Made by a program: the position numbers and the translations under genes
DNA from: Planctomycetaceae bacterium
Lineage (GTDB): Bacteria; Planctomycetota; UBA1135; GCA-002686595
DNA length: 64,000 nt
Reading direction: 5' to 3'
NCBI GenBank assembly: GCA_011525785.1
Contig: WYBT01000063.1
Span: forward strand, 1-64,000
Notes under the pieces: model-generated
The model's input: the letters and a program-made list of their open reading frames with translations, nothing else
Databases searched by the model: none
Told to the model about the DNA's origin: nothing
Part shown: positions 1 to 64,000 of the stretch, one piece after another
How the letters are laid out: the number at the start of each line of letters is the position of its first letter
How positions within the stretch are numbered: the stretch's first letter is position 1

Positions 1-2
1 TC

Positions 3-503
3 GACGCCGCCGCCCACGCCGCTGCTGCGGCGGTCGCAGCCGCTGCGGTCGCCGACGACGCTGACGCCGCCGCCGACTTCGCCGCCCAAGCCGCCCGCGC
101 CGCCCACGCCGCCGCACAAGCCGCCCGCGCCGGCCGCCGGACCATGCGGCCGCGCATCCTGGCCGACTGGGTCAAGATCCGCGATGCGGCGGCCGGCTGG
201 AAGGAGGACGTTTCGGTTCCGCCGAGCTTCTTCGACGCGATCGAGACGCTGCGCACCGAGGGCATTTTCAAACATGGGCGCGATGGGCGCGCACGCAGCG
301 TCGAGCGCACGCGGCCTGTCAGCACTCGGGCACTGGAAATCGTGCTGGAGTTCCCCAGCGATGCATCGGGCGACGAGATTGACAAGGCAACAGCGAAGGT
401 CGTGAGTGCTGCCGACGCGCTGCATCGCGCGCGTGGCGGTCATGGACTCGTGCTCGACTCGTTGCAAGCCGAACAGCCGGCCGCCGCGGAGGTGTCGGCG
501 TGA
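3..503 (+). CDS. Ala-rich protein of unknown function, 5' end outside window
   Basis: The first ATG in this frame is at 144, but the frame stays open to the left edge with no stop, so the gene probably begins outside the window. The upstream part encodes a run of Ala-rich pseudo-repeats (AARAAHAAAQAAR-like), of the kind seen in long amphipathic helices or in some immunity-protein families. The 119 residues from Met144 are more ordinary (ILADWVKIRDAAAGWKED...) and match no family I recognise. The stop overlaps the next start by 4 bp (GTGA), so the two genes are probably co-transcribed. The function is unknown and the left boundary is a sequence edge, not a biological start. Confidence 0.5.
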   Translation, partial: DAAAHAAAAAVAAAAVADDADAAADFAAQAARAAHAAAQAARAGRRTMRPRILADWVKIRDAAAGWKEDVSVPPSFFDAIETLRTEGIFKHGRDGRARSVERTRPVSTRALEIVLEFPSDASGDEIDKATAKVVSAADALHRARGGHGLVLDSLQAEQPAAAEVSA

Positions 504-904
504 CGCGCAAAGTGACGATTCGGCTCCGCGCGGAGGATCTCAAGGACAATCCGGCGCTGCTCGAGCTGGTCAAGGAACAGCTCAACAAGCTGTGTTCGGT
601 TCAAGAGAACGTCGAGGTCACCATCGACGGCTCCGCGTCGATCGAGTTCGAGCCCGACCCGGTCACCAGCGATCGAGCGCACGAAGCCGCGCAGCGCGCT
701 CTCGACGCGAATCGCAAGCGCGCGGCGGAACAACTCGCGAGCAGCGGCAAGCCCACGGCTACCCCGCCAACCGCCGAGGCCATGGTCGAGCAGGTTGAGC
801 GCGAGGCCGACCGCGCGCTCGGCAACCTCGCGCGCCGAGGCGTTGCAATCGTCGCCCGCGTTGTCGAGTTCGCCGTCAAGGTCGGCGGACCGCTGGTGAG
901 CTGA
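500..904 (+). CDS. Small hypothetical protein, coupled to upstream gene
   Basis: This 134-residue protein starts at a GTG that overlaps the preceding stop by 4 bp, typical of translational coupling. The N-terminal half (TRKVTIRLRAEDLKDNP...VEVTIDGSASIEF) looks like a small alpha/beta unit. The middle is charged and helical, and the C-terminus (LARRGVAIVARVVEFAVKVGG) is a moderately hydrophobic helix that could touch a membrane. There is no signal peptide and no recognisable motif. It sits beside a Fic gene and a DUF2075 gene, a mixture often seen in accessory or defence-like regions, but nothing in the protein itself points to a role. Confidence 0.45.
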   Translation: MTRKVTIRLRAEDLKDNPALLELVKEQLNKLCSVQENVEVTIDGSASIEFEPDPVTSDRAHEAAQRALDANRKRAAEQLASSGKPTATPPTAEAMVEQVEREADRALGNLARRGVAIVARVVEFAVKVGGPLVS

Positions 905-921
905 GTTCACTCCCGCCGCGA

Positions 922-2100
922 TCAACGCGGAACGACCGGCGCCCCGACCGCTTGCCGCGCCGTGAAGGCGCGCATGATGTCCTTGCGAGCGAGCAAGCCT
1001 TGTTCAGTCGCCTCCAGGAGCTCCATGGCGATCAAGTCGCGGATGTCGCGCGTGAGCGTCTTGTCGGACTTGGTCGCGTAGTGAGCCGCGATCTCCGGCG
1101 TTAGCAACTTGATGCGCTCTGTCGGCGTCGGCTCGTCGCTCAGGGAAAGCGCCAGCACCAGATCGCGCTTGCGCTTGTCGCCATCGGTGCGCCGGCCACG
1201 AAAGCGCTCGTGCACGTAATCGCGCCAGCAGATGTCGCGCTGCTGGAGTCGCAAGCGTTGAATCTGCTCGCGCAGTCCTTCGATGAAGCCGCGCAGCGCG
1301 TACTCGATGAACGGGAGCAGGTCGCCGCCGGAGCGGTGCGCGCGATCGAGCTGGCGGTAGTACTCCGCTCGCGCCTTGCAGTAGTGGTTGCTCAACAGGT
1401 GCGCGGCCGTGCTCGGCACTCCGACGGAGATCAAGATGCGGAACTCGAGGAGTCGCGCCGTGCGCCCGTTCCCGTCGCCGAACGGGTGGATCCACGCCAG
1501 GTACACGTGCGCCACGATGGCCTTGAGGATGCCGAACGCGACTTCGAACTCCTGCGGCCCTCGGAACTCGTCGTTGAGCCACGTGCACATCCGATCGAGC
1601 AAGTACGCGCAGTCTTCAGCGGGGGCGCCGGGATAGCCCGCAACTCCGACGGAGTGCGTTCGAAGCGCGCCAGGAACGACGCCTTCGTCAACCTCCAGCC
1701 CATCGAGCACGCGCGCGTTGTGCGCGAGCAGGTCCGCGACGGTCACCGTTCGGCGCTGCTCGTCGAGCACGGCCTTGCCGATCTCGTTGAACGCCGCCGT
1801 GATGTTGTCCAGCTCGCGCTGCAGGTACTCCTGCGACGGCGCGACCTTCAGCTTGCCCTCGAGGTGCGCGCGCACCTGCTCCTCGGTCAGCGTGTTGCCC
1901 TCGATCGCGGTCGTGGCGTGCGCGCCCTTGGCGAGGTAGAGCGAGTGGAACTGTTGCTGGAGCGCAGGTGTCAACGGCGTCCCGACGACGTGCAGCGCCT
2001 TGGACTGCGCTTCGCCGAGCAAGAGCCATAGCTGGTAGGACGCACGGCTCAGGTCGAGGCGGAAGGTCAGCCACGGATGGGAGCGTTCGTAGGCGCGCAT
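922..2100 (-). CDS. Fic family protein (AMP-transferase type)
   Basis: This 392-residue protein has the complete Fic core HPFGDGNGRTAR at residues 205-216. The His, the acidic residue, the GNGR loop and the final Arg that position a nucleotide for transfer to a target hydroxyl are all present. At residues 63-69, TTAIEGN matches the (S/T)xxxE(G/N) inhibitory-helix motif, placed N-terminal to the core as in class II (self-inhibited) Fic proteins. The C-terminal ~100 residues (ERIKLLTPEIAAHYATKSDKTLTRDIRDL) resemble a winged helix, common in this group. The usual activity is AMPylation of a protein; the target here is unknown. No antitoxin-like partner is adjacent, which fits an internally regulated enzyme. 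Confidence 0.9.
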   Translation of the reverse strand: MRAYERSHPWLTFRLDLSRASYQLWLLLGEAQSKALHVVGTPLTPALQQQFHSLYLAKGAHATTAIEGNTLTEEQVRAHLEGKLKVAPSQEYLQRELDNITAAFNEIGKAVLDEQRRTVTVADLLAHNARVLDGLEVDEGVVPGALRTHSVGVAGYPGAPAEDCAYLLDRMCTWLNDEFRGPQEFEVAFGILKAIVAHVYLAWIHPFGDGNGRTARLLEFRILISVGVPSTAAHLLSNHYCKARAEYYRQLDRAHRSGGDLLPFIEYALRGFIEGLREQIQRLRLQQRDICWRDYVHERFRGRRTDGDKRKRDLVLALSLSDEPTPTERIKLLTPEIAAHYATKSDKTLTRDIRDLIAMELLEATEQGLLARKDIMRAFTARQAVGAPVVPR

Positions 2101-2229
2101 CTGGCCGCGATCTTGGCACGTTGGATGTCCGGCGCAAGTTGCTGTTGAGCATATATTTGCGACGTACAGGCAGGATTCGATGTCCGCCTCGTTGTCCAGC
2201 GCGCCGTCCGTGGGCGTGTCCCGGCCGGC

Positions 2230-2396
2230 GACCGCGGCCTGGGCCTCGCCAGCTCGCTCACGACGCTCAACGCGGGCGCCGCGCGCGACCGCGCGTCGGC
2301 GTCGGCGAGCGCGCCGGCAACACCGAGATGGACGTGTTGCTCGGCAGTCTCCGCCTGCTCGAGGATCGCGAGATCCTCGCAGCGGCGCGGGGGTGA
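2230..2396 (+). pseudogene. Remnant of a 2-isopropylmalate synthase-like gene
   Basis: Two adjoining stretches in different frames look like pieces of one enzyme of the LeuA/homocitrate synthase family. From 2230, DRGLGLASSLTTLNAGA resembles the segment after the metal-binding His motif (family form DRGLGLANSLAAIEAGA). From 2295, one frame over, RVGVGERAGNTEMDVLLGSL resembles the GIGER.GNT.MD.LL.NL block that follows. The join near 2281-2294 needs a frameshift, and the second stretch ends at a TGA at 2394-2396 far short of a full enzyme. No start or upstream TIM-barrel part is visible. I read it as a decayed fragment, by motif recognition only. Confidence 0.55.
2360..2379. repeat. Perfect 8-bp inverted repeat
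   Basis: The arms CGAGGATC (2360-2367) and GATCCTCG (2372-2379) are perfectly complementary around a 4-base loop, inside the LeuA-like remnant. It could form a small hairpin. There is no T-run after it and no clear role. Confidence 0.35.
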
Positions 2397-2507
2397 GTGC
2401 GAGATCGTCGTCAGGTTCGAGGCTTGTCCGCGCCGCGGCAAGTTCGCAGTGGGGCGGCGGCTCGCGTTGGAGCGCGCGCCTAGCATCGATCGCAACGGAG
2501 GTGGTCG

Positions 2508-3251
2508 ATGGTGAAAGAGATCGGGTTAGAAGGCGTGGCGTTGGGTGAGCCGGCGCAGGTCGAGCGCGGCGTGATCGTCGAGCGGCGCTCGTTCTTCACG
2601 GTCGCCGCGGCGGCGTTCGCAGCGGCCGGCCTGCCGGGAATGGCGCGAGCTCGTCGACTCGACGAGCGTCGTGACGCGTTTGACTACGAGGACTTCCTCG
2701 CAGAGGCGGTGCCCGCGGCGAAGTCGCTGGTGGCCGACACCTCGATCAAGGGTCAGGACCGGTACCTATTCACCCTCGCGGCGCTCGCGGTGCGGCTGGG
2801 CGATGTCGCGCCGCCGCAGATGCGCTCGAACGGGCCCGGCAAGTTCATCGGAGCGAACGACGGCGGCGATCCGTTCGTGGTGCTGCACTGGCGCATGGAG
2901 GCCGGCGCGCGCATCGAAGCTCACCCCCACATCTACGGCAACGTGGTGACGCTCGGCTTGGAGGGTGAAGCGTTGGTCGAGAACTACGAGGTCGAAGGCC
3001 CGCGCGACTGGCTCGCGAAGCAGCCGTTCGCCGTGCGACGCACCGTTTCCCAGTGGCTCACGCGCGGCGGAGTCAATCTCGTGAACCTCGAGCGCAACTA
3101 CTGCCACGGCTTCACGGCGGGTCCCAACGGCGCGCGCGGACTGGACATCACGACGCGCTTGCTGCCGCGGCAGGACTCGCCGTCGCTGATCGTCGGTCGA
3201 GCGCTCGACGCCACGGGCGCGCGCTTCGAGGCGACTTGGCAGTACGACTGA
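2508..3251 (+). CDS. Cupin-fold protein with Tat-type signal
   Basis: This 247-residue protein has a good GGAGG ribosome site at 2497-2501 before the ATG. The N-terminus carries ERRSFFTVAAAAFAAAGLPG at about residues 24-43, a twin-arginine-type signal, although it lies ~25 residues in and a later start is possible. The mature part contains HWRMEAGARIEAHPHIYGN and a Gly-rich beta pattern (VVTLGLEGEALVENYEV), typical of a cupin barrel with His metal ligands; a second His occurs in NYCHGFTAGP. This could be a secreted thiol-dioxygenase-like or other metal cupin enzyme. The substrate is unknown. The nearby tatA-type gene at 38.4 kb shows that the organism has Tat export. Confidence 0.6.
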   Translation: MVKEIGLEGVALGEPAQVERGVIVERRSFFTVAAAAFAAAGLPGMARARRLDERRDAFDYEDFLAEAVPAAKSLVADTSIKGQDRYLFTLAALAVRLGDVAPPQMRSNGPGKFIGANDGGDPFVVLHWRMEAGARIEAHPHIYGNVVTLGLEGEALVENYEVEGPRDWLAKQPFAVRRTVSQWLTRGGVNLVNLERNYCHGFTAGPNGARGLDITTRLLPRQDSPSLIVGRALDATGARFEATWQYD

Positions 3252-3348
3252 GCGCGGCGCCAGCTCGACCCGCTCGCCGCAATGCTCGCCCAGCCGACCA
3301 CCGGTGGTCCTTGCCGACCCGCGGTGGCGCGCGCACGATCTGGCTCGG

Positions 3349-5220
3349 ATGATCATCTACCACGAGCTGAAGGGGCGCTTCCTCGACGACGTGTTGAACG
3401 ACCGCGTCGCCGAGCGCATCCACGAGGAGTTCCAGCGCAGCCTCCGGCGTCGTGCGTCGCCGTCCGAAGTCGACTCGTGGCGCAACAGCCTGCTGTACAT
3501 GCGCGCTGTGCTCGAGGATGTTTCCATCCCCGCCGATTGCGGCGTGGCCATCGAGTACCAGCTCCCGCAGTCGAGCAAGCGCATCGACGTACTCATTTCC
3601 GGGCTGGGCCCCCAAGGGCGAGAAGCGTTGGTGATCGTCGAGCTCAAGCAGTGGAGCCAGGTCGAGTCCACTCGCAAAGACGCGATTGTGAGGACCGTGC
3701 TGGGCGGCTCGTTGCGGGAAGTGAGCCACCCTTCGTATCAAGCGTGGTCCTATGCCAGCCTGCTCGCGAACTTCAACGAGTACGTCGATGTCGCGCGCGT
3801 CGATTTGAGTCCATGCGCCTATCTGCACAACCTCAAAGACGGTCGGAGCGTGCTCGACGCGCGCTACCGCGAGCATCTGGGCCGAGCGCCGGTGTTCCTG
3901 AGCGGTCAGGCGCTCCAGTTGCGCGGGTTCCTGCGCGAGCGACTCGTCCACGGCGACCTGTCGTCGACGCTGCTCCAGGTCGAGAAGAGCCCGACGCGAC
4001 CGTCGAAGGCGCTCGCGGACAGCGTCAGCGCGATGCTCGCCGGCAAGCCTGAGTTCGTGCTGATCGACGAGCAGAAGCTCGTTTACGAGACCGCGCTGGA
4101 ACTCGCGACCATCGCTCCCGAGCGCGGCAAGCAAGTGCTGATCGTGCACGGCGGTCCGGGCACCGGAAAGTCCGTGGTGGCCATCAACTTGCTCGTCGAA
4201 CTGACGCGGCGCCGACAGAAGACGCACTACGTCTCGAAGAACGCAGCCCCGCGCGAGGTGTATTTGCACAAGCTGACCGGGTCGATGCGCAAGACGAGCG
4301 CGCAGGCGCTGTTCATGGGCTCGGGCTCGTTCATCGACAAGCGCGCCGACACGTTCGACACGTTGATCGTCGACGAAGCGCACCGTCTGAACGCCAAGTC
4401 GGGTCTGTTTCGCAACCTCGGCGAGAATCAGATCGCGGAGATCGTCCAGGCAGCGCGCTGCGGCGTCTTCTTTCTCGACGAATCTCAGCGGGTCACTTTG
4501 CAGGACATCGGTTCGGCTGACGAGATCCGCCACCACGCGCGCGCGGCCGGCGCCGAGATTCTCGAACTCGAGCTGCCCAGTCAGTTCCGCTGCTCGGGCT
4601 CGGATGGCTACATCGCCTGGCTCGATGACGTGCTCGGCGTTCGCGCAACCGCCAACGCGAGCGGTTTCGAGCACGCCTTCGACTTCCGCGTGTTCGACAG
4701 CGCATGTGAGCTGCGCGACGCGATCCTCGAGCGCAACGCGTCGACTGCGAACCGCGCGCGCCTGGTCGCCGGCTACTGCTGGGACTGGCGCAGCAAAAAG
4801 GAGCGCGAGGCGTTCGACATCACGCTCGAGCAGGGTCGCTTCCAGATGCGCTGGAATCTCGCCGACGAGGGCAGTCTGTGGCTGATCGGCGCGAACTCCG
4901 TGAACGAGGTCGGCTGCATCCACACTTGCCAGGGACTCGAGCTCGACTACGTGGGTGTACTCGTCGGATCCGACCTCGTGCTGCGCGACGGAGCGGTCCA
5001 CACTGCGCCCGAGGGGCGCTCCCGAATGGACAAGTCGATTCAAGGCTGGAAGAAGCTCGCGAAGGAGAACCCTCAAGCAGCGCAGCGGCGCACCGACGCG
5101 ATCATCCGCAACACGTATCGCACGCTGATGACACGTGGCATGAAAGGCTGCTACGTGCACTGCGTCGACCCGCAGCTCAACGCCTACTTCAAGTCGCGCT
5201 TGCTCTCCGCTTCGCTTTGA
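3349..5220 (+). CDS. DUF2075/Schlafen-like helicase-domain ATPase with N-terminal nuclease-like region
   Basis: I chose the ATG at 3349 because members of this family start with MIIY-type sequences; the frame is open 45 bp further up. The 623 residues have two parts. The N-terminal ~200 contain KRIDVLISG (near residue 77) and VIVELKQW (near 95), a D...ExK arrangement like PD-(D/E)xK nucleases. A P-loop, GGPGTGKS (near 268), and a Walker B, LIVDEAH (near 340), follow, then the DUF2075 core with CHTCQGLELDYVGV-type helicase motifs close to the C-terminus. Such proteins are predicted nucleic-acid-dependent ATPases and are often found in accessory or defence loci. No partner gene is adjacent. Confidence 0.8.
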   Translation: MIIYHELKGRFLDDVLNDRVAERIHEEFQRSLRRRASPSEVDSWRNSLLYMRAVLEDVSIPADCGVAIEYQLPQSSKRIDVLISGLGPQGREALVIVELKQWSQVESTRKDAIVRTVLGGSLREVSHPSYQAWSYASLLANFNEYVDVARVDLSPCAYLHNLKDGRSVLDARYREHLGRAPVFLSGQALQLRGFLRERLVHGDLSSTLLQVEKSPTRPSKALADSVSAMLAGKPEFVLIDEQKLVYETALELATIAPERGKQVLIVHGGPGTGKSVVAINLLVELTRRRQKTHYVSKNAAPREVYLHKLTGSMRKTSAQALFMGSGSFIDKRADTFDTLIVDEAHRLNAKSGLFRNLGENQIAEIVQAARCGVFFLDESQRVTLQDIGSADEIRHHARAAGAEILELELPSQFRCSGSDGYIAWLDDVLGVRATANASGFEHAFDFRVFDSACELRDAILERNASTANRARLVAGYCWDWRSKKEREAFDITLEQGRFQMRWNLADEGSLWLIGANSVNEVGCIHTCQGLELDYVGVLVGSDLVLRDGAVHTAPEGRSRMDKSIQGWKKLAKENPQAAQRRTDAIIRNTYRTLMTRGMKGCYVHCVDPQLNAYFKSRLLSASL

Positions 5221-5284
5221 GTCGCCTCGGCTCCGCGGACGAAGTGCGCGTTCCTCGCAGCGCGCTTCGCGAACGCCGCCGGTC

Positions 5285-8167
5285 TCAATCCCTCGCTCCA
5301 CACCGCGCCGCAAGCTCCCACCAGCGTTGGGCCGCAGGTTCGCCGGCGTCGGCGCGCACGCGGTTGGCGAGGCGCAGCAAGAGGCGTTGGGCGAGTTCGC
5401 CCAGGCCGGTGCGGCGTATGCGCTCGTCCAGCTCGTTCCAGGCTTGGCGCCAGGCTTCTGGCTGTCGACTCGGAGAGTCTCGCAGCGCTGCGGTGGCTGC
5501 GAGGACGGCCAACAGATCGTCAGACGCCGCGGCGAGCGAGCGCTCGATCACGTCGCGCAGCTCTTGCACGCGGGTGTAGGCCGAGCGCTGGATGAGTTCC
5601 TGCGCGAGCCAGGCCACGAACTCGAGTTCTGCGTCGTCGGCGTTTGGCAGGGCCTCACTCGTCGACCGAATCGCTACGGCGAACACGCCGTCCGCATCGC
5701 GCGCACAACTCATCGCGCTCTCGGGAATCGCAACCAAACCTTGAACGGCGCGCACATGTCGCGGGCGCAGCGGGTCGCCGAGCACTTCGAGCGCGACGAC
5801 CACTCCCTCGGAGAGTTGAGGCGTCGACGGACAGTCGCGCAGTGCGCCGCTGATCCACTTCGCGAGCGCTCGACCGACATCGTCGTGGTCCGAGGCCAGC
5901 GCCAGTGTTCGCTGCGCCGCGGTTTCTACCTCGGCGGCTCGGCTCTGCGGCTGCGCGCTCAACGCACGCAACGCTGCGAAAACAGCAGCGGAAACAGGGT
6001 CGGAGGTTGTGCAGTCCGAGAGCTCGCGTGCGCGAACGAGGTTCCCCTCCACCAGGGCTGCTCGCGCAAGCAAGAGTTGCGCGCGCGTGCGGAGCTCCGC
6101 GGAGTTGTCTGTGCGGTGAAGCGCGCGCTCGAGCGTCGCCGCGTCCTCATCGCTCGTCGACTCCCACCCGAGCAGGGCGCTGAGAAGCACATCAGCGCGC
6201 CAGCGGACGGCGCGTGCGCTATCGGGTCCGAGATCTGCTTCTGCGTCGCGAATGGCGCGGCGCGCGAGCTGGCGCAGCTCAGCGGCGCGCGGGGCCGACG
6301 GCTCTTCGCGCGCCAGCTGAGCGAGTGCGAGTTGGGGGCGCAGGTCGAGCCCGCATTCACCGAGCCGTTCGAGGTCGGCCTGCGCGAGCTGAAGCTCACC
6401 GCGCACGACGTGCAGCAGCGCGCGCCAGCGCAGCACCTCGATGCTCGGCGCTTGCGAACTCGCTTGGAGAACTTGCGCGACCGCGTCGCCGTCGACTGGC
6501 AATCCGTGGTGGGCGCGCAACATCTGCGAGCCGAGCGCAGCGACGATCTGGCCGCCGACCGCGTCGCCGTTGGAAGCAGGTCTCTGCGTGACGTCGACAT
6601 CGAACGTTGCGCTCGCGCCCTGCTGCACGGCGCTCTCCGAACGAGCGAACAGCGCCATCCGCTGGCCCAGCGCACGCACTGGATCCGTGATCGGCAGACG
6701 CTCGATGTACTGCAGTCGCCCTGCGGCGCCGAACAGGTCTCCGCGCGCCACCGCGGCGCAGCCCAGGAGCACTTCACGTCGCGCGCTCTCGATGGGGTCG
6801 GTTTCCTCGCCCGCTTGCTCGAGAAGCGCCAGCGCGCGACGAGATTTGCCCAACTGGAGCCAGACTCGCGCGAGTGAGGTGGTGTGCGAACTGCGGCTGT
6901 CGCTCGGCCGTCGCGCCAGCGCCGTCTCAGCGGCCTGCGCATGGTCGAGCGCTCCGCGGACGTCGCCGCGATCCGCGCAGCGTTGAGCTAAAGCAACCAG
7001 GGCGGCTGTCGCTTGCGGCGTCGAGTTCTGCGCCAAGACCTCGCGCGCCTGGGGAGAACCCGAGTCCAGCGCCGAGACGAGCGCCTCCAACGCCTCGACG
7101 TGCTCCGACTCCCGACGGCGTGCCGCTATCTCGATCAGCGCTGCTGCAAGCAACGCCGCGAGGCCGATCGATCCAGCGACACGAATCCATGTGCGCCTGC
7201 GGAGACGCTCTTCGTTGCGCGCCAGCGCGCTGCGCAACTCCGCGGCGAGCGAAGCTCCATCGTGCGGGCGCGCGGCGGGATCGAGCGAACTGGCGCGGGC
7301 CAGCAACGCACGCAGCTCACGCGCACCGCGAGAGCCGAGTTCGCGCATCAAACCCAAGTCGTCGAGCGCCGCGTCGGCCATGCGCGCGAGGGTGTACACG
7401 TCGCTCGCAGAACTCGGCGTTGCTCCGGCGAGCTGCTCGGGCGCGCTCCAGTCGGAAGTCACGGCGAGGCCGTGCCTCTGAGCGACTTCGCTGGCGGAGC
7501 CGGTCCGCCGCGCACAACCAAAGTCGATGATCCGCACTCGCCCGTCGGCGTCGGCGAGCACGTTCGCGGGCTTGAGGTCTCCGTGACAGAACCCCGAAGC
7601 GTGGACCGCGCCAACCCCATCGCACAGCCGCAGCACGAGCTCGATGCGCTCGCGCGCGCCGCGAGCCGCAACGGCGTCCGCCCAGTTCGCGCCATCGATC
7701 CAAGACAGCGCGAGGTAGCGACTGCCATCCGCGAGTGCGCCCGCCCCCAACACGCGAGGCGCGAGCTGCGTTCCGAGCGACTCGAGCACCGAGCGCTCAT
7801 GCTCGAGTGCTGCGCGACCCACGGCGCGCGCGATCTTGAGTGCAACGCGCGCTTCTAGTGCGGTCTGGCCAGCGCGAGCGCGCCAAACGTCGGCAGTTCC
7901 GCCTGCGGAAAAGGGCTCGAGCAACTCGAAGCCATCGACCTGCGCACCGGGCAGGAGAATCATGCGCTCTTGCGAGGCACGGTCAGTTCGCGTGTGCGAC
8001 TGTGCATTAGACGACTGCGAATGATCGATGCGCCAAAGTTCCAGCGCCTCCTCGATCATGCGCTCGTCGTCGCACAGTCGGTGCGCGAGCCCGGCTGCCT
8101 CGTCGAACGGCAGTCCGGCGATGGCTTCGAACAGCGCTTGCAGCCTGTCGATTCGCGGCGTCGCCAT
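5285..8167 (-). CDS. Membrane-anchored serine/threonine protein kinase with helical C-terminal region
   Basis: This 960-residue protein has a kinase domain at about residues 75-340. It shows a degenerate Gly loop (FSAGGTADVWRA), the lysine in VALKIA, the catalytic loop HGDLKPANVL (HGD in place of HRD) and the DFG of IIDFGCA, so the key catalytic residues are present. One hydrophobic segment (IGLAALLAAALIEIAA) follows. The remaining ~570 residues are Ala/Leu/Arg-rich helices, probably TPR-like and extracytoplasmic. The gene lies 16 bp downstream of an ECF sigma factor, a pairing common in Planctomycetota and Acidobacteriota, which suggests that the kinase and sigma factor act in one signalling pathway. 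Confidence 0.88.
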   Translation of the reverse strand: MATPRIDRLQALFEAIAGLPFDEAAGLAHRLCDDERMIEEALELWRIDHSQSSNAQSHTRTDRASQERMILLPGAQVDGFELLEPFSAGGTADVWRARAGQTALEARVALKIARAVGRAALEHERSVLESLGTQLAPRVLGAGALADGSRYLALSWIDGANWADAVAARGARERIELVLRLCDGVGAVHASGFCHGDLKPANVLADADGRVRIIDFGCARRTGSASEVAQRHGLAVTSDWSAPEQLAGATPSSASDVYTLARMADAALDDLGLMRELGSRGARELRALLARASSLDPAARPHDGASLAAELRSALARNEERLRRRTWIRVAGSIGLAALLAAALIEIAARRRESEHVEALEALVSALDSGSPQAREVLAQNSTPQATAALVALAQRCADRGDVRGALDHAQAAETALARRPSDSRSSHTTSLARVWLQLGKSRRALALLEQAGEETDPIESARREVLLGCAAVARGDLFGAAGRLQYIERLPITDPVRALGQRMALFARSESAVQQGASATFDVDVTQRPASNGDAVGGQIVAALGSQMLRAHHGLPVDGDAVAQVLQASSQAPSIEVLRWRALLHVVRGELQLAQADLERLGECGLDLRPQLALAQLAREEPSAPRAAELRQLARRAIRDAEADLGPDSARAVRWRADVLLSALLGWESTSDEDAATLERALHRTDNSAELRTRAQLLLARAALVEGNLVRARELSDCTTSDPVSAAVFAALRALSAQPQSRAAEVETAAQRTLALASDHDDVGRALAKWISGALRDCPSTPQLSEGVVVALEVLGDPLRPRHVRAVQGLVAIPESAMSCARDADGVFAVAIRSTSEALPNADDAELEFVAWLAQELIQRSAYTRVQELRDVIERSLAAASDDLLAVLAATAALRDSPSRQPEAWRQAWNELDERIRRTGLGELAQRLLLRLANRVRADAGEPAAQRWWELAARCGARD

Positions 8168-8183
8168 GCTCGTGCCGCGGGAG

Positions 8184-8789
8184 CTACTCCGCGGCGCCTT
8201 CTCGGGAGGGGTTCGATGAGCCGCGGGCGCTGATTCGCAGCTCGCGAACCAACCACGCGCGCGCGAATCGCCAGTGGCGGTCCACTGTGCGCGGAGCGAG
8301 CTCGAGCGCCGCCGCGACTTGATCGATCGAGAGTCCTCCGAAGACGAACAGCTCCGCGATGCGCGCCTGACGCTCGGAGGATGCCGCGAGTCGATCCAAC
8401 ACGTCGCTGACCTCGATCACTTCGAACTGCTCATCTTGCACCGCGATGCGCGTCTCGTGGTCCGACTCGCGCTCGCGATCTCCGCCTCGACGCAGCCGCG
8501 ACGCCGACCGGGCTTCATCGACAAGCACTCGACGCATGACGCGCGCTGCAACAGCGAGGAACGAGGCCTGATCGCTCCAGCCTCCCGAGCGCTGCGCGCG
8601 CAATCGCAAATACGTCTCGTGCACGAGGGCTGTCGGCTGGAGCACGGCGTCGCGCGCGCGACGCGCTTCCGCCCGGGCCAGGCGGCGCAATTCGTCGTAG
8701 ACGCTGGCCACCGCGTTATCCAAGTCACCGGCAACTCCTTGAGCTGCCTGCAGGAAGACCCGCGCGGCCCGATCCTGATCTCCGATCAT
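8184..8789 (-). CDS. ECF-type RNA polymerase sigma factor
   Basis: This 201-residue protein has sigma region 2 (VYDELRRLARAEARR, ALVHETYLRL, FLAVAARVMRRVLVDEAR) and region 4 (SSERQARIAELFVFGGLSIDQVAAAL...RTVDRHWRFARAWL). The VYDELRRLA/ALVHETYLRL wording is the signature of the large planctomycete/acidobacterial ECF group (the TIGR02999 type). It directs RNA polymerase to a small regulon. It is transcribed just ahead of the kinase gene, which probably modulates it. No anti-sigma factor is visible nearby, as is usual for the kinase-linked group. Confidence 0.9.
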   Translation of the reverse strand: MIGDQDRAARVFLQAAQGVAGDLDNAVASVYDELRRLARAEARRARDAVLQPTALVHETYLRLRAQRSGGWSDQASFLAVAARVMRRVLVDEARSASRLRRGGDRERESDHETRIAVQDEQFEVIEVSDVLDRLAASSERQARIAELFVFGGLSIDQVAAALELAPRTVDRHWRFARAWLVRELRISARGSSNPSREGAAE

Positions 8790-9009
8790 TGAATCGCCGT
8801 TTCGCCGAATGGCTACTTAGGAAGTGTAGACGCGGCGCCGCGCCTGGGGACGCGATGACGGATCTTTCAGCTGAGCGCGCATCCGCCGCGTTGGTCGTTT
8901 TCGCGCTGGAGCGAATTTCCATCGAGATCGTGGCGTCGCGCGACCTGATCCGGCGCGGAGTGCTGACGCCAGTCCCAAAGGCTCTCCGCTCGCCCAAGGA
9001 CCCACGGAC

Positions 9010-11421
9010 ATGCACTTCAAATCGTCAGCAATCGCTCTCCCCCAACTCTCGGCGCTCGTGGCTTCGGCGCTGCTCACGTGCGCAGCCCCGCTGAGCGCGC
9101 AGACCACCGACGAGTCGAGCCAGTGGCGTTGGCGCAACGTACCCATGCGGGGCATGGGCTTCGTCACCGGCATCGTTGTCCACCCGCTCCCGCCGCACCA
9201 CCTCTACATCAAGACAGATGTCGGCGGCGTGTACCGCTTCGACCGCAACCAGGAGCGCTGGCTGCCGCTGATGGACGCCTTCCCGCTCTCGGAGGCGCCG
9301 GCGCTGGACATCGACGGATTCGCGGTGGCGCCGAGTCTGCCCAACGTCATGGTCATGCTCTCGCCGCGACGACATCCCACCGACCTCGATGTGTGGGGCG
9401 GCAAGGATTACTACGGCGAGGTCTGGCGCACGCTCGATGCTGGCGCGACGTGGACGCCGTTGGGACTCCTCGACCAACGCGTGCGCGTGGCTGGCAACGG
9501 CGAGTACCGCGGCTTCACGGGCGAGCGTGTCGCGGTCGATCCACGCGCGCCCGAGCGCGTGCTCGTGGCGTCGCGCATCAACGGCGGCTGGCGGCGCGAG
9601 AGCAATGGCGCGTGGTCTGCGATGAGCGGATTGCCGAGCGTCACGCCCTGGGTCAATCCCGGCGATCCGAGCGATCTGAGCTACGGCTGGAACACGCCAG
9701 GACACACGTTCGTGGTGTTCGATCCCACGAGCGCTGCTCTGCCCGATGGTTCGACTTCGATCGTGTACCTGGGCGATCACGCGAGCGGCGTTCACCGCAG
9801 CACGGACGGCGGCCGCACCTGGAGCGCCATGCCCGGCTCACCGCAGTACGCAGCGCGCGCAGCGGTCGCCAAGGACGGCGTTTTGTATGTGAGCACGCTG
9901 CGTCAAGCCGTCGGCCCCGACGCGGGCCTGCCAGAGATCGGCGGCATCCACCGCTTCACGCCGGGCGCAGGCGGCGGCGTGTGGGTCGACATCACGCCGC
10001 GATCGCAGTTCAACCCGAACGCGCCGGACGTGCGGCCCTACGCAGGTGTGAGTCCGCATCCGCTGCGTGCGAATTGGCTCGTCGCAGCGGTGAGCGGCGG
10101 TCACGACAAGTTCGTCTCGTTCAACCGCGGAGCGAACTGGACGCGCATCAGCGACCTTCCGCTCCTGGACCAACCAGCGTATTTCCCGCCGCCGACGCCG
10201 CAGAACTACACGACCTTCGTCGGCGACTGGGGCAACGCCGTAGTGGCGTTCGACCCGGCGCGCCCGCGTGCTGTGTGGTGTCAAAACGGTTTCGGGGTGA
10301 TCCGCACAGACAACGTGTTCACGGCGCAACCGAGTTGGCGCTGGATCATGGACAACCTGGAAGAGCTCGTCATGCACACGGTGCTCACTCCGCCGGTCCC
10401 GTTCGCGCAAGGCGGCGCCGACCTGCTCAGCGCTTGCATGGACATGATGGGCTTCCGCCACGAGCGCAACGACACCGAGCCCACGGCGCGCATCGGCGAG
10501 CCGCTCTTGATCGGGCAAGCCCAGGGCCTCGCCTACAGCGGCGGACAACCTGACCACGCCGCCTTCGTCGGTTGGGACACGTGGCAGCCGTGGAACTCGC
10601 TCACCGGCCGCAGCAGCGACAACGGCCGCACCTGGACGCCGTTCGCGGACACCTCGCCGGGAATCGCCGGGCGCATCGCGGTCAGCGCGAGCAACCCGCT
10701 CAACTTGGTCTGGGAGCCTTCGCAGTGGCGCCAGCTCAAGGTCTCGTTCGACGGCGGAGCGAGCTGGCAAGGCGCCATCGATCTCGACGCCACGTTCGAT
10801 CCGAACAATCCCAACTGGCAGAGCGTCGGTGCGGCGTGGCACGTGTCGAATCCGTGGTGGCAAGGAGCGCACCTGATCGCCGACCGCGTCATCGGCTCGC
10901 GCTTCTACCGCTTCACGTGGGGGCAGTGGTGGTCGTCGAGCGACGGCGGACTGACGTGGGAGCGCGGTTTCACGAGCTGGGCGCTCGGCGACCAGGCGCC
11001 GCCTGCTTTCAGCGTGAACACACGTCTGGTTCCACACCCCACGCGCGGCGGCGAAGTCTGGATCGCAGCCGTCCCCAATCTCGGCACGGAGCCGAGCGCG
11101 TTGTTCCGCACGACCGACGGCGGCGCGAGCGTGCAGAGGATTGCGTCCGTGCGCTTCGCCACACACGTCGCCTTCGGCAAAGGTCCGAGCGCGACCTCGC
11201 CGGCCATCTACATCATCGGAACGCCTCTGGATGTCCCGCCGAGCATGATCGGCGTGTATCGCTCGCTGGACGAAGGCGCGACGTGGACTCGCCAGAGCGA
11301 TCCCAGCGAGCGGACCTTCCAGCGCGCCGCCGCGATGGACGGCGACATGCGCGTCGAGGGGCGCGTCTACGTTGCGATGTCGGGTCGCGGGATCTTCGTT
11401 GGAGAGTTCGTCGGGCCCTGA
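9010..11421 (+). CDS. Secreted GH74-like beta-propeller glycoside hydrolase
   Basis: This 803-residue protein has a signal peptide (hydrophobic to about residue 30, ending APLSAQ). The N-terminus has the classic GH74 pattern: VTGIVVHPLPPHHLYIKTD, then VGGVYRFD with Asp70 at the position of a catalytic acid, then RWLPLMDAF. Repeated BNR/Asp-box motifs (STDGGRTW, SSDNGRTWTPF, SSDGGLTWERG, TTDGGASVQ, SLDEGATWTR) run through both halves, as expected for the twin seven-bladed propellers of xyloglucanases. It probably cleaves a beta-glucan outside the cytoplasm; exact specificity cannot be read from sequence. A near-perfect hairpin follows the stop. Confidence 0.72.
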   Translation: MHFKSSAIALPQLSALVASALLTCAAPLSAQTTDESSQWRWRNVPMRGMGFVTGIVVHPLPPHHLYIKTDVGGVYRFDRNQERWLPLMDAFPLSEAPALDIDGFAVAPSLPNVMVMLSPRRHPTDLDVWGGKDYYGEVWRTLDAGATWTPLGLLDQRVRVAGNGEYRGFTGERVAVDPRAPERVLVASRINGGWRRESNGAWSAMSGLPSVTPWVNPGDPSDLSYGWNTPGHTFVVFDPTSAALPDGSTSIVYLGDHASGVHRSTDGGRTWSAMPGSPQYAARAAVAKDGVLYVSTLRQAVGPDAGLPEIGGIHRFTPGAGGGVWVDITPRSQFNPNAPDVRPYAGVSPHPLRANWLVAAVSGGHDKFVSFNRGANWTRISDLPLLDQPAYFPPPTPQNYTTFVGDWGNAVVAFDPARPRAVWCQNGFGVIRTDNVFTAQPSWRWIMDNLEELVMHTVLTPPVPFAQGGADLLSACMDMMGFRHERNDTEPTARIGEPLLIGQAQGLAYSGGQPDHAAFVGWDTWQPWNSLTGRSSDNGRTWTPFADTSPGIAGRIAVSASNPLNLVWEPSQWRQLKVSFDGGASWQGAIDLDATFDPNNPNWQSVGAAWHVSNPWWQGAHLIADRVIGSRFYRFTWGQWWSSSDGGLTWERGFTSWALGDQAPPAFSVNTRLVPHPTRGGEVWIAAVPNLGTEPSALFRTTDGGASVQRIASVRFATHVAFGKGPSATSPAIYIIGTPLDVPPSMIGVYRSLDEGATWTRQSDPSERTFQRAAAMDGDMRVEGRVYVAMSGRGIFVGEFVGP

Positions 11422-11477
11422 GGTAGCCCGAGCCTGCGCGCACGGCGCGTTGCGAGTCACGAGGCGTTGCGATTGTG

Positions 11478-11510
11478 AGCGGCCCACTCAGCAGGTCTGA
11501 GCGGGCCGCT
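11478..11510 (+). terminator. Hairpin after the GH74-like gene
   Basis: Thirteen-base arms at 11478-11490 and 11498-11510 pair with one mismatch around a 7-base loop, 57 bp after the hydrolase stop. No long T-run follows. The distal end abuts the TACTCT that may serve as the -10 of the next gene. Confidence 0.5.
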
Positions 11511-11521
11511 ACTCTTATGGG

Positions 11522-12364
11522 GTGAGCGAGTCTGCGGCGGCGCGCGAAGGAACGATCGAGAGCTGGGCGCTCGCGTTCGTGCTGGAGCGCGACGTGGCGC
11601 GCAAGTTGGCCCCGAGTGCTGCGCCAGACGTCCGCGACGAAGCGAGTTGGTGCGGGGACGGCGTCGAGCGGCGTGTCGAAGCGCCTGGGCGGCCGAGTGA
11701 GTGGAACGTGACGCGGCGCGCGGAGAAGGCGGCCAAAGCTGGGGCGCTCGGGCGCGTCGAGGAGCGCGTGCGCATGCTGCACGTGTTCGCGCACCACGAG
11801 CTGCAGGCGGCGGAGTTGTTCGCGTGGGCGTTGCTCGCGTTTCCGCAGACGCCGCGCGCGTTTCGCGCCGGGCTCGTGGCGCTGTGCGGCGAGGAGTTGC
11901 GGCACCTTGCGAGCTATGTGCGGCGCATCGAGGAGCTCGGCGGGCGTTTCGGGATGCACCCGCTGCGCGATTGGTTCTGGGAGCGCGTGGGAAGCGTGCG
12001 CACGCCGCTCGAGTTCGTCGCGCTGCAAGGCGTCGGGCTCGAGGGCGCGAACCTCGAGCACGCGGCGCGCTGGGCGCGGCTGTTCCGCGCGGCGGGCGAT
12101 GAAGCGAGCGCGCAGCTCATCGAGGTCGTCGAGCGCGAAGAGATCGGCCATGTGGCCTTCGCTCGCACGTGGTTCGAGCGCTTGAGCGGCGACGCGCTCA
12201 CGTACGAGCGCTGGGCCGCTGCGTTGCCGCCGCCGCTGACGCCCGCGCTGTTCCACGGCGCGCAGCTCAACCTCGAGGCGCGGCGGCGCGCGGGTCTCGA
12301 CGAGGCGTTCCTCGCGGCGCTGCAACGCGCGGGGCCCGCGGTGCGCGAGCGAGCGGCGCCGTGA
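11522..12364 (+). CDS. DUF455 ferritin-like protein
   Basis: This 280-residue protein starts with GTG 6 nt after a TACTCT hexamer. A helical core carries repeated Glu/His motifs of the ferritin-like di-iron type: HHELQAAELFAWAL, LCGEELRHLASYVRRIEELG, LEGANLEHAARW and VEREEIGHVAFA. These match DUF455, whose members have the E..H / ExxH spacing of four-helix di-iron proteins but mostly unknown reactions. The stop overlaps the next GTG by 4 bp, so it forms an operon with the ATP-grasp-like gene; the two products may act in one modification or synthesis step, which is inference. Confidence 0.75.
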   Translation: MSESAAAREGTIESWALAFVLERDVARKLAPSAAPDVRDEASWCGDGVERRVEAPGRPSEWNVTRRAEKAAKAGALGRVEERVRMLHVFAHHELQAAELFAWALLAFPQTPRAFRAGLVALCGEELRHLASYVRRIEELGGRFGMHPLRDWFWERVGSVRTPLEFVALQGVGLEGANLEHAARWARLFRAAGDEASAQLIEVVEREEIGHVAFARTWFERLSGDALTYERWAAALPPPLTPALFHGAQLNLEARRRAGLDEAFLAALQRAGPAVRERAAP

Positions 12365-13344
12365 GTCGCCCGCGCCTCGCTTGGGTGCTCAATCTCGACG
12401 CTGAGCACGAGCTCGAGCACGGCCGCACGTTCACGCCGTCGGACCACTTGCGGGCGCTGGTGGCGCGCGAGAGCCGGCGTTTGATCGGGTCGCTCGTCGC
12501 GGAGCACGACGTCGTGCTCGAGGAGCGCGATCGCACCAGCGGCGAGCGGCGCGCCGAAGGGCTGTTGGGCCTGTGCTGGTCGCCGACGCCCCGCGCGCTC
12601 GCATTGTTGCGCGCTGGCGGGGCGAAGCCGATCGAGAGCGCGGGCGTCGAAGCGCTTCGCGTCGTCAACGCGCGGCCGTTCGCAGCGGCGTTGCGAGCCG
12701 AGCACGCACCGCAGAGTTTCGAAAAGTTCGTCGTTGCGACGCTCGAGGACGCGCTCGCGCGGCTCTCGCGCCCGGCCGCGCTCGGCTGGCTGGTGCGACG
12801 CAGCTTCGGTGCGGCAGGCCGCGGCCGGCGTTGCATCGCGAGCGGCGCGCCAGATGCTGGTGAGCTCGCGTGGCTCGTCGCGAGCCTGCGCAGCGGGCCA
12901 CTGGTGATCGAGCCGTGGGTCGAGGTCACGCGTGAGTTCACGCGCTCGGGCTGGGTCACCGCCGGCGGCGAGGTCTCGCTGTCCGCGCCGTGCTTGCAGA
13001 GCGTCGCGGCGAACGGCGCCTGGACCGGAACGGAGCGCGACGAGGAGCACCTGACTCGCCGCAGCGAGGACGAGCAGCTCTCCGCGATGTTCGAGCGCGC
13101 GGGACGGGCTCTCGCGGCGAGCGGCTACTTCGGTCCGTTCGGGATCGATGCCTATCGCCATCGGACGGCGGACGGCCGCGAAGCGCTCAATCCGCTCAGC
13201 GAGATCAATGCGCGCTTCACGATGGACTGGACCACGGCGCTGGGGCCAGGTGCTCTCGAGCGCTGGTTGAGCAGTACGGCGCCAGAGCAAATTTTCCACG
13301 TTGGCTGCAGCGATGCTGCGAGCGCCGCGCGACGCCGCGGCTGA
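12361..13344 (+). CDS. ATP-grasp-like protein, partner of DUF455 gene
   Basis: A GTG at 12361 overlapping the DUF455 stop gives a 327-residue protein starting SRPRLAWVLNLDAEHELEHG; the frame is open further left, but inside the DUF455 gene. LVRRSFGAAGRGRRCI resembles the ATP-grasp nucleotide loop, LVIEPWVEVTREF the central strand, and SEINARFTMDWTTAL the metal-binding 'NxR' end of the fold. Such proteins usually ligate a carboxylate to an amine or thiol. The substrate is unknown. The last ~20 residues are encoded in and just after the left arm of a 32-bp inverted repeat, so the true C-terminus may have been altered. Confidence 0.6.
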   Translation: MSRPRLAWVLNLDAEHELEHGRTFTPSDHLRALVARESRRLIGSLVAEHDVVLEERDRTSGERRAEGLLGLCWSPTPRALALLRAGGAKPIESAGVEALRVVNARPFAAALRAEHAPQSFEKFVVATLEDALARLSRPAALGWLVRRSFGAAGRGRRCIASGAPDAGELAWLVASLRSGPLVIEPWVEVTREFTRSGWVTAGGEVSLSAPCLQSVAANGAWTGTERDEEHLTRRSEDEQLSAMFERAGRALAASGYFGPFGIDAYRHRTADGREALNPLSEINARFTMDWTTALGPGALERWLSSTAPEQIFHVGCSDAASAARRRG

Positions 13345-13375
13345 CGTGGAAAATTTGCTCTGGCGCCGTACTGCT
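13270..13375. repeat. Perfect 32-bp inverted repeat with 42-bp spacer
   Basis: The arm at 13270-13301 is the exact reverse complement of 13344-13375. The spacer itself contains a small hairpin (GCAGC-gat-GCTGC). The left arm lies in the 3' end of the ATP-grasp-like gene, the right arm starts at the last base of its stop codon, and the next gene starts 25 bp later. It could be a very strong terminator, a short mobile palindrome, or an assembly or amplification artefact. There is no run of T after the right arm. Confidence 0.85.
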
Positions 13376-13387
13376 GGACTGCCCAAG

Positions 13388-13393
13388 TAGAAT
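13388..13393 (+). promoter_or_regulatory. Probable -10 element of the UGA-containing gene
   Basis: TAGAAT lies 6 nt before the GTG at 13400. Similar TAnnnT hexamers occur just before other starts in this window, so the transcript would begin at or very near the start codon. Confidence 0.45.
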
Positions 13394-13399
13394 TGCGGC

Positions 13400-13756
13400 G
13401 TGACCACTGCTCCCACTCCCGATCACGCCGTCGTCGCGCAAGGCGACATGGCGCACCTGCGCGAGATCCAACGCGTGCTCCGCGCGCGCGGCATCGAGTC
13501 GAACATGATGCAGCCGCCCGGCGGCTGCGGCAGCGGGTGAGGGACCAAGCTGTGGCTCGCGGTCGCGAGCCAGGATGGTGAGAGCGCCGCGCGCGTGGTG
13601 TTCGAGCACTGGGGTCAGGACGTCGATTTCGAGGCCCTGGTGCGCTCGCAGCAGGCGATCGACCTCAACGCCGAGTCGGCGAGCTGCCCGGCCTGCGGCG
13701 CGGCCTTCCCGACGAGCAAGACGCGCTGTCCGAGCTGCGGGCTGCGCTTCGGCTGA
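13400..13756 (+). CDS. Probable selenoprotein: small DUF2007-like protein with zinc ribbon and in-frame UGA (Sec47)
   Basis: One frame from GTG 13400 to TGA 13754-13756 gives 118 residues if the internal TGA at 13538-13540 (codon 47) is read through. Both halves look like one protein. The N-terminal half (HLREIQRVLRARGIESNMM) resembles the first helix-strand of DUF2007-type signal-transducer folds. PPGGCGSG-U-GTKLWLAV then places the UGA three residues after Cys43 (Cys-x3-Sec), and the C-terminus is a zinc ribbon (CPACG...CPSCG). A hairpin with a GGUC loop sits at the right distance after the UGA. The role is unknown; the Cys/Sec pair suggests redox or metal chemistry. The alternative is a nonsense-mutated pseudogene. 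Confidence 0.7.
13554..13571 (+). promoter_or_regulatory. Bacterial SECIS-like hairpin
   Basis: GGCTCGC-GGTC-GCGAGCC forms a perfect 7-bp stem with a GGUC loop. The loop begins 20 nt after the UGA at 13538-13540. E. coli fdhF has the same GGUC loop about 18 nt after its UGA, and bacterial SECIS elements lie roughly 16-37 nt downstream with a G at the start of the loop. The hairpin is inside the coding sequence (codons 52-58), as expected in bacteria. Confidence 0.65.
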
Positions 13757-13879
13757 GGCTTTATTCGCCGCGCATGACGCGTTCGGAGGTTGCGGGAACG
13801 CGGGAGTTGGAATGGGATGCTCGTGCCAGAGGGCGCGGGCGGCGTCCTCGGGCGGCAATCCCAACCAACGGAGGAGACC

Positions 13880-16078
13880 GTGCTGGAGAGGCAAGTTCTC
13901 ATTGGGTCGGTTCACGCGGGCAAGTCACTCACACGAACGACTCTCGCCGTCGTGTCGATGCTCGCCCCTGCCATCGGACAGGCCTTCGTCGACAACACGA
14001 CGAACATCCCGGCCGGAGCGCCGAACAATCTGTCGGACACCGAGCAAGTCGACTTCGGTGATATCGACGGCGACGGCGATCTCGATGCGGTCTTCGCCGA
14101 CGGCGGCGACAGCGGGCTCTACCAAAACCGCGTGTGGATCAATCAGGGCTTCGCGCAGGGTGGAGTCACAGGTGTCTTCGGCGATGACACCGCGACGCGC
14201 TTCCCGGCGGTGCTCGATCCCTCGCGCGACATCGAGCTGGTCGACCTCGACGACGATGGGGACCTGGACGTCCAGATCGCGAACAACTCGCAGCAGTTCA
14301 ACCGCACGTCGAGGTGGTGGATCAACCAGGGCGGGATCCAGGGCGGCAACGCCGGCTTCTACGTCGACTACACTGCGGCGCGCTGGGTGGGTCTGAACGC
14401 TCCGCCGAGTTCGTTGCCTGCGAGTCAGCTGCTGCCGAACGGGTTCCTGGACTTCAGCAGCGACGCGGACTTCGCGGACCTCGACAACGACGGTGACCTC
14501 GATCTCGTGCACACCTCGGTGGGAGGAACGCACAGCGGCCTCACGCCGACGCGCTTGTTCTTGAACAACGGCGCGGGCTTCTTCTCGGAGTTCAATCCGT
14601 CTGGCTTCCAACTCACGGTCGTCAACATCGTCAACGGCCAGCCGGGGCTGTGGTGCGACGGCGCGCAGCAAGCGAACACGACGAATTCGAGCGGCGCGTT
14701 CTGCGACATCGCTACGGTGGCGATCGACAGCGACGTGGCTGACAGCGATGGCGACTTCGACATCGACATTCTCGGCGGAGATCGAGCGAACCAACCGCGG
14801 CTCTATCGCAATCGGCTCTCCGAGATCGGCGTGCTCGGCTTCCGCGATGTGACCAACGCCGTCTTCGCAGCGGATGTCTGCACCGGCAACGGCAAGTACG
14901 AGCAGGAGTGCGGCGACCTCGACGACGACGGGGATCTCGACATCTACGGCGTCAACTGGGGCGGGCCGTTGCCGTTCCCCGACAACCACGTGGTCAACAC
15001 CGGGGCGGGTCAATACCAGTTGCAGGCCACGCTCGCCGGCTCGAGCGCCGATGAAGAGGAGGCGGACTTTCTCGACTACGACGGCGACGGAGATCTCGAC
15101 GTGATGCTGGCCAACTTCGCGGGCCGCGATCAGCTCTATCGCAACGACCTGGCGGGCGGGGTCGCGACCTTGGTGAGGGTCACGAACGCGCAGATGCCCA
15201 CCACGGCGCTGATCAGCCGCGACGTCGACACTGCGGACCTCGACCAGGACGGCGACTGCGACGCGATGATCGCCAACGGCTCGGGCGACTACCGCAACGC
15301 GTACTACGTCAACACGACGCAGGTCCCCGACGCGCGCGCGCCGCGCATTCCGGCGCTCGAGCAGGTCTCCAACACCGCGAGCAGCGCCAATCCGATCCCG
15401 GTGCGAGCGCACGTGTTCGACAACCAAGCGGACTACATCACGCGCTTCAACGCGACCACGCTCGAGCACCGCGTCAACGGCGGCGCCTGGGTCGCGACGC
15501 CGATGACTCACAGCGGCGCGCAGGTCTTCCGCGGCGAGCTGCCGCCGAACCTGTCGGGCTCGGTGGAGTACCGCGTGCGCTCGATCGACGCCCAGGGCAA
15601 CGTCGGCCTGTCGGCGAGCAAGACCTTCGCGCGGAGCTACACCCCCACGAGCTACTGCACCGCGGGTACGAGCTCGGGCGGCTGCGTCGCCACGCTCGCG
15701 TCCAGCGGAGCGCCTTCGATCGGCGCACCGTCGGGATTCACGCTCTCGGTGACGGGCGCGGACGGCCAGCGCCAGGGCCTGGTCTTCTACGGGGTCTCGG
15801 GGCGACTCGCGACGAGCTTCCCGCCGGGCGGGACGGGCTTCTTGTGCGTCAAGCTCCCGGTGCAACGGCTGGCCGTCGCCAACACGGGCGGCACAGCGTC
15901 AGCGTGCGACGGCGGGCTGCACTACGACTGGCTGAGCTACCTCGCGGCCAACCCCGGCGCGCTCGGGGCCCCCTTCGCTGCCGGCGCAACGGTCAACGCG
16001 CAGGCGTGGCTGCGCGACGGCAACTCGCCAGGCGGATCGATCCTCTCGCAGGGGCTCGAGTTCGTGACGCTGCCCTGA
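13880..16078 (+). CDS. Secreted FG-GAP/VCBS-repeat protein with planctomycete C-terminal module
   Basis: I chose GTG 13880 because GGAGGAG lies at 13870-13876; a TTG further up has no such site. The product has 732 residues. A signal peptide (RTTLAVVSMLAPAIGQA) is followed by at least seven FG-GAP-type calcium loops of the form DxDGDGDLD (DIDGDGDLD, DLDDDGDLD, DLDNDGDLD, DYDGDGDLD, DLDQDGDCD), as in integrin-like propellers. A beta-sandwich and a C-terminal ~140-residue module starting YCTAGTSSGGCV and ending ...SILSQGLEFVTLP follow. I recognise that module from other marine planctomycete secreted proteins; it may serve in surface sorting. The protein probably binds a surface or polymer. Confidence 0.85.
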   Translation: MLERQVLIGSVHAGKSLTRTTLAVVSMLAPAIGQAFVDNTTNIPAGAPNNLSDTEQVDFGDIDGDGDLDAVFADGGDSGLYQNRVWINQGFAQGGVTGVFGDDTATRFPAVLDPSRDIELVDLDDDGDLDVQIANNSQQFNRTSRWWINQGGIQGGNAGFYVDYTAARWVGLNAPPSSLPASQLLPNGFLDFSSDADFADLDNDGDLDLVHTSVGGTHSGLTPTRLFLNNGAGFFSEFNPSGFQLTVVNIVNGQPGLWCDGAQQANTTNSSGAFCDIATVAIDSDVADSDGDFDIDILGGDRANQPRLYRNRLSEIGVLGFRDVTNAVFAADVCTGNGKYEQECGDLDDDGDLDIYGVNWGGPLPFPDNHVVNTGAGQYQLQATLAGSSADEEEADFLDYDGDGDLDVMLANFAGRDQLYRNDLAGGVATLVRVTNAQMPTTALISRDVDTADLDQDGDCDAMIANGSGDYRNAYYVNTTQVPDARAPRIPALEQVSNTASSANPIPVRAHVFDNQADYITRFNATTLEHRVNGGAWVATPMTHSGAQVFRGELPPNLSGSVEYRVRSIDAQGNVGLSASKTFARSYTPTSYCTAGTSSGGCVATLASSGAPSIGAPSGFTLSVTGADGQRQGLVFYGVSGRLATSFPPGGTGFLCVKLPVQRLAVANTGGTASACDGGLHYDWLSYLAANPGALGAPFAAGATVNAQAWLRDGNSPGGSILSQGLEFVTLP

Positions 16079-16110
16079 TCTGCGGTCGCGGCGCGGCGCG
16101 CTGAAAAGGG

Positions 16111-16146
16111 CGACACCCTCGCAGGCCTTAGCCTCCGAGGGTGTCG
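16111..16146. terminator. Bidirectional hairpin between convergent genes
   Basis: Perfect 11-bp arms CGACACCCTCG (16111-16121) and CGAGGGTGTCG (16136-16146) enclose a 14-base loop that has its own AGGC/GCCT stem. It lies 32 bp after the FG-GAP stop and ahead of the convergent outer-membrane gene. The rest of 16147-16326 shows nothing. Confidence 0.65.
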
Positions 16147-16326
16147 TCCATTTCGTCGAGTCGTCTCGCGTTCGTCCCCTTCGCGCCGCGGCTTAGCGTC
16201 CCCACGTTCAGCCGCGCGCTCGACGAATCCCCATGCCGCTGATCGGAGCCGAGCGGCTGGTCCGGACCGAACGCTCTCGTCGGAATTCCTTTCGGTCCCC
16301 CTCGGGCGACCGCCGATCGACGCGGA

Positions 16327-17400
16327 TCAGAACGACAGGTTGAGCGTCAGCGCGACGAACGGCGCGGCCTCGAGCTCGTCCTCGGCGATGAGCTGTCCAC
16401 CGCGGTCGAGCGTCGAGAGCTCGCGCCACAAGTTCAGGCCCGCGAGCAGCTCGATCGAGAGCCCGCGCGCCTCGCGCCGCTCGATGCCTACGCCCGCGCG
16501 GATCTCCTCGTCGCGCACGACCCCGGCCGGCAGCGGGTTGTCGTCATTGAGGCGGAACTGCTGCAGGGCGTATTGGGCGCGCCCGAACACGCTCCAGTGC
16601 TCGTCGAGGAACGCGCGCGCCTCGAGCTGCGTGCCCTGGGCCGCGAACTCCAGCCAGTCGGCCGCCTGCCAGCGGAAACCGACGTAGGGCCAGATCCAGG
16701 TGTCGTCTTCGAGCCGCGACAGCGCGGCCAGACCCAATTCGACCTCGAGCTCGTCGTTCGCTCGGTAGCGCACGCCGCCGGCGCCGCCCACGATCAGCGC
16801 ATCGCGCGCCTCGGCTTCGTCCTCACCGCCGAGCGCGACCTGGAAGCCCGCGAACCAACCCGGGCCGGTGCTGGACTTGGAGCGCACCACGCCGGCGAAG
16901 CTGGCGCGGTACAGATCGTTGAACGGCTCGCTCTCGCCCGGGACGAGGCCGTTGGCGCCGCCGAAGTTGTAGAAGAAGGCCTCCGTGCGCACGGAGAAGG
17001 CCGCCAGGCGCTCGCCGTCGAGTTCGGTCCCGATGACCGCCTCCCAGCCGCCGCGCTGCGAGGTCAGCGATCCGCCGCCCTGGAAGTCGGCGCCCAGCGC
17101 GACATCGGCCAGGGCGCGGACATCGACGAACGTGCGCTCGCGCGGCTGCTGGGCGTCGGCCTCGAGCTGATCGAACCACAGTGCGGCGGGCGAGACCTTG
17201 TTCACTGCCGCGCGACCGGGCCACTCGACGGTGTCCGGCAACGCCGGCAGCGGTCGGAAGGCGTTCTGGGCCATGGCGCCCGAGCTGAGCGCCAGCGTCA
17301 CGACGAGCGATCGAAGTCCGAGGTTCAACGGGCCGTGCGGCGCGCTCTGCGCCGTCGATGGGTTGCGGCCCGAGGCGCCGGCTGACTGCGCCGCGCTCAT
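16327..17400 (-). CDS. Predicted outer-membrane beta-barrel protein
   Basis: This 357-residue protein has a signal sequence near residues 28-45 (LRSLVVTLALSSGAMAQ). The mature part shows the alternating polar/apolar strands and aromatic girdles of a barrel (VRTEAFFYNFGG, YRASFAGVV, WFAGFQVALGG, GGVRYRANDELEVELGLAAL, WIWPYVGFRW), and it ends LTLNLSF with a C-terminal Phe, the usual signal for barrel assembly. It resembles the DUF6268-type outer-membrane proteins, but I am not sure of the family. Substrate or ligand is unknown. A TAGGGT hexamer lies 19 bp before the ATG. Confidence 0.7.
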   Translation of the reverse strand: MSAAQSAGASGRNPSTAQSAPHGPLNLGLRSLVVTLALSSGAMAQNAFRPLPALPDTVEWPGRAAVNKVSPAALWFDQLEADAQQPRERTFVDVRALADVALGADFQGGGSLTSQRGGWEAVIGTELDGERLAAFSVRTEAFFYNFGGANGLVPGESEPFNDLYRASFAGVVRSKSSTGPGWFAGFQVALGGEDEAEARDALIVGGAGGVRYRANDELEVELGLAALSRLEDDTWIWPYVGFRWQAADWLEFAAQGTQLEARAFLDEHWSVFGRAQYALQQFRLNDDNPLPAGVVRDEEIRAGVGIERREARGLSIELLAGLNLWRELSTLDRGGQLIAEDELEAAPFVALTLNLSF

Positions 17401-17495
17401 CCCCCACTCGGACCACCGAACCCTACCCCGACTTGAGCGCGCGCGCCGAAATGCGCCGGCTCAGTTTCGACCTTGGAAAGTTCTTCGGCGTCAGC

Positions 17496-17717
17496 TCACG
17501 GCGCCGCCGACGCCACCGGGCGCGACTCGCCCCCCGCGGGCTTCTCCAGGGTCGGAGTCTCCACCGCGCGCGGGTTGTAGTGCACGCACGTCGGGCACTT
17601 GTGGAAGTGCTCGCGCTGCCGCTTCTGGCAGTGCGCCTGCGTGATCTGGTGCGCGATGAGCGCCGCTCCCCCGTCCGCCCGCGTCGGGCACGATCGCAGC
17701 CCTTCAGGGTTTTCCAT
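17496..17717 (-). CDS. Small Cys/His protein, possible zinc binder
   Basis: The ATG at 17717 has a clear GGGAG ribosome site 6 nt upstream, giving a 73-residue protein MENPEGLRSCPTRADGG... The longer open frame upstream has no such site. The core HCQKRQREHFHKCPTC has C and H pairs that could hold one metal ion, followed by a Pro/Thr tail. Codon use looks coding. Function is unknown, and the gene does not overlap its neighbours. Confidence 0.6.
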   Translation of the reverse strand: MENPEGLRSCPTRADGGAALIAHQITQAHCQKRQREHFHKCPTCVHYNPRAVETPTLEKPAGGESRPVASAAP

Positions 17718-17847
17718 GGAGCACTCCCGATTCCGCCGGTGGGCGGAGGTTGCGGTTGGCGGGCGGAGGGAATCGATCGATGCGGCAGCAACGATCTCGC
17801 CCGCATTCTGGGGAGCGCCCCGCGGCCAACGCAAGGTGGCGGAACGT

Positions 17848-18723
17848 TCAGGTTCGACCCGCCCCGAACGCGGCCCGGATCCGGGCGAGCGCCTCGGCGG
17901 CCGCCGCCGCGCCCCGATGGCTGTCGCGGGACAGCTCGACCGCCGCCAGGCCATCGAAATCCGCCTCGAGCAGGGCCGCCAGGGTCCCAGGCAGGTCCAG
18001 GTCGCCCAGCCCGAACATCAGGTGCTCGTGCAGGCCGGCCTTGATGTCGTCCAGGTGCACGTGGACCAGGTGCTCGCTCAAGGACCGGATCTGCTCGGGC
18101 ACGGGCAAGTCGCCGGTCACCAGCAGGTGCCCCACGTCGAGCGTGAGCCCCAGCTCCTGGCCGTCCGCGCCGAGCCGCCGCACCAGCTCGAGGTAGCCCG
18201 CCGGGCGCTCGAGGAACATCCCAGGCTCGGGCTCGAAGCCGAGGAGCACCCCGCGCTCGCGGGCGTGGTCGAGCACCGCGCGCACGCCGTCGCACAGGCG
18301 GGTCCACAGCTCTTCGGGCGCCGGCGCGCCGCTGCGGCGGTCGCCCACGATGGCCCCGGGCGCCGCCCCGGACCAGATCGAGCAGATTGGAGCGCCGAGG
18401 TCCGCCGCCAGGTCGACGCAGGCGACCAGCATGCGCACGCGCCGGGCGCGGTCCTCCGCGGCGTCTTCCAGCAGCGTCGGGAAGTGCTTGCGACGCGGGT
18501 CGAGCACGAAGCGCGCGCCGGTCTCGATGGCGAGCTCCAGGCCCAGCTCCTCCGACCAGCGCCGCACGTCCTCGACCAGGCGCCGATCGAGCTGCAGCGG
18601 ATCGAGCTGCCCGACGTCCGGGGTGATGGCGACGCCCTCGTAGCCCAGGTCGGCGAGCATCCGCAGCGCGTCGAGCAGGCGGTGGTGCGCCAGTCCGTTG
18701 GTGTTGTAGGCGAGGCGGAACAC
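17848..18723 (-). CDS. Sugar phosphate isomerase/epimerase-like TIM-barrel protein
   Basis: GTG 18723 gives 291 residues starting VFRLAYNTNGLAHH, a normal length for the AP-endonuclease-2/xylose-isomerase-like barrel family. A TAGACT hexamer lies 10 nt upstream and supports this start; starts further up would run into the divergent receptor gene. Family marks are the metal-ligand segments LAIETGARF, LLGFEPEPGMF (Glu), LTLDVGH (Asp, His) and VHVHLDDIK (His, Asp), and a late Glu in AAVELSRDS. It probably isomerises or epimerises a sugar or related hydroxy-acid. The exact substrate cannot be told. Confidence 0.78.
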   Translation of the reverse strand: MFRLAYNTNGLAHHRLLDALRMLADLGYEGVAITPDVGQLDPLQLDRRLVEDVRRWSEELGLELAIETGARFVLDPRRKHFPTLLEDAAEDRARRVRMLVACVDLAADLGAPICSIWSGAAPGAIVGDRRSGAPAPEELWTRLCDGVRAVLDHARERGVLLGFEPEPGMFLERPAGYLELVRRLGADGQELGLTLDVGHLLVTGDLPVPEQIRSLSEHLVHVHLDDIKAGLHEHLMFGLGDLDLPGTLAALLEADFDGLAAVELSRDSHRGAAAAAEALARIRAAFGAGRT

Positions 18724-18733
18724 GCTGGCCGCG

Positions 18734-18739
18734 AGTCTA
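18734..18739 (-). promoter_or_regulatory. Probable -10 element of the isomerase-like gene
   Basis: TAGACT on the minus strand lies 10 nt before the GTG at 18723, the same arrangement as at tatA. Confidence 0.4.
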
Positions 18740-18790
18740 GCGAGCAATCCACGGACCCCGCGGGCGCCGTAGGCCCGCGCGAGACCCGCG

Positions 18791-20815
18791 ATGTTCGCCG
18801 CGCAAGCCCAACCCCAAGCCGTTCCGCCGCCCGAGACCGTCCGCTTGGAAGCCTTCGTGGTCGAAGGACGCGACGACAGCTTGCTCGGGGTCGCTGCCTC
18901 CGCCTCCGAAGGCCTGGTCGGCGCGGAGGAACTCGCCCGCCGCCCGATCCTGCGCGTCGGCGAACTGCTCGAGACCGTTCCCGGCGTGATCGTCACGCAG
19001 CACTCCGGCGCGGGCAAAGCCAACCAGTTCTTCCTGCGCGGCTTCAACCTCGACCACGGCACGGACCTGGCGACCTTCGTCGACGGCGCGCCGATCAACC
19101 TGCCCTCGCACGGCCACGGACAGGGCTACACGGACCTCAACTTCCTGATCCCCGAGATCGTGAAGTCGGTGCGCTACCGAAAGGGACCGTACTTCGCGGA
19201 CCTGGGCGACTTCGCCTCGGCGGGCGCGGCCGAGATCGAGTACGTCGAGCGCTTGGACGAAGGCGTCGCGAGCGTGACCGCCGGCGCCTACGACTTCATG
19301 CGCGCGCTGGCCGCGGACTCGTTCGGCCTGGGCGGAGGCGAGCTGCTGTTCGCGGCCGAGACGCAGTACTACGACGGCCCCTGGCGCGTCGGCAACGACA
19401 ACGAGCGCTTCAACGGAGTCGTGCGCTGGACACGCGGAACGGGCGATGACTCGCTGAGCTTCACGCTGAGCGGCATGGACGGCGATTGGAACTCCACCGA
19501 TCAGATTCCGCTGCGCGCCGTGCAGAGCGGAGCGTTGGGCCGCTTCGACGCCGTCGACCCGACCGACGGGGGCGCGAGCTCGCGACTGGCGCTGACCGGA
19601 GCGTGGAGCACGGCCCGCGCGAGTTCCAAGACCTCGGCGCGACTCACGCTCGCGCACACCGAGCTCGACCTGTTCTCGAACTTCACCTACTTCCTCGACG
19701 ATCCGGTCAACGGCGATCAATTCCTGCAGACCGACGAGCGCATCACGGCGTACCTCGATCTGCGTCACGAGTGGTCGAGTTCGCTCGGCGAGCTGCCGTT
19801 CGAGCAGAGCGCGGGCCTGCAAGCGCGCTCCGACGCGATCGACAACGCGCTGCGCCGCACGCGCGCGCGAGCGGTGCTCTCGACCACGCGCGCCGACGAC
19901 ATCCAGCAGACCTCGGCTGGACTGTGGTGGCAGGGTGAACTTGGGTGGAGCGAGACGCTGCGCACTTCGCTGGGCGTGCGCGGAGACCTGTACGGTTTTG
20001 ACGTCGAGAGCGACAACGCCGCCAACTCCGGCGATGAGCAGGACTCGATCGCATCGGTGAAGTTCGGCGCTGCCTGGGCCCCGTGGACGAGCGGCGAGCT
20101 GTACTTCAACGCCGGCACGGGCTTCCACTCCAACGACGCGCGCGGAGTGCTCACGACGGACGATCCCGCGACGCCGGCGCCCGGTGATGCGTCGCCTGTC
20201 GATCCGCTGGTGCGCACCAAGGGACTCGAACTCGGCGCGCGCACGACGTTCGCGGACGGACAGCAGTCGACGCTCTCGCTTTGGACCTTGGAGTCGGACA
20301 GCGAGATCCTGTTCGTCGGCGACGCGGGCACGACCGAGCCTTCGCGCCCCAGTCGACGCTACGGCGTCGAGCTCGCCAACTTCCTCGCGCTGAACGACGC
20401 CTGGACGCTCGACCTCGACGCCTCATGGTCGCACGCGCGCTTCTCCGACGACGATCCGGCCGGCGACTTCATCCCCGGCGCCGTCGAAACCGTCGTCGCT
20501 GCCGGTCTCTCCTACCAGGACCCGTCGGGCTTCTTCGGCTCGCTGCGCGTGCGCCACTTCGGCCCGCGTCCGCTGATCGAAGACGACAGCGTGCGCTCGC
20601 AGGAGTCGACGCTGGTCTACCTGCAGCTCGGCCAACGCTTGAGCGCCAACGTCACGCTCACACTCGACGTGTTCAACCTGTTCGACGAGGACGCGCGCGA
20701 CATCGAGTACTTCTACGCCTCGCAACTCCCCGGCGAACCCGCGCCGGTGGACGACGTTCACTTCCATCCCGCCGAACCGCTGCAAGCGCGCGTGAGCCTG
20801 CGCGCGAGCTTCTGA
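18791..20815 (+). CDS. TonB-dependent outer-membrane receptor, signal peptide not visible
   Basis: This 674-residue protein has a plug domain (LARRPILRVGELLETVPGVIV, FFLRGFNLDHGTDLATFVDG, YRKGPYFADLGDFASAGAAEIEY) and a long beta-barrel ending ARVSLRASF with a C-terminal Phe. LEAFVVEG near residue 20 resembles a TonB box. The protein begins MFAAQAQPQAV with no hydrophobic signal peptide, and a TAG at 18770-18772 blocks any upstream start in frame, so the leader is missing or sits in another frame. A TonB gene follows 8 bp later. It imports a substrate across the outer membrane, using energy from TonB; the ligand is unknown. Confidence 0.85.
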   Translation: MFAAQAQPQAVPPPETVRLEAFVVEGRDDSLLGVAASASEGLVGAEELARRPILRVGELLETVPGVIVTQHSGAGKANQFFLRGFNLDHGTDLATFVDGAPINLPSHGHGQGYTDLNFLIPEIVKSVRYRKGPYFADLGDFASAGAAEIEYVERLDEGVASVTAGAYDFMRALAADSFGLGGGELLFAAETQYYDGPWRVGNDNERFNGVVRWTRGTGDDSLSFTLSGMDGDWNSTDQIPLRAVQSGALGRFDAVDPTDGGASSRLALTGAWSTARASSKTSARLTLAHTELDLFSNFTYFLDDPVNGDQFLQTDERITAYLDLRHEWSSSLGELPFEQSAGLQARSDAIDNALRRTRARAVLSTTRADDIQQTSAGLWWQGELGWSETLRTSLGVRGDLYGFDVESDNAANSGDEQDSIASVKFGAAWAPWTSGELYFNAGTGFHSNDARGVLTTDDPATPAPGDASPVDPLVRTKGLELGARTTFADGQQSTLSLWTLESDSEILFVGDAGTTEPSRPSRRYGVELANFLALNDAWTLDLDASWSHARFSDDDPAGDFIPGAVETVVAAGLSYQDPSGFFGSLRVRHFGPRPLIEDDSVRSQESTLVYLQLGQRLSANVTLTLDVFNLFDEDARDIEYFYASQLPGEPAPVDDVHFHPAEPLQARVSLRASF

Positions 20816-20823
20816 GCCTGGTC

Positions 20824-21621
20824 ATGGCTGGTTCGGAAGCGCTTCGCGCTCGCGCGCTCAGGCTGCGTCTGGTCCGCCCGCGGCGACAACTGCGCGCGCC
20901 GCGTTGGCTGGTGGTCTCGCTCGCCGCGCACGCGCTCGCGATCAGCGCCTACGCCTCGTGGAAGCTGGCCTCACCGCCCGGCGGCGCCGTAGTGCGCGCG
21001 GTCTATGCGAGTCGCGAACTCACCTACGAGCAGCGCGCCGACTCGCCCGCGCCGGCGCAGTTCGAGGACCAGCTCGCGCCGAGCGCCCTGGAAGACACGC
21101 CGCTCGAAGAAGCGCGCGTGGTCGAGCTCGAACCAGAGCCGAGCGAGCCGCCCGCGCGCGAGAGCGAACTGCGCGAGCCGTTCGATCCGCGCTCGATGCG
21201 CATCCCCCAGCGCTTCGCCTCGCTCGCGCCGCCACGCATCGAAGCCATCGGCCCGACGACGACGCCCAGCGAGGCGCAGCAGGTCGCTGTCGTCGACGCA
21301 GCGCCGCCTGCGCTGAGCGAAACGAGCCCGCCGGCGCCGTTCGTGGCCGCGCGCGCGCTCGCGGAGCGAAACGTGCCTCCGGTGTACCCGCGAGTCGCTC
21401 GTCAGCGCGGTTGGCAAGGAACCAGCGTGCTCGAGGCGCGCATCGACGTGAACGGGCATGTGGCGGAGCTGCGCGTCTTGGAATCGTCGGGTTTCGCCGT
21501 GCTCGATCGCGCTGCGCTCGAGGCCGTTCGCAGCTGGCTGTTCGCGCCCGCGCGCCGCGGCGAGCTCGCGCTCGAGTCGCTGGTCGAAGTTCCGATCGTC
21601 TGGCGGCTCGCACAGGGCTGA
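20824..21621 (+). CDS. tonB: TonB-family energy transducer
   Basis: ATG 20824 gives 265 residues. One membrane segment (residues ~28-46, WLVVSLAAHALAISAYASW) is followed by a Pro/Glu-rich periplasmic spacer (DTPLEEARVVELEPEPSEPP) and the TonB C-terminal domain (VYPRVARQRGWQGTSVLEARIDVNG...FAVLDRAALEAVRSWLF). It transmits proton-motive-force energy to the receptor encoded immediately upstream. ExbB and ExbD are not in the window. A longer reading frame upstream overlaps the receptor and is not used. Confidence 0.85.
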   Translation: MAGSEALRARALRLRLVRPRRQLRAPRWLVVSLAAHALAISAYASWKLASPPGGAVVRAVYASRELTYEQRADSPAPAQFEDQLAPSALEDTPLEEARVVELEPEPSEPPARESELREPFDPRSMRIPQRFASLAPPRIEAIGPTTTPSEAQQVAVVDAAPPALSETSPPAPFVAARALAERNVPPVYPRVARQRGWQGTSVLEARIDVNGHVAELRVLESSGFAVLDRAALEAVRSWLFAPARRGELALESLVEVPIVWRLAQG

Positions 21622-21703
21622 GCGGAGTCGCAAACTGGGGCCGCGGCCCGCGTCGGGTCGCTCGAACTCTCTCTGGCCCTCTCTGGCGCGAAAGCCCTCG
21701 ACC

Positions 21704-22201
21704 ATGGACGAATTCTCGGACTCGGACTTCCTGCGTGGACTCGCCGACGGCATGTCCGTCGTGCGCCGCTGGGTGCAGCGCAACGAGATCATCGCGCAGT
21801 TCGACGACGAGGACCGCGAGTGCTCGATGCAGTTCGGCGCCGACGCCTGCGACCTGCTCGTGCGCATCGTGCTCGACCGCGAGAGCGACGCCTCGCTGTC
21901 GGTGTTCGTGCACCCGCAGTTCGACGTGCCGCCCGAGCAGCGCAGCGCGGTCGTCGAGACCTGCAACCTGATCAACGTGGCGATGCTGCTCGGCAGCTTC
22001 GAGTACGACCCCGACGAGCAGCGCGTGCGCTACCGCTATCTGCTCGTCTACCCGCCGGCGCAACTCGATGCGGAGCTGTTCGAGAGCCTGGTCGACGGCT
22101 GCCTCGACAGCGCCAACCGCGGCGTGCTGGCGCTCGTCGCCGTCGCGCGCGGCGAGAAATCGCCGGCCGAGGCGCTCGCGCTGCTGGCCGACAGCGACTG
22201 A
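21704..22201 (+). CDS. YbjN-domain protein
   Basis: This 165-residue protein starts at ATG 21704. The pattern AQFDDEDRECSMQFGADACDLLVRIVLDRESDASLSVFVHPQF then VVETCNLINVAMLLGSFEYDPDEQRVRYRYLL matches the YbjN fold (type III secretion chaperone-like). It is acidic, has no signal peptide or membrane segment, and is probably cytoplasmic. YbjN proteins are linked to stress and motility regulation in enterobacteria, but their biochemical role is unclear. It lies 82 bp after tonB on the same strand. Confidence 0.65.
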   Translation: MDEFSDSDFLRGLADGMSVVRRWVQRNEIIAQFDDEDRECSMQFGADACDLLVRIVLDRESDASLSVFVHPQFDVPPEQRSAVVETCNLINVAMLLGSFEYDPDEQRVRYRYLLVYPPAQLDAELFESLVDGCLDSANRGVLALVAVARGEKSPAEALALLADSD

Positions 22202-22224
22202 GCCCGCGCGGTCGGAGCACGAAA

Positions 22225-22241
22225 GACGCGTTCAGCGCGTC
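22225..22241. terminator. Short hairpin between convergent genes
   Basis: GACGCG (22225-22230) and CGCGTC (22236-22241) pair around TTCAG. It lies after the YbjN stop and overlaps the last codons of the convergent SDR gene. Confidence 0.35.
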
Positions 22242-23035
22242 GGCGCGCGCCAACCGCCGCCCATGCGGCGCGCGAGCAGGCGATCGGCGAGGCGCGGTGC
22301 GAGCAGGCTCGCAATCGCGAGCAGGCGCCACTTGGCCGAGAGCCACACTTCGGGTTGCGGGGCGCGGTCGAGCTCCCAGATGGCCTGCGCGACGCGCGCG
22401 GGATCGTCGGCGCCGGCGAGGTTCGGGCCGGGCAGAGCGCTGGGGTTGGGTTGATTCGCGAAGAACGGCGTGCGCGTGAGCCCGACGTCGAGCGTGCAGA
22501 CAGCGATGCGGTGTTCAGCCCACTCGATGCGCAGCGCCTCGCCGAGCGAGTTGAGCGCGGCCTTGCTCGCCGCGTAGACCGCTTGCCCGGGGATTCCGCG
22601 CCGGCCGACGATCGAGGAGACCAGCACCATCACCGGGTCGACGCCGCCGCGCAGCAGCGGCAGCGACAGCCGCGCGAGCGAGATCACGGCGGCGACGTTG
22701 AGTTCGAGCGTCTCGCGCACGAGCGCGGGCTCGGTCTGCTCGACGCGCGCGAGGTAGCCGCGTCCGGCGTTCTGCACGACCAGGTCGAGCGCGCCGAAGC
22801 GCTCGCGCACAGTCTCGAGCGCCTTCGCCAGCGCCGCGTCGTCGCGCAGGTCGCAGACGAGCGAGAGGTGCTCGTCCTTGCGCGGCAGCGACGCGCGCAC
22901 GCGGTCGAGTTCCGCTCCGCTGCGCGCGAGCAACGCGACGCGGTAGCCCTCGCTCGCCAGTTTGCGCGCCGTCGCCTCGCCGATGCCCGACGACGCGCCG
23001 GTCACCAGCGCGCGACGAGCTGCCGCACCCGTCAT
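22232..23035 (-). CDS. Short-chain dehydrogenase/reductase
   Basis: ATG 23035 gives 267 residues. It has the Rossmann motif TGASSGIGEATA near residue 13, the NAG of VVQNAGRGY, the catalytic Ser in LVSSIVGRRG, and YAASK with the catalytic Tyr and Lys. The overall form (LLRGG, GEALRIEWAEHRIAV, VGLTRTPFF) fits a classical SDR. It oxidises or reduces an unknown substrate with NAD(P). The start overlaps the upstream stop by one base (TGATG), so it is coupled to the membrane protein gene before it. Confidence 0.85.
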   Translation of the reverse strand: MTGAAARRALVTGASSGIGEATARKLASEGYRVALLARSGAELDRVRASLPRKDEHLSLVCDLRDDAALAKALETVRERFGALDLVVQNAGRGYLARVEQTEPALVRETLELNVAAVISLARLSLPLLRGGVDPVMVLVSSIVGRRGIPGQAVYAASKAALNSLGEALRIEWAEHRIAVCTLDVGLTRTPFFANQPNPSALPGPNLAGADDPARVAQAIWELDRAPQPEVWLSAKWRLLAIASLLAPRLADRLLARRMGGGWRAPTR

Positions 23036-23601
23036 CAGAGCGCCGAGCTCTTGTGCAGCCAGCGCATCTTGTCGATCCAACCCGAGCGCGTGCGCTTGAT
23101 CTCGCGCACGTCGAGATTGGCGTCGCCGTACTTCTCGATCAGCTCCTCTTCCCACACCGCGGTCATCTCGACGGCGCTGGTGAGCTTCTCGCGCGCCTGG
23201 CGGCCCTTGTCGTTGAGCGTCGCGGTGTCGCCCGCGGCCTTGGCCTGCGTGGCTTCCTCGAACAGCTTCTCGCCCTCGGCGGCGATCTTCAGCGCCGCGC
23301 GCCAGTTCTCGTTGTTCGCCAGGCCTTCCGGCGCCTTCGAGACGAAGTTGTACTTCGAGGATCCGCCGCCGCCGCCCTTGCGCTCGGGCGCCTTCTCGTC
23401 GGGCACGTCCGCGAACGGATTGCGCTGGACGACCTCGGGCTTGGGCTCCTCCTTCGCGGCGGACTTCTGCTTGTCGGTCATCATCGCGAGCCCGATGCCG
23501 CACACGATCACGACAGCGAGCAGGATCGGGATGTACATCGCCAAGCTCGCCTGGCGAGCGGGACGGCGATCGTTCGAGTTGCGGTTTTGAGCGGTGGGCA
23601 T
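23035..23601 (-). CDS. Membrane-anchored hypothetical protein
   Basis: This 188-residue protein has one hydrophobic segment near residues 22-40 (MYIPILLAVVIVCGIGLAMM), a linker (EEPKPEVVQRNPFADVP, then Gly-rich), and a charged helical region (NWRAALKIAAEGEKLFEEA, REKLTSAVEMTAVWEEELIEKYGD). It resembles small anchored proteins of planctomycetes with no assigned role. The order is anchored protein then SDR, translationally coupled. A TAGAAT on the minus strand (23633-23638) lies 31 nt upstream of the ATG and is a plausible -10. Confidence 0.6.
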   Translation of the reverse strand: MPTAQNRNSNDRRPARQASLAMYIPILLAVVIVCGIGLAMMTDKQKSAAKEEPKPEVVQRNPFADVPDEKAPERKGGGGGSSKYNFVSKAPEGLANNENWRAALKIAAEGEKLFEEATQAKAAGDTATLNDKGRQAREKLTSAVEMTAVWEEELIEKYGDANLDVREIKRTRSGWIDKMRWLHKSSAL

Positions 23602-23667
23602 GTCGTCGCAGGGGCGAGGTGTTCGGCCCGAGATTCTATCCGCGCCTCGCTCGCGCGAACGGGCGCG

Positions 23668-25005
23668 TCAGCTGCGGCGCACGAGCCGCGCGAAGTAGCC
23701 GCCGTCGACTGGACCCGCGCCGAGTTCGTGGCGCGTCGCGACATCGGGCAGGGCCTGCGCCTCGCCGACGAGCTCGAAGCCGCTGTGGCGCTCGAGGAAC
23801 GCGCGCACGGCGCGTTGGTTCTCATCGGGCTCGAGCGAACAGGTCGACCACACGAGCCGGCCGCCGACGCGCGTCAGTTGCGCGGCGCGGTCGAACAAGC
23901 GCGTCTGGATCGCGACGAGCTCGTCCTTGGCGGCGGGACCGAAGCGCCAGCGCGCCTCGGGGCGCTGCGCGAGCACGCCGGTGTTCGTGCAGGGCGCGTC
24001 GACGAGCACGCCGTCGAAGGTGCGCTCGCCCAGGGCTTCGCCGAAGCTGGTTTCAACGAGCTCGACGTTCGCGTGCGCACCCAGGCGTTCGAGCGTGCTC
24101 GCGACACGCGCCAGCTTGCTCGCCGAGACGTCGCAGGCGACGACTCGCGCGCCCGACTGCGCGAGAACGGCCGTCTTGCCGCCCGGCGCGGCGCACAGAT
24201 CGACGAGCTCCTCGCCCGCCTTCGCTTCGAGCGCCTCGGCGGCGCGCAATGCGCTCTCGCCTTGCACGGTGAGTTGGCCGGTGAGGAACGCTTCGCTCGC
24301 GAGGATCGCGCCTGAGTGCTCCGGCGACGCGAGCAGCATCGAAGGGTGCGCGCCATCGCGCGCGGTCACGCCGAGCGTCTCGAGCGCCTGGCGCAGGGGC
24401 TCTCGCTCGCCGCGCACCACTCGCAGCGACAGCGCGGGTTCTTCGAGCGCGCGTCGAGCGAGTTCGAGGGCGGTCGCTTCGCCGTAGCGCGCGCTCCAGC
24501 GCTTGATGATCGGCGCGGGCATCGAGAGCGCGTCCTCGGCCCACAGCAGCGGATGCTCGGCCGGGTCGTGGAACACCGGCTCGGCGAGGTGCAGGTTGCG
24601 CAGCTCGAGGTCGCGGCGCGGATCGTGGACGTGTCCGGGCTGACGCAGCGCAATCGCCGCTTCGATCGCCTCGCGCGCCAGGCGCACCTTCGAGGGCCCC
24701 AGCGTGCGTCGAACCGCGTCGAGCGCTTCTGCGCGGAGCGCGTGGTCGGGAATCTTGTCGAGGAAGAAGACCTGCGCGAAAGCGATGTGCAGGTGCGCAG
24801 CCAGGTCGGCATTCGCCTTCCCGCCGGTCAGATGGCGCACGATCGCGCGCAAGGTCGCGCGGCGGCGGACTTCGACGCCGATGAGTTTGCGCAGCAGGCC
24901 GCCGTCGCGCGCGTCGATCTCGCGCGCTTCGATCACGCGCTCGACATCGCGCAGCGGCGTCGGCGAGCCCGAGCGCAGGATCTTCCAGGCGACGAGGCGC
25001 AACAT
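23668..25005 (-). CDS. rsmB: 16S rRNA (cytosine-967-C5)-methyltransferase
   Basis: I chose ATG 25005, 4 bp after the fmt stop; an upstream start would overlap fmt. The 445-residue protein has a NusB-like N-terminal domain (DGGLLRKLIGVEVRRRATLRAIVRHL) and the RsmB methyltransferase core: VDLCAAPGGKTAVLA (SAM loop), VVACDVSASK, VLVDAPCTNTG (PC motif) and VWSTCSLEPDEN (catalytic Cys). It methylates C967 of 16S rRNA. The fmt-rsmB order is common in bacteria. Confidence 0.9.
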   Translation of the reverse strand: MLRLVAWKILRSGSPTPLRDVERVIEAREIDARDGGLLRKLIGVEVRRRATLRAIVRHLTGGKANADLAAHLHIAFAQVFFLDKIPDHALRAEALDAVRRTLGPSKVRLAREAIEAAIALRQPGHVHDPRRDLELRNLHLAEPVFHDPAEHPLLWAEDALSMPAPIIKRWSARYGEATALELARRALEEPALSLRVVRGEREPLRQALETLGVTARDGAHPSMLLASPEHSGAILASEAFLTGQLTVQGESALRAAEALEAKAGEELVDLCAAPGGKTAVLAQSGARVVACDVSASKLARVASTLERLGAHANVELVETSFGEALGERTFDGVLVDAPCTNTGVLAQRPEARWRFGPAAKDELVAIQTRLFDRAAQLTRVGGRLVWSTCSLEPDENQRAVRAFLERHSGFELVGEAQALPDVATRHELGAGPVDGGYFARLVRRS

Positions 25006-25009
25006 CGCG

Positions 25010-25960
25010 TCAGACCGCTCCCGCCGAGCCGCTCGCAAGGCCCAGTCGCTCGCCCACGTTCGTTCGCGCGCCGCGCAGGTACTCCGCCCCGCTCATCGGG
25101 CGTTTGCCCGCGGGCGTGAGCTGCGCGAGTTCGAGCGCATTCTCGCCGCAGGCCACGACGAAGCGCTCGCCGGCCTCGAGCACGACGCCGGGAGCTCCGT
25201 GGGCGGCGACTTCGCGCGCGAGGAGCACGGTCAACTCGCGTCCGCGCGCGTCGAGCGTGCGAGCGCCGGGCCAGGGGTTCATGGCGCGCACATGCCGAGC
25301 CAGTTCGCGCGCAGGCCGCGTCCAGTCGATCGCTCCGCGTTCCTTCTTGAGCTTGCGCGCATAGGTCGCGCGAGTGGGGTCCTGCGGTTCGAAGCGGGCG
25401 CGTCCGCTCGCGAGCAGTTCGAGCGCCTCCACGATGGCTTGGCCGCCCAGCTCCGCCAGCGCGGCGAGCAGCTCGCCCGCGGTCTCGTCGGCGCCGATCG
25501 CGCGTTCTCTCGCGTGCAGCACGTCGCCTTCGTCGAGCGCGGGCACGATGCGTTGGATCGAAACGCCCGTGCGCTCGTCGCCCGCTGCGATGGCGGCCTG
25601 GATCGGCGACGCGCCGCGCCAGCGCGGCAGGAGCGAGGCGTGCACGTTGAGCGAGCCGTGCGGCGCGAGCTCGATCAGCACCGGCTTCATGATCACGCCG
25701 TAGCTCGCGACGACCAGCACCTCGGGCGCGTGCGCGCGAAGCCGCTCGAGCACCTCGGGAGCGTGCGGGTCCGCAGGTTGGAGCACTTCGATGCCCTGCT
25801 CGCGAGCGGCGAGCACGAGTTCACTCGGTTCGACCTCGCGACCGCGGCCGCGCGGCTTGTCCGGCGCCGTCACCAAAGCGAGCGGCCGGTGCGGCGAGCG
25901 CGCGAGCGCTCGAAACACCGGCAACGCAAAGGGAGGCGAGCCGAGGAAGATCGTGTTCAA
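25010..25960 (-). CDS. fmt: Methionyl-tRNA formyltransferase
   Basis: This 316-residue protein has FLGSPPFALPVFRAL at the start, and LNVHASLLPRWRGASPIQ with the catalytic Asn/His region. An Asp in DEGDVL, and the C-terminal OB-like domain (LTVLLAREV...FVVACGENALELAQLTPAGKRPM) follow. It formylates Met-tRNA(fMet) for translation initiation. It is directly followed by rsmB on the same strand. Confidence 0.93.
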   Translation of the reverse strand: MNTIFLGSPPFALPVFRALARSPHRPLALVTAPDKPRGRGREVEPSELVLAAREQGIEVLQPADPHAPEVLERLRAHAPEVLVVASYGVIMKPVLIELAPHGSLNVHASLLPRWRGASPIQAAIAAGDERTGVSIQRIVPALDEGDVLHARERAIGADETAGELLAALAELGGQAIVEALELLASGRARFEPQDPTRATYARKLKKERGAIDWTRPARELARHVRAMNPWPGARTLDARGRELTVLLAREVAAHGAPGVVLEAGERFVVACGENALELAQLTPAGKRPMSGAEYLRGARTNVGERLGLASGSAGAV

Positions 25961-26004
25961 CCGCTGAGCCCGCGTGTGGCGAAGCGCTCAGGTCGCGGCC
26001 CGGC

Positions 26005-26328
26005 TCAGATCTTGGCGAGGACTTCGCTCTTGAACTTGTCGTAGGCCTTGCTGCCCACGATCTGATGCACGACCTCGCCCTTCTTGATGATCAGGAAGGT
26101 CGGAATGGCGGTGATGCCGTAGCGCGCCGGCACCTCGGGGTTGTTCTGCGTGTCGAGCTTGACGACCTTGAGCTTGCCCGCGGTCTCGTCGGCGAGCTTG
26201 TCGACGTAGGGCGACATCGCCTTGCACGGGCCGCACCACTCCGCCCAGAAGTCGACGAGCACCGGCAGGTCGCTCTGGAGGACGGCGGTTTCCCAAACAC
26301 TGTCAGTGACGTCGGCGGCTTTGCTCAT
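26005..26328 (-). CDS. trxA: Thioredoxin
   Basis: ATG 26328 gives 107 residues starting MSKAADVTDSVWETAV. The active site WCGPC is at residues 31-35, and AIPTFLIIKKGE includes the conserved cis-Pro. This is the standard length for a cytoplasmic thioredoxin. A longer in-frame opening upstream (to 26691) has no family similarity and is not used. Confidence 0.93.
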   Translation of the reverse strand: MSKAADVTDSVWETAVLQSDLPVLVDFWAEWCGPCKAMSPYVDKLADETAGKLKVVKLDTQNNPEVPARYGITAIPTFLIIKKGEVVHQIVGSKAYDKFKSEVLAKI

Positions 26329-26770
26329 GGCGGAGGGCGGCGGGTTGCGGAGTGGATTGGCGCTCGAGGCGGACCCGTTCGATGCGCGGAGGGGCTTGGA
26401 AGGGTCGAGAATATGGGACGCGCGCGTCGATTCGTCCACCCTGCTGGCCCACGTCTGCTTGCGGAGGCCGCTCGGGCAGCTCGTCGGCGGCGTCGACCAG
26501 CAGGGCTTCGGACTGAATCCATCGGAATGAGCGACTCCATGGACTCGGACGGCGCTGGTATCGCAGGTGAAGCGTCTCATCGCGCCGACGGCTGCCCCCA
26601 GGCGGTGCGGCGGTAGCCTCAACGCAGCCAGCGAGGGGCGGGGGACCTGTTGGTGAGACGTTTCAACCAAGTCCTTGAAACTATCGGGCACGTGTCGGAC
26701 ACCAACGGGTCACGAGCGGGTGGGATACTGCCGCTCGCAGATTGGGCACGCCGCTCAATCTCCCTTCCGC
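26329..26770. other. Intergenic region without a supported gene
   Basis: This is the divergent gap between trxA and the secreted protein gene. It holds open frames on both strands but none with family similarity or a ribosome site. It has lower coding bias than its neighbours and must contain the trxA promoter, though I could not place it with confidence. Confidence 0.4.
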
Positions 26771-26896
26771 TGAACCTACAGCACGAGCACCCTTCCGATG
26801 AACCTACGGCACGAGCACCCTTCCGATGAACCTACGGCACGAGCACCCTTCCGATGAACCTACGGCACGAGCACCCTTCCGATGAACCTATAGCAC
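26771..26896. repeat. 28-bp tandem repeat, four full copies plus a partial one
   Basis: Full copies start at 26771, 26799, 26827 and 26855; copy 1 differs from the rest at one base. A degenerate fifth copy covers 26883-26896, and the end of a further copy may lie at 26762-26770. Every unit ends ...CTTCCGA and the next begins TGAACCTA, so an ATG is rebuilt at each junction (26798, 26826, 26854). Because 28 is not a multiple of 3, these ATGs fall in different frames. The units are contiguous with no spacers. Confidence 0.9.
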
Positions 26897-28320
26897 AGCG
26901 AGCGAATCGAGTGCTTCGCGCGTCGCTGTCGTACTTGGCGGTCGCTGCATTCCTAGTGTCGAACAATCACGCGTTGGCGCAGAGCGCCGTGTGCAACCAT
27001 CAGACTCGCCAACTGACCACGGCCGGCGGTATCTCCTCAACTTCGACATCATGTCCCACATGGTCGATCACCGTATCGATCCCTCCCGCCGTCAGTGGAA
27101 CGTACACGAGCCCTCCGCAATGTGATAGCGGCAGAACAGTTCGCTCCTCCGATTGCTTCGACTGCGGCACTCCGTCGAACAACAATCACTGCAAGGCACG
27201 CGGGTTCCAGGTCAATGTCAAGGTGTACGGCGTCGGGGGGGGCAATCCGTGCCCCGACGTTCCCAGCTCGCTGCCAACGACAGTGGCGCAGCTGAATGCC
27301 GTTCTTGCATGCAAGGACTTGCCCTTGGTCTCGGATACCAATGTTTGGTGTGCAACGGTGACGACCTGCACCGATGGAAAAGTTGTCCCTGGCTGGGAGG
27401 ACTTCGAGCAACGCACCATGGCTGACGGCGCAGCAACCGTTCGCCTCGGCGCTCCCGACCAACTGCTCGGCGGCCCGCGCGTGCGTCCGTTTGCGGCCGA
27501 ACTCGCCGCGGCGCAGAGCCTGCCGCTTTCGGCGCTCCATCCTGCGATCAGCGCCGTGTGGAGCTTCCATCCGCCGCTTGAGGGCGGCGTGGAGTTCGTC
27601 GCCAATGTCCAGCGCACCTTCGAGAACGTGTCCGGGTACGGAACGGTTATGAATCGGCACGACGTCGCCGGAGTTGCGCTTTCGGGCGGTCGCTTCTCGC
27701 TGACCGACACGCGGCGAGTTCAAGGCGAGGACCAGTCGCCTGAGTTGCTCACCGAAGAGCTCGCCTACGACGGCGGGAATTTCTTCCGCGGCGTCGTGGG
27801 CGCGCCGTTCTACGACGCGTATTCATCAGAGAGCGCGGCCATCGATCCCGCCATGGCGGGCCTGGGCTTCGTCGAGCCGCTGCTCGCCTGGGTTGACTCG
27901 CCGCACGCGATCCTGCGCTTTCCGGGCACGACCTACGCCGAAGAGACCGTCGCGGGTTCGAACGGCGCGCGCCTGCGAGTGCTGGAGACCTATCCGGGAG
28001 TTCCCCTCGAACTGGACAAAGGCCAGACCCTGTACGAGATCGAGCTCGTCGACGGTGTCGCGCACGTGACGCGCATCGCCATCAGCAACTCACAGGGCGA
28101 TTTGCTCGTCGAGCGCCTGTATTCCGACTATCGCACCTTGAGCCAAGACCTGTGGCGCGCGTTCCAGTTCACCGAGCGGCGCTTCAACGCTGGTTCGACG
28201 ACGCCCTACGTGAGTACGACAGTCTCGATCCGACGCGCGCGCGCGCTCGAACCCGCCGCGGCCAGCGCGGCCTGGCGCCGCCCGAAGTCGGAGCACGACT
28301 GGTGGTTCGTCCGCACTTGA
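26854..28320 (+). CDS. Secreted Cys-rich hypothetical protein
   Basis: The ATG at 26854 lies inside the tandem repeat and gives 488 residues; a GTG at 26911 would give a cleaner signal peptide (VLRASLSYLAVAAFLVSNNHALA, cleavage after ALA). The first ~130 mature residues are Cys-rich (CNHQTRQL, CDSGRTV, CFDC, CPDV, CKDL, CATVTTCTDG), compatible with disulphides. The rest is beta-rich, with no family I recognise. A/T content is somewhat higher at the N-terminal end than in neighbouring genes. It is probably exported; function is unknown. Confidence 0.7.
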   Translation: MNLRHEHPSDEPIAQRANRVLRASLSYLAVAAFLVSNNHALAQSAVCNHQTRQLTTAGGISSTSTSCPTWSITVSIPPAVSGTYTSPPQCDSGRTVRSSDCFDCGTPSNNNHCKARGFQVNVKVYGVGGGNPCPDVPSSLPTTVAQLNAVLACKDLPLVSDTNVWCATVTTCTDGKVVPGWEDFEQRTMADGAATVRLGAPDQLLGGPRVRPFAAELAAAQSLPLSALHPAISAVWSFHPPLEGGVEFVANVQRTFENVSGYGTVMNRHDVAGVALSGGRFSLTDTRRVQGEDQSPELLTEELAYDGGNFFRGVVGAPFYDAYSSESAAIDPAMAGLGFVEPLLAWVDSPHAILRFPGTTYAEETVAGSNGARLRVLETYPGVPLELDKGQTLYEIELVDGVAHVTRIAISNSQGDLLVERLYSDYRTLSQDLWRAFQFTERRFNAGSTTPYVSTTVSIRRARALEPAAASAAWRRPKSEHDWWFVRT

Positions 28321-28323
28321 GCT

Positions 28324-28357
28324 TCGCGCGAGTGAGCTGCGAGTGTCGCTCGCGCGA
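28324..28357. terminator. Bidirectional hairpin between convergent genes
   Basis: Perfect 9-bp arms TCGCGCGAG (28324-28332) and CTCGCGCGA (28349-28357) lie 3 bp after the stop of the secreted protein and ahead of the convergent scpA end. Confidence 0.5.
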
Positions 28358-28410
28358 CGATTCACGGTGCAACGACTCGATGAACCCGCGCGCGAGCCGC
28401 TGGCGCGCCG

Positions 28411-29463
28411 CTACGAGGCCTGCGGCGAGCCGTCGGACTCGACTGCGCTCTCGCTGCTCGAGTCTTTCGGGTAGTGCGTGAGCTCGTAGTCCGGCGCCTC
28501 GGGCGCGGGGCGCGGCGGCGGCGCGTCCGGCAGCGATGCGAGGTCGTCGCTGCGCTCTTCACCGACGGCGCCGTCGCGCTCGTCGTCCTCGGGCAGCTCG
28601 TCGAACACCGAGGCCAAGAAGTTCTGCGCCGCCGCCTCGGGATTGGGCGCATCCGGCGCGAGCGCGGCCTCGTCGGCGGCCTTCTCGTCGTCGAACTCGG
28701 TCAGGCGCACGATGCTCTCCAGGTCGTTGCCCACCTCGTCGCGGAGCACCACTTGGATGTCCTCGGTGGCCGAGCCCTGCTGCGCGGTGCACACGCCGAT
28801 CTTCACCAGCTCGAGCAGCGCGCAGAACGTGCCGATCAGCACCTTCTTGTCGACCGTGTCGCCTTCCGCGGCCTGTTCGACGATCTCGCGCAGCGACATG
28901 CGCCGCCGCGATTGGATCGTGTGCACGAGTCGATCGACGTAGTAGCGCAGCGGGCGGTCATCTTTCGTGATGACCATTTGCTTGTTGGAGAGCGTCTCGC
29001 GCATGAGCCGCGAAAACGCACTCAACAGGTCCCAACTCGACAGTTCGGTCAGGTCGAGTCCATCGCCCGTCTCCGCAGTCGCGTGGAACGTGCGCGGATG
29101 GATCTTGGCGCGCGCGTCGAAGCGGTCCTGCAACTCTTTCGAGGCCTGCTTGAAGCGGCGGTACTCGATCAGGCGCTGGATCAGCTCGTCGCGCGGGTCG
29201 AGCTCTTCGGCCAGGTCGACGTGCTCGGTCGGCAGGAGCGAGCGCGACTTGATCGCCATCAGCGTCGCCGCCATGACCAGGAAATCGGCCGCCAGCTCGA
29301 TGTCGATCTCGCGCAGCGCCTTCAAGTGCGCGAGGTAGCCGTCGATCACGCGGTGGAGGTCGATGTCGTGGATGTCGACCTCTTGCTCGCGCACCAGGTG
29401 CAGAAGCAAGTCCATCGGCCCCTGGAAGGTCTGCTCGAGCTTGACGGTGTAGTCGCGGATCAT
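28411..29463 (-). CDS. scpA: Segregation and condensation protein A
   Basis: ATG 29463 gives 350 residues starting MIRDYTVKLEQTFQGPMDLLLHLVREQEVDIHDIDL, the ScpA N-terminal kleisin signature. DFLVMAATLMAIKSRSLLP follows, then the C-terminal winged helix (FCALLELVKIG). The last ~100 residues are an acidic, Pro-rich tail not typical of ScpA. It bridges SMC heads in the chromosome-condensing SMC-ScpAB complex. The start overlaps the M50 protease stop (ATGA), so the two are co-translated. scpB is not in the window. Confidence 0.9.
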   Translation of the reverse strand: MIRDYTVKLEQTFQGPMDLLLHLVREQEVDIHDIDLHRVIDGYLAHLKALREIDIELAADFLVMAATLMAIKSRSLLPTEHVDLAEELDPRDELIQRLIEYRRFKQASKELQDRFDARAKIHPRTFHATAETGDGLDLTELSSWDLLSAFSRLMRETLSNKQMVITKDDRPLRYYVDRLVHTIQSRRRMSLREIVEQAAEGDTVDKKVLIGTFCALLELVKIGVCTAQQGSATEDIQVVLRDEVGNDLESIVRLTEFDDEKAADEAALAPDAPNPEAAAQNFLASVFDELPEDDERDGAVGEERSDDLASLPDAPPPRPAPEAPDYELTHYPKDSSSESAVESDGSPQAS

Positions 29464-30236
29464 CACAGCCCTCCCACGATGAAGGCGATCAGGGAGTACA
29501 TCTCGCGCACGCCCTGCCGGTAGAGGTACATCACGGCGGGCACTTGCACGGCGAACAGCACCAGCAGGAGCCCGAAGCGCTCGAGCGACTGGAACGAGCT
29601 GCGCAGGCTCTCGGGCAGCAGCCACGCGACCACGCGCGAGCCGTCCAGGGGCGGGATCGGAAGCAGGTTGAACGCCGCGAGCGACACGTTCCAGCGCAGG
29701 GCGGACACGAACACCTGGCCCAAGATCGACTCCGGGCTGAAGTCGAGGTAGGTCAAGCTGAACTTGAGGCCCAGCATGAACACGATCGCGAGCAGGAAGT
29801 TCGTCGCCGGTCCCGCGAGCGCGACGAGCATCATGTCGCGCGCGGGGTGGCGCAGGCGGTGGTAGCTGACCGGCACGGGCTTGGCGCCGCCGATCAGCGG
29901 GAGGTTCAGCAGCATGGCCGCCGCCGGCATCACGATCGAGAAGAGCGGGTCGATGCTGGGGATCGGATTGAAGGTGATGCGGCCGAGGTCCTTGGCCGTC
30001 GGGTCGCCGCACTTCCACGCCATCCAGGCGTGCGCGGCCTCGTGGAGGCTGAAGGACAGCACCACGAAGATCACCACGAACACCAGCTCGATCAGCTCGG
30101 CTTCGTCGCCTCCCAGCTGCAGCGTCGGCATCACGCTCGCCATGGCGGCCATGCCGGTGAGCATGCGCCAGCGCGGCGAAGCCCAGCCGGCGAGGGCGCG
30201 GCCGAGGGTCCGCACTTGCTGTTCGAGGTCTCTCAC
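29463..30236 (-). CDS. M50-family site-2 protease-like membrane metalloprotease
   Basis: GTG 30236 gives 257 residues and has a TACGCT hexamer 12 nt upstream; an in-frame ATG at 30281 would share its bases with the divergent kdsD start and leave no promoter space. The HEAAH zinc motif is near residues 65-69 within a membrane segment, and NLLPIPPLDGSRV supplies the third ligand (Asp). Several membrane helices are visible (ELVFVVIFVVLSFSLHEAAHAW, MMLVALAGPATNFLLAIVFMLG). This matches the small YwhC/YdiL-like M50 group often encoded beside scpA. The substrate is unknown. Confidence 0.85.
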   Translation of the reverse strand: MRDLEQQVRTLGRALAGWASPRWRMLTGMAAMASVMPTLQLGGDEAELIELVFVVIFVVLSFSLHEAAHAWMAWKCGDPTAKDLGRITFNPIPSIDPLFSIVMPAAAMLLNLPLIGGAKPVPVSYHRLRHPARDMMLVALAGPATNFLLAIVFMLGLKFSLTYLDFSPESILGQVFVSALRWNVSLAAFNLLPIPPLDGSRVVAWLLPESLRSSFQSLERFGLLLVLFAVQVPAVMYLYRQGVREMYSLIAFIVGGL

Positions 30237-30248
30237 GTCGAAAGCGGT

Positions 30249-30254
30249 AGCGTA
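30249..30254 (-). promoter_or_regulatory. Probable -10 element of the M50 protease gene
   Basis: TACGCT on the minus strand lies 12 nt before GTG 30236. It is divergent to the kdsD -10 candidate 15 bp away. Confidence 0.35.
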
Positions 30255-30269
30255 ACCTGAGCAGCGCGA

Positions 30270-30275
30270 TAACGT
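30270..30275 (+). promoter_or_regulatory. Probable -10 element of kdsD
   Basis: TAACGT lies 10 nt before ATG 30286. Confidence 0.35.
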
Positions 30276-30285
30276 CTGCATGCCG

Positions 30286-31281
30286 ATGACGCAGACCTCT
30301 TCACGTCAACTGCTCGAACAGCGCCTGGCGCGCGCCCGCGAGGTGATCCAAGTCGAAGCGCGCACCATCGCAGGGCTCGAGCAGGCGCTCGACGAGCGCT
30401 TCGGTCAGGCCCTCGACCTGCTGCTCGCCTGCCAGGGCAAGGTGGTCGTCACCGGCATGGGCAAGGCCGGGCTGATCGGGCAGAAGATCTCCGCCACGCT
30501 GGCCTCCACGGGAACCGATTCGCTGTTCCTGCACCCGGCCGAAGCGCTGCACGGCGATCTGGGCCGCATCCGCGCGGGAGACGTTCTCCTGGCGCTCTCG
30601 AACTCGGGCGAGACGAGCGAGGTCAAGCTCGTGGTCCCCGTGGCGCGCAAAATCGGCGCGCGCGTGATCGTGATGACCGGCGACGGCGCGTCCACGCTCG
30701 CGCGCCTGGCGGATTGCGTGCTGGACATCGGCAAGGTCGACGAGGCCTGCCCGCTGGGCCTCGCGCCGACGGCCAGCACTTCGGCGCTGCTCGCCATGGG
30801 CGATGCGCTGGCGATGGTGCTGCTGTCCGAGCGCAACTTCCAACGCGCCGACTTCGCGCTCTACCACCCGGCGGGTTCGCTGGGCCGCAAGCTCCTGCGC
30901 GTCGGCGAAGTCATGCGCCGCAACGTCGAGTTGCCGCTCGTGCGCCACAACGAGTCGCTCGCCGCGGCCCTGCGCGCGATGGGGCACACTCCGGGCAAGC
31001 CCGGCGCAACTCTGGTGGTCGACGACCAGGGCCTGCTGGTCGGGATCTTCACCGACGGCGACCTGCGCCGTCTGGTCGAGCAGCACGGCGCCGTCGACCG
31101 CGAGGCGCGCATCGAGCGCTACATGACCGCGAACCCCAAGTTCGTGCTCGCCGAGCAGTTGCTCGAAGAGGCCGAACGCGTGCTGCGCGCCCACCGCGTC
31201 GACCAGATCCCGGTGCTGGACTCCGAGCGCCGCCCCGTCGGCCTGCTCGACGTGCAAGACATCCTCGACACGCGGCTGTAG
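30286..31281 (+). CDS. kdsD: Arabinose-5-phosphate isomerase
   Basis: ATG 30286 (or 30280, two codons earlier) gives about 331 residues. A SIS domain (VVVTGMGKAGLIGQKISATLASTGT, ALSNSGETSEVKLV, MTGDGAST, LAPTASTSALLAMGDALA) is followed by two CBS domains (VGEVMRRNVELPLV..., IERYMTANPKFVLA...DQIPVLD). It converts ribulose-5-phosphate to arabinose-5-phosphate, the first committed step to Kdo for lipopolysaccharide. kdsC and an Lpt-like gene follow on the same strand, as in the kdsD-kdsC-lptC order of enterobacteria. Confidence 0.92.
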   Translation: MTQTSSRQLLEQRLARAREVIQVEARTIAGLEQALDERFGQALDLLLACQGKVVVTGMGKAGLIGQKISATLASTGTDSLFLHPAEALHGDLGRIRAGDVLLALSNSGETSEVKLVVPVARKIGARVIVMTGDGASTLARLADCVLDIGKVDEACPLGLAPTASTSALLAMGDALAMVLLSERNFQRADFALYHPAGSLGRKLLRVGEVMRRNVELPLVRHNESLAAALRAMGHTPGKPGATLVVDDQGLLVGIFTDGDLRRLVEQHGAVDREARIERYMTANPKFVLAEQLLEEAERVLRAHRVDQIPVLDSERRPVGLLDVQDILDTRL

Positions 31282-31380
31282 GCGCGGGAGCAGCGCCGAG
31301 CGCGTGGCCGTCATGGCCACGGACGCGAAATCGTGTTTGCGGAACCGATTCGCGCTGCCTCGACATCGGGAGCAACGAAC

Positions 31381-31388
31381 AAGGAGGA
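31381..31388 (+). promoter_or_regulatory. Strong ribosome binding site deciding the start at 31393
   Basis: AAGGAGGA lies 4 nt before ATG 31393, one of the few full Shine-Dalgarno sites in the window. It excludes the in-frame start 60 bp further up. Confidence 0.75.
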
Positions 31389-31392
31389 TTCC

Positions 31393-32619
31393 ATGCTCGT
31401 TCGCTTCACGCTGCTCTCGTCGCTCACCCTGGCTCTGCTCTCGTCGGCCGCGCGCTCACAGCTCGGCGCCGTACACGTGGTCGTGGAGGGAATGGACCTC
31501 CAGGCCGCCGTGGATGCCGCCCAGAGCGGCGACACCCTGCTGATCTACCCCGGCGTCTATCCCAGCGGCGCCGTGATCGACGGCAAGAGCCTGACCTTGG
31601 CGGCGGAGGGCTCGGTTCCCCCGCTGCTGCTGCACGGCGTGCAAGTCGCCAATCTCGCCGCCAGCGGGCAGGTGGTCCTGTCGGGACTGCAGGTCCAGGG
31701 CGAGCCCTGGACGGGCGCCGGTTCGGGCAATGCGCTCAGCGTGAGCAACTCCGCCGGGGCTGTGCGAGTCGACCGCTGCCAATTCCTGGGACGTGAACGC
31801 GGCCATGGGGCGACCTTGATCGGCGCGCTGAGCTTCGCCGCGACGGACAGCGTCTTTCGCGGAGGGAACGCCGCCGTGTGGGCCCCGGTTGCGCCCGGCA
31901 GCGGGCTGTGGTCGAGCGGCAGTTGGGTCGCGCTCTATCAGAGCCAGTTGCGCGGCGCGAGCGGGCTCGAGCCCACGACGATCGCCGACGGGCAACCGGG
32001 CGCCGACGGCGGCGTGATCTCAGGCGGCCTCCTGCACTTCGCCGAGTCGACCTTCCGCGGCGGCGACGGCGGCTCGGCCTTCGGCACTTGCATGTTCGGT
32101 GGGAACGGCGGCGACGGGTTGGTGGTCCAGACGCCGTCGAACGCCCGCGCGATCGCGTCGACCTTCGTGCGCGGCGATGGCGGCGCCGGCGGCGGCTGCT
32201 TCTGCACGCTGTGCGTGCAGGGCAACAAGGGAACCAACCTGGTGGGGCCCGTTCAGCTGCTCGCGGGGCCCACCACCGAGCTCGAACTGCCGCGCGTCGC
32301 TCGCGAGGCGACCGTTGTGAACGTGACTGTCATGACGCAACCGGGCGCCCAGGGATTCCTGCTGGCTTCGCAGCAGCCCGCGCACGCTCTCGACGCCGCG
32401 TACAACGGGCCGCTTCTGCTGAAGGGCCCCTTCGAAGTGCGCACGAGCACCGGTCCAATTCCCTCGGGCTCGACCACGATCTCCCTGACGCTGCCTTCGC
32501 TTCCGGCCGGCGTGCAGTCGCAGACCTGGTTCGTGCAGACGATCGTTCGCGCGCCCGGCGGCGGCGGCGCCTTCGCAGGCGAATGCCGTCCGCTGGTCAT
32601 CGTCGACGACGCGTTCTGA
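31393..32619 (+). CDS. Secreted parallel beta-helix protein
   Basis: This 408-residue protein has a signal peptide (MLVRFTLLSSLTLALLSSAARSQ). The body repeats short Gly/Ser-rich strands (MDLQAAVDAAQSGDTLLIYPGVYPSGAVIDGKSLTLAAEG) typical of right-handed parallel beta-helices with pectin-lyase-like coils, and the DTLLIYPGVY pattern is common in planctomycete proteins of this kind. The C-terminal ~100 residues form a separate beta module. No catalytic motif is clear. It sits between kdsD and kdsC, an unusual insertion in an otherwise envelope-biosynthesis cluster, and has its own ribosome site. Confidence 0.75.
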   Translation: MLVRFTLLSSLTLALLSSAARSQLGAVHVVVEGMDLQAAVDAAQSGDTLLIYPGVYPSGAVIDGKSLTLAAEGSVPPLLLHGVQVANLAASGQVVLSGLQVQGEPWTGAGSGNALSVSNSAGAVRVDRCQFLGRERGHGATLIGALSFAATDSVFRGGNAAVWAPVAPGSGLWSSGSWVALYQSQLRGASGLEPTTIADGQPGADGGVISGGLLHFAESTFRGGDGGSAFGTCMFGGNGGDGLVVQTPSNARAIASTFVRGDGGAGGGCFCTLCVQGNKGTNLVGPVQLLAGPTTELELPRVAREATVVNVTVMTQPGAQGFLLASQQPAHALDAAYNGPLLLKGPFEVRTSTGPIPSGSTTISLTLPSLPAGVQSQTWFVQTIVRAPGGGGAFAGECRPLVIVDDAF

Positions 32620-32666
32620 AGCGCGCGTACGGCATGCGCGCAGTGGGGCGCGGCTCGCCGCGACGC

Positions 32667-32672
32667 TACCCT
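32667..32672 (+). promoter_or_regulatory. Probable -10 element of kdsC
   Basis: TACCCT lies 7 nt before ATG 32680. Confidence 0.35.
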
Positions 32673-32679
32673 CTGCGCG

Positions 32680-33219
32680 ATGGAGGAGCCGGCGCTGGAG
32701 CCGCGCTTGGCCGCAGTGTTGCGGCCGATTCGGCTGGTCGCATTGGACGTCGATGGCACGCTGACCGACGGCGGCATCTTCGTGTCCGCAACGGGCGAGC
32801 ACCTGCGCTTCGACGTGCGCGACGGGCTGGGCATCGTCGAGCTGTTGCGCGCCGGGGTCGCGATGGCCTGGATCACCGGGCGCAGTTCGCCGGCCGCGGC
32901 CGAACGCGCTCGCGTGCTGGGCGTGCGCGAGCTGCACCTGGGCGTGAAGGACAAGGCCAGCGTGCTGCGCGAGGTGTGTGTGCGGCTGGGCGTCTCGGCG
33001 CACGAGACGCTCGCCATGGGCGACGATTGGCCCGACCTCGGGCTGCGCGCCGCGGCGGGCTGCTTCATCGCGCCGGCCGACGCCGCTCCGCAGGTGCGCG
33101 CGCACGCCGATCACGTCACGCAGGCCCGCGGCGGGCACGGCGCAGTGCGCGAGGCGATCGAGCTCGTCCTGCGCGCCCAGGACAAGTGGCATGGCGTGCT
33201 CGACGCGCACCGTGGCTGA
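32680..33219 (+). CDS. kdsC: 3-deoxy-D-manno-octulosonate 8-phosphate phosphatase
   Basis: This 179-residue HAD-type phosphatase has the nucleophile motif LDVDGTLTDGG near residue 20 (the DGTLTDG wording is specific to the KdsC group). It also has FDVRDGLGIVELLRAGV, the Thr motif ITGRSS, the Lys in GVKDKASVL and the Asp pair in MGDDWPDL. ARGGHGAVREAIELVL at the end is also typical of KdsC. It removes phosphate from Kdo-8-phosphate. It is followed 27 bp later by the Lpt-like gene. Confidence 0.93.
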   Translation: MEEPALEPRLAAVLRPIRLVALDVDGTLTDGGIFVSATGEHLRFDVRDGLGIVELLRAGVAMAWITGRSSPAAAERARVLGVRELHLGVKDKASVLREVCVRLGVSAHETLAMGDDWPDLGLRAAAGCFIAPADAAPQVRAHADHVTQARGGHGAVREAIELVLRAQDKWHGVLDAHRG

Positions 33220-33246
33220 CCTCGCAGGCCCCAGCGCCGCGCGCCG

Positions 33247-36200
33247 ATGAAGCGCGTCGGCTACTTCCTCGCGCTGGTGCTCCTGGGAGCGCTCGTGCTG
33301 TGGTGGATCGATCGCCGCACCACGCGACCGCCTCCCACCGGCGGCGGCGGCGAAGCTCCCACGCCCGTCGCGCCCGCGCCGGCGCAGCAGGGCGAGCTGA
33401 CCACCATCGAGACCGGCGACGACAAGCGCGGTCAGTTCTCGCACTCAGGGCCCTTCGAGTTGTTCCTCAAGGACCTCGAGCAAGCGGACCAACCGCTGTG
33501 GCTGCACGTGAAGTCGCGCGACTCGCGCACGCTCGAGGACGGCTCGATCGACCTGCTGGAAGTCGAGTTCGAGCGCTACGACGACACCACGCGCGAGCTG
33601 ACCGTCGACGGACGCGCCGGCCGTGCGCGCGCGCGCCTGACCGGCCTGGGCGCGCTGGACCGCGCGACGCCGATCGAAGTGCGCGACGCGGACTTGCGGC
33701 ACATCTCGTCGTCGCGCTTCTCGCCCTTGCGCTTCCAGGCGCCGCACCTGCAGCTCGACATCGACAAGCAGTTCGCCCTCAGCGACGAGATGGTGTCGAT
33801 CATCGGAACGAGCTTCACCGGCAGCGGGCGCGGAATGACGGTCGACGGGATTGCGCAGGTGCTCACGTTGCGCAGCGAGACGCGCGCGCGGCTGGAGCTG
33901 GACGGCGGCGGCGAGGCGCTGCTGCTTGGGCGCGGGGCGCTGGTCGCCCGTTCGCGTCCCGACCTGGAGGAACGCCTGGGCAAGGACGTCGTGTCGATCG
34001 AGCTCGAGGGCGGCGCCAGCTTGGACGTGCGCGCCGAGCTCCCGCTGCAAGTCGACGCGCAGTCGCTGGTGCTATACGGCCGCATCGATCAACAGCGCTC
34101 GAGCTTCACGGCGCTGTACGCCGAGGCCAGTCGCGAGGTGATCGTGCGCTCGCGCGCCGACGGGACGTTCCGCAGCGAGCGGCTGGTGCTCGACTTCGAC
34201 CCGCGCGGTCGCCCGCTGCGTGCAACCTTCGACGGCGAGCCGCGTCTGGATCTGGCCCTGCGTGAACGCGCGCTGGCCAGCGTGCCGCGCGAGCTGCTGG
34301 TCGAAGGCGAACAACTGACCGTGCGCGGCGAAGGCGCGGGGCCGCTCGAGCTGTTCTTCGGCGAACAGGAGCGCTTCGAGTTCAACGGGCCGGCGAAGAT
34401 GACCTTGCCGGCGCTGGGCACGGAGTTGAGCTGCCGCACGCGCTTCGAAGGCCGCGTCGCGCCCAACGGCAGCCTCAGCGAGCTCATCGCGCTCGGCGAA
34501 GTGCGCGCCAACCACGCCGAGTGGACCGTTTCGAGCGAGCGCATCGCGGTCGAGACCCTGCGCGATGTGAACGGTCGCGACGCTGCACGCTTGAGCGCGC
34601 CCGAACGCGCCACGCTCAGCGGTCGGACCGCCGAGCTGGACGACGTCGCGCTCAGCTCGGGTTCGGGCCTGGTGGTCGACCTCGACCGCGAACGCATCGT
34701 GGTCCGCGAGGCGCGCAACATCACGCTCGAGCAGCAGCGCGCAGGCGTGCGGACGTACTGGGCGCGCGCCGACGAGCTGTACGAGCTCGATCCGCGGCAG
34801 TTGAGCTTCCTGGCGGGCGGCGACGTGCGCTTCGAAGGCCCGCAAGGCGCCGGCCGCGGCGAGCGGCTCGAGGCCTGGGCCATCGATCGCGCGGAGCTCG
34901 CCGGCAGCCCGCAAGCGCCCGCGCGCCTGGTGGTGAGCGACAACGGGCGCGTGTGGGGCGCGTTCGATGCGCTGTTCATCGAGGCGCAAGGACAGCTCGT
35001 GCACGCGCGCGGCGACGCGCACGCCGGCGTCGACCTCGACGGCCTGGGCTACCAGCTCGACGCGCCCTGGATCGTCATCGCGCAACGCGGGGCGAGCGAG
35101 CAGCCCGACCTCGCGCCCGACTTGCAGGTCGACGCTGGCGGCGGGGTTCGCGCGCGCGTTGTCCGCGACGAAGACGAGCTCGAGCTGTACGGCGAGCGCT
35201 TCCACGCGCGCGCCGACCTCGTGCGCGATGCGCAGGAGCGCGAGCGCTTCGAGCCCAGCTTGTCGACCGTCACGGGCGACGTGCGCTTCATTCACCGTGG
35301 ACGCCTCGAGATGGGCGGCGCCGGCGAGCGCTTGGAGCTGCGCGCCGATCGCTCCGCGCGACTGACGCCGGCGGCGGGCGAGAAGGTGCGTCTGGCGGGT
35401 CGACTGCCGCAGAGCACTGCGACCGTCGAAATGCTCGCTGCGCAGGCCGACTTCTCGCCCGAGCGCATCACCGCGCTCAGCGTCGAGGCCGACATCGACG
35501 GCCTGGCGCTCGGCCCGAGCAGCTCGAAGCTCCCGCCGGACGCGCGCAAGGTGCGCGTCGTCGCGGGCGCGCTCGACTGCGACGAACGCTCGATCGTCCT
35601 GAGCGACAGCGTCTACATCGGCGGCAAGACCGAGCTGCTCGAGGCCTGGGACGTCGACTGCGGCGCGGCGCTGATCCGTTTGGAAGAGCAGCCCGCGAGC
35701 GATGTGCGCGAGTCGTTGAACGAGCTGGTGGCCTGGGGCGGCTTCCAATTGCGCATGTCGTCGATGGGCGGCGCGCGCGGCTCGGTGCTCGAGATTTCAG
35801 GCCGCAAGCAACTGCTCACGATCACCGGCGACGCGTCGAGCGACGACAGCGGGCTCGCGGTGCTCGAACGCGGCGAGACGATCTGGTCGGCGCCGCGCAT
35901 CGAACTCCAGCTCGACACCGGCTATCTGCGCTCGGACAACGCGATCGTGCGGCCGCTCGCACTGGACGCGCGCGACAGTTGGTCGCTCACGTACGAAGCG
36001 CTCGAGCCGCTGCCGGCCGGCGACGACACGATCCAGATCTTCCGCAATCCCATCTGGCGCTCCGGCGAAGCCGAAGTGCGCGCAGCCTGGGCGCTGGCCT
36101 GGGTCGACTCGGCCAAGTGGCGCATGATGGGCCGCAAGTCGTCGTCGCTCACCGACGACCCAGACTTGCAGTCGCAGGAGCGACGGCGCCGCTTCTTCGG

Positions 36201-38319
36201 CCGCGTCGACATGAGCCAGGTGCAGGACTGGCTGCACGAGATCTACCTCGACGGCGAAGTCGAGCAGCGCACGAACGGCGAGACGCAGTTGCGCGCCGCG
36301 GGCGTGTACATGGACCTGGTCGACGGACACGGCTGGGTGGTGGACGCCGTGCTCGACTTCGACCTGCCGATCGGCGGGAGGAGCTACAAGCTCAAGCTGC
36401 AGGCCGACTGGCTGCGCCACTCGCTCGATGGCTCGATGGAGTCGCGCAACGCCGTCGCGACCACCTGCGCGCACGACGAGCCGCACTACGTGATCCGCAT
36501 CGGCAAGTTCTCGCGCACGCCGCGGATGGTCGAGAGCATCGTCAAGGACCCCAAGACCGGCGTGGAGCGCACGGTCGAGAAGCTCGACGGCTTCGATGTC
36601 GCGTTGGAGGACAACGCGATCGACTTCTTCGGGCCCGTCGCGCTGCCGCTGCCGCGCATCGCGGGCCGCCAGGACAAGAACAGCAAGTTCGACGAGGAGT
36701 CGCTCTCGGTCGGCTCGATTGCGCTGCCGTCCTTCGGCCAGGACTCCAAACTCGGCACGTTCATCTCGGCCAACTTCACGACCGACATCGGGCCGATCGT
36801 CAAGGGCTTCCACTGGCTGCTCAACCGGCTGTTCTCGGGGAAGATCGCGCTGCCCAAGCCCGAGGGCAACACGCGCACGCACGCCGACCTCAACTCGCGC
36901 GGCCTGATCCTCGGCGTGGAGAGCACCTTCCAGGCCAAGGGGCACTACCGCTGGTCGGTGATCTTCGACGCGATCTACGACACCAAGCAGGACCGCGGCC
37001 TGGTGCGCGTCGACGAGAACGATCGCAGTGAAGGTCGCGCGTGGCTGCGTTCGCGGGGGCGCTACCTGCTCGGAACCGACGAGTGGATCGACGTGATCGT
37101 CACGCGCCAGAGCGATCCGGGCGTGCAGGCGGAGTTCTTCGAGAACGAGTACCTGCGCTTCGAAGAGCGCGAGACGCTGGTCCACTGGCGCAGCGCGGTC
37201 GACGAGCGCTACACCAGCGCCACGGCCGAGGCGCGGCTCGAAGACTTCCGCAGCGAGGTCGTCGACCAGCCGAGCGTGAACATCTTCAAGGGCCGCACGA
37301 GCGTCGGCTCGCTGGGGCCGCTCTCGATCGTGCAGAGCTCCTTGCTCACGCTCTCCAACCGCGCGCGCTTCGAAGGCGACCCGCGCTACAACGAGCGGCC
37401 GTTCGCCGACGGGCTGGGCGAGCGCGAGGTGCTGCGCGTCGACGGGCTCACTCGCTACGAGGCGCCGTGGACCGCGGGCAACTCTGGCGTGCGCTTGACG
37501 CCCTTCGTCGAAGGTCGCGCCACGGGTTGGAGCGAGAACGCGGCGCAGGACGATCGCGCGGCGCGCGTGGCGATGATCGCGGGCTTGCAGGCCTCGACCA
37601 CGTTCTGGAAGCGCTTCGACTCGGGCAGCTGGCACGTGTGGACGCCGACCGTCGGCTACCGCGGCGATCTCGCGCACTTCGACGGCGGCGAGAGCGTGGC
37701 GCGCTTCGACGCGGCCGACACGCCCATCGAGGGGCGCTACCTCGATCTGGCGCTGCGCTCGCGCTGGGAGCACCGCGAGCTGCGCAGCGACCTCGACGTC
37801 GAGGTGGTGCAGACCCACGCGCAGAGCCTGGCGCCGGGCGAGGACGAGGGCTGGCAGCCGATCCTCACGCGCTCGACCTGGCTCTCGCGGCTGGCGGGCA
37901 TGCCCTTCGGCGTCTCGCACGACGCGCGCTACGACCTCGCGAGCGGCGAGACCGACTACTCGCGCACGTTGGTGGGCTTCGAGCCGACTCCGGGCCTGGA
38001 CCTCGAGGTCGGCTACCACCGCGGCCGCGATTTGACCGGAGTCGAGCTGTACGACGCCGCCTCGGTCGGCGCGCGCTACCAGTTCACGCGCAAGTGGGAA
38101 GTCGAGGGACGTCAGACCTTCTCCGCGCGCGACTCCGGAGACAGCCTGGCGTACTCCGTCACGCTGCGCCGCATGGGCCACGACTTCGTGTTCGAGCTCG
38201 AGAACTCGGTGGTGGCGGGTGAAGGCCGTTCCTCGCTGCGCTTCAAATTCACGCCGCTGTTCGCCTGGCGCAGCGCTTCGCCCTCGCTGCTCGACCGGTG
38301 GCGCAACACGCGCCAGTGA
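33247..38319 (+). CDS. Giant LPS-transport protein: LptC-, LptA- and LptD-like regions in one chain
   Basis: This 1690-residue protein starts with one membrane anchor (YFLALVLLGALVLWWI), then an LptC-like periplasmic part. A very long run of OstA/LptA-type strands follows (residues ~60-1040, with repeated LE.....L.G.V patterns). Near residue 1075, NAVATTCAHDEPHYVIRIGK recalls the LptD 'TTC....PxW.l.A' element, and IDFFGPVALPLPRI its 'gvPvfY.Py' element. The last ~500 residues are a beta-barrel (LTRYEAPWTAGNSGVRLTPFVE, YSRTLVGFEPTPGLDLEVGY, WEVEGRQTFSARD). E. coli makes LptC, LptA and LptD as separate proteins. An inner-membrane anchor and an outer-membrane barrel in one chain would form a covalent bridge. 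The kdsD-kdsC context supports the assignment. Confidence 0.7.
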   Translation: MKRVGYFLALVLLGALVLWWIDRRTTRPPPTGGGGEAPTPVAPAPAQQGELTTIETGDDKRGQFSHSGPFELFLKDLEQADQPLWLHVKSRDSRTLEDGSIDLLEVEFERYDDTTRELTVDGRAGRARARLTGLGALDRATPIEVRDADLRHISSSRFSPLRFQAPHLQLDIDKQFALSDEMVSIIGTSFTGSGRGMTVDGIAQVLTLRSETRARLELDGGGEALLLGRGALVARSRPDLEERLGKDVVSIELEGGASLDVRAELPLQVDAQSLVLYGRIDQQRSSFTALYAEASREVIVRSRADGTFRSERLVLDFDPRGRPLRATFDGEPRLDLALRERALASVPRELLVEGEQLTVRGEGAGPLELFFGEQERFEFNGPAKMTLPALGTELSCRTRFEGRVAPNGSLSELIALGEVRANHAEWTVSSERIAVETLRDVNGRDAARLSAPERATLSGRTAELDDVALSSGSGLVVDLDRERIVVREARNITLEQQRAGVRTYWARADELYELDPRQLSFLAGGDVRFEGPQGAGRGERLEAWAIDRAELAGSPQAPARLVVSDNGRVWGAFDALFIEAQGQLVHARGDAHAGVDLDGLGYQLDAPWIVIAQRGASEQPDLAPDLQVDAGGGVRARVVRDEDELELYGERFHARADLVRDAQERERFEPSLSTVTGDVRFIHRGRLEMGGAGERLELRADRSARLTPAAGEKVRLAGRLPQSTATVEMLAAQADFSPERITALSVEADIDGLALGPSSSKLPPDARKVRVVAGALDCDERSIVLSDSVYIGGKTELLEAWDVDCGAALIRLEEQPASDVRESLNELVAWGGFQLRMSSMGGARGSVLEISGRKQLLTITGDASSDDSGLAVLERGETIWSAPRIELQLDTGYLRSDNAIVRPLALDARDSWSLTYEALEPLPAGDDTIQIFRNPIWRSGEAEVRAAWALAWVDSAKWRMMGRKSSSLTDDPDLQSQERRRRFFGRVDMSQVQDWLHEIYLDGEVEQRTNGETQLRAAGVYMDLVDGHGWVVDAVLDFDLPIGGRSYKLKLQADWLRHSLDGSMESRNAVATTCAHDEPHYVIRIGKFSRTPRMVESIVKDPKTGVERTVEKLDGFDVALEDNAIDFFGPVALPLPRIAGRQDKNSKFDEESLSVGSIALPSFGQDSKLGTFISANFTTDIGPIVKGFHWLLNRLFSGKIALPKPEGNTRTHADLNSRGLILGVESTFQAKGHYRWSVIFDAIYDTKQDRGLVRVDENDRSEGRAWLRSRGRYLLGTDEWIDVIVTRQSDPGVQAEFFENEYLRFEERETLVHWRSAVDERYTSATAEARLEDFRSEVVDQPSVNIFKGRTSVGSLGPLSIVQSSLLTLSNRARFEGDPRYNERPFADGLGEREVLRVDGLTRYEAPWTAGNSGVRLTPFVEGRATGWSENAAQDDRAARVAMIAGLQASTTFWKRFDSGSWHVWTPTVGYRGDLAHFDGGESVARFDAADTPIEGRYLDLALRSRWEHRELRSDLDVEVVQTHAQSLAPGEDEGWQPILTRSTWLSRLAGMPFGVSHDARYDLASGETDYSRTLVGFEPTPGLDLEVGYHRGRDLTGVELYDAASVGARYQFTRKWEVEGRQTFSARDSGDSLAYSVTLRRMGHDFVFELENSVVAGEGRSSLRFKFTPLFAWRSASPSLLDRWRNTRQ

Positions 38320-38337
38320 GCGCGACCCCCGGCCGGT

Positions 38338-38343
38338 TAGAAT
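38338..38343 (+). promoter_or_regulatory. Probable -10 element of tatA
   Basis: TAGAAT lies 10 nt before GTG 38354, leaving a leader of only a few nucleotides. Confidence 0.4.
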
Positions 38344-38353
38344 CCGCCGCGCC

Positions 38354-38746
38354 GTGGAGCTGTTCGGAATCTCGCCGCAGGAGCTGATCGTCGTCGCCGT
38401 CGTGGCGGTGATCGTGTTCGGCCAGCGCCTGCCGCAAGTGGCCGGCGAGGCGGCCGCGACGGTGCAGAAGCTCAAGCGCGCGCTGAACGATCTGCGGCGC
38501 GAGTCCGGCATCGACAACGAGATCCGCAACGCGCGCCGCGAGATCGAGACCAACGTGGTGCGGCCGCTGCGCGAGGTCGACGTCGCCGGAACCGTGCGGC
38601 GCGAAGTGCGCACAGCCGAGTCGGAGATCCAGGGCGCGCTCGCGACTCCGGCTTCGTCGCCGAGCGCGCCGCCCGTTGCTGCCGCTGACGCTACGCCGCC
38701 GGCGCCGGCTGAGCCCCAGGCGCCTCGGGATCCGAATCCAGGTTGA
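38354..38746 (+). CDS. tatA: Sec-independent translocase protein TatA/TatB
   Basis: GTG 38354 gives 130 residues: VELFGISPQELIVVAVVAVIVFG, QRLPQ, then an amphipathic helix (AATVQKLKRALNDLRRES). The FG-x-LP hinge after the single membrane helix is diagnostic of TatA/TatB. The Pro/Ala-rich tail is long. It forms the Tat export pore or its receptor side; TatA versus TatB cannot be settled by eye. The last ~56 bp overlap the convergent GspE-N gene. Confidence 0.85.
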   Translation: MELFGISPQELIVVAVVAVIVFGQRLPQVAGEAAATVQKLKRALNDLRRESGIDNEIRNARREIETNVVRPLREVDVAGTVRREVRTAESEIQGALATPASSPSAPPVAAADATPPAPAEPQAPRDPNPG

Positions 38747-39383
38747 GCAGCACGTTGGCGTCGCCCTCGTCGAAGATGTTCTTCCAGTCGAGGGCCTGGT
38801 CGCCGCCCGCCGCTGTCGGCGCTTCAGCGGGCAGATGCTCGGCCAGCCACTTGTTGTTGCCGTTGACCGTTCCAACCACGGGCATCACGTGCACGTCGGC
38901 GGTGGACGCCAACAGGCCCAGCACATCCGCGGGCACGAGCGCCGGCATGCAGATGGTGAGAACGCGTTTGTGGCGCGACAGCGGAGCGAGCCGGTGCTGC
39001 CGCAGGAAGTCGTGGTCGAGGCCCGCGAGCGCGTCCTTGCTGGGCGTGTAAAAGTCCACCGGCAGGAAGGCGAGGCCGTAGATCTCGCACACCACGCGCG
39101 AGAGGTCCCAGTCGCCGATCAACCCGTCCGCCACCAGCGCCTCGGTGAAGGGGATCGGACCGTGCAGCGAGGACTGGAGCGTGAGCTTGAGCCGCTGTGG
39201 ATCGACCAGACCCTTCTGGCCGAGCACCTCGGCCAAGCTGGCGTAGTCGAGTCGATGGCTGTTCTTCAAGGCGCGAATCCCAGGAGGTTCGGGCTGTATC
39301 GGACCCGCACCTCCCAGGACTGAAACCTCGCGTCGGGCGCTCGCAAGCGATTCCCCGAGCCGCCCCCAGTCGCCGCGCGCCAC
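38691..39383 (-). CDS. Stand-alone GspE N-terminal (MshEN-like) domain protein
   Basis: This 230-residue protein contains the type II secretion GspE-N pattern: LAEVLGQKGLVDPQRLKLTLQ, FTEALVADGLIGDWDLSRVVCEIYGLAFL, and LDHDFLRQHRLAPLSRHKRVLTICM. No ATPase domain follows; it ends in an acidic tail. Such domains bind nucleotides (c-di-GMP in some MshEN members) or a secretion partner. It starts 12 bp after gyrB and is probably co-transcribed with it. The role is unknown. Confidence 0.7.
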   Translation of the reverse strand: MARGDWGRLGESLASARREVSVLGGAGPIQPEPPGIRALKNSHRLDYASLAEVLGQKGLVDPQRLKLTLQSSLHGPIPFTEALVADGLIGDWDLSRVVCEIYGLAFLPVDFYTPSKDALAGLDHDFLRQHRLAPLSRHKRVLTICMPALVPADVLGLLASTADVHVMPVVGTVNGNNKWLAEHLPAEAPTAAGGDQALDWKNIFDEGDANVLLNLDSDPEAPGAQPAPAA

Positions 39384-39395
39384 TGCGCGCCGCGC

Positions 39396-41834
<2,439 letters not shown>

Positions 41835-42194
41835 TCAGCGTTCCAATCGGAATTCGACTCGTTGAATGCGTTCGCCGCCCAAGCGGCGATTGGCGGCGGC
41901 TCGATAGCCCTCGCCGGTGAAGCTCTTGAGTTCCTGGAGGTGCGCGGCGGACTTCACGTGCACCTCGAGAACGCCGTTCTCGAAGCGCACGGAGCGCGCC
42001 CGCGAGGCCATCGCAGGTCCGACCGCGTCGCGCCAGGCCTGGTGCACGCGCGCGTTCGAAAATTGGCGTTCCAGGCCGGACGAGCGCAGGTAGGCGCCGA
42101 GCACGTTGCGCAGCGAAGCCACTCCGCCGCGCTCTTTGCCCTGGGCTCGACCTCGCTCGCTTCCGGCTCGTTCGCTCACGCTCAGGTCAACCAT
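41835..42194 (-). CDS. dciA: DciA (DUF721) helicase-loading protein
   Basis: This 119-residue protein matches DUF721 (LRNVLGAYLRSSGLERQFSNARVHQAWRDAVGPAMASRARSVRFENGVLEVHV). DciA loads the replicative helicase DnaB in bacteria that lack DnaC/DnaI. Its place between dnaN and gyrB is a frequent arrangement. The start overlaps the dnaN stop by 8 bp. Confidence 0.85.
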   Translation of the reverse strand: MVDLSVSERAGSERGRAQGKERGGVASLRNVLGAYLRSSGLERQFSNARVHQAWRDAVGPAMASRARSVRFENGVLEVHVKSAAHLQELKSFTGEGYRAAANRRLGGERIQRVEFRLER

Positions 42195-43296
42195 CCACCG
42201 TGATCGGCATCACGATGTAGACGTAGTTCTCTCCCAGGATGAACTTGCCCGGGGAGGTCTTCTCGTTGAACTCGAGCCGGACGTGTCCGCTCTCGCAGTT
42301 CTTCAGCCCGTCCGCCACGTAGTCGGGGTTGAAGGCGATCTCCGCTGCGGCGCCCTTGAACTCGACGTCCATGTGCGCGCGCGCCGCGCCGCGGCCCGCC
42401 GACTGTCCGGTGAGCTCGAGACGGCCGGGGCTGAGGCTGAAGCGCACGGCGCGCGCTTCTTCGCCGGTGACGTTCGCCACCAGGCGGATCTTGCGCTCGA
42501 GCACCTGGGCCTCGGCTTCGCAGAAGTTGCGGCTCTCGGCCGGAATGACCGCCGAGTAGCGCGGGAAGTCGCCGTCGAGCAGACGCGCGAAGACCTCGGC
42601 ATTGCGTGTGCGCACGCCGATCTGTCCTTCGGCGAAGTGCAGCTTGACCGAGTCGAGCGCATCGGACATCACGCGGCAGAACAGCTGCATGCCCTTGGTC
42701 GGCACGATGCACGGGCGGCTGGGGCCGCTGCGACCTTGCGTGTCGATCGGCGAGTGCGCCAGCGCCAGGCGTCGTCCGTCGGTTGCGACCATGCGCAACA
42801 GGCTGTCGGCCACTTCGATCAGCACGCCGTGCATCGCGTAGCGGCCTTGCTCGCGCGCGGCGGCGAAGGCCGTGCGCCCGACCAGCGAGGTGAACGTTCC
42901 CGCTTGGAGGGTGAACGCGCCCTCTTCCTCGAAGCGCGACACGACCGGGAATTCCTCGGCGTCGGCGGTCACCAGCTCGCAGTCGTCGTCGCCGCAGCGG
43001 ATCTCGCACGTCGAGCCGCGCACTTCGATCTCGACCGTCTCGCCGGCGAGGTCGCGCACGAAGTCGTGCAGCACGCGCGCGGGCACCACCACGGTTCCCG
43101 GCTCGAGCACCTTGACGCCTTCGTCGATGGCGTAGCGGACGGAGACTTCCAGATCGGTTCCGACCAGCTCCAGGCGCTCGGCCGTCGCCACCATGCAGAC
43201 GTTGGTGAGGATCGGCTTGGGGCTCTTGGAGGGGATGACGTTGTTGGCGACAGCCAACCCTTCGCGCAGCTTCTCGCGCTCGCAGAGGACTTTCAT
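42187..43296 (-). CDS. dnaN: DNA polymerase III beta clamp
   Basis: This 369-residue protein begins MKVLCEREKLREGLAVANNVIPSKSPKPILTNVCM, the standard DnaN opening, and carries TVVVPARVLHDFVRDL and HSPIDTQGRSGPSRPCIVPTKGM. The end is LGENYVYIVMPITVDG; the usual ending is PVR, here shifted to ITVDG. It forms the sliding clamp. It is separated from dnaA by the candidate origin. Confidence 0.95.
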   Translation of the reverse strand: MKVLCEREKLREGLAVANNVIPSKSPKPILTNVCMVATAERLELVGTDLEVSVRYAIDEGVKVLEPGTVVVPARVLHDFVRDLAGETVEIEVRGSTCEIRCGDDDCELVTADAEEFPVVSRFEEEGAFTLQAGTFTSLVGRTAFAAAREQGRYAMHGVLIEVADSLLRMVATDGRRLALAHSPIDTQGRSGPSRPCIVPTKGMQLFCRVMSDALDSVKLHFAEGQIGVRTRNAEVFARLLDGDFPRYSAVIPAESRNFCEAEAQVLERKIRLVANVTGEEARAVRFSLSPGRLELTGQSAGRGAARAHMDVEFKGAAAEIAFNPDYVADGLKNCESGHVRLEFNEKTSPGKFILGENYVYIVMPITVDG

Positions 43297-43324
43297 GCGT
43301 GGATGGTGGGCAGGTGGAACAGGG

Positions 43325-43683
43325 TGTGGACGGCTCGCGTGCGGACGCGTGCTGCGCCGGAGTGCTGCCTGCTCAGCGTTGGCTGGCAGCGCGTCGCGGC
43401 GGTGTGGGGATTGAGGCTTGTGGATCGTTGATCAGAAGAAAGATCTTCATCTTCTCAGAGACCCCCGCCGAACGTTAGGAAGGCTGCGTCCGGAAAGCTC
43501 AAACCACGCGAGCGCAACAGGATACGCGCGAGGAGCGCTGTGGGGAAACACGGCTTGGCACGGTGGAGAGCCGGTGGAGTTCGCCCCGCTTGTGCACAGC
43601 CCTCCACAGACCCTCGGAGGCGCGTGGGAAGCGCGTCGAGTTGTGCACGGAAGCTGCAGGCGCTTTCCCCAAGGTTGTCCACG
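43325..43683. other. oriC: Candidate replication origin between dnaA and dnaN
   Basis: Eight DnaA-box-like 9-mers fall in 360 bp: TGTGGACGG (43325), TGTGGGGAT (43403), TGTGGATCG (43419), TGTGGGGAA (43539), TTGTGCACA (43590), CCCTCCACA (43600), TTGTGCACG (43641) and TTGTCCACG (43675). None is a perfect TTATCCACA, as is common in GC-rich genomes. An AT-richer patch at 43426-43460 (GTTGATCAGAAGAAAGATCTTC...) could be the unwinding element. The rest of the 43297-43954 gap has no gene; a structured stretch at 43763-43805 may be the dnaA terminator. Confidence 0.6.
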
Positions 43684-43954
43684 GCGTTGACGGGTTGGAA
43701 GCGGGCTCAGCGAGGGTGTCGGAGAGAGGGAGGAGGCGCGCGACGCGGCCAGTTGCGGTCGCGTTTCGAACCCAGGTGCATCGCTCGAACGATGGGTTTC
43801 GAGAACGTCGTCGGACGTGTCGCGCGTTCGTCGACGTCGGTCCTCAGCCAGGCTCAGGCGCGCAGTGCGCTGCGAGCCGAGCGGTGCGCTACGGCGCCGG
43901 CGTGGCGATGCGACCCAACGCTGTGGCCGCGTGGCCGCGCAGCGCGACGTGAAG

Positions 43955-45700
43955 TCAGCGCTGGAGCTGCGCGAGCAGGCCCTGGACCGTGCCGCGGAAG
44001 CGCTCGTCCGCGCGCATCTGCTTGTCGATCTGCTCCACGGCGTACAGCACGGTCGTGTGGTCGCGGCCGCCGAAGAAACCGCCGACCTCTTCGAGCGAGT
44101 GGCGGGTGATCGAGCGCGCCAGATACATGGCCACTTGGCGCGGGAACGCGATGGCCTTGGTGCGCCGGCGCGACTGCAGCTCGGTGACCTTGACCTGGAA
44201 GTGCGTGGTGACGACGCGCAGCACGTCGTCCATGGTCGGCTGGCCCTTGGGCTGCGTGAAGATGTCGCGCAGGAGGCGCCGCACCAGCTCGGGCGTGATC
44301 TCCTGGTGGTTGAGGCCGGCGTAGCTGATCAGGCGGTTCACGGCGCCTTCGAGCTCGCGGATGTTGGACTCGATGTGCTCGGCCAGCAGTTGGGCGACCT
44401 GCTCGGGCAATTCGTGGCCGCGCTCCCGGCTCTTGCGCTTCAAGATCGCCATGCGCGTCTCGTAGCAGGGCGTCTCGATCTCGGTGACCAGGCCCCACTT
44501 GAAGCGCGACACCAGCCGCTCCTGGAGCGTCGGGATCTCCTTGGGCGGGGAATCCGACGAGAGCACGATCTGCTTGCCGGCGTTGTAGAGCGTGTTGAAG
44601 GTGTGGAAGAACTCTTCCTGCGTGCGCTCCTTGTTCGCCAGCAGATGGATGTCGTCCACGACCAGCAGGTCGACGTTGCGGTACTTGGTGCGGAACTTGT
44701 GCAGGTCGCCGTTCTCGAGCGCGCTGATGAAGTGGTTGATGAACGTCTCGCACGAGAGGTACAGGATCCGCACCCCCGGCGAGCGATCGAGCAGCGAGTA
44801 GCACAGCGACTGCAGCAGGTGCGTCTTGCCGAGGCCGACGCTGCCGTGCAGGAAGAACGGGTTGTAGGACTTGCCCGGCGACTCCGACACGCCGACTGCC
44901 GCCGCGTAGGCGAAGCGGTTGCAGGGCCCGACGACGAAGTTGTCGAAGCGGTAGTTGGGGTTGAGCGTGACGTCCGAGCTCCACATCAGCCCGTTGTCAC
45001 TGCTGGCGCCGTTCCAGCGCGCGGAGTCGGCGTTCGAGCGCGCCGGCGCGACCTCGTTCACGCTCACCGCACCGGAGCGACGCGCCAGCCCGTCGGCTTC
45101 CGCGCCTTGGGCGGACCCGGCGCCTGAGTTCGCCGCACCCGCAGCATCGGCGGCCGTCGTCGCAGTCGGGTTCCCGGCCTCGTCCGTGCGCTGGCGGGGC
45201 GCGACCGTCAGTTCCGCGTCGACGATCAGTTCCACCGGGCAGGCCACGCCGAGCACGTCCTGAACGGCCTGTTCGAGCGCGCTGCGGTAGTTGGAGCGCA
45301 GCCAGTCGGCGGCGAAGGAGTTCTGCACCGCGATGCGCACCACGTCGGGCCCGGCGCGGCGCAGATCGGCGCGCCGGAACCAAGTCTCGAACTGCTCGCG
45401 CCGGATGCGGCGGCGGAGGGCCGCCTGGATGGCGCGCCAGCGCTCGCCGAGCTCTTCACCGGCCTGCGCGTCGGTCGCTGCGGGTGCGTCGAGTTCCGTC
45501 TCGCGCGTCGCCGCGTCCAGGTCGGACGGCGGACGGGGCATGAGCAGTTCGGCGGGCGCCGCAGCCGCGAGTTCGGCCGAAATGCCGGCTGCCGACGAAG
45601 CCGCCGCCAATGACGCCGTCGCTGCGAGCGGACGCGTGGCGTCGGAGGCCTCGAGGGCCTGGCTGGCGCCGACAGCGCCTCCGACTTGTTCCGACTGCAT
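43955..45700 (-). CDS. dnaA: Chromosomal replication initiator DnaA
   Basis: ATG 45700 gives 581 residues; the frame is open to 45886, but the extra part is low-complexity and reads through a DnaA-box-like site in the leader. Domain I is near residues 85-155 (RWRAIQAALRRRIRREQFETWFRRADL). A low-complexity domain II and the AAA+ domain (GSVGLGKTHLLQSL, LLVVDDIHLLANKERTQEEFF) follow. Domain IV carries the DnaA signature GGRDHTTVLYAVEQI. It binds DnaA boxes and opens the origin. The N-terminus before domain I is an unusual Ala-rich stretch of ~80 residues. Confidence 0.95.
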   Translation of the reverse strand: MQSEQVGGAVGASQALEASDATRPLAATASLAAASSAAGISAELAAAAPAELLMPRPPSDLDAATRETELDAPAATDAQAGEELGERWRAIQAALRRRIRREQFETWFRRADLRRAGPDVVRIAVQNSFAADWLRSNYRSALEQAVQDVLGVACPVELIVDAELTVAPRQRTDEAGNPTATTAADAAGAANSGAGSAQGAEADGLARRSGAVSVNEVAPARSNADSARWNGASSDNGLMWSSDVTLNPNYRFDNFVVGPCNRFAYAAAVGVSESPGKSYNPFFLHGSVGLGKTHLLQSLCYSLLDRSPGVRILYLSCETFINHFISALENGDLHKFRTKYRNVDLLVVDDIHLLANKERTQEEFFHTFNTLYNAGKQIVLSSDSPPKEIPTLQERLVSRFKWGLVTEIETPCYETRMAILKRKSRERGHELPEQVAQLLAEHIESNIRELEGAVNRLISYAGLNHQEITPELVRRLLRDIFTQPKGQPTMDDVLRVVTTHFQVKVTELQSRRRTKAIAFPRQVAMYLARSITRHSLEEVGGFFGGRDHTTVLYAVEQIDKQMRADERFRGTVQGLLAQLQR

Positions 45701-46102
45701 GGTCCGCCTCACTCCCCTGCTGACAACCGACCTGTCCACACCGAGCACCAGGACATCCCCCACCCGGACGTCCCGCTCGCTTCGACCCGCTCCGCCGCTT
45801 CCCGAGCGGTCTGCCCGGGCGCTGTCTGCAGCGCCCTCGCCAGTTGCCGCGCGGCTTCGACCCCGGGAGGGTGGAAGCGGCGGCATTTAGGCGACAACTT
45901 GAGTCCTAGTTCCCTCGTTGCGGGCATCGACTGGCGGGGAGAACGGCGTCGGTGTGGAGTCGGAAGCGACACCCGCGGGGACCGTCGAACTCGGAGCTGG
46001 CGGACCAGCGCTCGAGGCGCGTCGCGGTTCGAAAACGAGGGCGCATTCCAAGCGCACCCTCCGGGGCTGTCAACACGCATCCCGCGACTCTTGACTGGCA
46101 CT
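45701..46102. other. dnaA upstream region with a DnaA-box-like site
   Basis: No separate gene is supported in this 400-bp gap. CTGTCCACA at 45732-45740 (TGTGGACAG on the dnaA strand) lies about 32 bp before the dnaA start and may allow autoregulation. A further near-consensus box, ATATCCACA, lies at 46161-46169 inside the 3' end of the next gene. Confidence 0.45.
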
Positions 46103-47278
46103 TCACAAACTCACGGCGTCGCCGGAGTTTGCGTCCGCTCGTCCAAGGGTTCTCCCCAGGATATCCACAGACTGTTGAAGCTCTCTCCACGTGGTCGCGC
46201 GACCGATGGAGAGCCGAACGCCAGCGCGAGCGTCGTCGTCGCTCAAGCCCAACGCGCGCAGCACGTGGCTCGGCTCGATCGAGCCGCTCGCGCACGCCGA
46301 ACCCGCGCTGCACTCCAATCCTTCGAGGTCCAGGCGCATCACGAGCACTTTGCCGTCCGCGCCGCGCGCCAACACGTTGAGCGTTCCCGGTAGTCGCAGC
46401 GCATCGTCGAGCGGCGGGCCGAGCAACTCCAAGTGGGGCAAGTGCAGCCTTAGTTCTCCCCAAAAGTCGCGCGCGAGGCGCGAAGCACGCGCTGCGAACT
46501 CCGTTTGCTCGCGCGCCGCGCACTCGATTGCGACGCTCGCGGCCGCGATCGCAGCGACGTTCTCCGTGCCCGGACGCAGCCCGTTCTCCTGCTCGCCGCC
46601 GAACATCAGCGGCTCGAGCGCGACGCCCTTGCGGCGGAAGAGCACGCCGACGCCCACCGGACCGCCGACCTTGTGCGCCGAGAACGACGCCAGGTCGATC
46701 GAGCGCGCGCGCAGCCCGAGCTCGACGCGCCCCAGCGCTTGAACGGCGTCCACATGGAGCAGGACGCGCCTCGCGAGGCGTTCGCGCGCCCGCAGCAGCT
46801 CGTCCAGCGGCAGGCACACGCCGACCTCGTTGTTCGCGGCCATCATCGACACCAGCGCGCAGCGCGGGTCGGACAGAGCGGCGCCGAGCGCGTCGGGGTC
46901 CGGCCGAGCGAGGCGATCGACGCCCACGATCCACAGCGCGTGCCCCTCGCGCTCGAGCTGGCGCGCCGGGCCCAGCACGGAGGAGTGCTCGATGGCCGTC
47001 GTCGCCAGGCCCGCGCCCGCGCCGGCCGCGCGGACCGAGCCCAAGATGGCGAGGTTGTTGGACTCGGTCCCGCCCGAGGTGAACACGACCTCGTCCTCGT
47101 GGACCTTCAGTGCGGCGGCCGTGCGCTCGCGCGCTTCGTCGAGCATCTGCCGCGCGGCGCGACCGGAGGCGTGCAGGCTGGAGGGGTTGCCTCCCAAGGC
47201 CTCCAGGCTCTCGAGCAGGGCCTGGCGCGCCTCGGGCCGCAGGCGCGTGGTCGCGTTGTGATCCAGGTAGATGCGCAT
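46103..47278 (-). CDS. Cysteine desulfurase (NifS/IscS family)
   Basis: ATG 47278 gives 391 residues starting MRIYLDHNATTRLRPEA. The PLP lysine is in SFSAHKVGGPVGVG, and the sulphur-carrying Cys in LECSAGSACASGS. The VFTSGGTESNNLAI and RPGTENVAAIAA blocks are typical. It takes sulphur from cysteine for Fe-S clusters or tRNA thiolation. It lies 32 bp downstream of bshA, so it may be transcribed with the thiol genes. Whether it is IscS-, NifS- or SufS-like in role cannot be told; SufS is the least likely from motif form. Confidence 0.9.
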   Translation of the reverse strand: MRIYLDHNATTRLRPEARQALLESLEALGGNPSSLHASGRAARQMLDEARERTAAALKVHEDEVVFTSGGTESNNLAILGSVRAAGAGAGLATTAIEHSSVLGPARQLEREGHALWIVGVDRLARPDPDALGAALSDPRCALVSMMAANNEVGVCLPLDELLRARERLARRVLLHVDAVQALGRVELGLRARSIDLASFSAHKVGGPVGVGVLFRRKGVALEPLMFGGEQENGLRPGTENVAAIAAASVAIECAAREQTEFAARASRLARDFWGELRLHLPHLELLGPPLDDALRLPGTLNVLARGADGKVLVMRLDLEGLECSAGSACASGSIEPSHVLRALGLSDDDARAGVRLSIGRATTWRELQQSVDILGRTLGRADANSGDAVSL

Positions 47279-47310
47279 ACCTTGCGCCCCGCAGACGGGT
47301 GCTTCGACGC

Positions 47311-48501
47311 TCAACTCAAACGCGGTGCGCGGGCCAGTACACGTCGGTACAGGTCGACGTAGCGCTCGACGACGCGCTCGCGGGCGAAGCGTTCGACGGC
47401 CTGGCGGCGGGCCACCTCCCCCATGGCTCGCGCGCGCGCGGGGTCGAACAGGAGTTCGGCCAGGTTGGCGGCGAAGCCCTCGAGGTCGTCGATGCCGGAG
47501 AGCAGGCCGCTCACGCCGTGCTCCACCACCTCGCCCACGCCGCCAGCGCGCGTCGCGACCACCGGAGTTCCGCACGACATGGCCTCGAGCGCCGAGAGCC
47601 CGAAGGACTCCGACGAGCTGGTGAGCACGAACACGCAGGCCGGCGCGAGCAGCTCGGGCAAGGCGTCGCGCTCACCCAGGAACGTCACGCGTTCGTTCAA
47701 GCCCAGCTCGCGCACCAGCTCGCGGCAGGCCGGCAGGTCCGGGCCGTCGCCCACCAGCACCAAGTTGGCCGGCCGCGCGCCCACCGCCTTCGCGAAGGCG
47801 CGCACCAGCCAGGGCGTGCGCTTCACCGGCCGGAAGTTGCTCACGTGCACCGCGGTCGGGCCGGTGCGCAGCGAGCATGGATGGCGCGGCGAGCCGGCCT
47901 CGGGCGAGAACCACTTCGTGTCGACGAAGTTGTGGATCACTTCGACCGCGCAGCCCTTGTCGCCGCTCAGCCCGAACTTCTCCGCCGTCTCCTTGGCGAG
48001 CCAGTGGGACACCGCGGTGACCGCGTCGCTGGCGCGGATCACGAACTGCGTGAGCGGCGCGTACGAGGGATCGTTGCCCACCAGCGTGATGTCGGTGCCG
48101 TGCAGCGTCGTGATCACGCGCGGCGCGCGAGCTGCGTCGTCGGCCTGCGCGGCGGCGCGCGCGAGGTAGGCCGAAACCGCGTGCGGCAACGCATAGTGCG
48201 CGTGCAGCACGTCGAGGCCCTGGGCGCGGTGCACGTCCAGGATGGCGCTCGTGATGGCGAGGTCGTGCGGCGTCGAGTGGAACAGCGGGTAGGGCACGCC
48301 CTGCGCGCGGTGCATCAACACGCGGCCGGGCGAACGCGCCAGGCGCGGCGGGACCTCGTGCGAGAACAGGTGCACCTCGTGGCCGATCTCGGCCAGGGTG
48401 AGCGCGAGCTCACTGGCCACCACGCCCGAGCCGCCGTAGGTCGGATGGCACAGCACGCCGATGCGCAGCGGCGCGCCCGGGGATCGCGGAAGTTCGCTCA
48501 C
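47311..48501 (-). CDS. bshA: N-acetyl-alpha-D-glucosaminyl L-malate synthase
   Basis: This 396-residue GT4 glycosyltransferase has LCHPTYGGSGVVASELALTL, LHAHYALPHAVSAYLA, TTLHGTDITLVG, and VHVSNFRPVKR, then VFVLTSSSESFGLSALEAMSCGTPVVAT. This is the BshA pattern. It joins UDP-GlcNAc to L-malate, the first step of bacillithiol synthesis. Its start overlaps the parA stop by 4 bp. bshB1 and bshC lie upstream of parA on the same strand. Confidence 0.92.
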   Translation of the reverse strand: MSELPRSPGAPLRIGVLCHPTYGGSGVVASELALTLAEIGHEVHLFSHEVPPRLARSPGRVLMHRAQGVPYPLFHSTPHDLAITSAILDVHRAQGLDVLHAHYALPHAVSAYLARAAAQADDAARAPRVITTLHGTDITLVGNDPSYAPLTQFVIRASDAVTAVSHWLAKETAEKFGLSGDKGCAVEVIHNFVDTKWFSPEAGSPRHPCSLRTGPTAVHVSNFRPVKRTPWLVRAFAKAVGARPANLVLVGDGPDLPACRELVRELGLNERVTFLGERDALPELLAPACVFVLTSSSESFGLSALEAMSCGTPVVATRAGGVGEVVEHGVSGLLSGIDDLEGFAANLAELLFDPARARAMGEVARRQAVERFARERVVERYVDLYRRVLARAPRLS

Positions 48502-49778
48502 AGATCGACGTAGCGCGGCAGGAACTCGGTTTCGGGCGGCAGATCGGGCAGTTCTTCGAGCTCTTCGACGGGCGGCGCGGGCGGCTGGGGCGTGCTGACA
48601 CCCGTCGTCTTCGCGCCAGGGGCTGCGGGCGGGGTCGTCGTCGCCGTGCTCGCCAAGGTCTCCGGAGCGCTCGAAGAGGCTGGCGAAGGGCTCGCGGCGG
48701 ATCGTGTGGCTTCAGCGCGCGCGGCGAGCTCTTGCGGGTCAGGTTGCGCGTCGTTGGCGCTGCCCGCTCGCGGCGCTTCACCGGGCGCCGCGCTGGCCCC
48801 AACGGCGAGTGCGTCGAGCGCCTCGTTCGCCGGCGGCGGTTGCTCCACCTCGGACGCGGGCTTCTGGCGCTTTTGGCGCCGGGGCGGAGTCGGCTTGAGC
48901 GTGACCATGCTCTCACCGGGCGCCTGGACCGGCTCCGCGACGGGCTGCGCCGGCGCCGGAACTCCGTAGCGCGCGAACAACTCGCTGTCGCGCGCCTCCA
49001 TGGCGATCAGCTCGCGGGCCAGGGCGCGGTAGTCCGAGGCGCCGCTCGACTCGGGCGCGTACTCGAAGATCGTCTGCCCGTAGCTCGGCGCCTCGGCCAG
49101 CTTCACGTTCTTGGCCACCGCGCGCGTGAACACCTTGCCCGGGAAGTGGGCGCGCAGCTCGCCGAGCACTTCGCGCGCGAGCTTGGTGCGGTTGTCGTAC
49201 AGGCACGGGAGGATCGCCGTGATCTCGAGCTTGGGGTTGAGCCGCCGGCGCAGGAGCTGCACGACGTCGACCAGCTTGGTCATGCCCTGCAGCGCGAAGA
49301 ACTCGGTCTGCACGACCACGACCGCTTCGTGCGCCGCCACCAGGCCGTTCACGGACAGCAACCCCAGACTCGGCGGGCAATCGAGCAGCACGTAGTCCGC
49401 CGGCGCTTCGCCGTGGACCTCGCGGTGGCGTTGCTCCCACTGCTCGAGCGCGTCGCGCAGGATCATCTCGCGGCCGAAGGCGTTCGAGAGCTCGAGCTCG
49501 GCGCCGCTCAAATCGATGCTGGCGGCGAGCAAGCGCAGTCCCTTGGTCTTGGTGTCGCGCAGGGCCGTTTCGACCGTGCCGTTGCCCAGCAGCACCGTGT
49601 AGCTCGACGGCTCGCCGCTGTGCAGTTGCACGTCGAGGTGCAGCGAGAGGTTGGCCTGCGGGTCGAGGTCGACCACCACCACGCGCCGGCCTTCGAGGGC
49701 CAGCGCCGCGCCGAGGTTGACCGTGGAGGTGGTTTTGCCCACCCCGCCCTTTTGGTTGATCAGAGCGATGCGCCGCAT
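48498..49778 (-). CDS. parA: Chromosome-partition ATPase ParA (Soj)
   Basis: This 426-residue protein begins MRRIALINQKGGVGKTTSTVNLG, with the deviant Walker A KGGVGKTT. DLDPQANLSLHL and YVLLDCPPSLGLLSVNGL (Walker B) follow. The core ends near residue 255; the last ~170 residues are a Pro/Ala/Thr-rich tail ending LPPETEFLPRYVDL, absent from most ParA proteins. It moves ParB-parS complexes. Unusually, it lies between bshB1 and bshA while parB is ~10 kb away. Confidence 0.93.
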   Translation of the reverse strand: MRRIALINQKGGVGKTTSTVNLGAALALEGRRVVVVDLDPQANLSLHLDVQLHSGEPSSYTVLLGNGTVETALRDTKTKGLRLLAASIDLSGAELELSNAFGREMILRDALEQWEQRHREVHGEAPADYVLLDCPPSLGLLSVNGLVAAHEAVVVVQTEFFALQGMTKLVDVVQLLRRRLNPKLEITAILPCLYDNRTKLAREVLGELRAHFPGKVFTRAVAKNVKLAEAPSYGQTIFEYAPESSGASDYRALARELIAMEARDSELFARYGVPAPAQPVAEPVQAPGESMVTLKPTPPRRQKRQKPASEVEQPPPANEALDALAVGASAAPGEAPRAGSANDAQPDPQELAARAEATRSAASPSPASSSAPETLASTATTTPPAAPGAKTTGVSTPQPPAPPVEELEELPDLPPETEFLPRYVDL

Positions 49779-49791
49779 CGGAAGGGGCGGG

Positions 49792-49797
49792 ATTCTA
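49792..49797 (-). promoter_or_regulatory. Probable -10 element of parA
   Basis: TAGAAT on the minus strand lies 13 nt before ATG 49778, so parA probably has its own promoter despite lying among the bsh genes. Confidence 0.4.
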
Positions 49798-49868
49798 CGG
49801 TGTCGCGCGGCGAGCGCGGGGCGCGGTCCTGCCAGAACGCGCGCTGAATCCGCCGCGAGCGCGCGTGC

Positions 49869-50582
49869 TCAAAACAACTTTCGCAGGTCGTCGACCGGCA
49901 GCGGCCCCGACGAGAGCAGCGGCTCGCCTACCCGCGCGCCGATGCGCTCGCCGAAGAAGCGCGCGCGGGTCTCCATGCGCGAGAGGATGTCGGCGCCGAA
50001 CAGGAAGTGTTGGCCGCGGTCGCCCTCGCCGCTCGGCGCGAGCTGGCTGGCGTAGCAGCGCACCAGCGCGACCTTGCGCTCCCACACGTCGCCGATGTCG
50101 ATCACCAGCGTCGGTTCGAACGGCACGTGACCCATGAAGTGGTACAGCCGGCGCGGGCGGGCCGCCGGCGGGCCGCCGTCGAGTTGCGCCAAACGTGTCA
50201 GTCCCGACAGGTACCAAGCCTCGCGCGCAAGCCGGCCGGTCGCCGCGTGGTCGGGGTGGAGGTCGTCGGTGTGTTGTGCGAGCACGAGCTCGGGCCGGTG
50301 TTCGCGCAGCATGCGCGCAAGCTTCTCGCGCGCTTCCACGCTCACCTGCACGCGCCCGTCGGGCTGCTCCAAATTGCGCCGCACGCTCAAACGCATGAGC
50401 TGATTGGCCGCGGCCGTCTCTGCATCGCGCTCCTCGCGAGTGCCGCGCGTGCCCATCTCGCCGCGTGTGACGTCGACGATGCCCACGCGCAGTCCAGCGT
50501 CGACCAATTTGAGGATCGCGCCGCCGACGCAGATCTCGGCGTCATCGGGGTGCGCGGCGACGATCAAGGCGTCGAGCTTCAT
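49869..50582 (-). CDS. bshB1: Bacillithiol biosynthesis deacetylase BshB1
   Basis: This 237-residue LmbE-type zinc deacetylase has the metal motif AAHPDDAEI, TRGEMGTRGTREERDAE, HTDDLHPDHAATGRLAREAWYLSG and the C-terminal ADILSRMETRARFFG, all typical of BshB1. It removes acetate from GlcNAc-malate. The stop of bshC overlaps its start by 4 bp, so bshC-bshB1 is one unit. Confidence 0.93.
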   Translation of the reverse strand: MKLDALIVAAHPDDAEICVGGAILKLVDAGLRVGIVDVTRGEMGTRGTREERDAETAAANQLMRLSVRRNLEQPDGRVQVSVEAREKLARMLREHRPELVLAQHTDDLHPDHAATGRLAREAWYLSGLTRLAQLDGGPPAARPRRLYHFMGHVPFEPTLVIDIGDVWERKVALVRCYASQLAPSGEGDRGQHFLFGADILSRMETRARFFGERIGARVGEPLLSSGPLPVDDLRKLF

Positions 50583-52219
50583 TCGCTGTCGTCCTCCGGC
50601 GTGTCGTCAGGTTGTGTCGCCGCGGGCTCGTCTCCCAGCTTCACCAGCAAATGCCCGCTCTGGAGCGGTCCCATGGCCTCGAACACTTCATCGATCCAGG
50701 CCGTGCCGAAACGCGCCGTGACGGGCGGCAGGCACAACACGCGCTCTTGCAGTTCGCCGCGCGGCGCGAGCGTGTTCGTCACACGTCGCACCAGGCGCTT
50801 GCTGCGGCCCGAGCGATTGGCGTGCACGCGCTCGGCCTTCTCACACAGCTTGTCGACCAGCGAGCGGATCTGCGCGCCGGTGCGCCCGAGATTCACCGCG
50901 ATGCCGCGGTCGAGTTCGGCGAGCGCCTCTTTTTTCGAGTTGAGCTCTTTCGCCGCGCGCTCGGCGATCTCACGCAGTTCGGCGATCACGGGCGGAGGCG
51001 GCGCTTCTTCAGTGGTCTGCGAAACGCCGCGCGCTGCGATCACTGCGCCGAGCGTGACGTCCAACTGCTCCGCGGCATCGGCGGTCTGCGGGTCGACGAG
51101 CGTGCACGACCAACGCGGCACGGCGGCGGTGAGCGGCGCGCCGGCGGCCTTGCGCAGCGGGCCGAGTTGCGCGAGGTAACTCAGCTCGCCCCAGCCGCCG
51201 ACGTACGCCACGCTCGGCAAGCACAGGTCCTGCACGATCGGTCGCAGCAGTGCTCCCGGCGACCACTCGCGCGGCGACAGCACGATCTCGGCGGCGAGTT
51301 CATCGGCGCGTCGCGAGCCCTCTTCGCCGTCGTAGCGATAGCCGTCGCCTCCCAGACGCAGCGGTTGGCGGCCGCGCTCGTCGACGCGGAACAGCAGCGC
51401 CGCGCTGGCGCTCTCGATCGTCGGCGTGAACCCCAGCGCGCGCAGGTTCGCTTCGCCGCGAGCAAGCGACTCGCCCACCGGCGCACTCAACAGTCCCGCC
51501 AGCGCGCGCGACATCGGCTCGCGGATCCAGTCGGGCTCGAGCACGATCAAACCCAGATGACCGAGCAAGCTGTTCAGCGCGCGCGTGAACGCTTGCGCGA
51601 AGCTCTCGCCGTGGCGCGGGACGAAGCGCTGCAGTTCGGCTTCGACGTTCGGCTCACGGCCGAGCGACTGCTCGAGCGCCGCGCGAAGTGCGCCGAGGCG
51701 GTGTTTCTCCTCGTCGAAGACGATGCGCGACAGCGGTTGTTTGCCCGACGACAACCCGGCCAGGCCCAGGCGCTGCAAATCGAGGTTCTCGTTGAGCAGC
51801 CAGGCGTGGTGCGCTTCGGCGATGTCGTGGTCGTCGGCGTGATTCCAAAAGATCGCGACCACGGGCCGCTCGTGCGCTTGCGAAAGCGAACGTGCGAGTC
51901 GCACTGCGTGCAGAGCCTTGTAGAGCGAATACAGCGGCCCGCCGAGCAAACCAGGTTGTTGTCCGGTGACCACGGCGCAGGCCCGCGGGTGCTCGAGGGT
52001 GCGAATCGCGTCGAGCACGGCGACGTGGGAGTTCTCGGCGTGCGGCAGCAAGCGCTCAGCGAGTTCGCGTCGCGCATCGAGGTCGAAGTCGTCGCGTGCG
52101 CACTCGATCTGCGCCAGGTCGAGCGGGACTTTGAAGTCCGGCACGCGCAGGCACACGCGCGCGAACGGGGGCAGTTTCTCGATGTCGCTGGCGATCAGCT
52201 CGATGCGTGCGGCGGGCAT
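50579..52219 (-). CDS. bshC: Bacillithiol biosynthesis cysteine-adding enzyme BshC
   Basis: This 546-residue protein has the BshC hallmarks: CAVVTGQQPGLLGGPLYSLYKALHAVRLA (putative ligand-binding region), VVAIFWNHADDHDIAEAHH, and YVGGWGELSYLAQLGPL. A coiled-coil region (IAERAAKELNSKKEALAELDRGI) follows. It adds cysteine to GlcN-malate to finish bacillithiol. With bshA and bshB1 the window has the complete pathway. Confidence 0.93.
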   Translation of the reverse strand: MPAARIELIASDIEKLPPFARVCLRVPDFKVPLDLAQIECARDDFDLDARRELAERLLPHAENSHVAVLDAIRTLEHPRACAVVTGQQPGLLGGPLYSLYKALHAVRLARSLSQAHERPVVAIFWNHADDHDIAEAHHAWLLNENLDLQRLGLAGLSSGKQPLSRIVFDEEKHRLGALRAALEQSLGREPNVEAELQRFVPRHGESFAQAFTRALNSLLGHLGLIVLEPDWIREPMSRALAGLLSAPVGESLARGEANLRALGFTPTIESASAALLFRVDERGRQPLRLGGDGYRYDGEEGSRRADELAAEIVLSPREWSPGALLRPIVQDLCLPSVAYVGGWGELSYLAQLGPLRKAAGAPLTAAVPRWSCTLVDPQTADAAEQLDVTLGAVIAARGVSQTTEEAPPPPVIAELREIAERAAKELNSKKEALAELDRGIAVNLGRTGAQIRSLVDKLCEKAERVHANRSGRSKRLVRRVTNTLAPRGELQERVLCLPPVTARFGTAWIDEVFEAMGPLQSGHLLVKLGDEPAATQPDDTPEDDSE

Positions 52220-52244
52220 GGTCGGGGTCGTTCGAGTTCGCGGA

Positions 52245-53171
52245 CTACTTGGCCGTCGCGCCCAGCGCGCCCGTCAAGTCGGCGATCATGTGCTCGAGCG
52301 CTGCACGCGAGGCATCGCGCCACGGCTTGCCCTTGTGCGCCGCGTCGCGGTGCGCGAACAACACGCCGCGCGACGAGTTGACCAGCGCTCCAGCGAGTTG
52401 AGTGGCGCCGCTCGAGCTGCGGAACGCGTCGACGATGTCAGCGGCGCCTGCGCCTTGCGCTCCGTAGCCGGGGAGCAGCAGCGGCGTGTTCGGCATGCTC
52501 TCGCGGAACTCGCGCAGCTCCGCGGCGTGCGTCGCGCCGACCACCGCGCCGACGCTCGACCAGCCGCTCTCACCGATCAGCCCGCGGCCCCACTCCACGA
52601 CTCGCTCGGCGATGCGCTGCGACAGTTGGGGCGCGCCGTGGCGCTGGAAGTCTGCGCTGCCTTTGTTCGAGGTTCGCACGAGCACATAGATGCCGGTCCC
52701 GGTGCGTTGGCACGCGCCCAGGAACGGTTCGATCGAATCCGCGCCGAGGAACGGCGAGAGCGTGACGGCGTCGCACAGGCTCTCGGCATCGCCGCCGACG
52801 CCTTCGAGGAAGGCCGTTGCGTAGGCGGCAGCGGTGCTCGCGATGTCGCCGCGCTTCACGTCACCGATCACGAGCAACTCAGCAGCGTGTGCGGCGGCGA
52901 CGACGCGCTCCCACTGCGCCACGCCGTCGGCGCCGAAGAGCTCGAAGAAGGCGGACTGAGGCTTCACGGCGGGGACGCGGCCACGGCACAACGCGATCAC
53001 GTCACAACAGAAGTCGCCGATGGCGCGCGCACGCGCGGCTCGCGGGGCGTTGCGATCGCGCGCGAGCGCGAACTCGTCGGGCAATAGGTCGATGTGGGGA
53101 TCGAGCCCGATCAGGCACGGGTTGGCGCAGCGCTCGATGGCGGCGGCAAGTCGGTCGGCAAAGTGCTTCAC
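52245..53171 (-). CDS. pyrF: Orotidine 5'-phosphate decarboxylase (type 2)
   Basis: GTG 53171 gives 308 residues and has TAGACT 7 nt upstream. The catalytic tetrad motif is DVKRGDIASTAAAYA, with LIGLDPHIDLLP near the N-terminus, VTLSPFLGADSIEPFL and LLLPGYGAQGAGAADI. The length and wording fit the actinobacterial/mycobacterial 'type 2' PyrF group. It makes UMP, the last step of pyrimidine synthesis. It lies 25 bp upstream of bshC. Confidence 0.93.
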   Translation of the reverse strand: MKHFADRLAAAIERCANPCLIGLDPHIDLLPDEFALARDRNAPRAARARAIGDFCCDVIALCRGRVPAVKPQSAFFELFGADGVAQWERVVAAAHAAELLVIGDVKRGDIASTAAAYATAFLEGVGGDAESLCDAVTLSPFLGADSIEPFLGACQRTGTGIYVLVRTSNKGSADFQRHGAPQLSQRIAERVVEWGRGLIGESGWSSVGAVVGATHAAELREFRESMPNTPLLLPGYGAQGAGAADIVDAFRSSSGATQLAGALVNSSRGVLFAHRDAAHKGKPWRDASRAALEHMIADLTGALGATAK

Positions 53172-53178
53172 GCGGCGC

Positions 53179-53184
53179 AGTCTA
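53179..53184 (-). promoter_or_regulatory. Probable -10 element of pyrF
   Basis: TAGACT on the minus strand lies 7 nt before GTG 53171, so the message would be essentially leaderless. Confidence 0.4.
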
Positions 53185-53204
53185 CTCGCGGAGTCGACGC
53201 CGAC

Positions 53205-54437
53205 TCAGCTTGAGCCCAGCCGCAGGAACTCGCGCGCGATCGCGTCCGAGAGCGGCAGCCCGCGCGCGCTCGTGCACCACACGCCGTTGCGCTCGTCGAG
53301 CCAGCCCTGGGCGCCGAGTTCACGCGCGATGGCGAGCGCCGGGTCGACTTGCGCGTCGCACGGCGCGAGTCCCGCTCGCTCTCGCGCTTGCGTAGCGCTC
53401 AGACCCTCCGCGAGCCGCAGTCCGAGCCACCAGGTCTCGCCCAGGCGCGCGTTGTCGCTCGGCGTCTCGTCCCACTCGCACGCGTGAGCGTGTTCAGCGA
53501 TCCGGCGCTTGTACTCGCCCACCGACTTGATGTTGCCGCCGCGCGTCGTATCGACCTTGCTGACGGCCGAGGGGCCGATGCCCACGTACTCGCGATTGCG
53601 CCAGTAGCCGAGATTGTGCTCGCACGCTCGACCCTCTCGCGCGAAGTTCGAGATCTCGTAAGCCTCGAGGCCCGCTTGCGCCAGTCGCGCGCGTGTGAGG
53701 TGGAAGAACTCGAGTTCGAGTTCCTCGGGGAGCTTCTCGAGCCGGCCCTGTTCGAGCCAGCGTCGAAATGGAGTCTGCTCCTCGAAGGTGAGGTTGTAGG
53801 CCGACACGTGCTCGGGAGCGAGTGCGACGATGCGCTCCAACGTGCTGCGCCACTCGTCGAGCGACTGCCCCGGTGTGGCGTAGATGAAGTCGACGTTCAC
53901 GTTCGTCGCTCCGGCAGCCCGCACGGCGTCGTAAGCGCGAAACGACTGCTCCGCAGAGTGTACGCGGCCGAACAACTCGAGGGTCTTGTCGTTCAGCGAC
54001 TGGAAACCGATCGAAAAGCGGTTGACCCCCAAATCGAGCAGTGCGCGCGCCTTGTCGCGACTGAGGCTCTCGGGATTGCACTCGACCGTGACTTCCTGAG
54101 CGCTCGCGCGAAAACCGGTGACGCGCTCGAGCGTGTCGAGCAGCTCGCGCAGTTGCGTTGTGGACAAGAGGCTCGGCGTGCCGCCGCCCAAGAAGACCGT
54201 CCGCGGCCGACGCGGCGCGCGCAGTTCGATCTCGCGCCGCACCGCCGCCAGCAGGCCTTCGATGTCCTGGCCTTCGGCTGCGACTGAGAAGAAATCGCAG
54301 TAGTGGCACTTCGCCGCGCAGAACGGCAGGTGCAGGTACAGCGCCGTGCCCTCGCGCGCGGCCGGCAGTCCGCTCGGGCCCGCGTGTCGCCCTTGGTCGC
54401 GCATGTCAACGCTCGTAGGACTCGTCTCGCTGCTCAC
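53205..54437 (-). CDS. hemW: HemW-like radical SAM protein
   Basis: GTG 54437 gives 410 residues; an ATG at 54404 is possible, but TAGGCT lies 6 nt before the GTG. The radical SAM cluster motif is CAAKCHYCDF, preceded by ALYLHLPF. FLGGGTPSLLSTTQLRELL, VTVECNPESLSRDKA, LGVNRFSIGFQSLNDKTL and YNLTFEEQTPF match HemW rather than true HemN. HemW is a haem chaperone; older annotations call it coproporphyrinogen oxidase. Confidence 0.88.
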   Translation of the reverse strand: MSSETSPTSVDMRDQGRHAGPSGLPAAREGTALYLHLPFCAAKCHYCDFFSVAAEGQDIEGLLAAVRREIELRAPRRPRTVFLGGGTPSLLSTTQLRELLDTLERVTGFRASAQEVTVECNPESLSRDKARALLDLGVNRFSIGFQSLNDKTLELFGRVHSAEQSFRAYDAVRAAGATNVNVDFIYATPGQSLDEWRSTLERIVALAPEHVSAYNLTFEEQTPFRRWLEQGRLEKLPEELELEFFHLTRARLAQAGLEAYEISNFAREGRACEHNLGYWRNREYVGIGPSAVSKVDTTRGGNIKSVGEYKRRIAEHAHACEWDETPSDNARLGETWWLGLRLAEGLSATQARERAGLAPCDAQVDPALAIARELGAQGWLDERNGVWCTSARGLPLSDAIAREFLRLGSS

Positions 54438-54443
54438 GCCGCG

Positions 54444-54449
54444 AGCCTA
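54444..54449 (-). promoter_or_regulatory. Probable -10 element of hemW
   Basis: TAGGCT on the minus strand lies 6 nt before GTG 54437. Confidence 0.35.
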
Positions 54450-54557
54450 CACGAGCTCTGCTGGCGCGGCGGTCTTTCGCGCGGTGCAGCAAGTCCGCCG
54501 CAAGCTGTCTTGTGGTCGTCGGAGCTGCGGTTCGGGCCGCGAGCTCGGGTGCGTTGA

Positions 54558-55058
54558 CCAGTTCGAGCGGCCCGGTATCGATGGCTGGAATCAGTACGTG
54601 CCTGGACCGGGGTAGAAGGCGAGGTTCTCGAGGCGAGTTGGCTCGTCGAGGCTGCTGCCAACGATCGAGAGAACGAACGCAAGCTCGCCGTCAGCATCGA
54701 GCGCGGTCGCACGCGAGCCCAGCGCTCCGGCGGCGTGCGCATCCCGCAGTCTCCCCTGTGGCGCTTCCTGATCGAGAGCGCGTGCCGCTACGGCGAGGCG
54801 AGGGCGCTGACCTGGATCGACGTGGAACTCGCGACGCGCGTGGTCGTGTTGCGCGCCGAGCCCACCAAGGCGCGAACGGCGCGCCGCTGCTGATCACGCG
54901 CGCGATGGCCGCCGAACTCGAGCGGCTGCGCGAGCTACGCCAGCGCACCGCTGGCGGTCACGCAGCGGATCCTGGGGCAATCGGATCCGAAGCTCACGGC
55001 GCGCGTGTACGTGCACCTGGCGGTTGAGGAAATGCGGCGGGTGGTGGACAGGGAGTGA
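54558..55058 (+). pseudogene. Broken tyrosine recombinase (integrase)
   Basis: In one frame (54558-54893) the segment LIESACRYGEARALTW and IDVELATRVVVLRAEPTKAR is the core-binding to catalytic-domain start of a phage-type integrase; the Arg of box I is in the CRYGEARAL segment. That frame ends at a TGA. The next frame gives PLLITRAMAAELERLREL, and a third gives LAVTQRILGQSDPKLTARVY then VHLAVEEMRRVVDRE and a stop at 55056-55058, the usual C-terminal end with the Tyr. The central HxLRH box is missing. The remnant has two frame changes and an internal loss, so it is inactive. Confidence 0.75.
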
Positions 55059-55115
55059 CCCCGTAGCCAATTGGGCCGCGGCGACGGCGCCCGCTCTCAC
55101 GGAGACCACGTGAAC

Positions 55116-55670
55116 TCACTTCTCAGGTTGCCGCACGACCGTTTGCCCTTCCGCGTCTCGCATTCGCAAGACCGAGCCCGTCGCGTCTGTGATAATTCGT
55201 GCTTCCGCCTTGCCGGCGACAATGCCCAGCGCACTCATGGTTGAGTCGTCAGTCTTCGAAACACCCAGATCGATGCGCGATAGCCGCGGGGAAGTCCGCA
55301 CGACTTGAATCCCTGCGTCGTTTGCACCGACGTACGCACAGACGTTTCCCTGTTCGCTCGAGTCTCCGCCAATCGTGAGTGAGGCGAGTGCATCTGAGCC
55401 CTCGCGAAAGGAAGTCAATCGCAGCGTCGGAGTTCGATCAGGTCTGAAGAGAACCAACTCCATGTGGCCGCCCGTCAGTTCCTGGTCGGCTCCCAGGAAG
55501 GCTCGCAGATGGCCATCACCGTCTACGATCTCGATCCGCTCGGCGCGAACGGTCTTGGTTTCACGTGGGAGCAGGTCCGCAGCCTGAAAACCGATACCGA
55601 GGAACACGCCGATCGACAACGGAGCTGCGGCACGAACGAGCGCGCAACTAGTGCGAGATGCAATCGTCAC
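55116..55670 (-). CDS. Hypothetical protein with N-terminal membrane segment
   Basis: This 184-residue protein has a hydrophobic start (ALVRAAAPLSIGVFLGIGF) that may be a signal or anchor. Beta-rich units of the form RAERIEIVDGDGHLRAFLG...GGHMELVLFRPDRTPTLRLTSF follow, a repeated 'self-describing' pattern also seen in other planctomycete hypotheticals. Its base composition is visibly less GC-rich than the neighbours and it lies next to a broken integrase, so it may be acquired. Function is unknown. Confidence 0.6.
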   Translation of the reverse strand: MTIASRTSCALVRAAAPLSIGVFLGIGFQAADLLPRETKTVRAERIEIVDGDGHLRAFLGADQELTGGHMELVLFRPDRTPTLRLTSFREGSDALASLTIGGDSSEQGNVCAYVGANDAGIQVVRTSPRLSRIDLGVSKTDDSTMSALGIVAGKAEARIITDATGSVLRMRDAEGQTVVRQPEK

Positions 55671-56147
55671 AATATGGCTCCTAGCTCTTAGGTCCCTGTG
55701 CGTGGCGTCTTGTACGGGTCAACGACCTTGTCAGCCATCTTCACCGCTCCTCGCTCTTCTCGGCTGAACGAGGTGTACATCGGGGGCCTCGGGTTTCTCG
55801 AGCGGCGCGCCCAATCTGATGGGCGATGACCTCCACGGCTTTGGCTGCGCCTGTCCTCGGGTTGTCGGACGTGGGCTGGCCCGCAGCCGCACTTTCGCGA
55901 TCCATCTTCGCTGTACCACCCTGGCCGCTTTTTTCATCCTCCGCAGCACGATCTCCCCGGACTCCCGACTGGAGTTAGGTTGAGTCCCACAGCAGGTGTG
56001 CAAGTCAGGGAAGAGTCAGGAGCGGGCCGCCGGCGCGCCTGGGATCGCGAGGATCGCGCCGCGCTAACTGCGCTGGCCGGCGGGCGTCGGAGGTGCGCGA
56101 TGGTGGTTAGATGGACAAAAGGATCCAACTAAGGATCCATTTGAACA
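55671..56147. other. Intergenic region without a supported gene
   Basis: About 480 bp of mixed composition between the hypothetical gene and the sigma factor. Short open frames have no family similarity or ribosome site. A short repeat AGGATCCAACTAAGGATCC occurs at 56119-56137. With the broken integrase next door this may be residual mobile DNA. Confidence 0.4.
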
Positions 56148-57077
56148 TCACTCGCCGCTCATCACGTCGTACAGCTTCTGCAGCGCCTCGCGCTCGATCT
56201 GGCGCACGCGCTCGCGCGTGAGACCCACGATCTTGCCGATCTCTTTGAGCGTCAGGGGCTCGGCGCCGTGCTCGCTAAGGCCGTAGCGCAGGCGCAGGAT
56301 GGTCGCTTCGCGCTCGTCGATGGCGTCGAGCAGCTCCGCCAGGCGTTTGAGCAGGTCCTCGTCGAGCAGTTCCTCGTCGGGGCTGCGCGTGCGCTCGTCC
56401 TCGACGGTGTCCTGGTGTTGGGTGAGGCGGTCGAGCGAGACCTGCGAGCCCATGCTCGAGCTGGAGATGGTGCGCTTGAGGAGCGGCCAGCTCTCGCGCG
56501 GGATGCCGAGCTCGAGGGCGACTTCTTCGACCGTCGGGCCGCGGCCCAGGCGGAAGTTGAGCTCCTGGCTCGTCACGCGCCACTTGGAGATCATCTCGGC
56601 CATGTAGCTGGGCACGCGCACCGACTTGACGGTGTTGACCAGCGCGCGGCGGATCGACTGCTTGATCCACCAGGTGGCGTAGGTCGAGAAGCGACAGCCG
56701 GCGTCGGGGTCGAACTTCTCGGCGGCCTTCAGAAGGCCGATGTTGCCCTCGGCGATCAGGTCCTGGAGCGTGAGCCCGCGCTCGGAGTACTGCTTGGCGA
56801 TCGAGACCACCAGGCGCAGGTTGGCGCGGATCATGTGCTCGCGCGCCTCGCCGTCTCCGCGGTGGATGCGGCGCGCGAGTTCGCGCTCCTGCTCCGCGTT
56901 GAGCAGCGGCGTCTCGTTGATCTCAACGAGGTAGGTCTCGAGGCAGCGTTCGGCGGAAATGGCGGACTCCTTTGGGGCCTGGCGCGCGGTGGCTCGCGAG
57001 CCGTTGCGGGGCTGGATCGGTCCGGCCCGCGACCGATCTTGAGGCGCTCTGTCGCCGGGCGCGCGCACGGCTGCCAA
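56148..57077 (-). CDS. RpoD-type sigma-70 factor
   Basis: This 309-residue protein has region 1.2 (LETYLVEINETPLLNAEQERELARRI), 2 (REHMIRANLRLVVSIAKQYSERGL, LIAEGNIGLLKAAEKFD, CRFSTYATWWIKQSIRRAL), 3 (VPSYMAEMISKWRVTSQEL) and 4 (ATILRLRYGLSEHG, LTLKEIGKIVGLTRERVRQIE). It is short and lacks the large region 1.1, so it could be a group 2 factor or the compact primary sigma of this lineage. It recognises -35/-10 promoters. It is divergent to the HPr-domain gene. Confidence 0.92.
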   Translation of the reverse strand: MAAVRAPGDRAPQDRSRAGPIQPRNGSRATARQAPKESAISAERCLETYLVEINETPLLNAEQERELARRIHRGDGEAREHMIRANLRLVVSIAKQYSERGLTLQDLIAEGNIGLLKAAEKFDPDAGCRFSTYATWWIKQSIRRALVNTVKSVRVPSYMAEMISKWRVTSQELNFRLGRGPTVEEVALELGIPRESWPLLKRTISSSSMGSQVSLDRLTQHQDTVEDERTRSPDEELLDEDLLKRLAELLDAIDEREATILRLRYGLSEHGAEPLTLKEIGKIVGLTRERVRQIEREALQKLYDVMSGE

Positions 57078-57142
57078 CCGCCCCGGCGGTCTGATAGCCT
57101 GACCGGGCTGTCGCGCCGCCAGCGGCGACCCGACGCCCCCAC

Positions 57143-58456
57143 GTGAGCCCCGAAAGCCCCCTCGAAGAGATCCTTCCGGAAGCGACCTTTGCGGGCATGC
57201 TCCGGGCCCAGGGGCTGGTCTTCGCGCAGCTGACCAACGTGCTGGTGGAACTGCCGGCCGAGCGCTGGTCGAAGAGCTACTTCTATCGCCTGGCGTCCGA
57301 GGCCGACGCCCTGGAGTCGTTCCTCGACGACTTCGGCGCCAAGTACAACCGGACGTTCACGCTGGCGCGCGAGCTGGTGGCCTCCACGCGCTGGCTCGCG
57401 CACGCCGGAATCAGCTTGCGGCACTTCGAGGGGCGTTTTCAAAGCTACGGACTGGAGTCGTCGCTCAGCAGCGAGCAGTGCGCAGAGCTGCGGTCCTCGC
57501 TGGGCCACTGCTGCGCCAAGCTGGCGGAGGCCTCGCGCGCGCTGCTCCTGCGGCTGCGAGCGGAGTTCGACCGCGCCGAGGTGGGCTGGCCGACCGCGCG
57601 CCTGCCCGAGCACCAGTTCGCGGGCGGCGGCTCGCGTCAGCGCCTGCCTCGCAACGTCGACCACGACGAGCTCCAGGACGAGAACCAGCGCATCGCGGAG
57701 ATCGCCTCGAAGTACATCGCGGCCTGCGCGATGCTCGGCGAGCTCGGGCAGCGGCGCATCACCGACGCGGGCGAGCGGCGCCACAAGCTCTCGAGCGTCT
57801 GTCGCGAGGAGCAGGCCCGCGTGTACGAGGCGACGGTCCACAACCTCCAGTCCGCCTACGACACCTACATCAAGAACACGGTCATCGAGTCGCGCGACCC
57901 GCGCCTCTCGCGGCTGCGCGGGCACCTCTCGGGCGCGCTCCACCAGCTCGAGGCGGTGACCTTCCTCACCCACTTCGTCGAGCGCCACGACCAGGGCGTG
58001 CGCCACGAGGTCGCCGACAAGGTGATCGCTGCGCTGGTCGACCGGGCCGCGGTGCAGGACCTGATCCTCAACCACCTGCTGCACTGGGCCAACCACCTGA
58101 TGCAGCAGGGCCGCTCCATGGCCGAGGAGCTGCTCCCGAACTACATCACGCTGCAGGAGCTGCAGGTCGAGCTTCCCAAGAACGTCCGACTGCACGCTCG
58201 GCCGGCGGCGCTGATCGTGAACATCGTCGCCCACCACGGGACGCCCGTGGAGATGTGCGTCGAAGCGCACCGCTGCAACGCGGGCTCGATCCTCGAGCTG
58301 CTCGTGGCGGTGGGCTCCCACCCGGAGGCGCGCAGCTACGTCTTCCGCGGCGACGTGCACCCGCTCCGCGATCTGGCCCTGCTGTTCGAGTCGGGCCTGG
58401 GCGAAGACGGGCTCGAGAACCTGCCTGCGCAGCTCTCGTACCTGCGCAGCAACTGA
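57143..58456 (+). CDS. HPr-domain protein with large N-terminal helical region
   Basis: GTG 57143 gives 437 residues. The C-terminal ~90 form an HPr fold: VRLHARPAALIVNIVAHHGTP with His351 at the PTS phosphorylation site, then CNAGSILELLVAVGS with Ser382. The 31-residue distance between them equals that between His15 and Ser46 of HPr. The N-terminal ~340 residues are helix-rich, contain many charged residues (RWSKSYFYRLASEADALESFLDDFG) and have no domain I recognise. No PTS enzyme is nearby. It is probably a regulatory phosphocarrier rather than a sugar-transport component. Confidence 0.75.
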   Translation: MSPESPLEEILPEATFAGMLRAQGLVFAQLTNVLVELPAERWSKSYFYRLASEADALESFLDDFGAKYNRTFTLARELVASTRWLAHAGISLRHFEGRFQSYGLESSLSSEQCAELRSSLGHCCAKLAEASRALLLRLRAEFDRAEVGWPTARLPEHQFAGGGSRQRLPRNVDHDELQDENQRIAEIASKYIAACAMLGELGQRRITDAGERRHKLSSVCREEQARVYEATVHNLQSAYDTYIKNTVIESRDPRLSRLRGHLSGALHQLEAVTFLTHFVERHDQGVRHEVADKVIAALVDRAAVQDLILNHLLHWANHLMQQGRSMAEELLPNYITLQELQVELPKNVRLHARPAALIVNIVAHHGTPVEMCVEAHRCNAGSILELLVAVGSHPEARSYVFRGDVHPLRDLALLFESGLGEDGLENLPAQLSYLRSN

Positions 58457-58485
58457 GCGGGACGCTCAGGCGCCGTCAGACGCCC

Positions 58486-59220
58486 TTACACGCCGAGGTA
58501 CAGCCGGTCGGCGAGCATGCGCGGCAGCCCGGCGCTGCGGATCCGATGGGCTTCGCGGTCGATGTCGTACTCGAGCCGCCGGATCTCGACCCGATTGAGC
58601 TCGGTGTCGAACAGGGCGTAGCCGGTGCGGGGATCCTCGTCGCGCGGTTGCCCCACGCTTCCGACGTTGACCAGCGCGCGCTGCACGTCTGCCAGGTCCA
58701 CCTTGGCGTCCGGCGTGAAGGCGGTGCGGGTGGGCTCGTCGCGCAGCCTCAGCAGCATCACGGGCACGTGGCTGTGCCCCACGAAGCAGACCGGCAGCGG
58801 CATGATGTCGAGCGACGGGTCCGCGTCCTCAGTGGTCTGGATGTAGTCGAACAGCTCCGGCCGATGCAGGGTCCCATGGGCAACGGAGCAGTGGTCGAGG
58901 TGCCGTGTGAGCGGCAGCGCGCCCAACCAGGCGCGATCGTCGGCGCTGAGCACGCGCTGCGTCCACAAGACCGCCTCCTTCGCGTACTGGTTGAAGTAGA
59001 TCATGTCGAGCCGCCCGATGGCGGCCGCGTCGTGGTTGCCCAGCACCACGTGCGCGCCGACCTCGCGCAACCGCGCGATGCACTCCTTGGGCGCCGCGCC
59101 GTAGCCCACGACGTCCCCCACGCTGACCAGAACCTGGGCGCCGTCGCGCTTCAGCGCTTGGAGCACCGTGTCCAGCGCCGACAGGTTGCCGTGGATGTCG
59201 CCCAGGATGCCGTACTTCAT
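58486..59220 (-). CDS. Calcineurin-like metallophosphoesterase
   Basis: This 244-residue protein has the full metal motif set: GILGDIHGN at the start, VSVGDVVGYG, VLGNHD, VAHGT and FVGHSH. The VNVGSVGQPRDEDPR ending is common in the YfcE/MJ0936-like phosphodiesterase group. It may hydrolyse a cyclic or small phosphodiester. It overlaps the upstream membrane protein gene by 4 bp (ATGA). Confidence 0.85.
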   Translation of the reverse strand: MKYGILGDIHGNLSALDTVLQALKRDGAQVLVSVGDVVGYGAAPKECIARLREVGAHVVLGNHDAAAIGRLDMIYFNQYAKEAVLWTQRVLSADDRAWLGALPLTRHLDHCSVAHGTLHRPELFDYIQTTEDADPSLDIMPLPVCFVGHSHVPVMLLRLRDEPTRTAFTPDAKVDLADVQRALVNVGSVGQPRDEDPRTGYALFDTELNRVEIRRLEYDIDREAHRIRSAGLPRMLADRLYLGV

Positions 59221-59819
59221 TGCGTCCCGAATCTAGGGCGCGCAGCCCACAGTGCGCCCAGCAAGGCGGCAAACGCTATCGACATCGGAAGAAAAAGCTC
59301 GCTCAAAACGGAGGTGGGGGTGCGCGCGTCTTGGGTCGCGTCGGGTGGGGTCGCGAACGTCCCCCCCACCAGGGCCGGGACGATCCAGGCCAGCGCGAGG
59401 AACCAGACCACGAGCGCGCGTGGTCTGCGGGTGGTTTCGAACAGACAAGCCGCGAGAGTGGAGAGCAGCGCGGCCTCTGCCACAGCTCCCCCACCTAACG
59501 TAAGCCACGCTGTCCGGGAGTCCGGCGCGTCGGGGAGCGTCAACACAAGCGTGCTCGCCACCGGGCCCAGCGCAGCCAACCAACCCGTTGCGAACGTCGC
59601 CATCAGCCCCCAGCGACGCGAACGAGCGGCCAGGAACGGCCCGAACCGCGCCCAGGCGCCCAGCCAGCCCGCGACAGCGAGCAGTTGACCAGCGCGAAGG
59701 CAGATCACCGGGTCCGCAGCCGTCGCGGCGACCGCCGCGCGGTCCAGGGCGAGCAGCGACGCGCTGAGCGCGCCGCCAGCGACGTTCCACAGCGCGAGTC
59801 GCTTCAGGATGGGGGTCAT
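59217..59819 (-). CDS. Multi-pass membrane protein of unknown function
   Basis: This 200-residue protein has about five hydrophobic segments (LLAVAGWLGAWARFG, GLMATFATGWLAALGPVAS, EAALLSTLAACLF, ALVVWFLALAWIVPALVGG, MSIAFAALLGALWAA). No motif is recognised. It is translationally coupled to the phosphoesterase that follows it. Confidence 0.55.
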   Translation of the reverse strand: MTPILKRLALWNVAGGALSASLLALDRAAVAATAADPVICLRAGQLLAVAGWLGAWARFGPFLAARSRRWGLMATFATGWLAALGPVASTLVLTLPDAPDSRTAWLTLGGGAVAEAALLSTLAACLFETTRRPRALVVWFLALAWIVPALVGGTFATPPDATQDARTPTSVLSELFLPMSIAFAALLGALWAARPRFGTQ

Positions 59820-59922
59820 GCGACGCGCCTGAATGCGGTCCGAGGTGCCTTCGCAAGTCCGCTGGACGCTACAGCTTGCGCTACGAGCGCCTCGGGACTC
59901 GACAGGTTGGGGGTCGTCGAGC

Positions 59923-59928
59923 TACCCT
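59923..59928 (+). promoter_or_regulatory. Probable -10 element of parB
   Basis: TACCCT lies 6 nt before parS and 40 nt before the parB ATG, so the expected transcription start falls at the edge of parS. Confidence 0.35.
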
Positions 59929-59934
59929 CGCCAT

Positions 59935-59950
59935 TGTTCCACGTGGAACA
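59935..59950. promoter_or_regulatory. parS: parS centromere site
   Basis: TGTTCCACGTGGAACA is a perfect 16-bp palindrome matching the bacterial parS consensus TGTTNCACGTGNAACA. It lies 18 bp before the parB start. ParB binds it to load the partition complex; at this position binding could also repress parB. Confidence 0.93.
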
Positions 59951-59968
59951 CAACAACGAGGTACGCGC

Positions 59969-60832
59969 ATGGATCGACGACTGGGCAAGGGACTGAGTTC
60001 GCTCCTGGGGGGCGGGATCGACGAGGCGGCGGCGCACGAGATCGACATCGCCGCAATCTCTCCTAACCCGTTTCAACCTCGAAAGAGCATGGATCCGGGC
60101 GGGCTCGAGGAGCTGCGCGACAGCATCGCCAATCATGGCGTTATGCAGCCGATCATGGTCCGTAGGCATGGCGCTGGATACCAGTTGGTCGCCGGAGAGC
60201 GTCGCTGGCGCGCGGCCCGGCTGGCCGGGCTGGAACGCATCCCGGCGGTGGTGCGCCAGGATCTGAGCGACCAGGACATGCTCGAGCTCGCGCTGGTCGA
60301 GAACGTCCAGCGCCGCGACCTCGACCCGATCGAGCGCGCGCGGGGCTTCAAGGCGCTCATGGACACCCTCGGGAGCACCCAGGAAGGCGTGGCCGCCAAG
60401 GTTGGCCTCAAGCGCGCGACCGTGGCCAACCACCTGCGCCTGCTGGACTTGCCCGAGCGCGCCCAAGACGCCCTGTCGAAGGGTCTGATCCAGATGGGGC
60501 ATGCGCGGGCGCTGCTCGGATTGAACCGGCCCCAGGACATCGACGCGGCGCTCGAGGCCTGCGTGCGCTCGGACCTGTCGGTGCGCGACGTGGAGCAACT
60601 GGTCCGCGACCGCAACGCGCCGCAGCCGACGCAGGGCGCGGAGCCCGTCGCGGCGACGGTTCAGATCGCGGGCTGGGTGCGTGGAGCGGAGCGGCGCCTC
60701 GAGGAAGCGCTCGGGGTTCCGGTCTCGATCCGGGTCGACGACAAAGGCAAGGGCGATATCCGCCTGAGCTTCGCGACCAAGGATGTGGCCCACCGGCTGC
60801 TCGAAAAGCTCGCGCCGGCGCCCGTGCTCTGA
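59969..60832 (+). CDS. parB: Chromosome-partition protein ParB
   Basis: ATG 59969 gives 287 residues starting MDRRLGKGLSSLLGGG. The ParB N-terminal domain has LEELRDSIANHGVMQPIMVRR and the CTP-binding GERRWRAARLAGL. The ENVQRRDLDPIERARGF box and a helix-turn-helix (VAAKVGLKRATVANHLRLLDLP) follow, then a C-terminal dimerisation part. It binds parS and spreads as a CTP-dependent clamp. It is separated from parA by about 10 kb. Confidence 0.95.
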   Translation: MDRRLGKGLSSLLGGGIDEAAAHEIDIAAISPNPFQPRKSMDPGGLEELRDSIANHGVMQPIMVRRHGAGYQLVAGERRWRAARLAGLERIPAVVRQDLSDQDMLELALVENVQRRDLDPIERARGFKALMDTLGSTQEGVAAKVGLKRATVANHLRLLDLPERAQDALSKGLIQMGHARALLGLNRPQDIDAALEACVRSDLSVRDVEQLVRDRNAPQPTQGAEPVAATVQIAGWVRGAERRLEEALGVPVSIRVDDKGKGDIRLSFATKDVAHRLLEKLAPAPVL

Positions 60833-60923
60833 ACAGAACGCGGCAGCGCCGCCGCAGTGCGGCGCACGCGAACTGGCCGTGAGGGCCTTCGCGGCGCGCA
60901 AAGTGGCTCGGACCCCCGCCGGG

Positions 60924-61952
60924 CTACTGTCGCTGCGCGCTGATGACGCGAATCGGTTCCTTCGGGCGCCCGGGGGCGCTCGGATCGGTCTCGGCGGCGG
61001 CGATCTGTCGCGCGACGTCGAGACCCGCTTCGATCGTGCCGAACACCACGCGCGAGTCGTCCTCGAGCAGGCTGTCGGCCACGATGAAGGAAAAGCGACC
61101 TCCCAGGCTCTCCTTAGGATTGGGCCCTTCCTCGGCGCTGAGCGCGCCCTCGAAGTGATGCAGCCCGCTGCTCTCGAAGGGCAGCACCAGGTCGCGACCG
61201 CCCTGGCCCCAGGTGCTGGTGTCCTCAGTCTTGGTGTTGGGGTCGCCCACCGACGCGCTCTGACCCGCCGCCACGGCGTGGAAGGCCTGGCCGTCGAAGT
61301 GCTGCGAGCCGACCAGCTCAAGGAACTTGGCGACATGTTGCGGTGCCTTTGAAGCGTACAAAGCCACCACGATGTCACCCTTCGAGGTCTTGAAGATGAC
61401 CCGCGGGTCGCCCGCCTCGGGCTTGGGATTGGCGAACAGCGTCGGTCGGGCGCCTTCCCAACTCGCGCGCTCGTTCAAGCGCTGCTCGATGGTCTGGAGC
61501 AGGTTTGCGCCCTTGTCGTCCTCGGACCAGCGCAGCGAGTCGAGCACCAGCGGGTGCTGGGGGTAGTCGGTGCGAAGCTGCGCGATCGCTGCGTGGGCTT
61601 CCTCGTACTTGCGCTCCTCGACCAGCTTCTGAGCCTGGAACAGGCGCGTCCACGGACCGGAGTCCTGGCCCTTGAGCTCCTGCGCGAGCGAATCCCAGGT
61701 CGTCGCGTCGGCCTGAAGGGCGCGCGAGAACGGATCGACGGTCGCGCGCGAGACCAGAGCGTCCCAGCTCTTGGCGCGCTCGAGCCGCTGCGCTTGCGAG
61801 CGTTGGTGCAGGACCACCACTGCGGCCGCGATGGCGACGGCGGCGATGGCGGCGTGCTTCCAGTAGCGCTGCACGAACAGCTCGAACTGGGACTTTTCCT
61901 GCAGCGGGGCGAGCGTCACTGAAGTGGCGCTCTTGTGTGCGGTGTTGGCCAT
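60924..61952 (-). CDS. Membrane-anchored cyclophilin-like protein with degenerate active site
   Basis: ATG 61952 gives 342 residues. One membrane segment (HAAIAAVAIAAAVVVLH) is followed by a helical region (residues ~60-185) and a cyclophilin domain (VIFKTSKGDIVVALYASKAPQHVAKFLELV, FHAVAAGQSASVGDP, GRFSFIVADS, VVFGTIEAGLDVARQIA). The usual FHRV catalytic Arg is Ala here (FHAV), and the QGGD motif is SVGD, so prolyl isomerase activity is doubtful. TATACT (62009-62014, minus strand) lies 56 nt upstream and is a good -10. Confidence 0.72.
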   Translation of the reverse strand: MANTAHKSATSVTLAPLQEKSQFELFVQRYWKHAAIAAVAIAAAVVVLHQRSQAQRLERAKSWDALVSRATVDPFSRALQADATTWDSLAQELKGQDSGPWTRLFQAQKLVEERKYEEAHAAIAQLRTDYPQHPLVLDSLRWSEDDKGANLLQTIEQRLNERASWEGARPTLFANPKPEAGDPRVIFKTSKGDIVVALYASKAPQHVAKFLELVGSQHFDGQAFHAVAAGQSASVGDPNTKTEDTSTWGQGGRDLVLPFESSGLHHFEGALSAEEGPNPKESLGGRFSFIVADSLLEDDSRVVFGTIEAGLDVARQIAAAETDPSAPGRPKEPIRVISAQRQ

Positions 61953-62008
61953 GGGGCGCGCGGTGGGGGTGCGATGCGATGGGGCGCCGGTCGGAGGGCG
62001 AACCACGA

Positions 62009-62014
62009 AGTATA
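62009..62014 (-). promoter_or_regulatory. Probable -10 element of the cyclophilin-like gene
   Basis: TATACT on the minus strand is the closest match to the TATAAT consensus in the window, 56 nt before ATG 61952. Confidence 0.45.
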
Positions 62015-62230
62015 AGGAGAGTGCGGGCGGGCAGAAAGGTGGGCTCGCACCGGCCGCGCAGGCCGACCGCCGCCGACGCAGAAGATACCCAGCTCAGCGC
62101 CGGCGCCTGCTAGCTTCACGCGCTGCGGTTCAGGACCCCGTCCGCTCCGCTCCACACACCCCGGTTGCGCGCGCCGGCCGACGGGCCGCGCGGCGCGCCA
62201 CCGCAACGTTCCCCTCCGAGTTCCCCAGCC

Positions 62231-63718
62231 ATGCACCTCACGCTTCGTCCGTTCCTGTACCTGGTCAGCCTTGCTCTCCCCGTCGCGGCCAGCGCGGCGA
62301 CTGCAGCGCCGGCGGCGACGCCCCAGGCCCAGGATGACAAGAAGGCCGAGTACGAGCGGCGGCTGGCCGAGGCCGAGGGCGACGCCGCCAAGCTGTGGAA
62401 GGTCTACGAGTGGTGCGAGGCGCGCGGCATGGAGAAGGAGGGCCGCTCCGTCCTGCGCAAGATCCTCAAGCTGAACGAGGACGACCGCCGCGCGCACGAG
62501 CTGCTGGGCGAGGTCGAGTACGACGGCAAGTGGTTCCCCAGCGAGAAGAAGGTCGAGGAGTACAAGAAGAAGAAGCTGGAGGACGAGGCCAAGCGCACTG
62601 GCAAGGCGCTCTACAAGGGCGAGCTCGTCGATCCCGCGGACGTGCCGTTCCTCGAGCGCGGCATGAAGAAGACCGAGAGCGGGGAGTGGGTCAGCGCCGA
62701 GGACTTCAAGCGCATGAGCGAGGGCTGGGTGAAGCAGGACTTCACCTGGGTGTCGCCCGATGAGATCCCCAACATCGAGAAGGGTCTGTGGAAGTGCGGC
62801 GACAAGTGGCTGACGACGGCCGAAGCCGATGTCTACCACTCCGAACTCGGCAAGTGGTGGAAGGTGCCCAGCGATTACTTCGTGATCTACAGCACCTGCT
62901 CGCGCGAGACCATCGAGAAGATCATCGACGAGTGCAAACGCGCTTATCGCGAGTTCAACCGCGTGTGCGGCAAGACGCCCGCGGGCCGCGTGCCGCTGAT
63001 CGTTCTCAACTCGGCCGAGCAGTACAACAAGTTCGCGCAGGGCGATGGACAGCAAGCGCCCGAGTTGCGCGGCTTCTCGTCGCTGCACGGCGCGAGCATC
63101 GCCGAAATCTGGCAGGAGCCGCTGCGCGAGGGCATGACGAGCGCGGGCATGACGTATTGGAACGTGAGCAACAACGACGACAACAGCCGCGGTCCGATCT
63201 TCGTGCGCCACGCCGCCGCGCAGTCGCTGGCCGAGGGCCTCGATCCCAGCCCGAAGACGCTCGGCGCGATCGTGGCCCAGCGCGCCTCGAACAGCATCGC
63301 TGACGACTGGTGGAAGGAGAAAGCCTTCCCGCAGTGGTTCCGCTATGGCGCGGTGAGCTACGTCGAGCGCTACATCGCCGATCAATTCGTGGGCGCGGGC
63401 GGCAATCCGGATTGGATCCGTGAATGGTCCAAGCAGAACCTGGTTCGAGTCGGCGGCCTCGATCCGCTGGACACGATCCTGGCCTGCGCGCTGAGCCTCG
63501 AGCAAATCGACGCCTCGGCCAAGCTCCTGAACGAGTGCGGCATGCTCATGCACTTCATTTTGGACGGCAAGTGCATGCCCGTTGTCGAAGCCCATGGAGC
63601 GTTGAAGGCCGCGCTCAAAACAGCGAAAGATCCCAAGGACCTCAAAGCGCCCTTCACGGCGCTGGAAGCTGCCTTGAGGAAGCACGAGGCCGATTTCCGC
63701 AAGTTCGCGGGGATCTGA
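62231..63718 (+). CDS. Secreted hypothetical protein
   Basis: ATG 62231 gives 495 residues with a signal peptide (LRPFLYLVSLALPVAASAATA). A Lys/Glu-rich helical part follows (DKKAEYERRLAEAEGDAAKLWKV, EKKVEEYKKKKLEDEAKR). The middle (SDYFVIYSTCSRETIEKIIDECKRAYREFN) resembles the start of planctomycete DUF1570-like peptidase domains, but no HExxH zinc motif is present, so it may be an inactive relative. The role is unknown. Confidence 0.65.
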   Translation: MHLTLRPFLYLVSLALPVAASAATAAPAATPQAQDDKKAEYERRLAEAEGDAAKLWKVYEWCEARGMEKEGRSVLRKILKLNEDDRRAHELLGEVEYDGKWFPSEKKVEEYKKKKLEDEAKRTGKALYKGELVDPADVPFLERGMKKTESGEWVSAEDFKRMSEGWVKQDFTWVSPDEIPNIEKGLWKCGDKWLTTAEADVYHSELGKWWKVPSDYFVIYSTCSRETIEKIIDECKRAYREFNRVCGKTPAGRVPLIVLNSAEQYNKFAQGDGQQAPELRGFSSLHGASIAEIWQEPLREGMTSAGMTYWNVSNNDDNSRGPIFVRHAAAQSLAEGLDPSPKTLGAIVAQRASNSIADDWWKEKAFPQWFRYGAVSYVERYIADQFVGAGGNPDWIREWSKQNLVRVGGLDPLDTILACALSLEQIDASAKLLNECGMLMHFILDGKCMPVVEAHGALKAALKTAKDPKDLKAPFTALEAALRKHEADFRKFAGI

Positions 63719-63763
63719 GCGCTCGAGCACGACCCGTTGCGCGCTCTGGCGCGCCGCCTTCGA

Positions 63764-64000
63764 ATGATCACGTCGCTTGCACTCGCGCTGACCCTGTCGG
63801 CGCCGCAGTCCGACCTCGCGCCGCAGCACCCGCCCGCGAGTGCGCTCTACCTCGAGTGCCCTGACGTCCCCGCGGCGCTCGAGGCCTACTCGCGCGCGCC
63901 CGCCGTCGCGATGCTCGGCGACGCGGCGGTGGGGGAGGCCTGGGAGAAGCTCACACGCGCGCTCGGCTTCGATGCGCAGGGTGCGCTGCGTTCGCTCGCG
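63764..64000 (+). CDS. Exported protein, 3' end outside window
   Basis: ATG 63764 opens a frame that runs off the right edge (79 codons visible). It begins MITSLALALTLSAPQSDLAP, a short signal-like sequence, then ALYLECPDVPAALEAYSRAP. It lies 45 bp after the previous gene on the same strand and may form an operon with it. The part seen is too short to name. Confidence 0.5.
   Translation, partial: MITSLALALTLSAPQSDLAPQHPPASALYLECPDVPAALEAYSRAPAVAMLGDAAVGEAWEKLTRALGFDAQGALRSLA

Follow-up and report, generated by a model that had tools for sequence, protein, structure and literature searches.

A dispersed family of palindromic repeats in planctomycete genomes, probably mobilized by a TIRYT-type transposase

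The closest described systems are the TIRtrons, with their TIRYT genes and TIR repeat families (Di Nocera et al. 2013, PMC3733652), and the REPINs with their RAYTs (Bertels and Rainey 2011, PMC3116915). In the portion of the former paper drawn on here, TIRtrons carry a RAYT-like Y1 gene flanked by long terminal inverted repeats (TIRs) rather than by GTAG REPs, and the TIR families are moderately abundant, with many members present as dimers; the REPs of the same source lie near the 3′ ends of open reading frames (ORFs), can encode C-terminal residues and include dimers within longer palindromes. REPINs, in the corresponding portion of PMC3116915, are inverted doublets of ~100 bp with conserved ends, which are predicted to form one hairpin and have a variable spacer with compensatory changes; their mobilization by a RAYT in trans has been proposed. 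The TnpAREP superfamily, as treated in part of Quentin et al. (2018, PMC6006769), combines an HuH motif with a single tyrosine and has known planctomycete members, and TIRYTs are discussed there.

Here we describe a palindrome that resembles these systems in the features just named and is probably a non-autonomous palindromic mobile repeat, a REPIN-like TIR dimer mobilized by a TIRYT-type transposase. Elements of this kind are already known as TIRtrons, TIRYTs and TIR dimers (PMC3733652) and as REPINs (PMC3116915), and nearly everything reported below has precedent in the cited portion of PMC3733652. The family itself was named in no title or abstract found by our literature search, and wording for nested palindromes gave no match. 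Three genomes are compared throughout: G000, the genome to which the locus belongs (6.8 Mb in 63 contigs, about 91% complete); G001, from the same genus; and G006, from the same family.

The palindrome and its host gene

The window (the whole 64-kb stretch of DNA analysed) had been predicted to contain a perfect inverted repeat at a gene end. Direct reading of the bases confirmed two exact 32-bp arms separated by a 42-bp spacer (13270–13301 and 13344–13375), with the left arm inside the ORF at 12385–13344 and the right arm starting at 13344, the last base of the TGA stop codon. When mismatches are allowed, the arms lengthen to 43 nt (13270–13312 and 13333–13375; 91% complementary) and the gap shrinks to 20 nt, which yields a 106-bp palindrome that covers the ORF's 3′ end. 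Only three inverted repeats (24 nt or more, within 400 bp) occur in the window, and this is the strongest; the other two are palindromes with overlapping arms at 76–80%. Folded as single-stranded DNA, the palindrome reaches −58.3 kcal/mol, versus −27.7 ± 2.6 kcal/mol for shuffled sequences (z = −11.7; 0 of 200 shuffles). Rfam returned weak matches only, to eukaryotic microRNA hairpins and isrG, that is, to generic long hairpins, and the microRNA matches were far under the gathering scores (best 54 bits versus 168). The features of the locus are as follows, with SF1 denoting a subfamily defined in the next section.

12385–13344, plus strand: host ORF; the final 24 codons and the stop codon TGA (13342–13344) are contained in the element
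13270–13375, no strand: probable palindromic mobile repeat, SF1 copy (inverted-repeat search, fold and 11-copy alignment A3)
13270–13312, plus strand: left arm, 43 nt, of which the first 32 nt are perfect
13274–13288, plus strand: left core end motif, GTACGGCGCCAGAGC (motif search)
13313–13332, no strand: apex region between the 43-nt arms (arms and 11-copy alignment)
13333–13375, plus strand: right arm, 43 nt, of which the last 32 nt are perfect
13357–13371, minus strand: right core end motif, GTACGGCGCCAGAGC (motif search)
13400–13756, plus strand: next gene, with a GTG start 24 bp past the element and an in-frame TGA at 13538–13540

The host ORF had been labelled ATP-grasp-like in the original prediction; Pfam assigned it no family, and the label was not confirmed. 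The accompanying suggestion that the element truncated the gene proved half right. In G001 the orthologue ends in ERWLAVAAPRPARHTQ and a stop codon, 12 residues past the sequence ERWL, whereas the window gene keeps ERWL and then runs through 24 residues encoded by the element, SSTAPEQIFHVGCSDAASAARRRG, before its stop. The 12 C-terminal residues of the G001 protein are therefore lost, but 24 element-encoded residues are gained instead.

The gene that follows the element is a separate observation. G001 shares its in-frame TGA (context GCGSG-U-GTKL), and most of the changes beyond this codon are synonymous. Because of this conservation, and because SelA was found in both G000 and G001, the gene probably encodes a selenoprotein.

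A dispersed family with paired arms

A search of G000 with a 161-bp query around the feature gave 25 alignments (E ≤ 0.001), spread over ten other contigs and further along the same contig. The end motif GTACGGYGCCAGAGC, allowing at most one mismatch, has 65 + 62 matches in G000, versus 0/1 for a reversed-pattern control. From stretches fetched from this genome, 47 full palindromes were extracted, which form two subfamilies: SF1, with a spacing of 81–83 and including the window copy, and SF2, with a spacing of 77–78. SF1 is the more diverse, and the arms of SF2 are nearly identical, which suggests that SF2 was probably amplified recently. Half copies stand beside full copies at several sites.

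As in REPINs, two inverted repeats make up one hairpin of ~100 nt that is present in many dispersed copies. The hairpin seems to be under constraint. In an alignment of 35 SF2 copies, pairing between the arms reaches 96.6%, and in 50 cells both partners are changed (as high in 0 of 500 shuffles). Forty-five of these 50 changes fall in the outer 8 positions, so the foot of the hairpin varies between copies and still pairs. The alignment of 11 SF1 copies shows weaker covariation (0.151 versus 0.119; 2 of 500 as high), and in both alignments the arm ends read GTAC. Single arms fold no better than shuffled sequences, at least as good a fold being reached by 189 of 200 shuffles for the window arm and by 177 of 200 for an SF2 arm. 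The arms are not imperfect palindromes of their own with a GTAG-type foot; since they neither fold alone nor carry a GTAG-type tag, they are not REPs.

Empty sites and lineage-specific expansion

The motif search covered 31 genomes, including G000 itself. The family is numerous in G000, G001 (85 + 82 matches) and G006 (40 + 41), whereas the other genomes have at most 17 matches with both strands summed, several of them with controls of similar size; the other 16 genomes of the same family have at most 10 matches each, again summed over both strands. Most G001 copies are of a third, shorter size (spacing 68), which indicates that the expansions are lineage-specific.

The window locus is syntenic in G001, with flanks that are 89% and 84% identical, and the palindrome is absent there. 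Close relatives that keep the repeat as a conserved coding sequence had been named as the observation that would count against the original prediction; the orthologous site in G001 is instead empty. Together with the many dispersed copies and the transposase-associated ends described below, this empty site supports the proposal that the feature is a small palindromic mobile element. Nine sites, including that in the window, were compared between G000 and G001: at six of them a single genome carries the element, and at three both genomes do. A tenth site is occupied in both, a few bases past the same stop codon, but the two elements differ in size.

Two further loci concern the sequence around copies. 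At L045:3082–3722, ~640 bp between two G000 palindromes are unmatched in G001 (contig C33), which suggests recombination or replacement between copies. The flanks of a G001 element at C64:23319 match the ends of two G000 contigs, C28 and C36; because both contigs end near elements, the family evidently breaks assemblies.

Position relative to genes

Gene contexts were obtained with a home-made gene caller based on codon log-odds. For 44 G000 copies a gene was called both to the left and to the right; 28 of these copies lie at most 30 bp from a stop codon or overlap it, in agreement with the location of REPs near the 3′ ends of ORFs described in the cited part of PMC3733652. The median distances in 27 tandem pairs are 16 bp to the stop codon and 35 bp to the next start, and the copy is nearer the stop than the next start in only 15 of these pairs. 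Beyond the 44 copies, two more fall within called genes and another is at the edge of a stretch.

A Y1 transposase between similar ends

Pfam Y1_Tnp (PF01797) has a single match in G000 (contig C11), a single match in G001 and four matches in G006. Against a Pfam cut-off of 23, the G000 protein scores 20.3 in a single-protein scan and 23.5 in the genome search. The best NCBIfam name for three proteins is REP-associated tyrosine transposase (NF047646, REP_Tyr_transpos), below the cut-off (49 bits versus 80 for the G000 protein). THFHL and RYIDxN, the HuH and tyrosine motifs as their meaning is given in the cited part of PMC6006769, are invariant in six of six aligned relatives (L156 was dropped because of a stop within the range, and L154, L158 and L159 were left out). 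A PDB sequence search with the transposase found no credible relative.

The G000 transposase gene lies between 39-bp inverted repeats, which are 90% alike and start with GTACAGAGCCAGGCTCC. A 66% relative in another planctomycete has the ends GTACGGAGCCAGGCTCC, and in the relative at L153 the Y1 gene is likewise placed between long TIRs. The nearest relatives in GTDB-based contigs are planctomycete metagenome-assembled genomes at six of eight loci. At the seven loci besides that of the 66% relative, unrelated inverted ends of 32 to 45 nt are seen at three and short ones of 19 nt at one; inverted ends were not found at the remaining three, two of which are cut by a contig end. In G006, a further Y1_Tnp ORF (357 aa, contig C16) is directly flanked by two ATACGGTGCCAGAGC ends at a distance of 1.2 kb from each other, and these are ends of the window type. 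A Y1 gene between long TIRs, as in TIRtrons, is thus present in G000, in the L153 relative and on G006 contig C16.

The second TIRtron property, the same TIR type occurring as dispersed dimers, is seen with the GTACRGAGCCAGGCTC ends. Palindromes with these ends are abundant in G006, where the motif has 149 + 146 matches (control 2/1), and G000 has one such palindrome (C54:251937–252033). The window family matches the GTACRGAGCCAGGCTC pattern only in part. Moreover, the ends of the transposase in G000, GTACAGAGCCAGGCTCC, are not identical to those of the window family, GTACGGCGCCAGAGCAA, and the pairing of this transposase with the palindromes therefore rests on similarity. Another transposase may be missing from the 63-contig, about 91% complete G000, in which the search covered Y1_Tnp.

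The transposase units of G000 and G001 are 96.3% identical in surroundings that do not match, whereas the flanks of the window site are 84–89% identical; this difference suggests movement or transfer of the unit itself. An ORF with a Y2_Tnp match (PF04986) adjoins the unit on G000 contig C11 (L122:2258–2839).

Inverted flanks and nested palindromes

Beyond the elements, the left flank matches the inverted right flank over longer runs than are seen in mismatched pairs. The mean run is 6.64 versus 3.93 in SF2 (36 copies), 5.65 versus 2.02 in G001 (20 copies) and 21.7 bp versus 2.9 in G006 (18 elements), with 0 of 5,000 permutations as high in each case. For the G006 count, composite and widely spaced structures were excluded by a distance filter, and loci were chosen with both ends listed. 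A second G006 family (17 elements) has a mean run of 29.8 versus 6.7. In G000 and G001 the symmetry stops near position 8, but many G006 copies extend it over tens of bp. SF1 (11 copies) has no excess of locus-specific symmetric flanks (2.27 versus 2.34; 3,026 of 5,000 permutations as high), so the growth discussed below is not based on the window copy.

Some of the long G006 runs are nests, with one palindrome centred in another (L101, L102, L103 and several of the second family), and palindromes of different families also lie centre in centre. Composite nested palindromes of more than 200 bp are found at L165, L168, L171, L172, L174 and L176, some of them looking as if they had been amplified as one whole unit. 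Other long runs consist of locus-specific host sequence, in some cases with scattered mismatches, which speak against an assembly artefact. The inverted flank at L163 takes in 17 bp of the called coding sequence of both convergent genes, whose proteins both end in RAQSL. As to the direction of copying at this locus, homologues of the left gene have tails that vary in length and sequence, which would fit an appended RAQSL without proving it.

We tentatively propose that the palindromes might grow by copying neighbouring host DNA, inverted, to the other side at or after insertion. Such copying could proceed by template switching on the hairpin or by synthesis from the hairpin end; it would enlarge the palindromes and alter convergent genes at their 3′ ends, and the apex would offer a landing place for the next palindrome, giving rise to concentric nests. 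The alternative that remains is that palindromes insert at the apex of hairpins already in place; the dimers inside palindromes in the cited part of Di Nocera et al. (PMC3733652) are precedents for this. A perfect stem of at least 10 bp is present in 2 of 51 ordinary G006 3′ regions and in 0 of 51 mid-gene controls. Pre-existing hairpins were accordingly rejected as a general target in G006, where a preference for rare hairpins may still operate. Flank copying is favoured over apex insertion because such 3′ hairpins are rare and because the symmetry is found inside coding sequence. Equal distances to the two stop codons were rejected as proof of copying, being found at only 3 of 10 convergent pairs (29/29, 21/21 and 21/21); they are not relied on because the constant foot of the second G006 family supplies stop codons.

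Discussion

The family departs from the described systems in several respects. Compared with TIRtrons as presented in the cited portion of PMC3733652, its end motif is GTACRGNGCCAGR rather than the GGGGWSAS shared by many of theirs; its dimers are tight and symmetric and their core arms hardly vary, its feet differ between copies but stay paired, and in G006 it nests concentrically. In contrast to REPINs in the cited portion of PMC3116915, the gene for the probable transposase is itself enclosed by ends of this kind. With arms that neither fold alone nor bear the tag, the window copy does not qualify as a GTAG-REP REPIN, although it would work in the same way.

As a mobile repeat, the unit would consist of two inverted transposon-like ends (GTACGGYGCCAGAGC and onwards) joined by a short apex, about 90–110 bp in total, and when single-stranded, for example on the lagging-strand template, it would form one long hairpin. 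By analogy with known Y1/HuH transposases, the RAYT/TIRYT-like Y1 enzyme encoded on G000 contig C11 would recognize these ends in trans and move the palindromes by a single-strand route, with insertion elsewhere, often just 3′ of genes, and without direct target duplication. The window copy would have landed in the 3′ end of the ORF at 12385–13344 and provided it with an element-encoded tail and stop codon.

The frequent position near stop codons (28 of 44 copies) and the paired arms with compensatory changes would also be consistent with a cis-acting RNA or DNA hairpin, a bidirectional terminator or mRNA stabilizer kept at gene ends for its function, and one G001 element (C12:10302) sits where G000 has an ordinary terminator-like hairpin. 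However, the window site is empty in G001, the size and sequence of copies are lineage-specific, and the arms are nearly identical over 35 copies, which a terminator does not need; we therefore regard this explanation as unlikely. The two roles need not conflict, since a hairpin that moves could also act as a terminator. The original prediction had further raised an RNA structure that might control the next gene.

Among DDE transposons, non-autonomous elements of palindromic form are common, and the transposase ends and SF1 ends match only in part, which would suit a miniature element of another (DDE) insertion-sequence family with a chance likeness to Y1 ends. That reading is quite improbable, given that no direct target duplication of fixed length was detected (offset 0–12, length 3–9): at best 2 of 36 SF2 and 1 of 11 SF1 copies had one, and the 7 of 20 copies scored in G001 by the same scan are palindromic GATC feet and hence ambiguous. 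In addition, ends of the same type directly flank a Y1_Tnp ORF in G006. The fold-back artefact raised in the original prediction is very unlikely, to the point of being hardly credible. Several G000, G001 and G006 contigs do end at copies, as palindromes break assemblies, yet the family is present at many dispersed places with distinct flanks in two separately assembled genomes of the same genus, has subfamily-specific sequence, and includes SF1 copies that differ by substitutions, some of them compensatory.

With the mobile-repeat reading, an odd hairpin becomes an insertion with an empty counterpart, and a probable transposase can be named for it. A planctomycete family is thereby added whose palindromes, transposase and ends can be compared over three genomes. 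The surprising part lies in G006, where flanks of inverted host DNA extend for tens of bp, sometimes into genes, and where palindromes nest. Palindrome extension and the editing of gene ends are otherwise followed mostly as single mutations. If the growth proposed here is true, these genomes would preserve a natural record of palindromes spreading into adjacent DNA and editing gene ends in bacteria.

Follow-up and report, generated by a model that had tools for sequence, protein, structure and literature searches.

Organization of the locus

The gene described here lies on the forward strand of the window, by which we mean the whole 64-kb stretch of DNA that was analyzed. Its frame is open from 13400 to 13753 with a single interruption, a TGA at 13538-13540, and closes at a TGA terminator at 13754-13756. 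A TAG at 13388-13390 stands three codons ahead of the start, and the GTG at 13400 is the only in-frame start. Re-reading 13400-13756 thus reproduces the frame of 118 codons, broken by TGA at codon 47 alone, that the first-pass annotation had described. The features of the locus are as follows.

13400-13756, + strand: predicted selenoprotein gene with a GTG start, 118 amino acids plus a TGA stop (reading of the open frame; 107 of 154 class genomes carry a homologue)
13424-13621, + strand: N-terminal β-α-β-β-α domain, DUF3343-like, which holds the putative selenocysteine (Sec) codon (PF11823 in 19 of 28 members; hhalign 91-93%; AlphaFold model)
13538-13540, + strand: in-frame UGA, codon 47, predicted to be read as Sec (TGA in 83, TGG in 8 and TGC in 1 of 92 distinct relatives; Cys in 15 distant relatives)
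13553-13572, + strand: predicted SECIS hairpin with a stem of 8 bp (7 bp and an added T-A pair) and a GGUC loop at 13561-13564 (folding, relatives' codons, window scan)
13685-13744, + strand: C-terminal zinc ribbon, CPAC...CPSCGL (Cys 96, 99, 110 and 113 invariant in the alignments; weak Pfam zinc-ribbon matches)

Farther upstream on the same strand, positions 11522-12364 hold a frame for a DUF455 protein (PF04305, 142 bits). Just upstream of the gene, at 13270-13375, there is a 43-bp inverted repeat, 91% complementary, with a 20-nt spacer. About a dozen palindromic copies, mostly of 73-90% identity, are dispersed in the host genome, and the element therefore looks like a REP/MITE-type repeat. 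The micro-RNA matches that Rfam returned upstream of the gene are chance matches caused by this long palindrome.

A conserved hairpin follows the in-frame UGA

Downstream of the UGA, a stretch of 13 nt (13541-13553) leads to the hairpin GGCTCGC-GGTC-GCGAGCC (13554-13571), whose loop begins 20 nt past UGA47 and so falls within the 16-37 nt expected of a SECIS element. The perfect 7-bp stem and GGUC loop noted earlier at this distance are both present, and an additional T-A pair extends the stem to 8 bp. Across the 64-kb window, the gene described here holds the one TGA (13538) that has a GGTC loop at 16-37 nt on a stem of at least 7 bp, whereas dinucleotide-shuffled windows contain a mean of 0.07 such sites. 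For the single sequence, the folding energy of the hairpin is not unusual in such GC-rich DNA (z = -0.88), and the Rfam search matched the element to no family. The case for a SECIS is therefore made from conservation among relatives rather than from folding energy.

Within the protein, the hairpin encodes Leu-Ala-Val-Ala (L53, A54, V55 and A56), and in the 92 distinct aligned sequences, nearly all from the class, that form the codon-level comparison, the codons for these residues are close to fixed: CTC for L53 in 88/92, GCG for A54 in 90/90, GTC for V55 in 92/92 and GCG for A56 in 86/91. Outside the hairpin, the same amino acids are encoded by mixed codons, with GCG at A63 in 39/85, GTC at V11 in 31/60 and CTC at L115 in 16/91. 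In addition, all four genes with CTT in the stem also have GCA, such that a C-G pair of the stem becomes T-A and pairing is kept. Judged by this synonymous constraint and covariation, the hairpin is under selection at the RNA level.

Codon 47 among relatives

The protein is encoded in 107 of the 154 genomes of the class, and nearly all copies contain exactly one internal TGA, at the corresponding position. Of the 92 distinct sequences, 83 have TGA as codon 47, and in these 83 the coding frame is kept on both sides. A search of a genome collection with the alignment of the post-UGA region returned 14 records, all with UGA, of which 12 are planctomycete, one is labeled 'Deltaproteobacteria bacterium' and one 'bacterium'. 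A sequencing error at 13538-13540 is ruled out by the identical TGA in the 83 distinct relatives.

Cysteine at position 47 of homologues, which the first-pass annotation had named as a point to look for, occurs in 15 distant relatives, all of which lack the hairpin, and in one gene of the class. The former include a distant family of the phylum with Cys at the site, a second, N-terminal zinc ribbon and no SECIS. The latter (L029, genome G126), the sole Cys version found within the class, has a broken SECIS stem pair (GCC for GCG), while a near relative (L035) retains UGA. In this planctomycete class Sec therefore appears to predominate and Cys to be exceptional, and homology searches that depend on Cys relatives could overlook the protein.

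Sec machinery of the host genome

All four components of the Sec pathway whose presence was to be checked are found in the host genome. The selA (486 bits) and selD (315 bits) genes and tRNA-Sec (C19:335946-336039, 72.5 bits, anticodon UCA), the product of selC, sit together within 13 kb of contig 19, and selB, which scores above its cut-off, lies at C23:269585. The host's own SelD (L083, C19:330824-331768) is itself a Sec protein, with the motif DCAGUAGK and a hairpin-like stretch beyond its UGA.

Decoding of UGA47

TGA is a stop codon in translation table 11, and the gene's own terminator is TGA as well. In principle, UGA47 could therefore be an ordinary stop, leaving a 46-residue peptide or a pseudogene whose downstream part has decayed or is separately translated. 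This is very improbable given that 83 distinct relatives keep the TGA at this codon in a frame preserved on either side, that the hairpin is conserved and covaries, that the genome has the full sel machinery, and that distant relatives carry Cys and no stop. The TGG found in eight relatives raises the question of whether UGA47 might instead be read as Trp, by a change of code or by Trp suppression, for which we see scarcely any likelihood. A UGA read as Trp would need no SECIS, the gene terminates in TGA, and the genome encodes tRNA-Sec, SelA, SelB and SelD. Moreover, relatives carry SelD genes in which an in-frame UGA serves as the Sec codon, Cys occupies position 47 in distant relatives, and the column aligns with the Cys of DUF3343. 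A change of the whole code from UGA to Trp is ruled out by the gene's own TGA stop together with SelD.

Reading UGA47 as Sec, as the first-pass annotation had done, agrees with the selA, selB, selD and tRNA-Sec genes of the host, with conservation of the SECIS at the RNA level and with Cys in distant relatives. We infer that SelB inserts Sec at UGA47, and on these comparative grounds the gene is almost certainly a genuine selenoprotein gene.

UGG relatives that keep the hairpin

In one family of the order (f8), eight genes (L042-L049; genomes G128-G133, G150 and G153) have TGG in place of the Sec TGA. In all eight, the hairpin remains intact over its six core stem pairs and GGUC loop. Synonymous changes are absent from the four SECIS codons, whereas comparable sites in other parts of the gene average 1.1-1.5 changes (P about 0.02 for a six-gene group and 0.008 for all eight). 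This is suggestive rather than strong, as the sites are few and several other codons are unchanged too. In a tree built without codon 47, the best topology needs three changes between UGA and UGG, yet the AU test does not reject one clade holding all UGG genes (p-AU 0.37).

The SelD genes of the UGG genomes keep UGA. The anticodon of tRNA-Sec is UCA in all 20 genomes checked, six of which are UGG genomes, ruling out a change to CCA in these six; in the other two UGG genomes, G150 and G153, no tRNA-Sec above the cut-off was found. In E. coli with selA, selB and selC overproduced, SelB and tRNA-Sec(UCA) read UGG followed by a SECIS as a mixture of Sec and Trp (Xu et al. 2013, PMC3834832). With an intact SECIS in the f8 genes, this precedent makes a natural dual decoding possible, in which SelB and tRNA-Sec(UCA) would insert Sec at UGG by wobble to give a mixed Sec/Trp protein. 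We consider this unlikely, since the sample is small and a recent change from UGA to UGG would look alike; a plain replacement of Sec by Trp is more likely and is favored. If dual decoding were true, however, it would amount to Sec decoding of a sense codon with the tRNA anticodon unchanged, and the UGG genes with an intact SECIS offer a natural place for testing whether SelB can decode a sense codon.

Domain structure and family assignment

The AlphaFold model (pLDDT 80.8) consists of a β-α-β-β-α domain followed by the ribbon region. Zinc-ribbon-type models aside, one Pfam family keeps recurring: PF11823 (Se_S_carrier, DUF3343) is matched by 19 of 28 members when the threshold is set permissively at E 0.5, and the best of these matches has an E of 2e-4. 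Against the protein of the window, PF11823 scores 16.4 bits, under the Pfam gathering cut-off of 25. Profile comparison by hhalign with DUF3343 domains of the same phylum gives a probability of 90.7% for the whole protein and 93% for the N-terminal domain alone. With the Sec column masked, the probability is 82-89% and Sec still falls on the invariant Cys, whereas no more than 3.2% is reached in 12 column shuffles and 0.4% with the profile reversed. The label 'DUF2007-like' given in the first-pass annotation is accordingly replaced: DUF2007 is the second-best match (51-72%), while DUF3343 fits better (91-93%) and places Sec on an invariant Cys. True DUF3343 is absent from 13 genomes of the order to which the window belongs, the host included. 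The best match in a Foldseek search is a PrgK domain (E 0.03) and no PDB match reaches E 0.001; a search of solved structures by sequence likewise gave weak matches only, several of them to zinc ribbons.

The closest described family is NCBIfam NF049953, the zinc ribbon-containing (seleno)protein DG, for which a review gives the motif GUxG with Sec (PMC13188914, 2026). Its name derives from the 'hypothetical protein DG' of Desulfosediminicola, a deep-Sep prediction of 2025 (PMC12013277). The model matches our protein with E = 2e-22 over positions 60-172 of 172 and gives it a score of 79.9 bits, the cut-off being 130. None of the 154 genomes of the class or the 392 of the phylum has a match above this 130-bit cut-off. 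The suggestion of a new kind of selenoprotein did not hold up, as NF049953 (PMC12013277, PMC13188914) covers the kind, though the present branch scores below its cut-off. By sequence comparison, the product belongs to the DG zinc-ribbon selenoprotein family as a shorter, diverged branch found mostly in planctomycetes, in a form that is widespread in the class. We hold with high confidence that the locus combines a Sec gene with this shorter branch of DG, a judgment that concerns identity and leaves function aside.

Putative function

DUF3343 proteins have been proposed to traffic selenium or sulfur (PMC5322559), their carrier activity being itself a proposal there. The remote homology to DUF3343, with Sec on the invariant Cys, leads us to a Sec-dependent carrier or relay of selenium or sulfur as the best functional guess, which we offer tentatively. 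In such a carrier, the lone selenol would be the single reactive chalcogen, taking up selenium or sulfur as a perselenide or persulfide and then passing it on, as proposed for DUF3343, while the zinc ribbon would dock to a partner. Class-wide, the gene neighborhood contains no shared partner and no conserved neighbor that points to a selenium pathway. Neighbors recur only by subclade and, as judged by eye, include LexA-like, EF-P-like and rhomboid-like frames.

Most selenoproteins are oxidoreductases, and the product could equally be a selenoprotein that uses its Sec for thiol-disulfide or peroxide redox reactions and not for carrying selenium or sulfur, a reading that competes with the functional assignment only and that we regard as possible without preferring it. 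The protein contains the Cys-rich turn G-G-C-G-S-G-U-G, and Cys 43, present here and in some relatives, could pair with Sec as a selenenylsulfide; distant Cys relatives keep a GC-x4-C motif. Many relatives lack Cys 43 while Sec persists, however, so of the Cys-x3-Sec pair proposed earlier the turn with Cys 43 stands for this protein and a conserved redox pair does not. A redox role is also opposed by the lack of a thioredoxin fold in the AlphaFold model and the fold search, and by DUF3343 as the best domain match. The Sec domain might, alternatively, be a regulatory or ligand-binding module akin to DUF2007, in keeping with the hhalign probabilities of 51-72% and with 2hfv, which we take to be a DUF2007 protein, among the Foldseek matches (E 0.11). 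This is doubtful, as DUF3343 scores above it and accounts for the position of Sec, and the DUF2007 sequences used lack a Cys there. Alignment of Sec with the invariant DUF3343 Cys would give the DG family a concrete and testable function, namely carriage or relay of selenium or sulfur.

Comparison with known systems

Similar to the SECIS of E. coli fdhF, the element described here presents a GGUC loop in a hairpin shortly after the UGA, but the planctomycete stem is an uninterrupted 7-8 bp that codes for Leu-Ala-Val-Ala inside the protein. With DUF2007 (PF09413) there is a weak profile similarity, although the sequences used have neither Cys nor Sec at the equivalent place and score under DUF3343. 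The resemblance to DUF3343 (PF11823) is that of a similar small domain by profile, in which Sec-Gly falls on the invariant Cys-Gly of the SSdCG motif and a Pro-containing turn is shared, whereas the window protein adds a zinc ribbon and Sec and scores below the Pfam cut-off. The match to NF049953 spans the Sec domain as well as the ribbon at the C terminus. The main difference is at the N-terminal end, where model positions 1-59, about 60 residues that form a zinc ribbon in distant Cys relatives, are absent from our protein; they cannot be encoded farther upstream, where a TAG closes the frame three codons ahead of the start. The present gene supports and broadens the DG family, known since 2025 only as 'hypothetical protein DG'.

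Follow-up and report, generated by a model that had tools for sequence, protein, structure and literature searches.

In Escherichia coli, the Lpt system (LptB2FG-C, LptA and LptD-LptE) spreads the path from the inner to the outer membrane over three proteins, LptC, LptA and LptD, and the length of the bridge is set by the number of LptA units. LptD can contact LptA only after an LptE-dependent disulfide rearrangement, and a 2014 review of this system listed as open how many LptA units make up the bridge and whether it is permanent or transient (PMC3944529). The elongated MlaD of Veillonella parvula carries an inner-membrane anchor and a C-terminal outer-membrane beta-barrel in one chain and forms a trans-envelope lipid bridge, with an MCE domain and helical tube, a predicted hexameric state, a 10-strand barrel and a role in phospholipid traffic (PMC10665443). 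We claim no homology to this protein, which by analogy offers a precedent for an inner-membrane-anchored chain that ends in an outer-membrane barrel. Within the same phylum as our locus, Speth et al. (2012) reported members of the LptD family in other planctomycete lineages and mentioned neither LptC, LptA nor a fusion (PMC3422733). We found no report of a natural LptC-LptA-LptD fusion in the open-access literature searched.

Here, we describe a planctomycete gene in which the counterparts of the three E. coli proteins form one chain, so that bridge length is set by the gene. It lies in a stretch of 64,000 nucleotides (the window) from a draft genome (6.8 Mb in 63 contigs, 90.7% complete). KdsD- and KdsC-like genes precede it, as kdsD and kdsC precede lptC in E. 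coli, and a TatA-like gene follows.

30280-31281, + strand: KdsD-like arabinose-5-phosphate isomerase of the Kdo pathway, upstream neighbour (TIGR00393, E 1e-86)
32680-33219, + strand: KdsC-like Kdo-8-phosphate phosphatase, upstream of the fused gene at a distance of 27 bp (E 5e-35 to TIGR01670, which exceeds the cut-off)
33247-38319, + strand: fused lptC-lptA-lptD-like gene, an intact open reading frame of 1690 aa with 42 complete fused homologues

Several other reading frames surround these genes. A species-specific 428-aa frame with a weak NosD-like repeat match (31333-32619) sits between kdsD and kdsC and is missing from the corresponding place in a same-genus genome (L068). Further upstream, a 488-aa frame with a hydrophobic N-terminus (26854-28320) matched nothing in NCBIfam and lacked a homologue at the related loci compared. 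A short frame on the minus strand (38694-39383) matches the N-terminal part of PilB only and occurs as a stand-alone domain beside tatA across much of the order. Genes named from sequence as gyrB-like, dnaN-like and dnaA-like lie near the fused gene at 39396-45886, an arrangement common to many relatives.

The fused gene comprises 1690 codons from its ATG, with no internal stop and no N bases, and its GC3 is 0.89-0.97 along the whole length. A homologue from the same genus, 65% identical to the window protein, is also fused. Between these two, the differences at codon positions 1, 2 and 3 over residues 860-940 are 0.21, 0.14 and 0.33, and therefore the join between the LptA- and LptD-like parts is coding and in frame.

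To characterize the N-terminal half, residues 1-905 were modelled with AF2 from 31 aligned relatives (mean pLDDT 87.3). The model shows a helix, a floppy linker to residue ~47 and then ~60 strands in an unbroken stack, giving a continuous beta jelly-roll structure over residues ~48-904.

33250-33318, + strand: inner-membrane anchor helix, residues 2-24 (AF2 helix, hydropathy; conserved in fused and split relatives)
33388-34113, + strand: LptC-like jelly roll, residues ~48-289 (VIA-align with LptC 6mit_C, Z 13.8, 2.7 Å over 149 residues)
33724-33897, + strand: LptC profile match PF06835, residues 160-217 (E 2e-5, above the curated cut-off)
33808-35958, + strand: LptA-like stacked jelly-roll bridge, residues ~188-904 (AF2 beta stack with pLDDT 87, LptA matches, PF03968 in homologues)

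Residues 2-24 are the sole strongly hydrophobic segment of the chain, with the conserved form M-K/R-x-LLxFLLLFGxGLxxL and no cleavage motif evident by eye. Together with the jelly roll that matches both the LptC profile and the LptC structure, they give the arrangement expected of LptC. LptA (2r19) aligned best with residues 188-340 (VIA-align, Z 14.6, 1.8 Å over 124 residues) and a second time with residues 388-526. The segment thus has the LptA fold; it is internal to one chain and not a separate soluble periplasmic protein, so we speak of an LptA-like part and not of an LptA protein. Among the 31 homologues, the LptC-profile domain was detected in 10 and the LptA-type domain PF03968 in 4. 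LptC was the sole Pfam match of the window protein itself, which matched neither PF03968 nor PF04453. Used as a single query, it found nothing in the PDB by phmmer and nothing in a scan of genome contigs; profiles built from relatives were needed.

The C-terminal half was modelled over residues 500-1690 from 46 relatives (mean pLDDT 86.6). Here the jelly roll continues through the join and is followed by the LptD jelly roll and then by a barrel in which we counted 26 strands, the order of domains found in LptD.

35968-36651, + strand: LptD N-terminal jelly roll, residues ~908-1135 (alignment of full-length LptD 4q35 with model positions 409-1186, that is, residues 908-1685)
36460-36468, + strand: TTC motif, residues 1072-1074 (conserved in nearly all of 46 homologues)
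36709-38301, + strand: LptD-like 26-strand outer-membrane barrel, residues ~1155-1685 (AF2, 5iv8_C, profile against LptD in the PDB)

By VIA-align, the barrel superimposed on LptD 5iv8_C with Z 22.2 (3.8 Å over 466 residues), and full-length LptD 4q35 on residues 908-1685 with Z 21.9 over 637 residues. In the structure comparisons of the two models, LptA, LptC and full-length LptD came out well ahead of other folds. In a Foldseek search with the model of the C-terminal part, the top 35 matches were all LptD (best E 2.9e-25), and a family profile of this part found the solved LptD structures 5iv8 (E 1e-6), 7omm and 5ixm. PF04453 matched 4 of the 46 homologues; since the window protein is not among its matches, it is the family profile and the structural matches that support homology to LptD. 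The conserved T-T/S-C motif aligns in a profile alignment with the T-C of gonococcal LptD. Its cysteine, Cys 1074, is the only one in the LptD part, in place of the four that form two interdomain disulfides.

These results agree with the first-pass annotation, which had been made from the letters of the sequence and had proposed LptC-, LptA- and LptD-like parts fused in a single 1690-residue protein behind kdsD and kdsC. Each part is now confirmed by profile or structure: the anchor at the start of the chain as the predicted helix 2-24, the very long OstA-like beta region as the jelly-roll stack with its LptA and LptC matches, and the C-terminal barrel as a 26-strand structure that matches LptD at Z ~22. 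Profile searches place LptC in the chain itself; in its relatives they detect both LptD and LptA-type domains. The parts of the chain follow the same order from the inner to the outer membrane as in E. coli Lpt.

The remainder of the source genome contains adjacent LptF and LptG, a clear LptB (331 bits), and LpxC and BamA near each other on one contig. It holds one LptD-like locus and one LptC match. Profile searches of this 90.7% complete assembly revealed neither another LptD-like gene nor a separate LptA-type domain or LptC, and so no second Lpt set of the kind that would have spoken against the single-molecule reading; the profile of the N-terminal part found nothing besides the fused gene except a weak anchor-type match. 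A search for LptE with PF04390 gave no match. LptE is short and divergent, and its gene may be divergent or absent here. With one cysteine in the LptD part, the protein differs from E. coli in having no disulfide checkpoint of that type.

At the fusion junction of the window's clade, strand joins strand with neither a spacer nor a signal peptide, as seen both in the alignment and in the AF2 model.

35914-35982, + strand: fusion junction, residues ~890-912 (junction alignment, hydropathy; AF2 pLDDT ~74-92 across the join)

Another fused clade (L041-L044 and kin) carries a Pro/Ser/Glu/Gly-rich spacer at the same join, which suggests that this clade either fused separately or has a linker that can be cut.

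We next consider the relatives. At least 42 complete fused homologues were found in separate genomes, all within one Planctomycetota family. On the tree, which was rooted on the split families, the window's family is represented by 63 loci, 52 fused and 11 split; Pla86 and Pla163, both complete genomes, are among the split members. The fused copies all come from draft genomes, mostly MAGs, and both complete genomes seen are split. Other families of this order carry, one after another, kdsD, kdsC, genes for an anchored protein of ~800-1000 aa and an LptD of ~770-880 aa, and tatA. This two-gene form shares with the fused one its gene order, homologous sequence, N-terminal anchor and LptD part, and differs in being encoded by two genes and in an LptD with its own signal peptide; most of the separate LptD proteins begin with a hydrophobic segment resembling one. 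The length from the anchor to the LptD part is 907 ± 40 residues (range 833-1007).

In a survey of 244 genomes of the phylum for LptC, reading frames longer than 1400 aa occurred in the window's family alone; the profile matched just 51 of the 244, which leaves room for fusions in other lineages. The matches often lay in frames of 650-1100 aa and not of ~190 aa (for example G260, G249 and G135), so that proteins combining LptC- and LptA-like parts seem to be common across the phylum. Because the unfused form exists in related lineages, the long LptC/A-like protein predates the fusion, with the joining of LptD as the new step, and the split relatives represent the state before it. On this comparison of sequences, a two-gene operon, with the anchored LptC/A-like protein followed by a signal-peptide-bearing LptD, gave rise to the fused gene, and the signal peptide of the separate LptD was lost. 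The fusion probably occurred once or twice: the best tree needs two changes, and a test with a reduced tree did not reject a single origin (AU p 0.217). A second event would fit the two junction types, without a spacer in the window's clade and with one in L041-L044 and kin.

Taken together, the locus very probably encodes a single-chain transport bridge for lipopolysaccharide, or a related Kdo-lipid A, that arose by fusion of a two-gene operon. The analysis shows the gene, its domain order, the fold predictions, the homology, the fusion origin and the other Lpt, Lpx and BAM genes; we infer a chain that stays uncut, a barrel inserted while tethered, a Kdo-lipid A cargo and its transport. Like LptC, the chain would keep its N-terminal helix in the inner membrane next to LptB2FG, and lipid would enter the first jelly roll and be pushed along one continuous groove. 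The ~850-residue jelly-roll stack would take the place of LptC and a set number of LptA units and provide a continuous hydrophobic slide through the periplasm. The last strands of the stack would lead straight into the LptD jelly roll and the 26-strand barrel, which BAM would insert and through which the lipid would be released to the outer leaflet. Textbook geometry gives roughly 4.8 Å per strand in two sheets; from the models, we estimate that ~60 strands and the LptD jelly roll would span some 18-20 nm, on the order of a Gram-negative periplasm. The docking checkpoint of E. coli LptD cannot work in the same way here because of the covalent join, the one cysteine in the LptD part and the lack of a detected LptE, and maturation of the E. 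coli LptDE type presumably cannot apply unchanged. We see a somewhat better than even chance that the bridge is intact, permanent and covalent, with a length set by the gene to match the periplasm, the LptE- and disulfide-gated LptA-LptD checkpoint lost, and the barrel inserted by BAM while the N-terminus is held in the inner membrane.

One chain might instead be made and then cleaved in the periplasm at a site close to the junction. This would release LptD from the anchored LptC/A-like protein, and the fusion would only secure 1:1 synthesis. The linker kept at the join in one fused clade (L042-L044 and kin) would suit such processing, which we infer would ease delivery to BAM. We nevertheless consider cutting unlikely, as the join in the window's clade has no linker or signal peptide and is modelled with good confidence as continuous strands. 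It is more doubtful still that a single-chain bridge carries another surface lipid or glycolipid in place of Kdo-lipid A lipopolysaccharide. The sequence does not reveal the cargo, and to our knowledge the envelope lipids of Planctomycetota have been little studied; however, LpxC is present in the genome and the fused gene follows the KdsD- and KdsC-like genes. AsmA/TamB chains are likewise inner-membrane-anchored long beta grooves, but such a lipid-bridge chain, or an unrelated long beta protein, has a negligible probability here and was rejected: no AsmA or TamB Pfam match appeared up to E 10, LptC was the only Pfam match, homologues match LptD, LptC and LptA-type profiles, the alignment of the C-terminal part to LptD reaches Z ~22 and takes in the barrel, and an AsmA-like structure lacking a jelly-roll bridge or barrel, named in the first-pass annotation as a refuting case, did not appear, since the models show both. 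An assembly chimera or frameshift joining two real genes, which the draft and mostly MAG origin of every fused copy could suggest, is equally negligible and was rejected, given 42 complete fused frames from separate genomes that cluster on the tree, a continuous coding pattern, and a signal peptide removed with no slip of frame.

In conclusion, our analysis supports the reading in the first-pass annotation of a covalent Lpt bridge created by gene fusion. In this family of uncultured Planctomycetota, the LptC-type anchor, the bridge and the LptD pore are encoded as one chain, so that one protein may link both membranes. Relatives already have the long LptC/A-like protein in unfused form, and its joining to LptD is what is new. 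Structural studies could use the fused protein as a single polypeptide. It may also act as a ruler for the width of the periplasm, and it allows one to ask whether BAM is able to insert a barrel while the chain is tethered to the inner membrane. Being covalent, such a natural fusion fixes the stoichiometry and length of the bridge and cannot undock; if the chain is uncut, the comparison with E. coli would strongly indicate that a slide which is continuous and permanent is enough.
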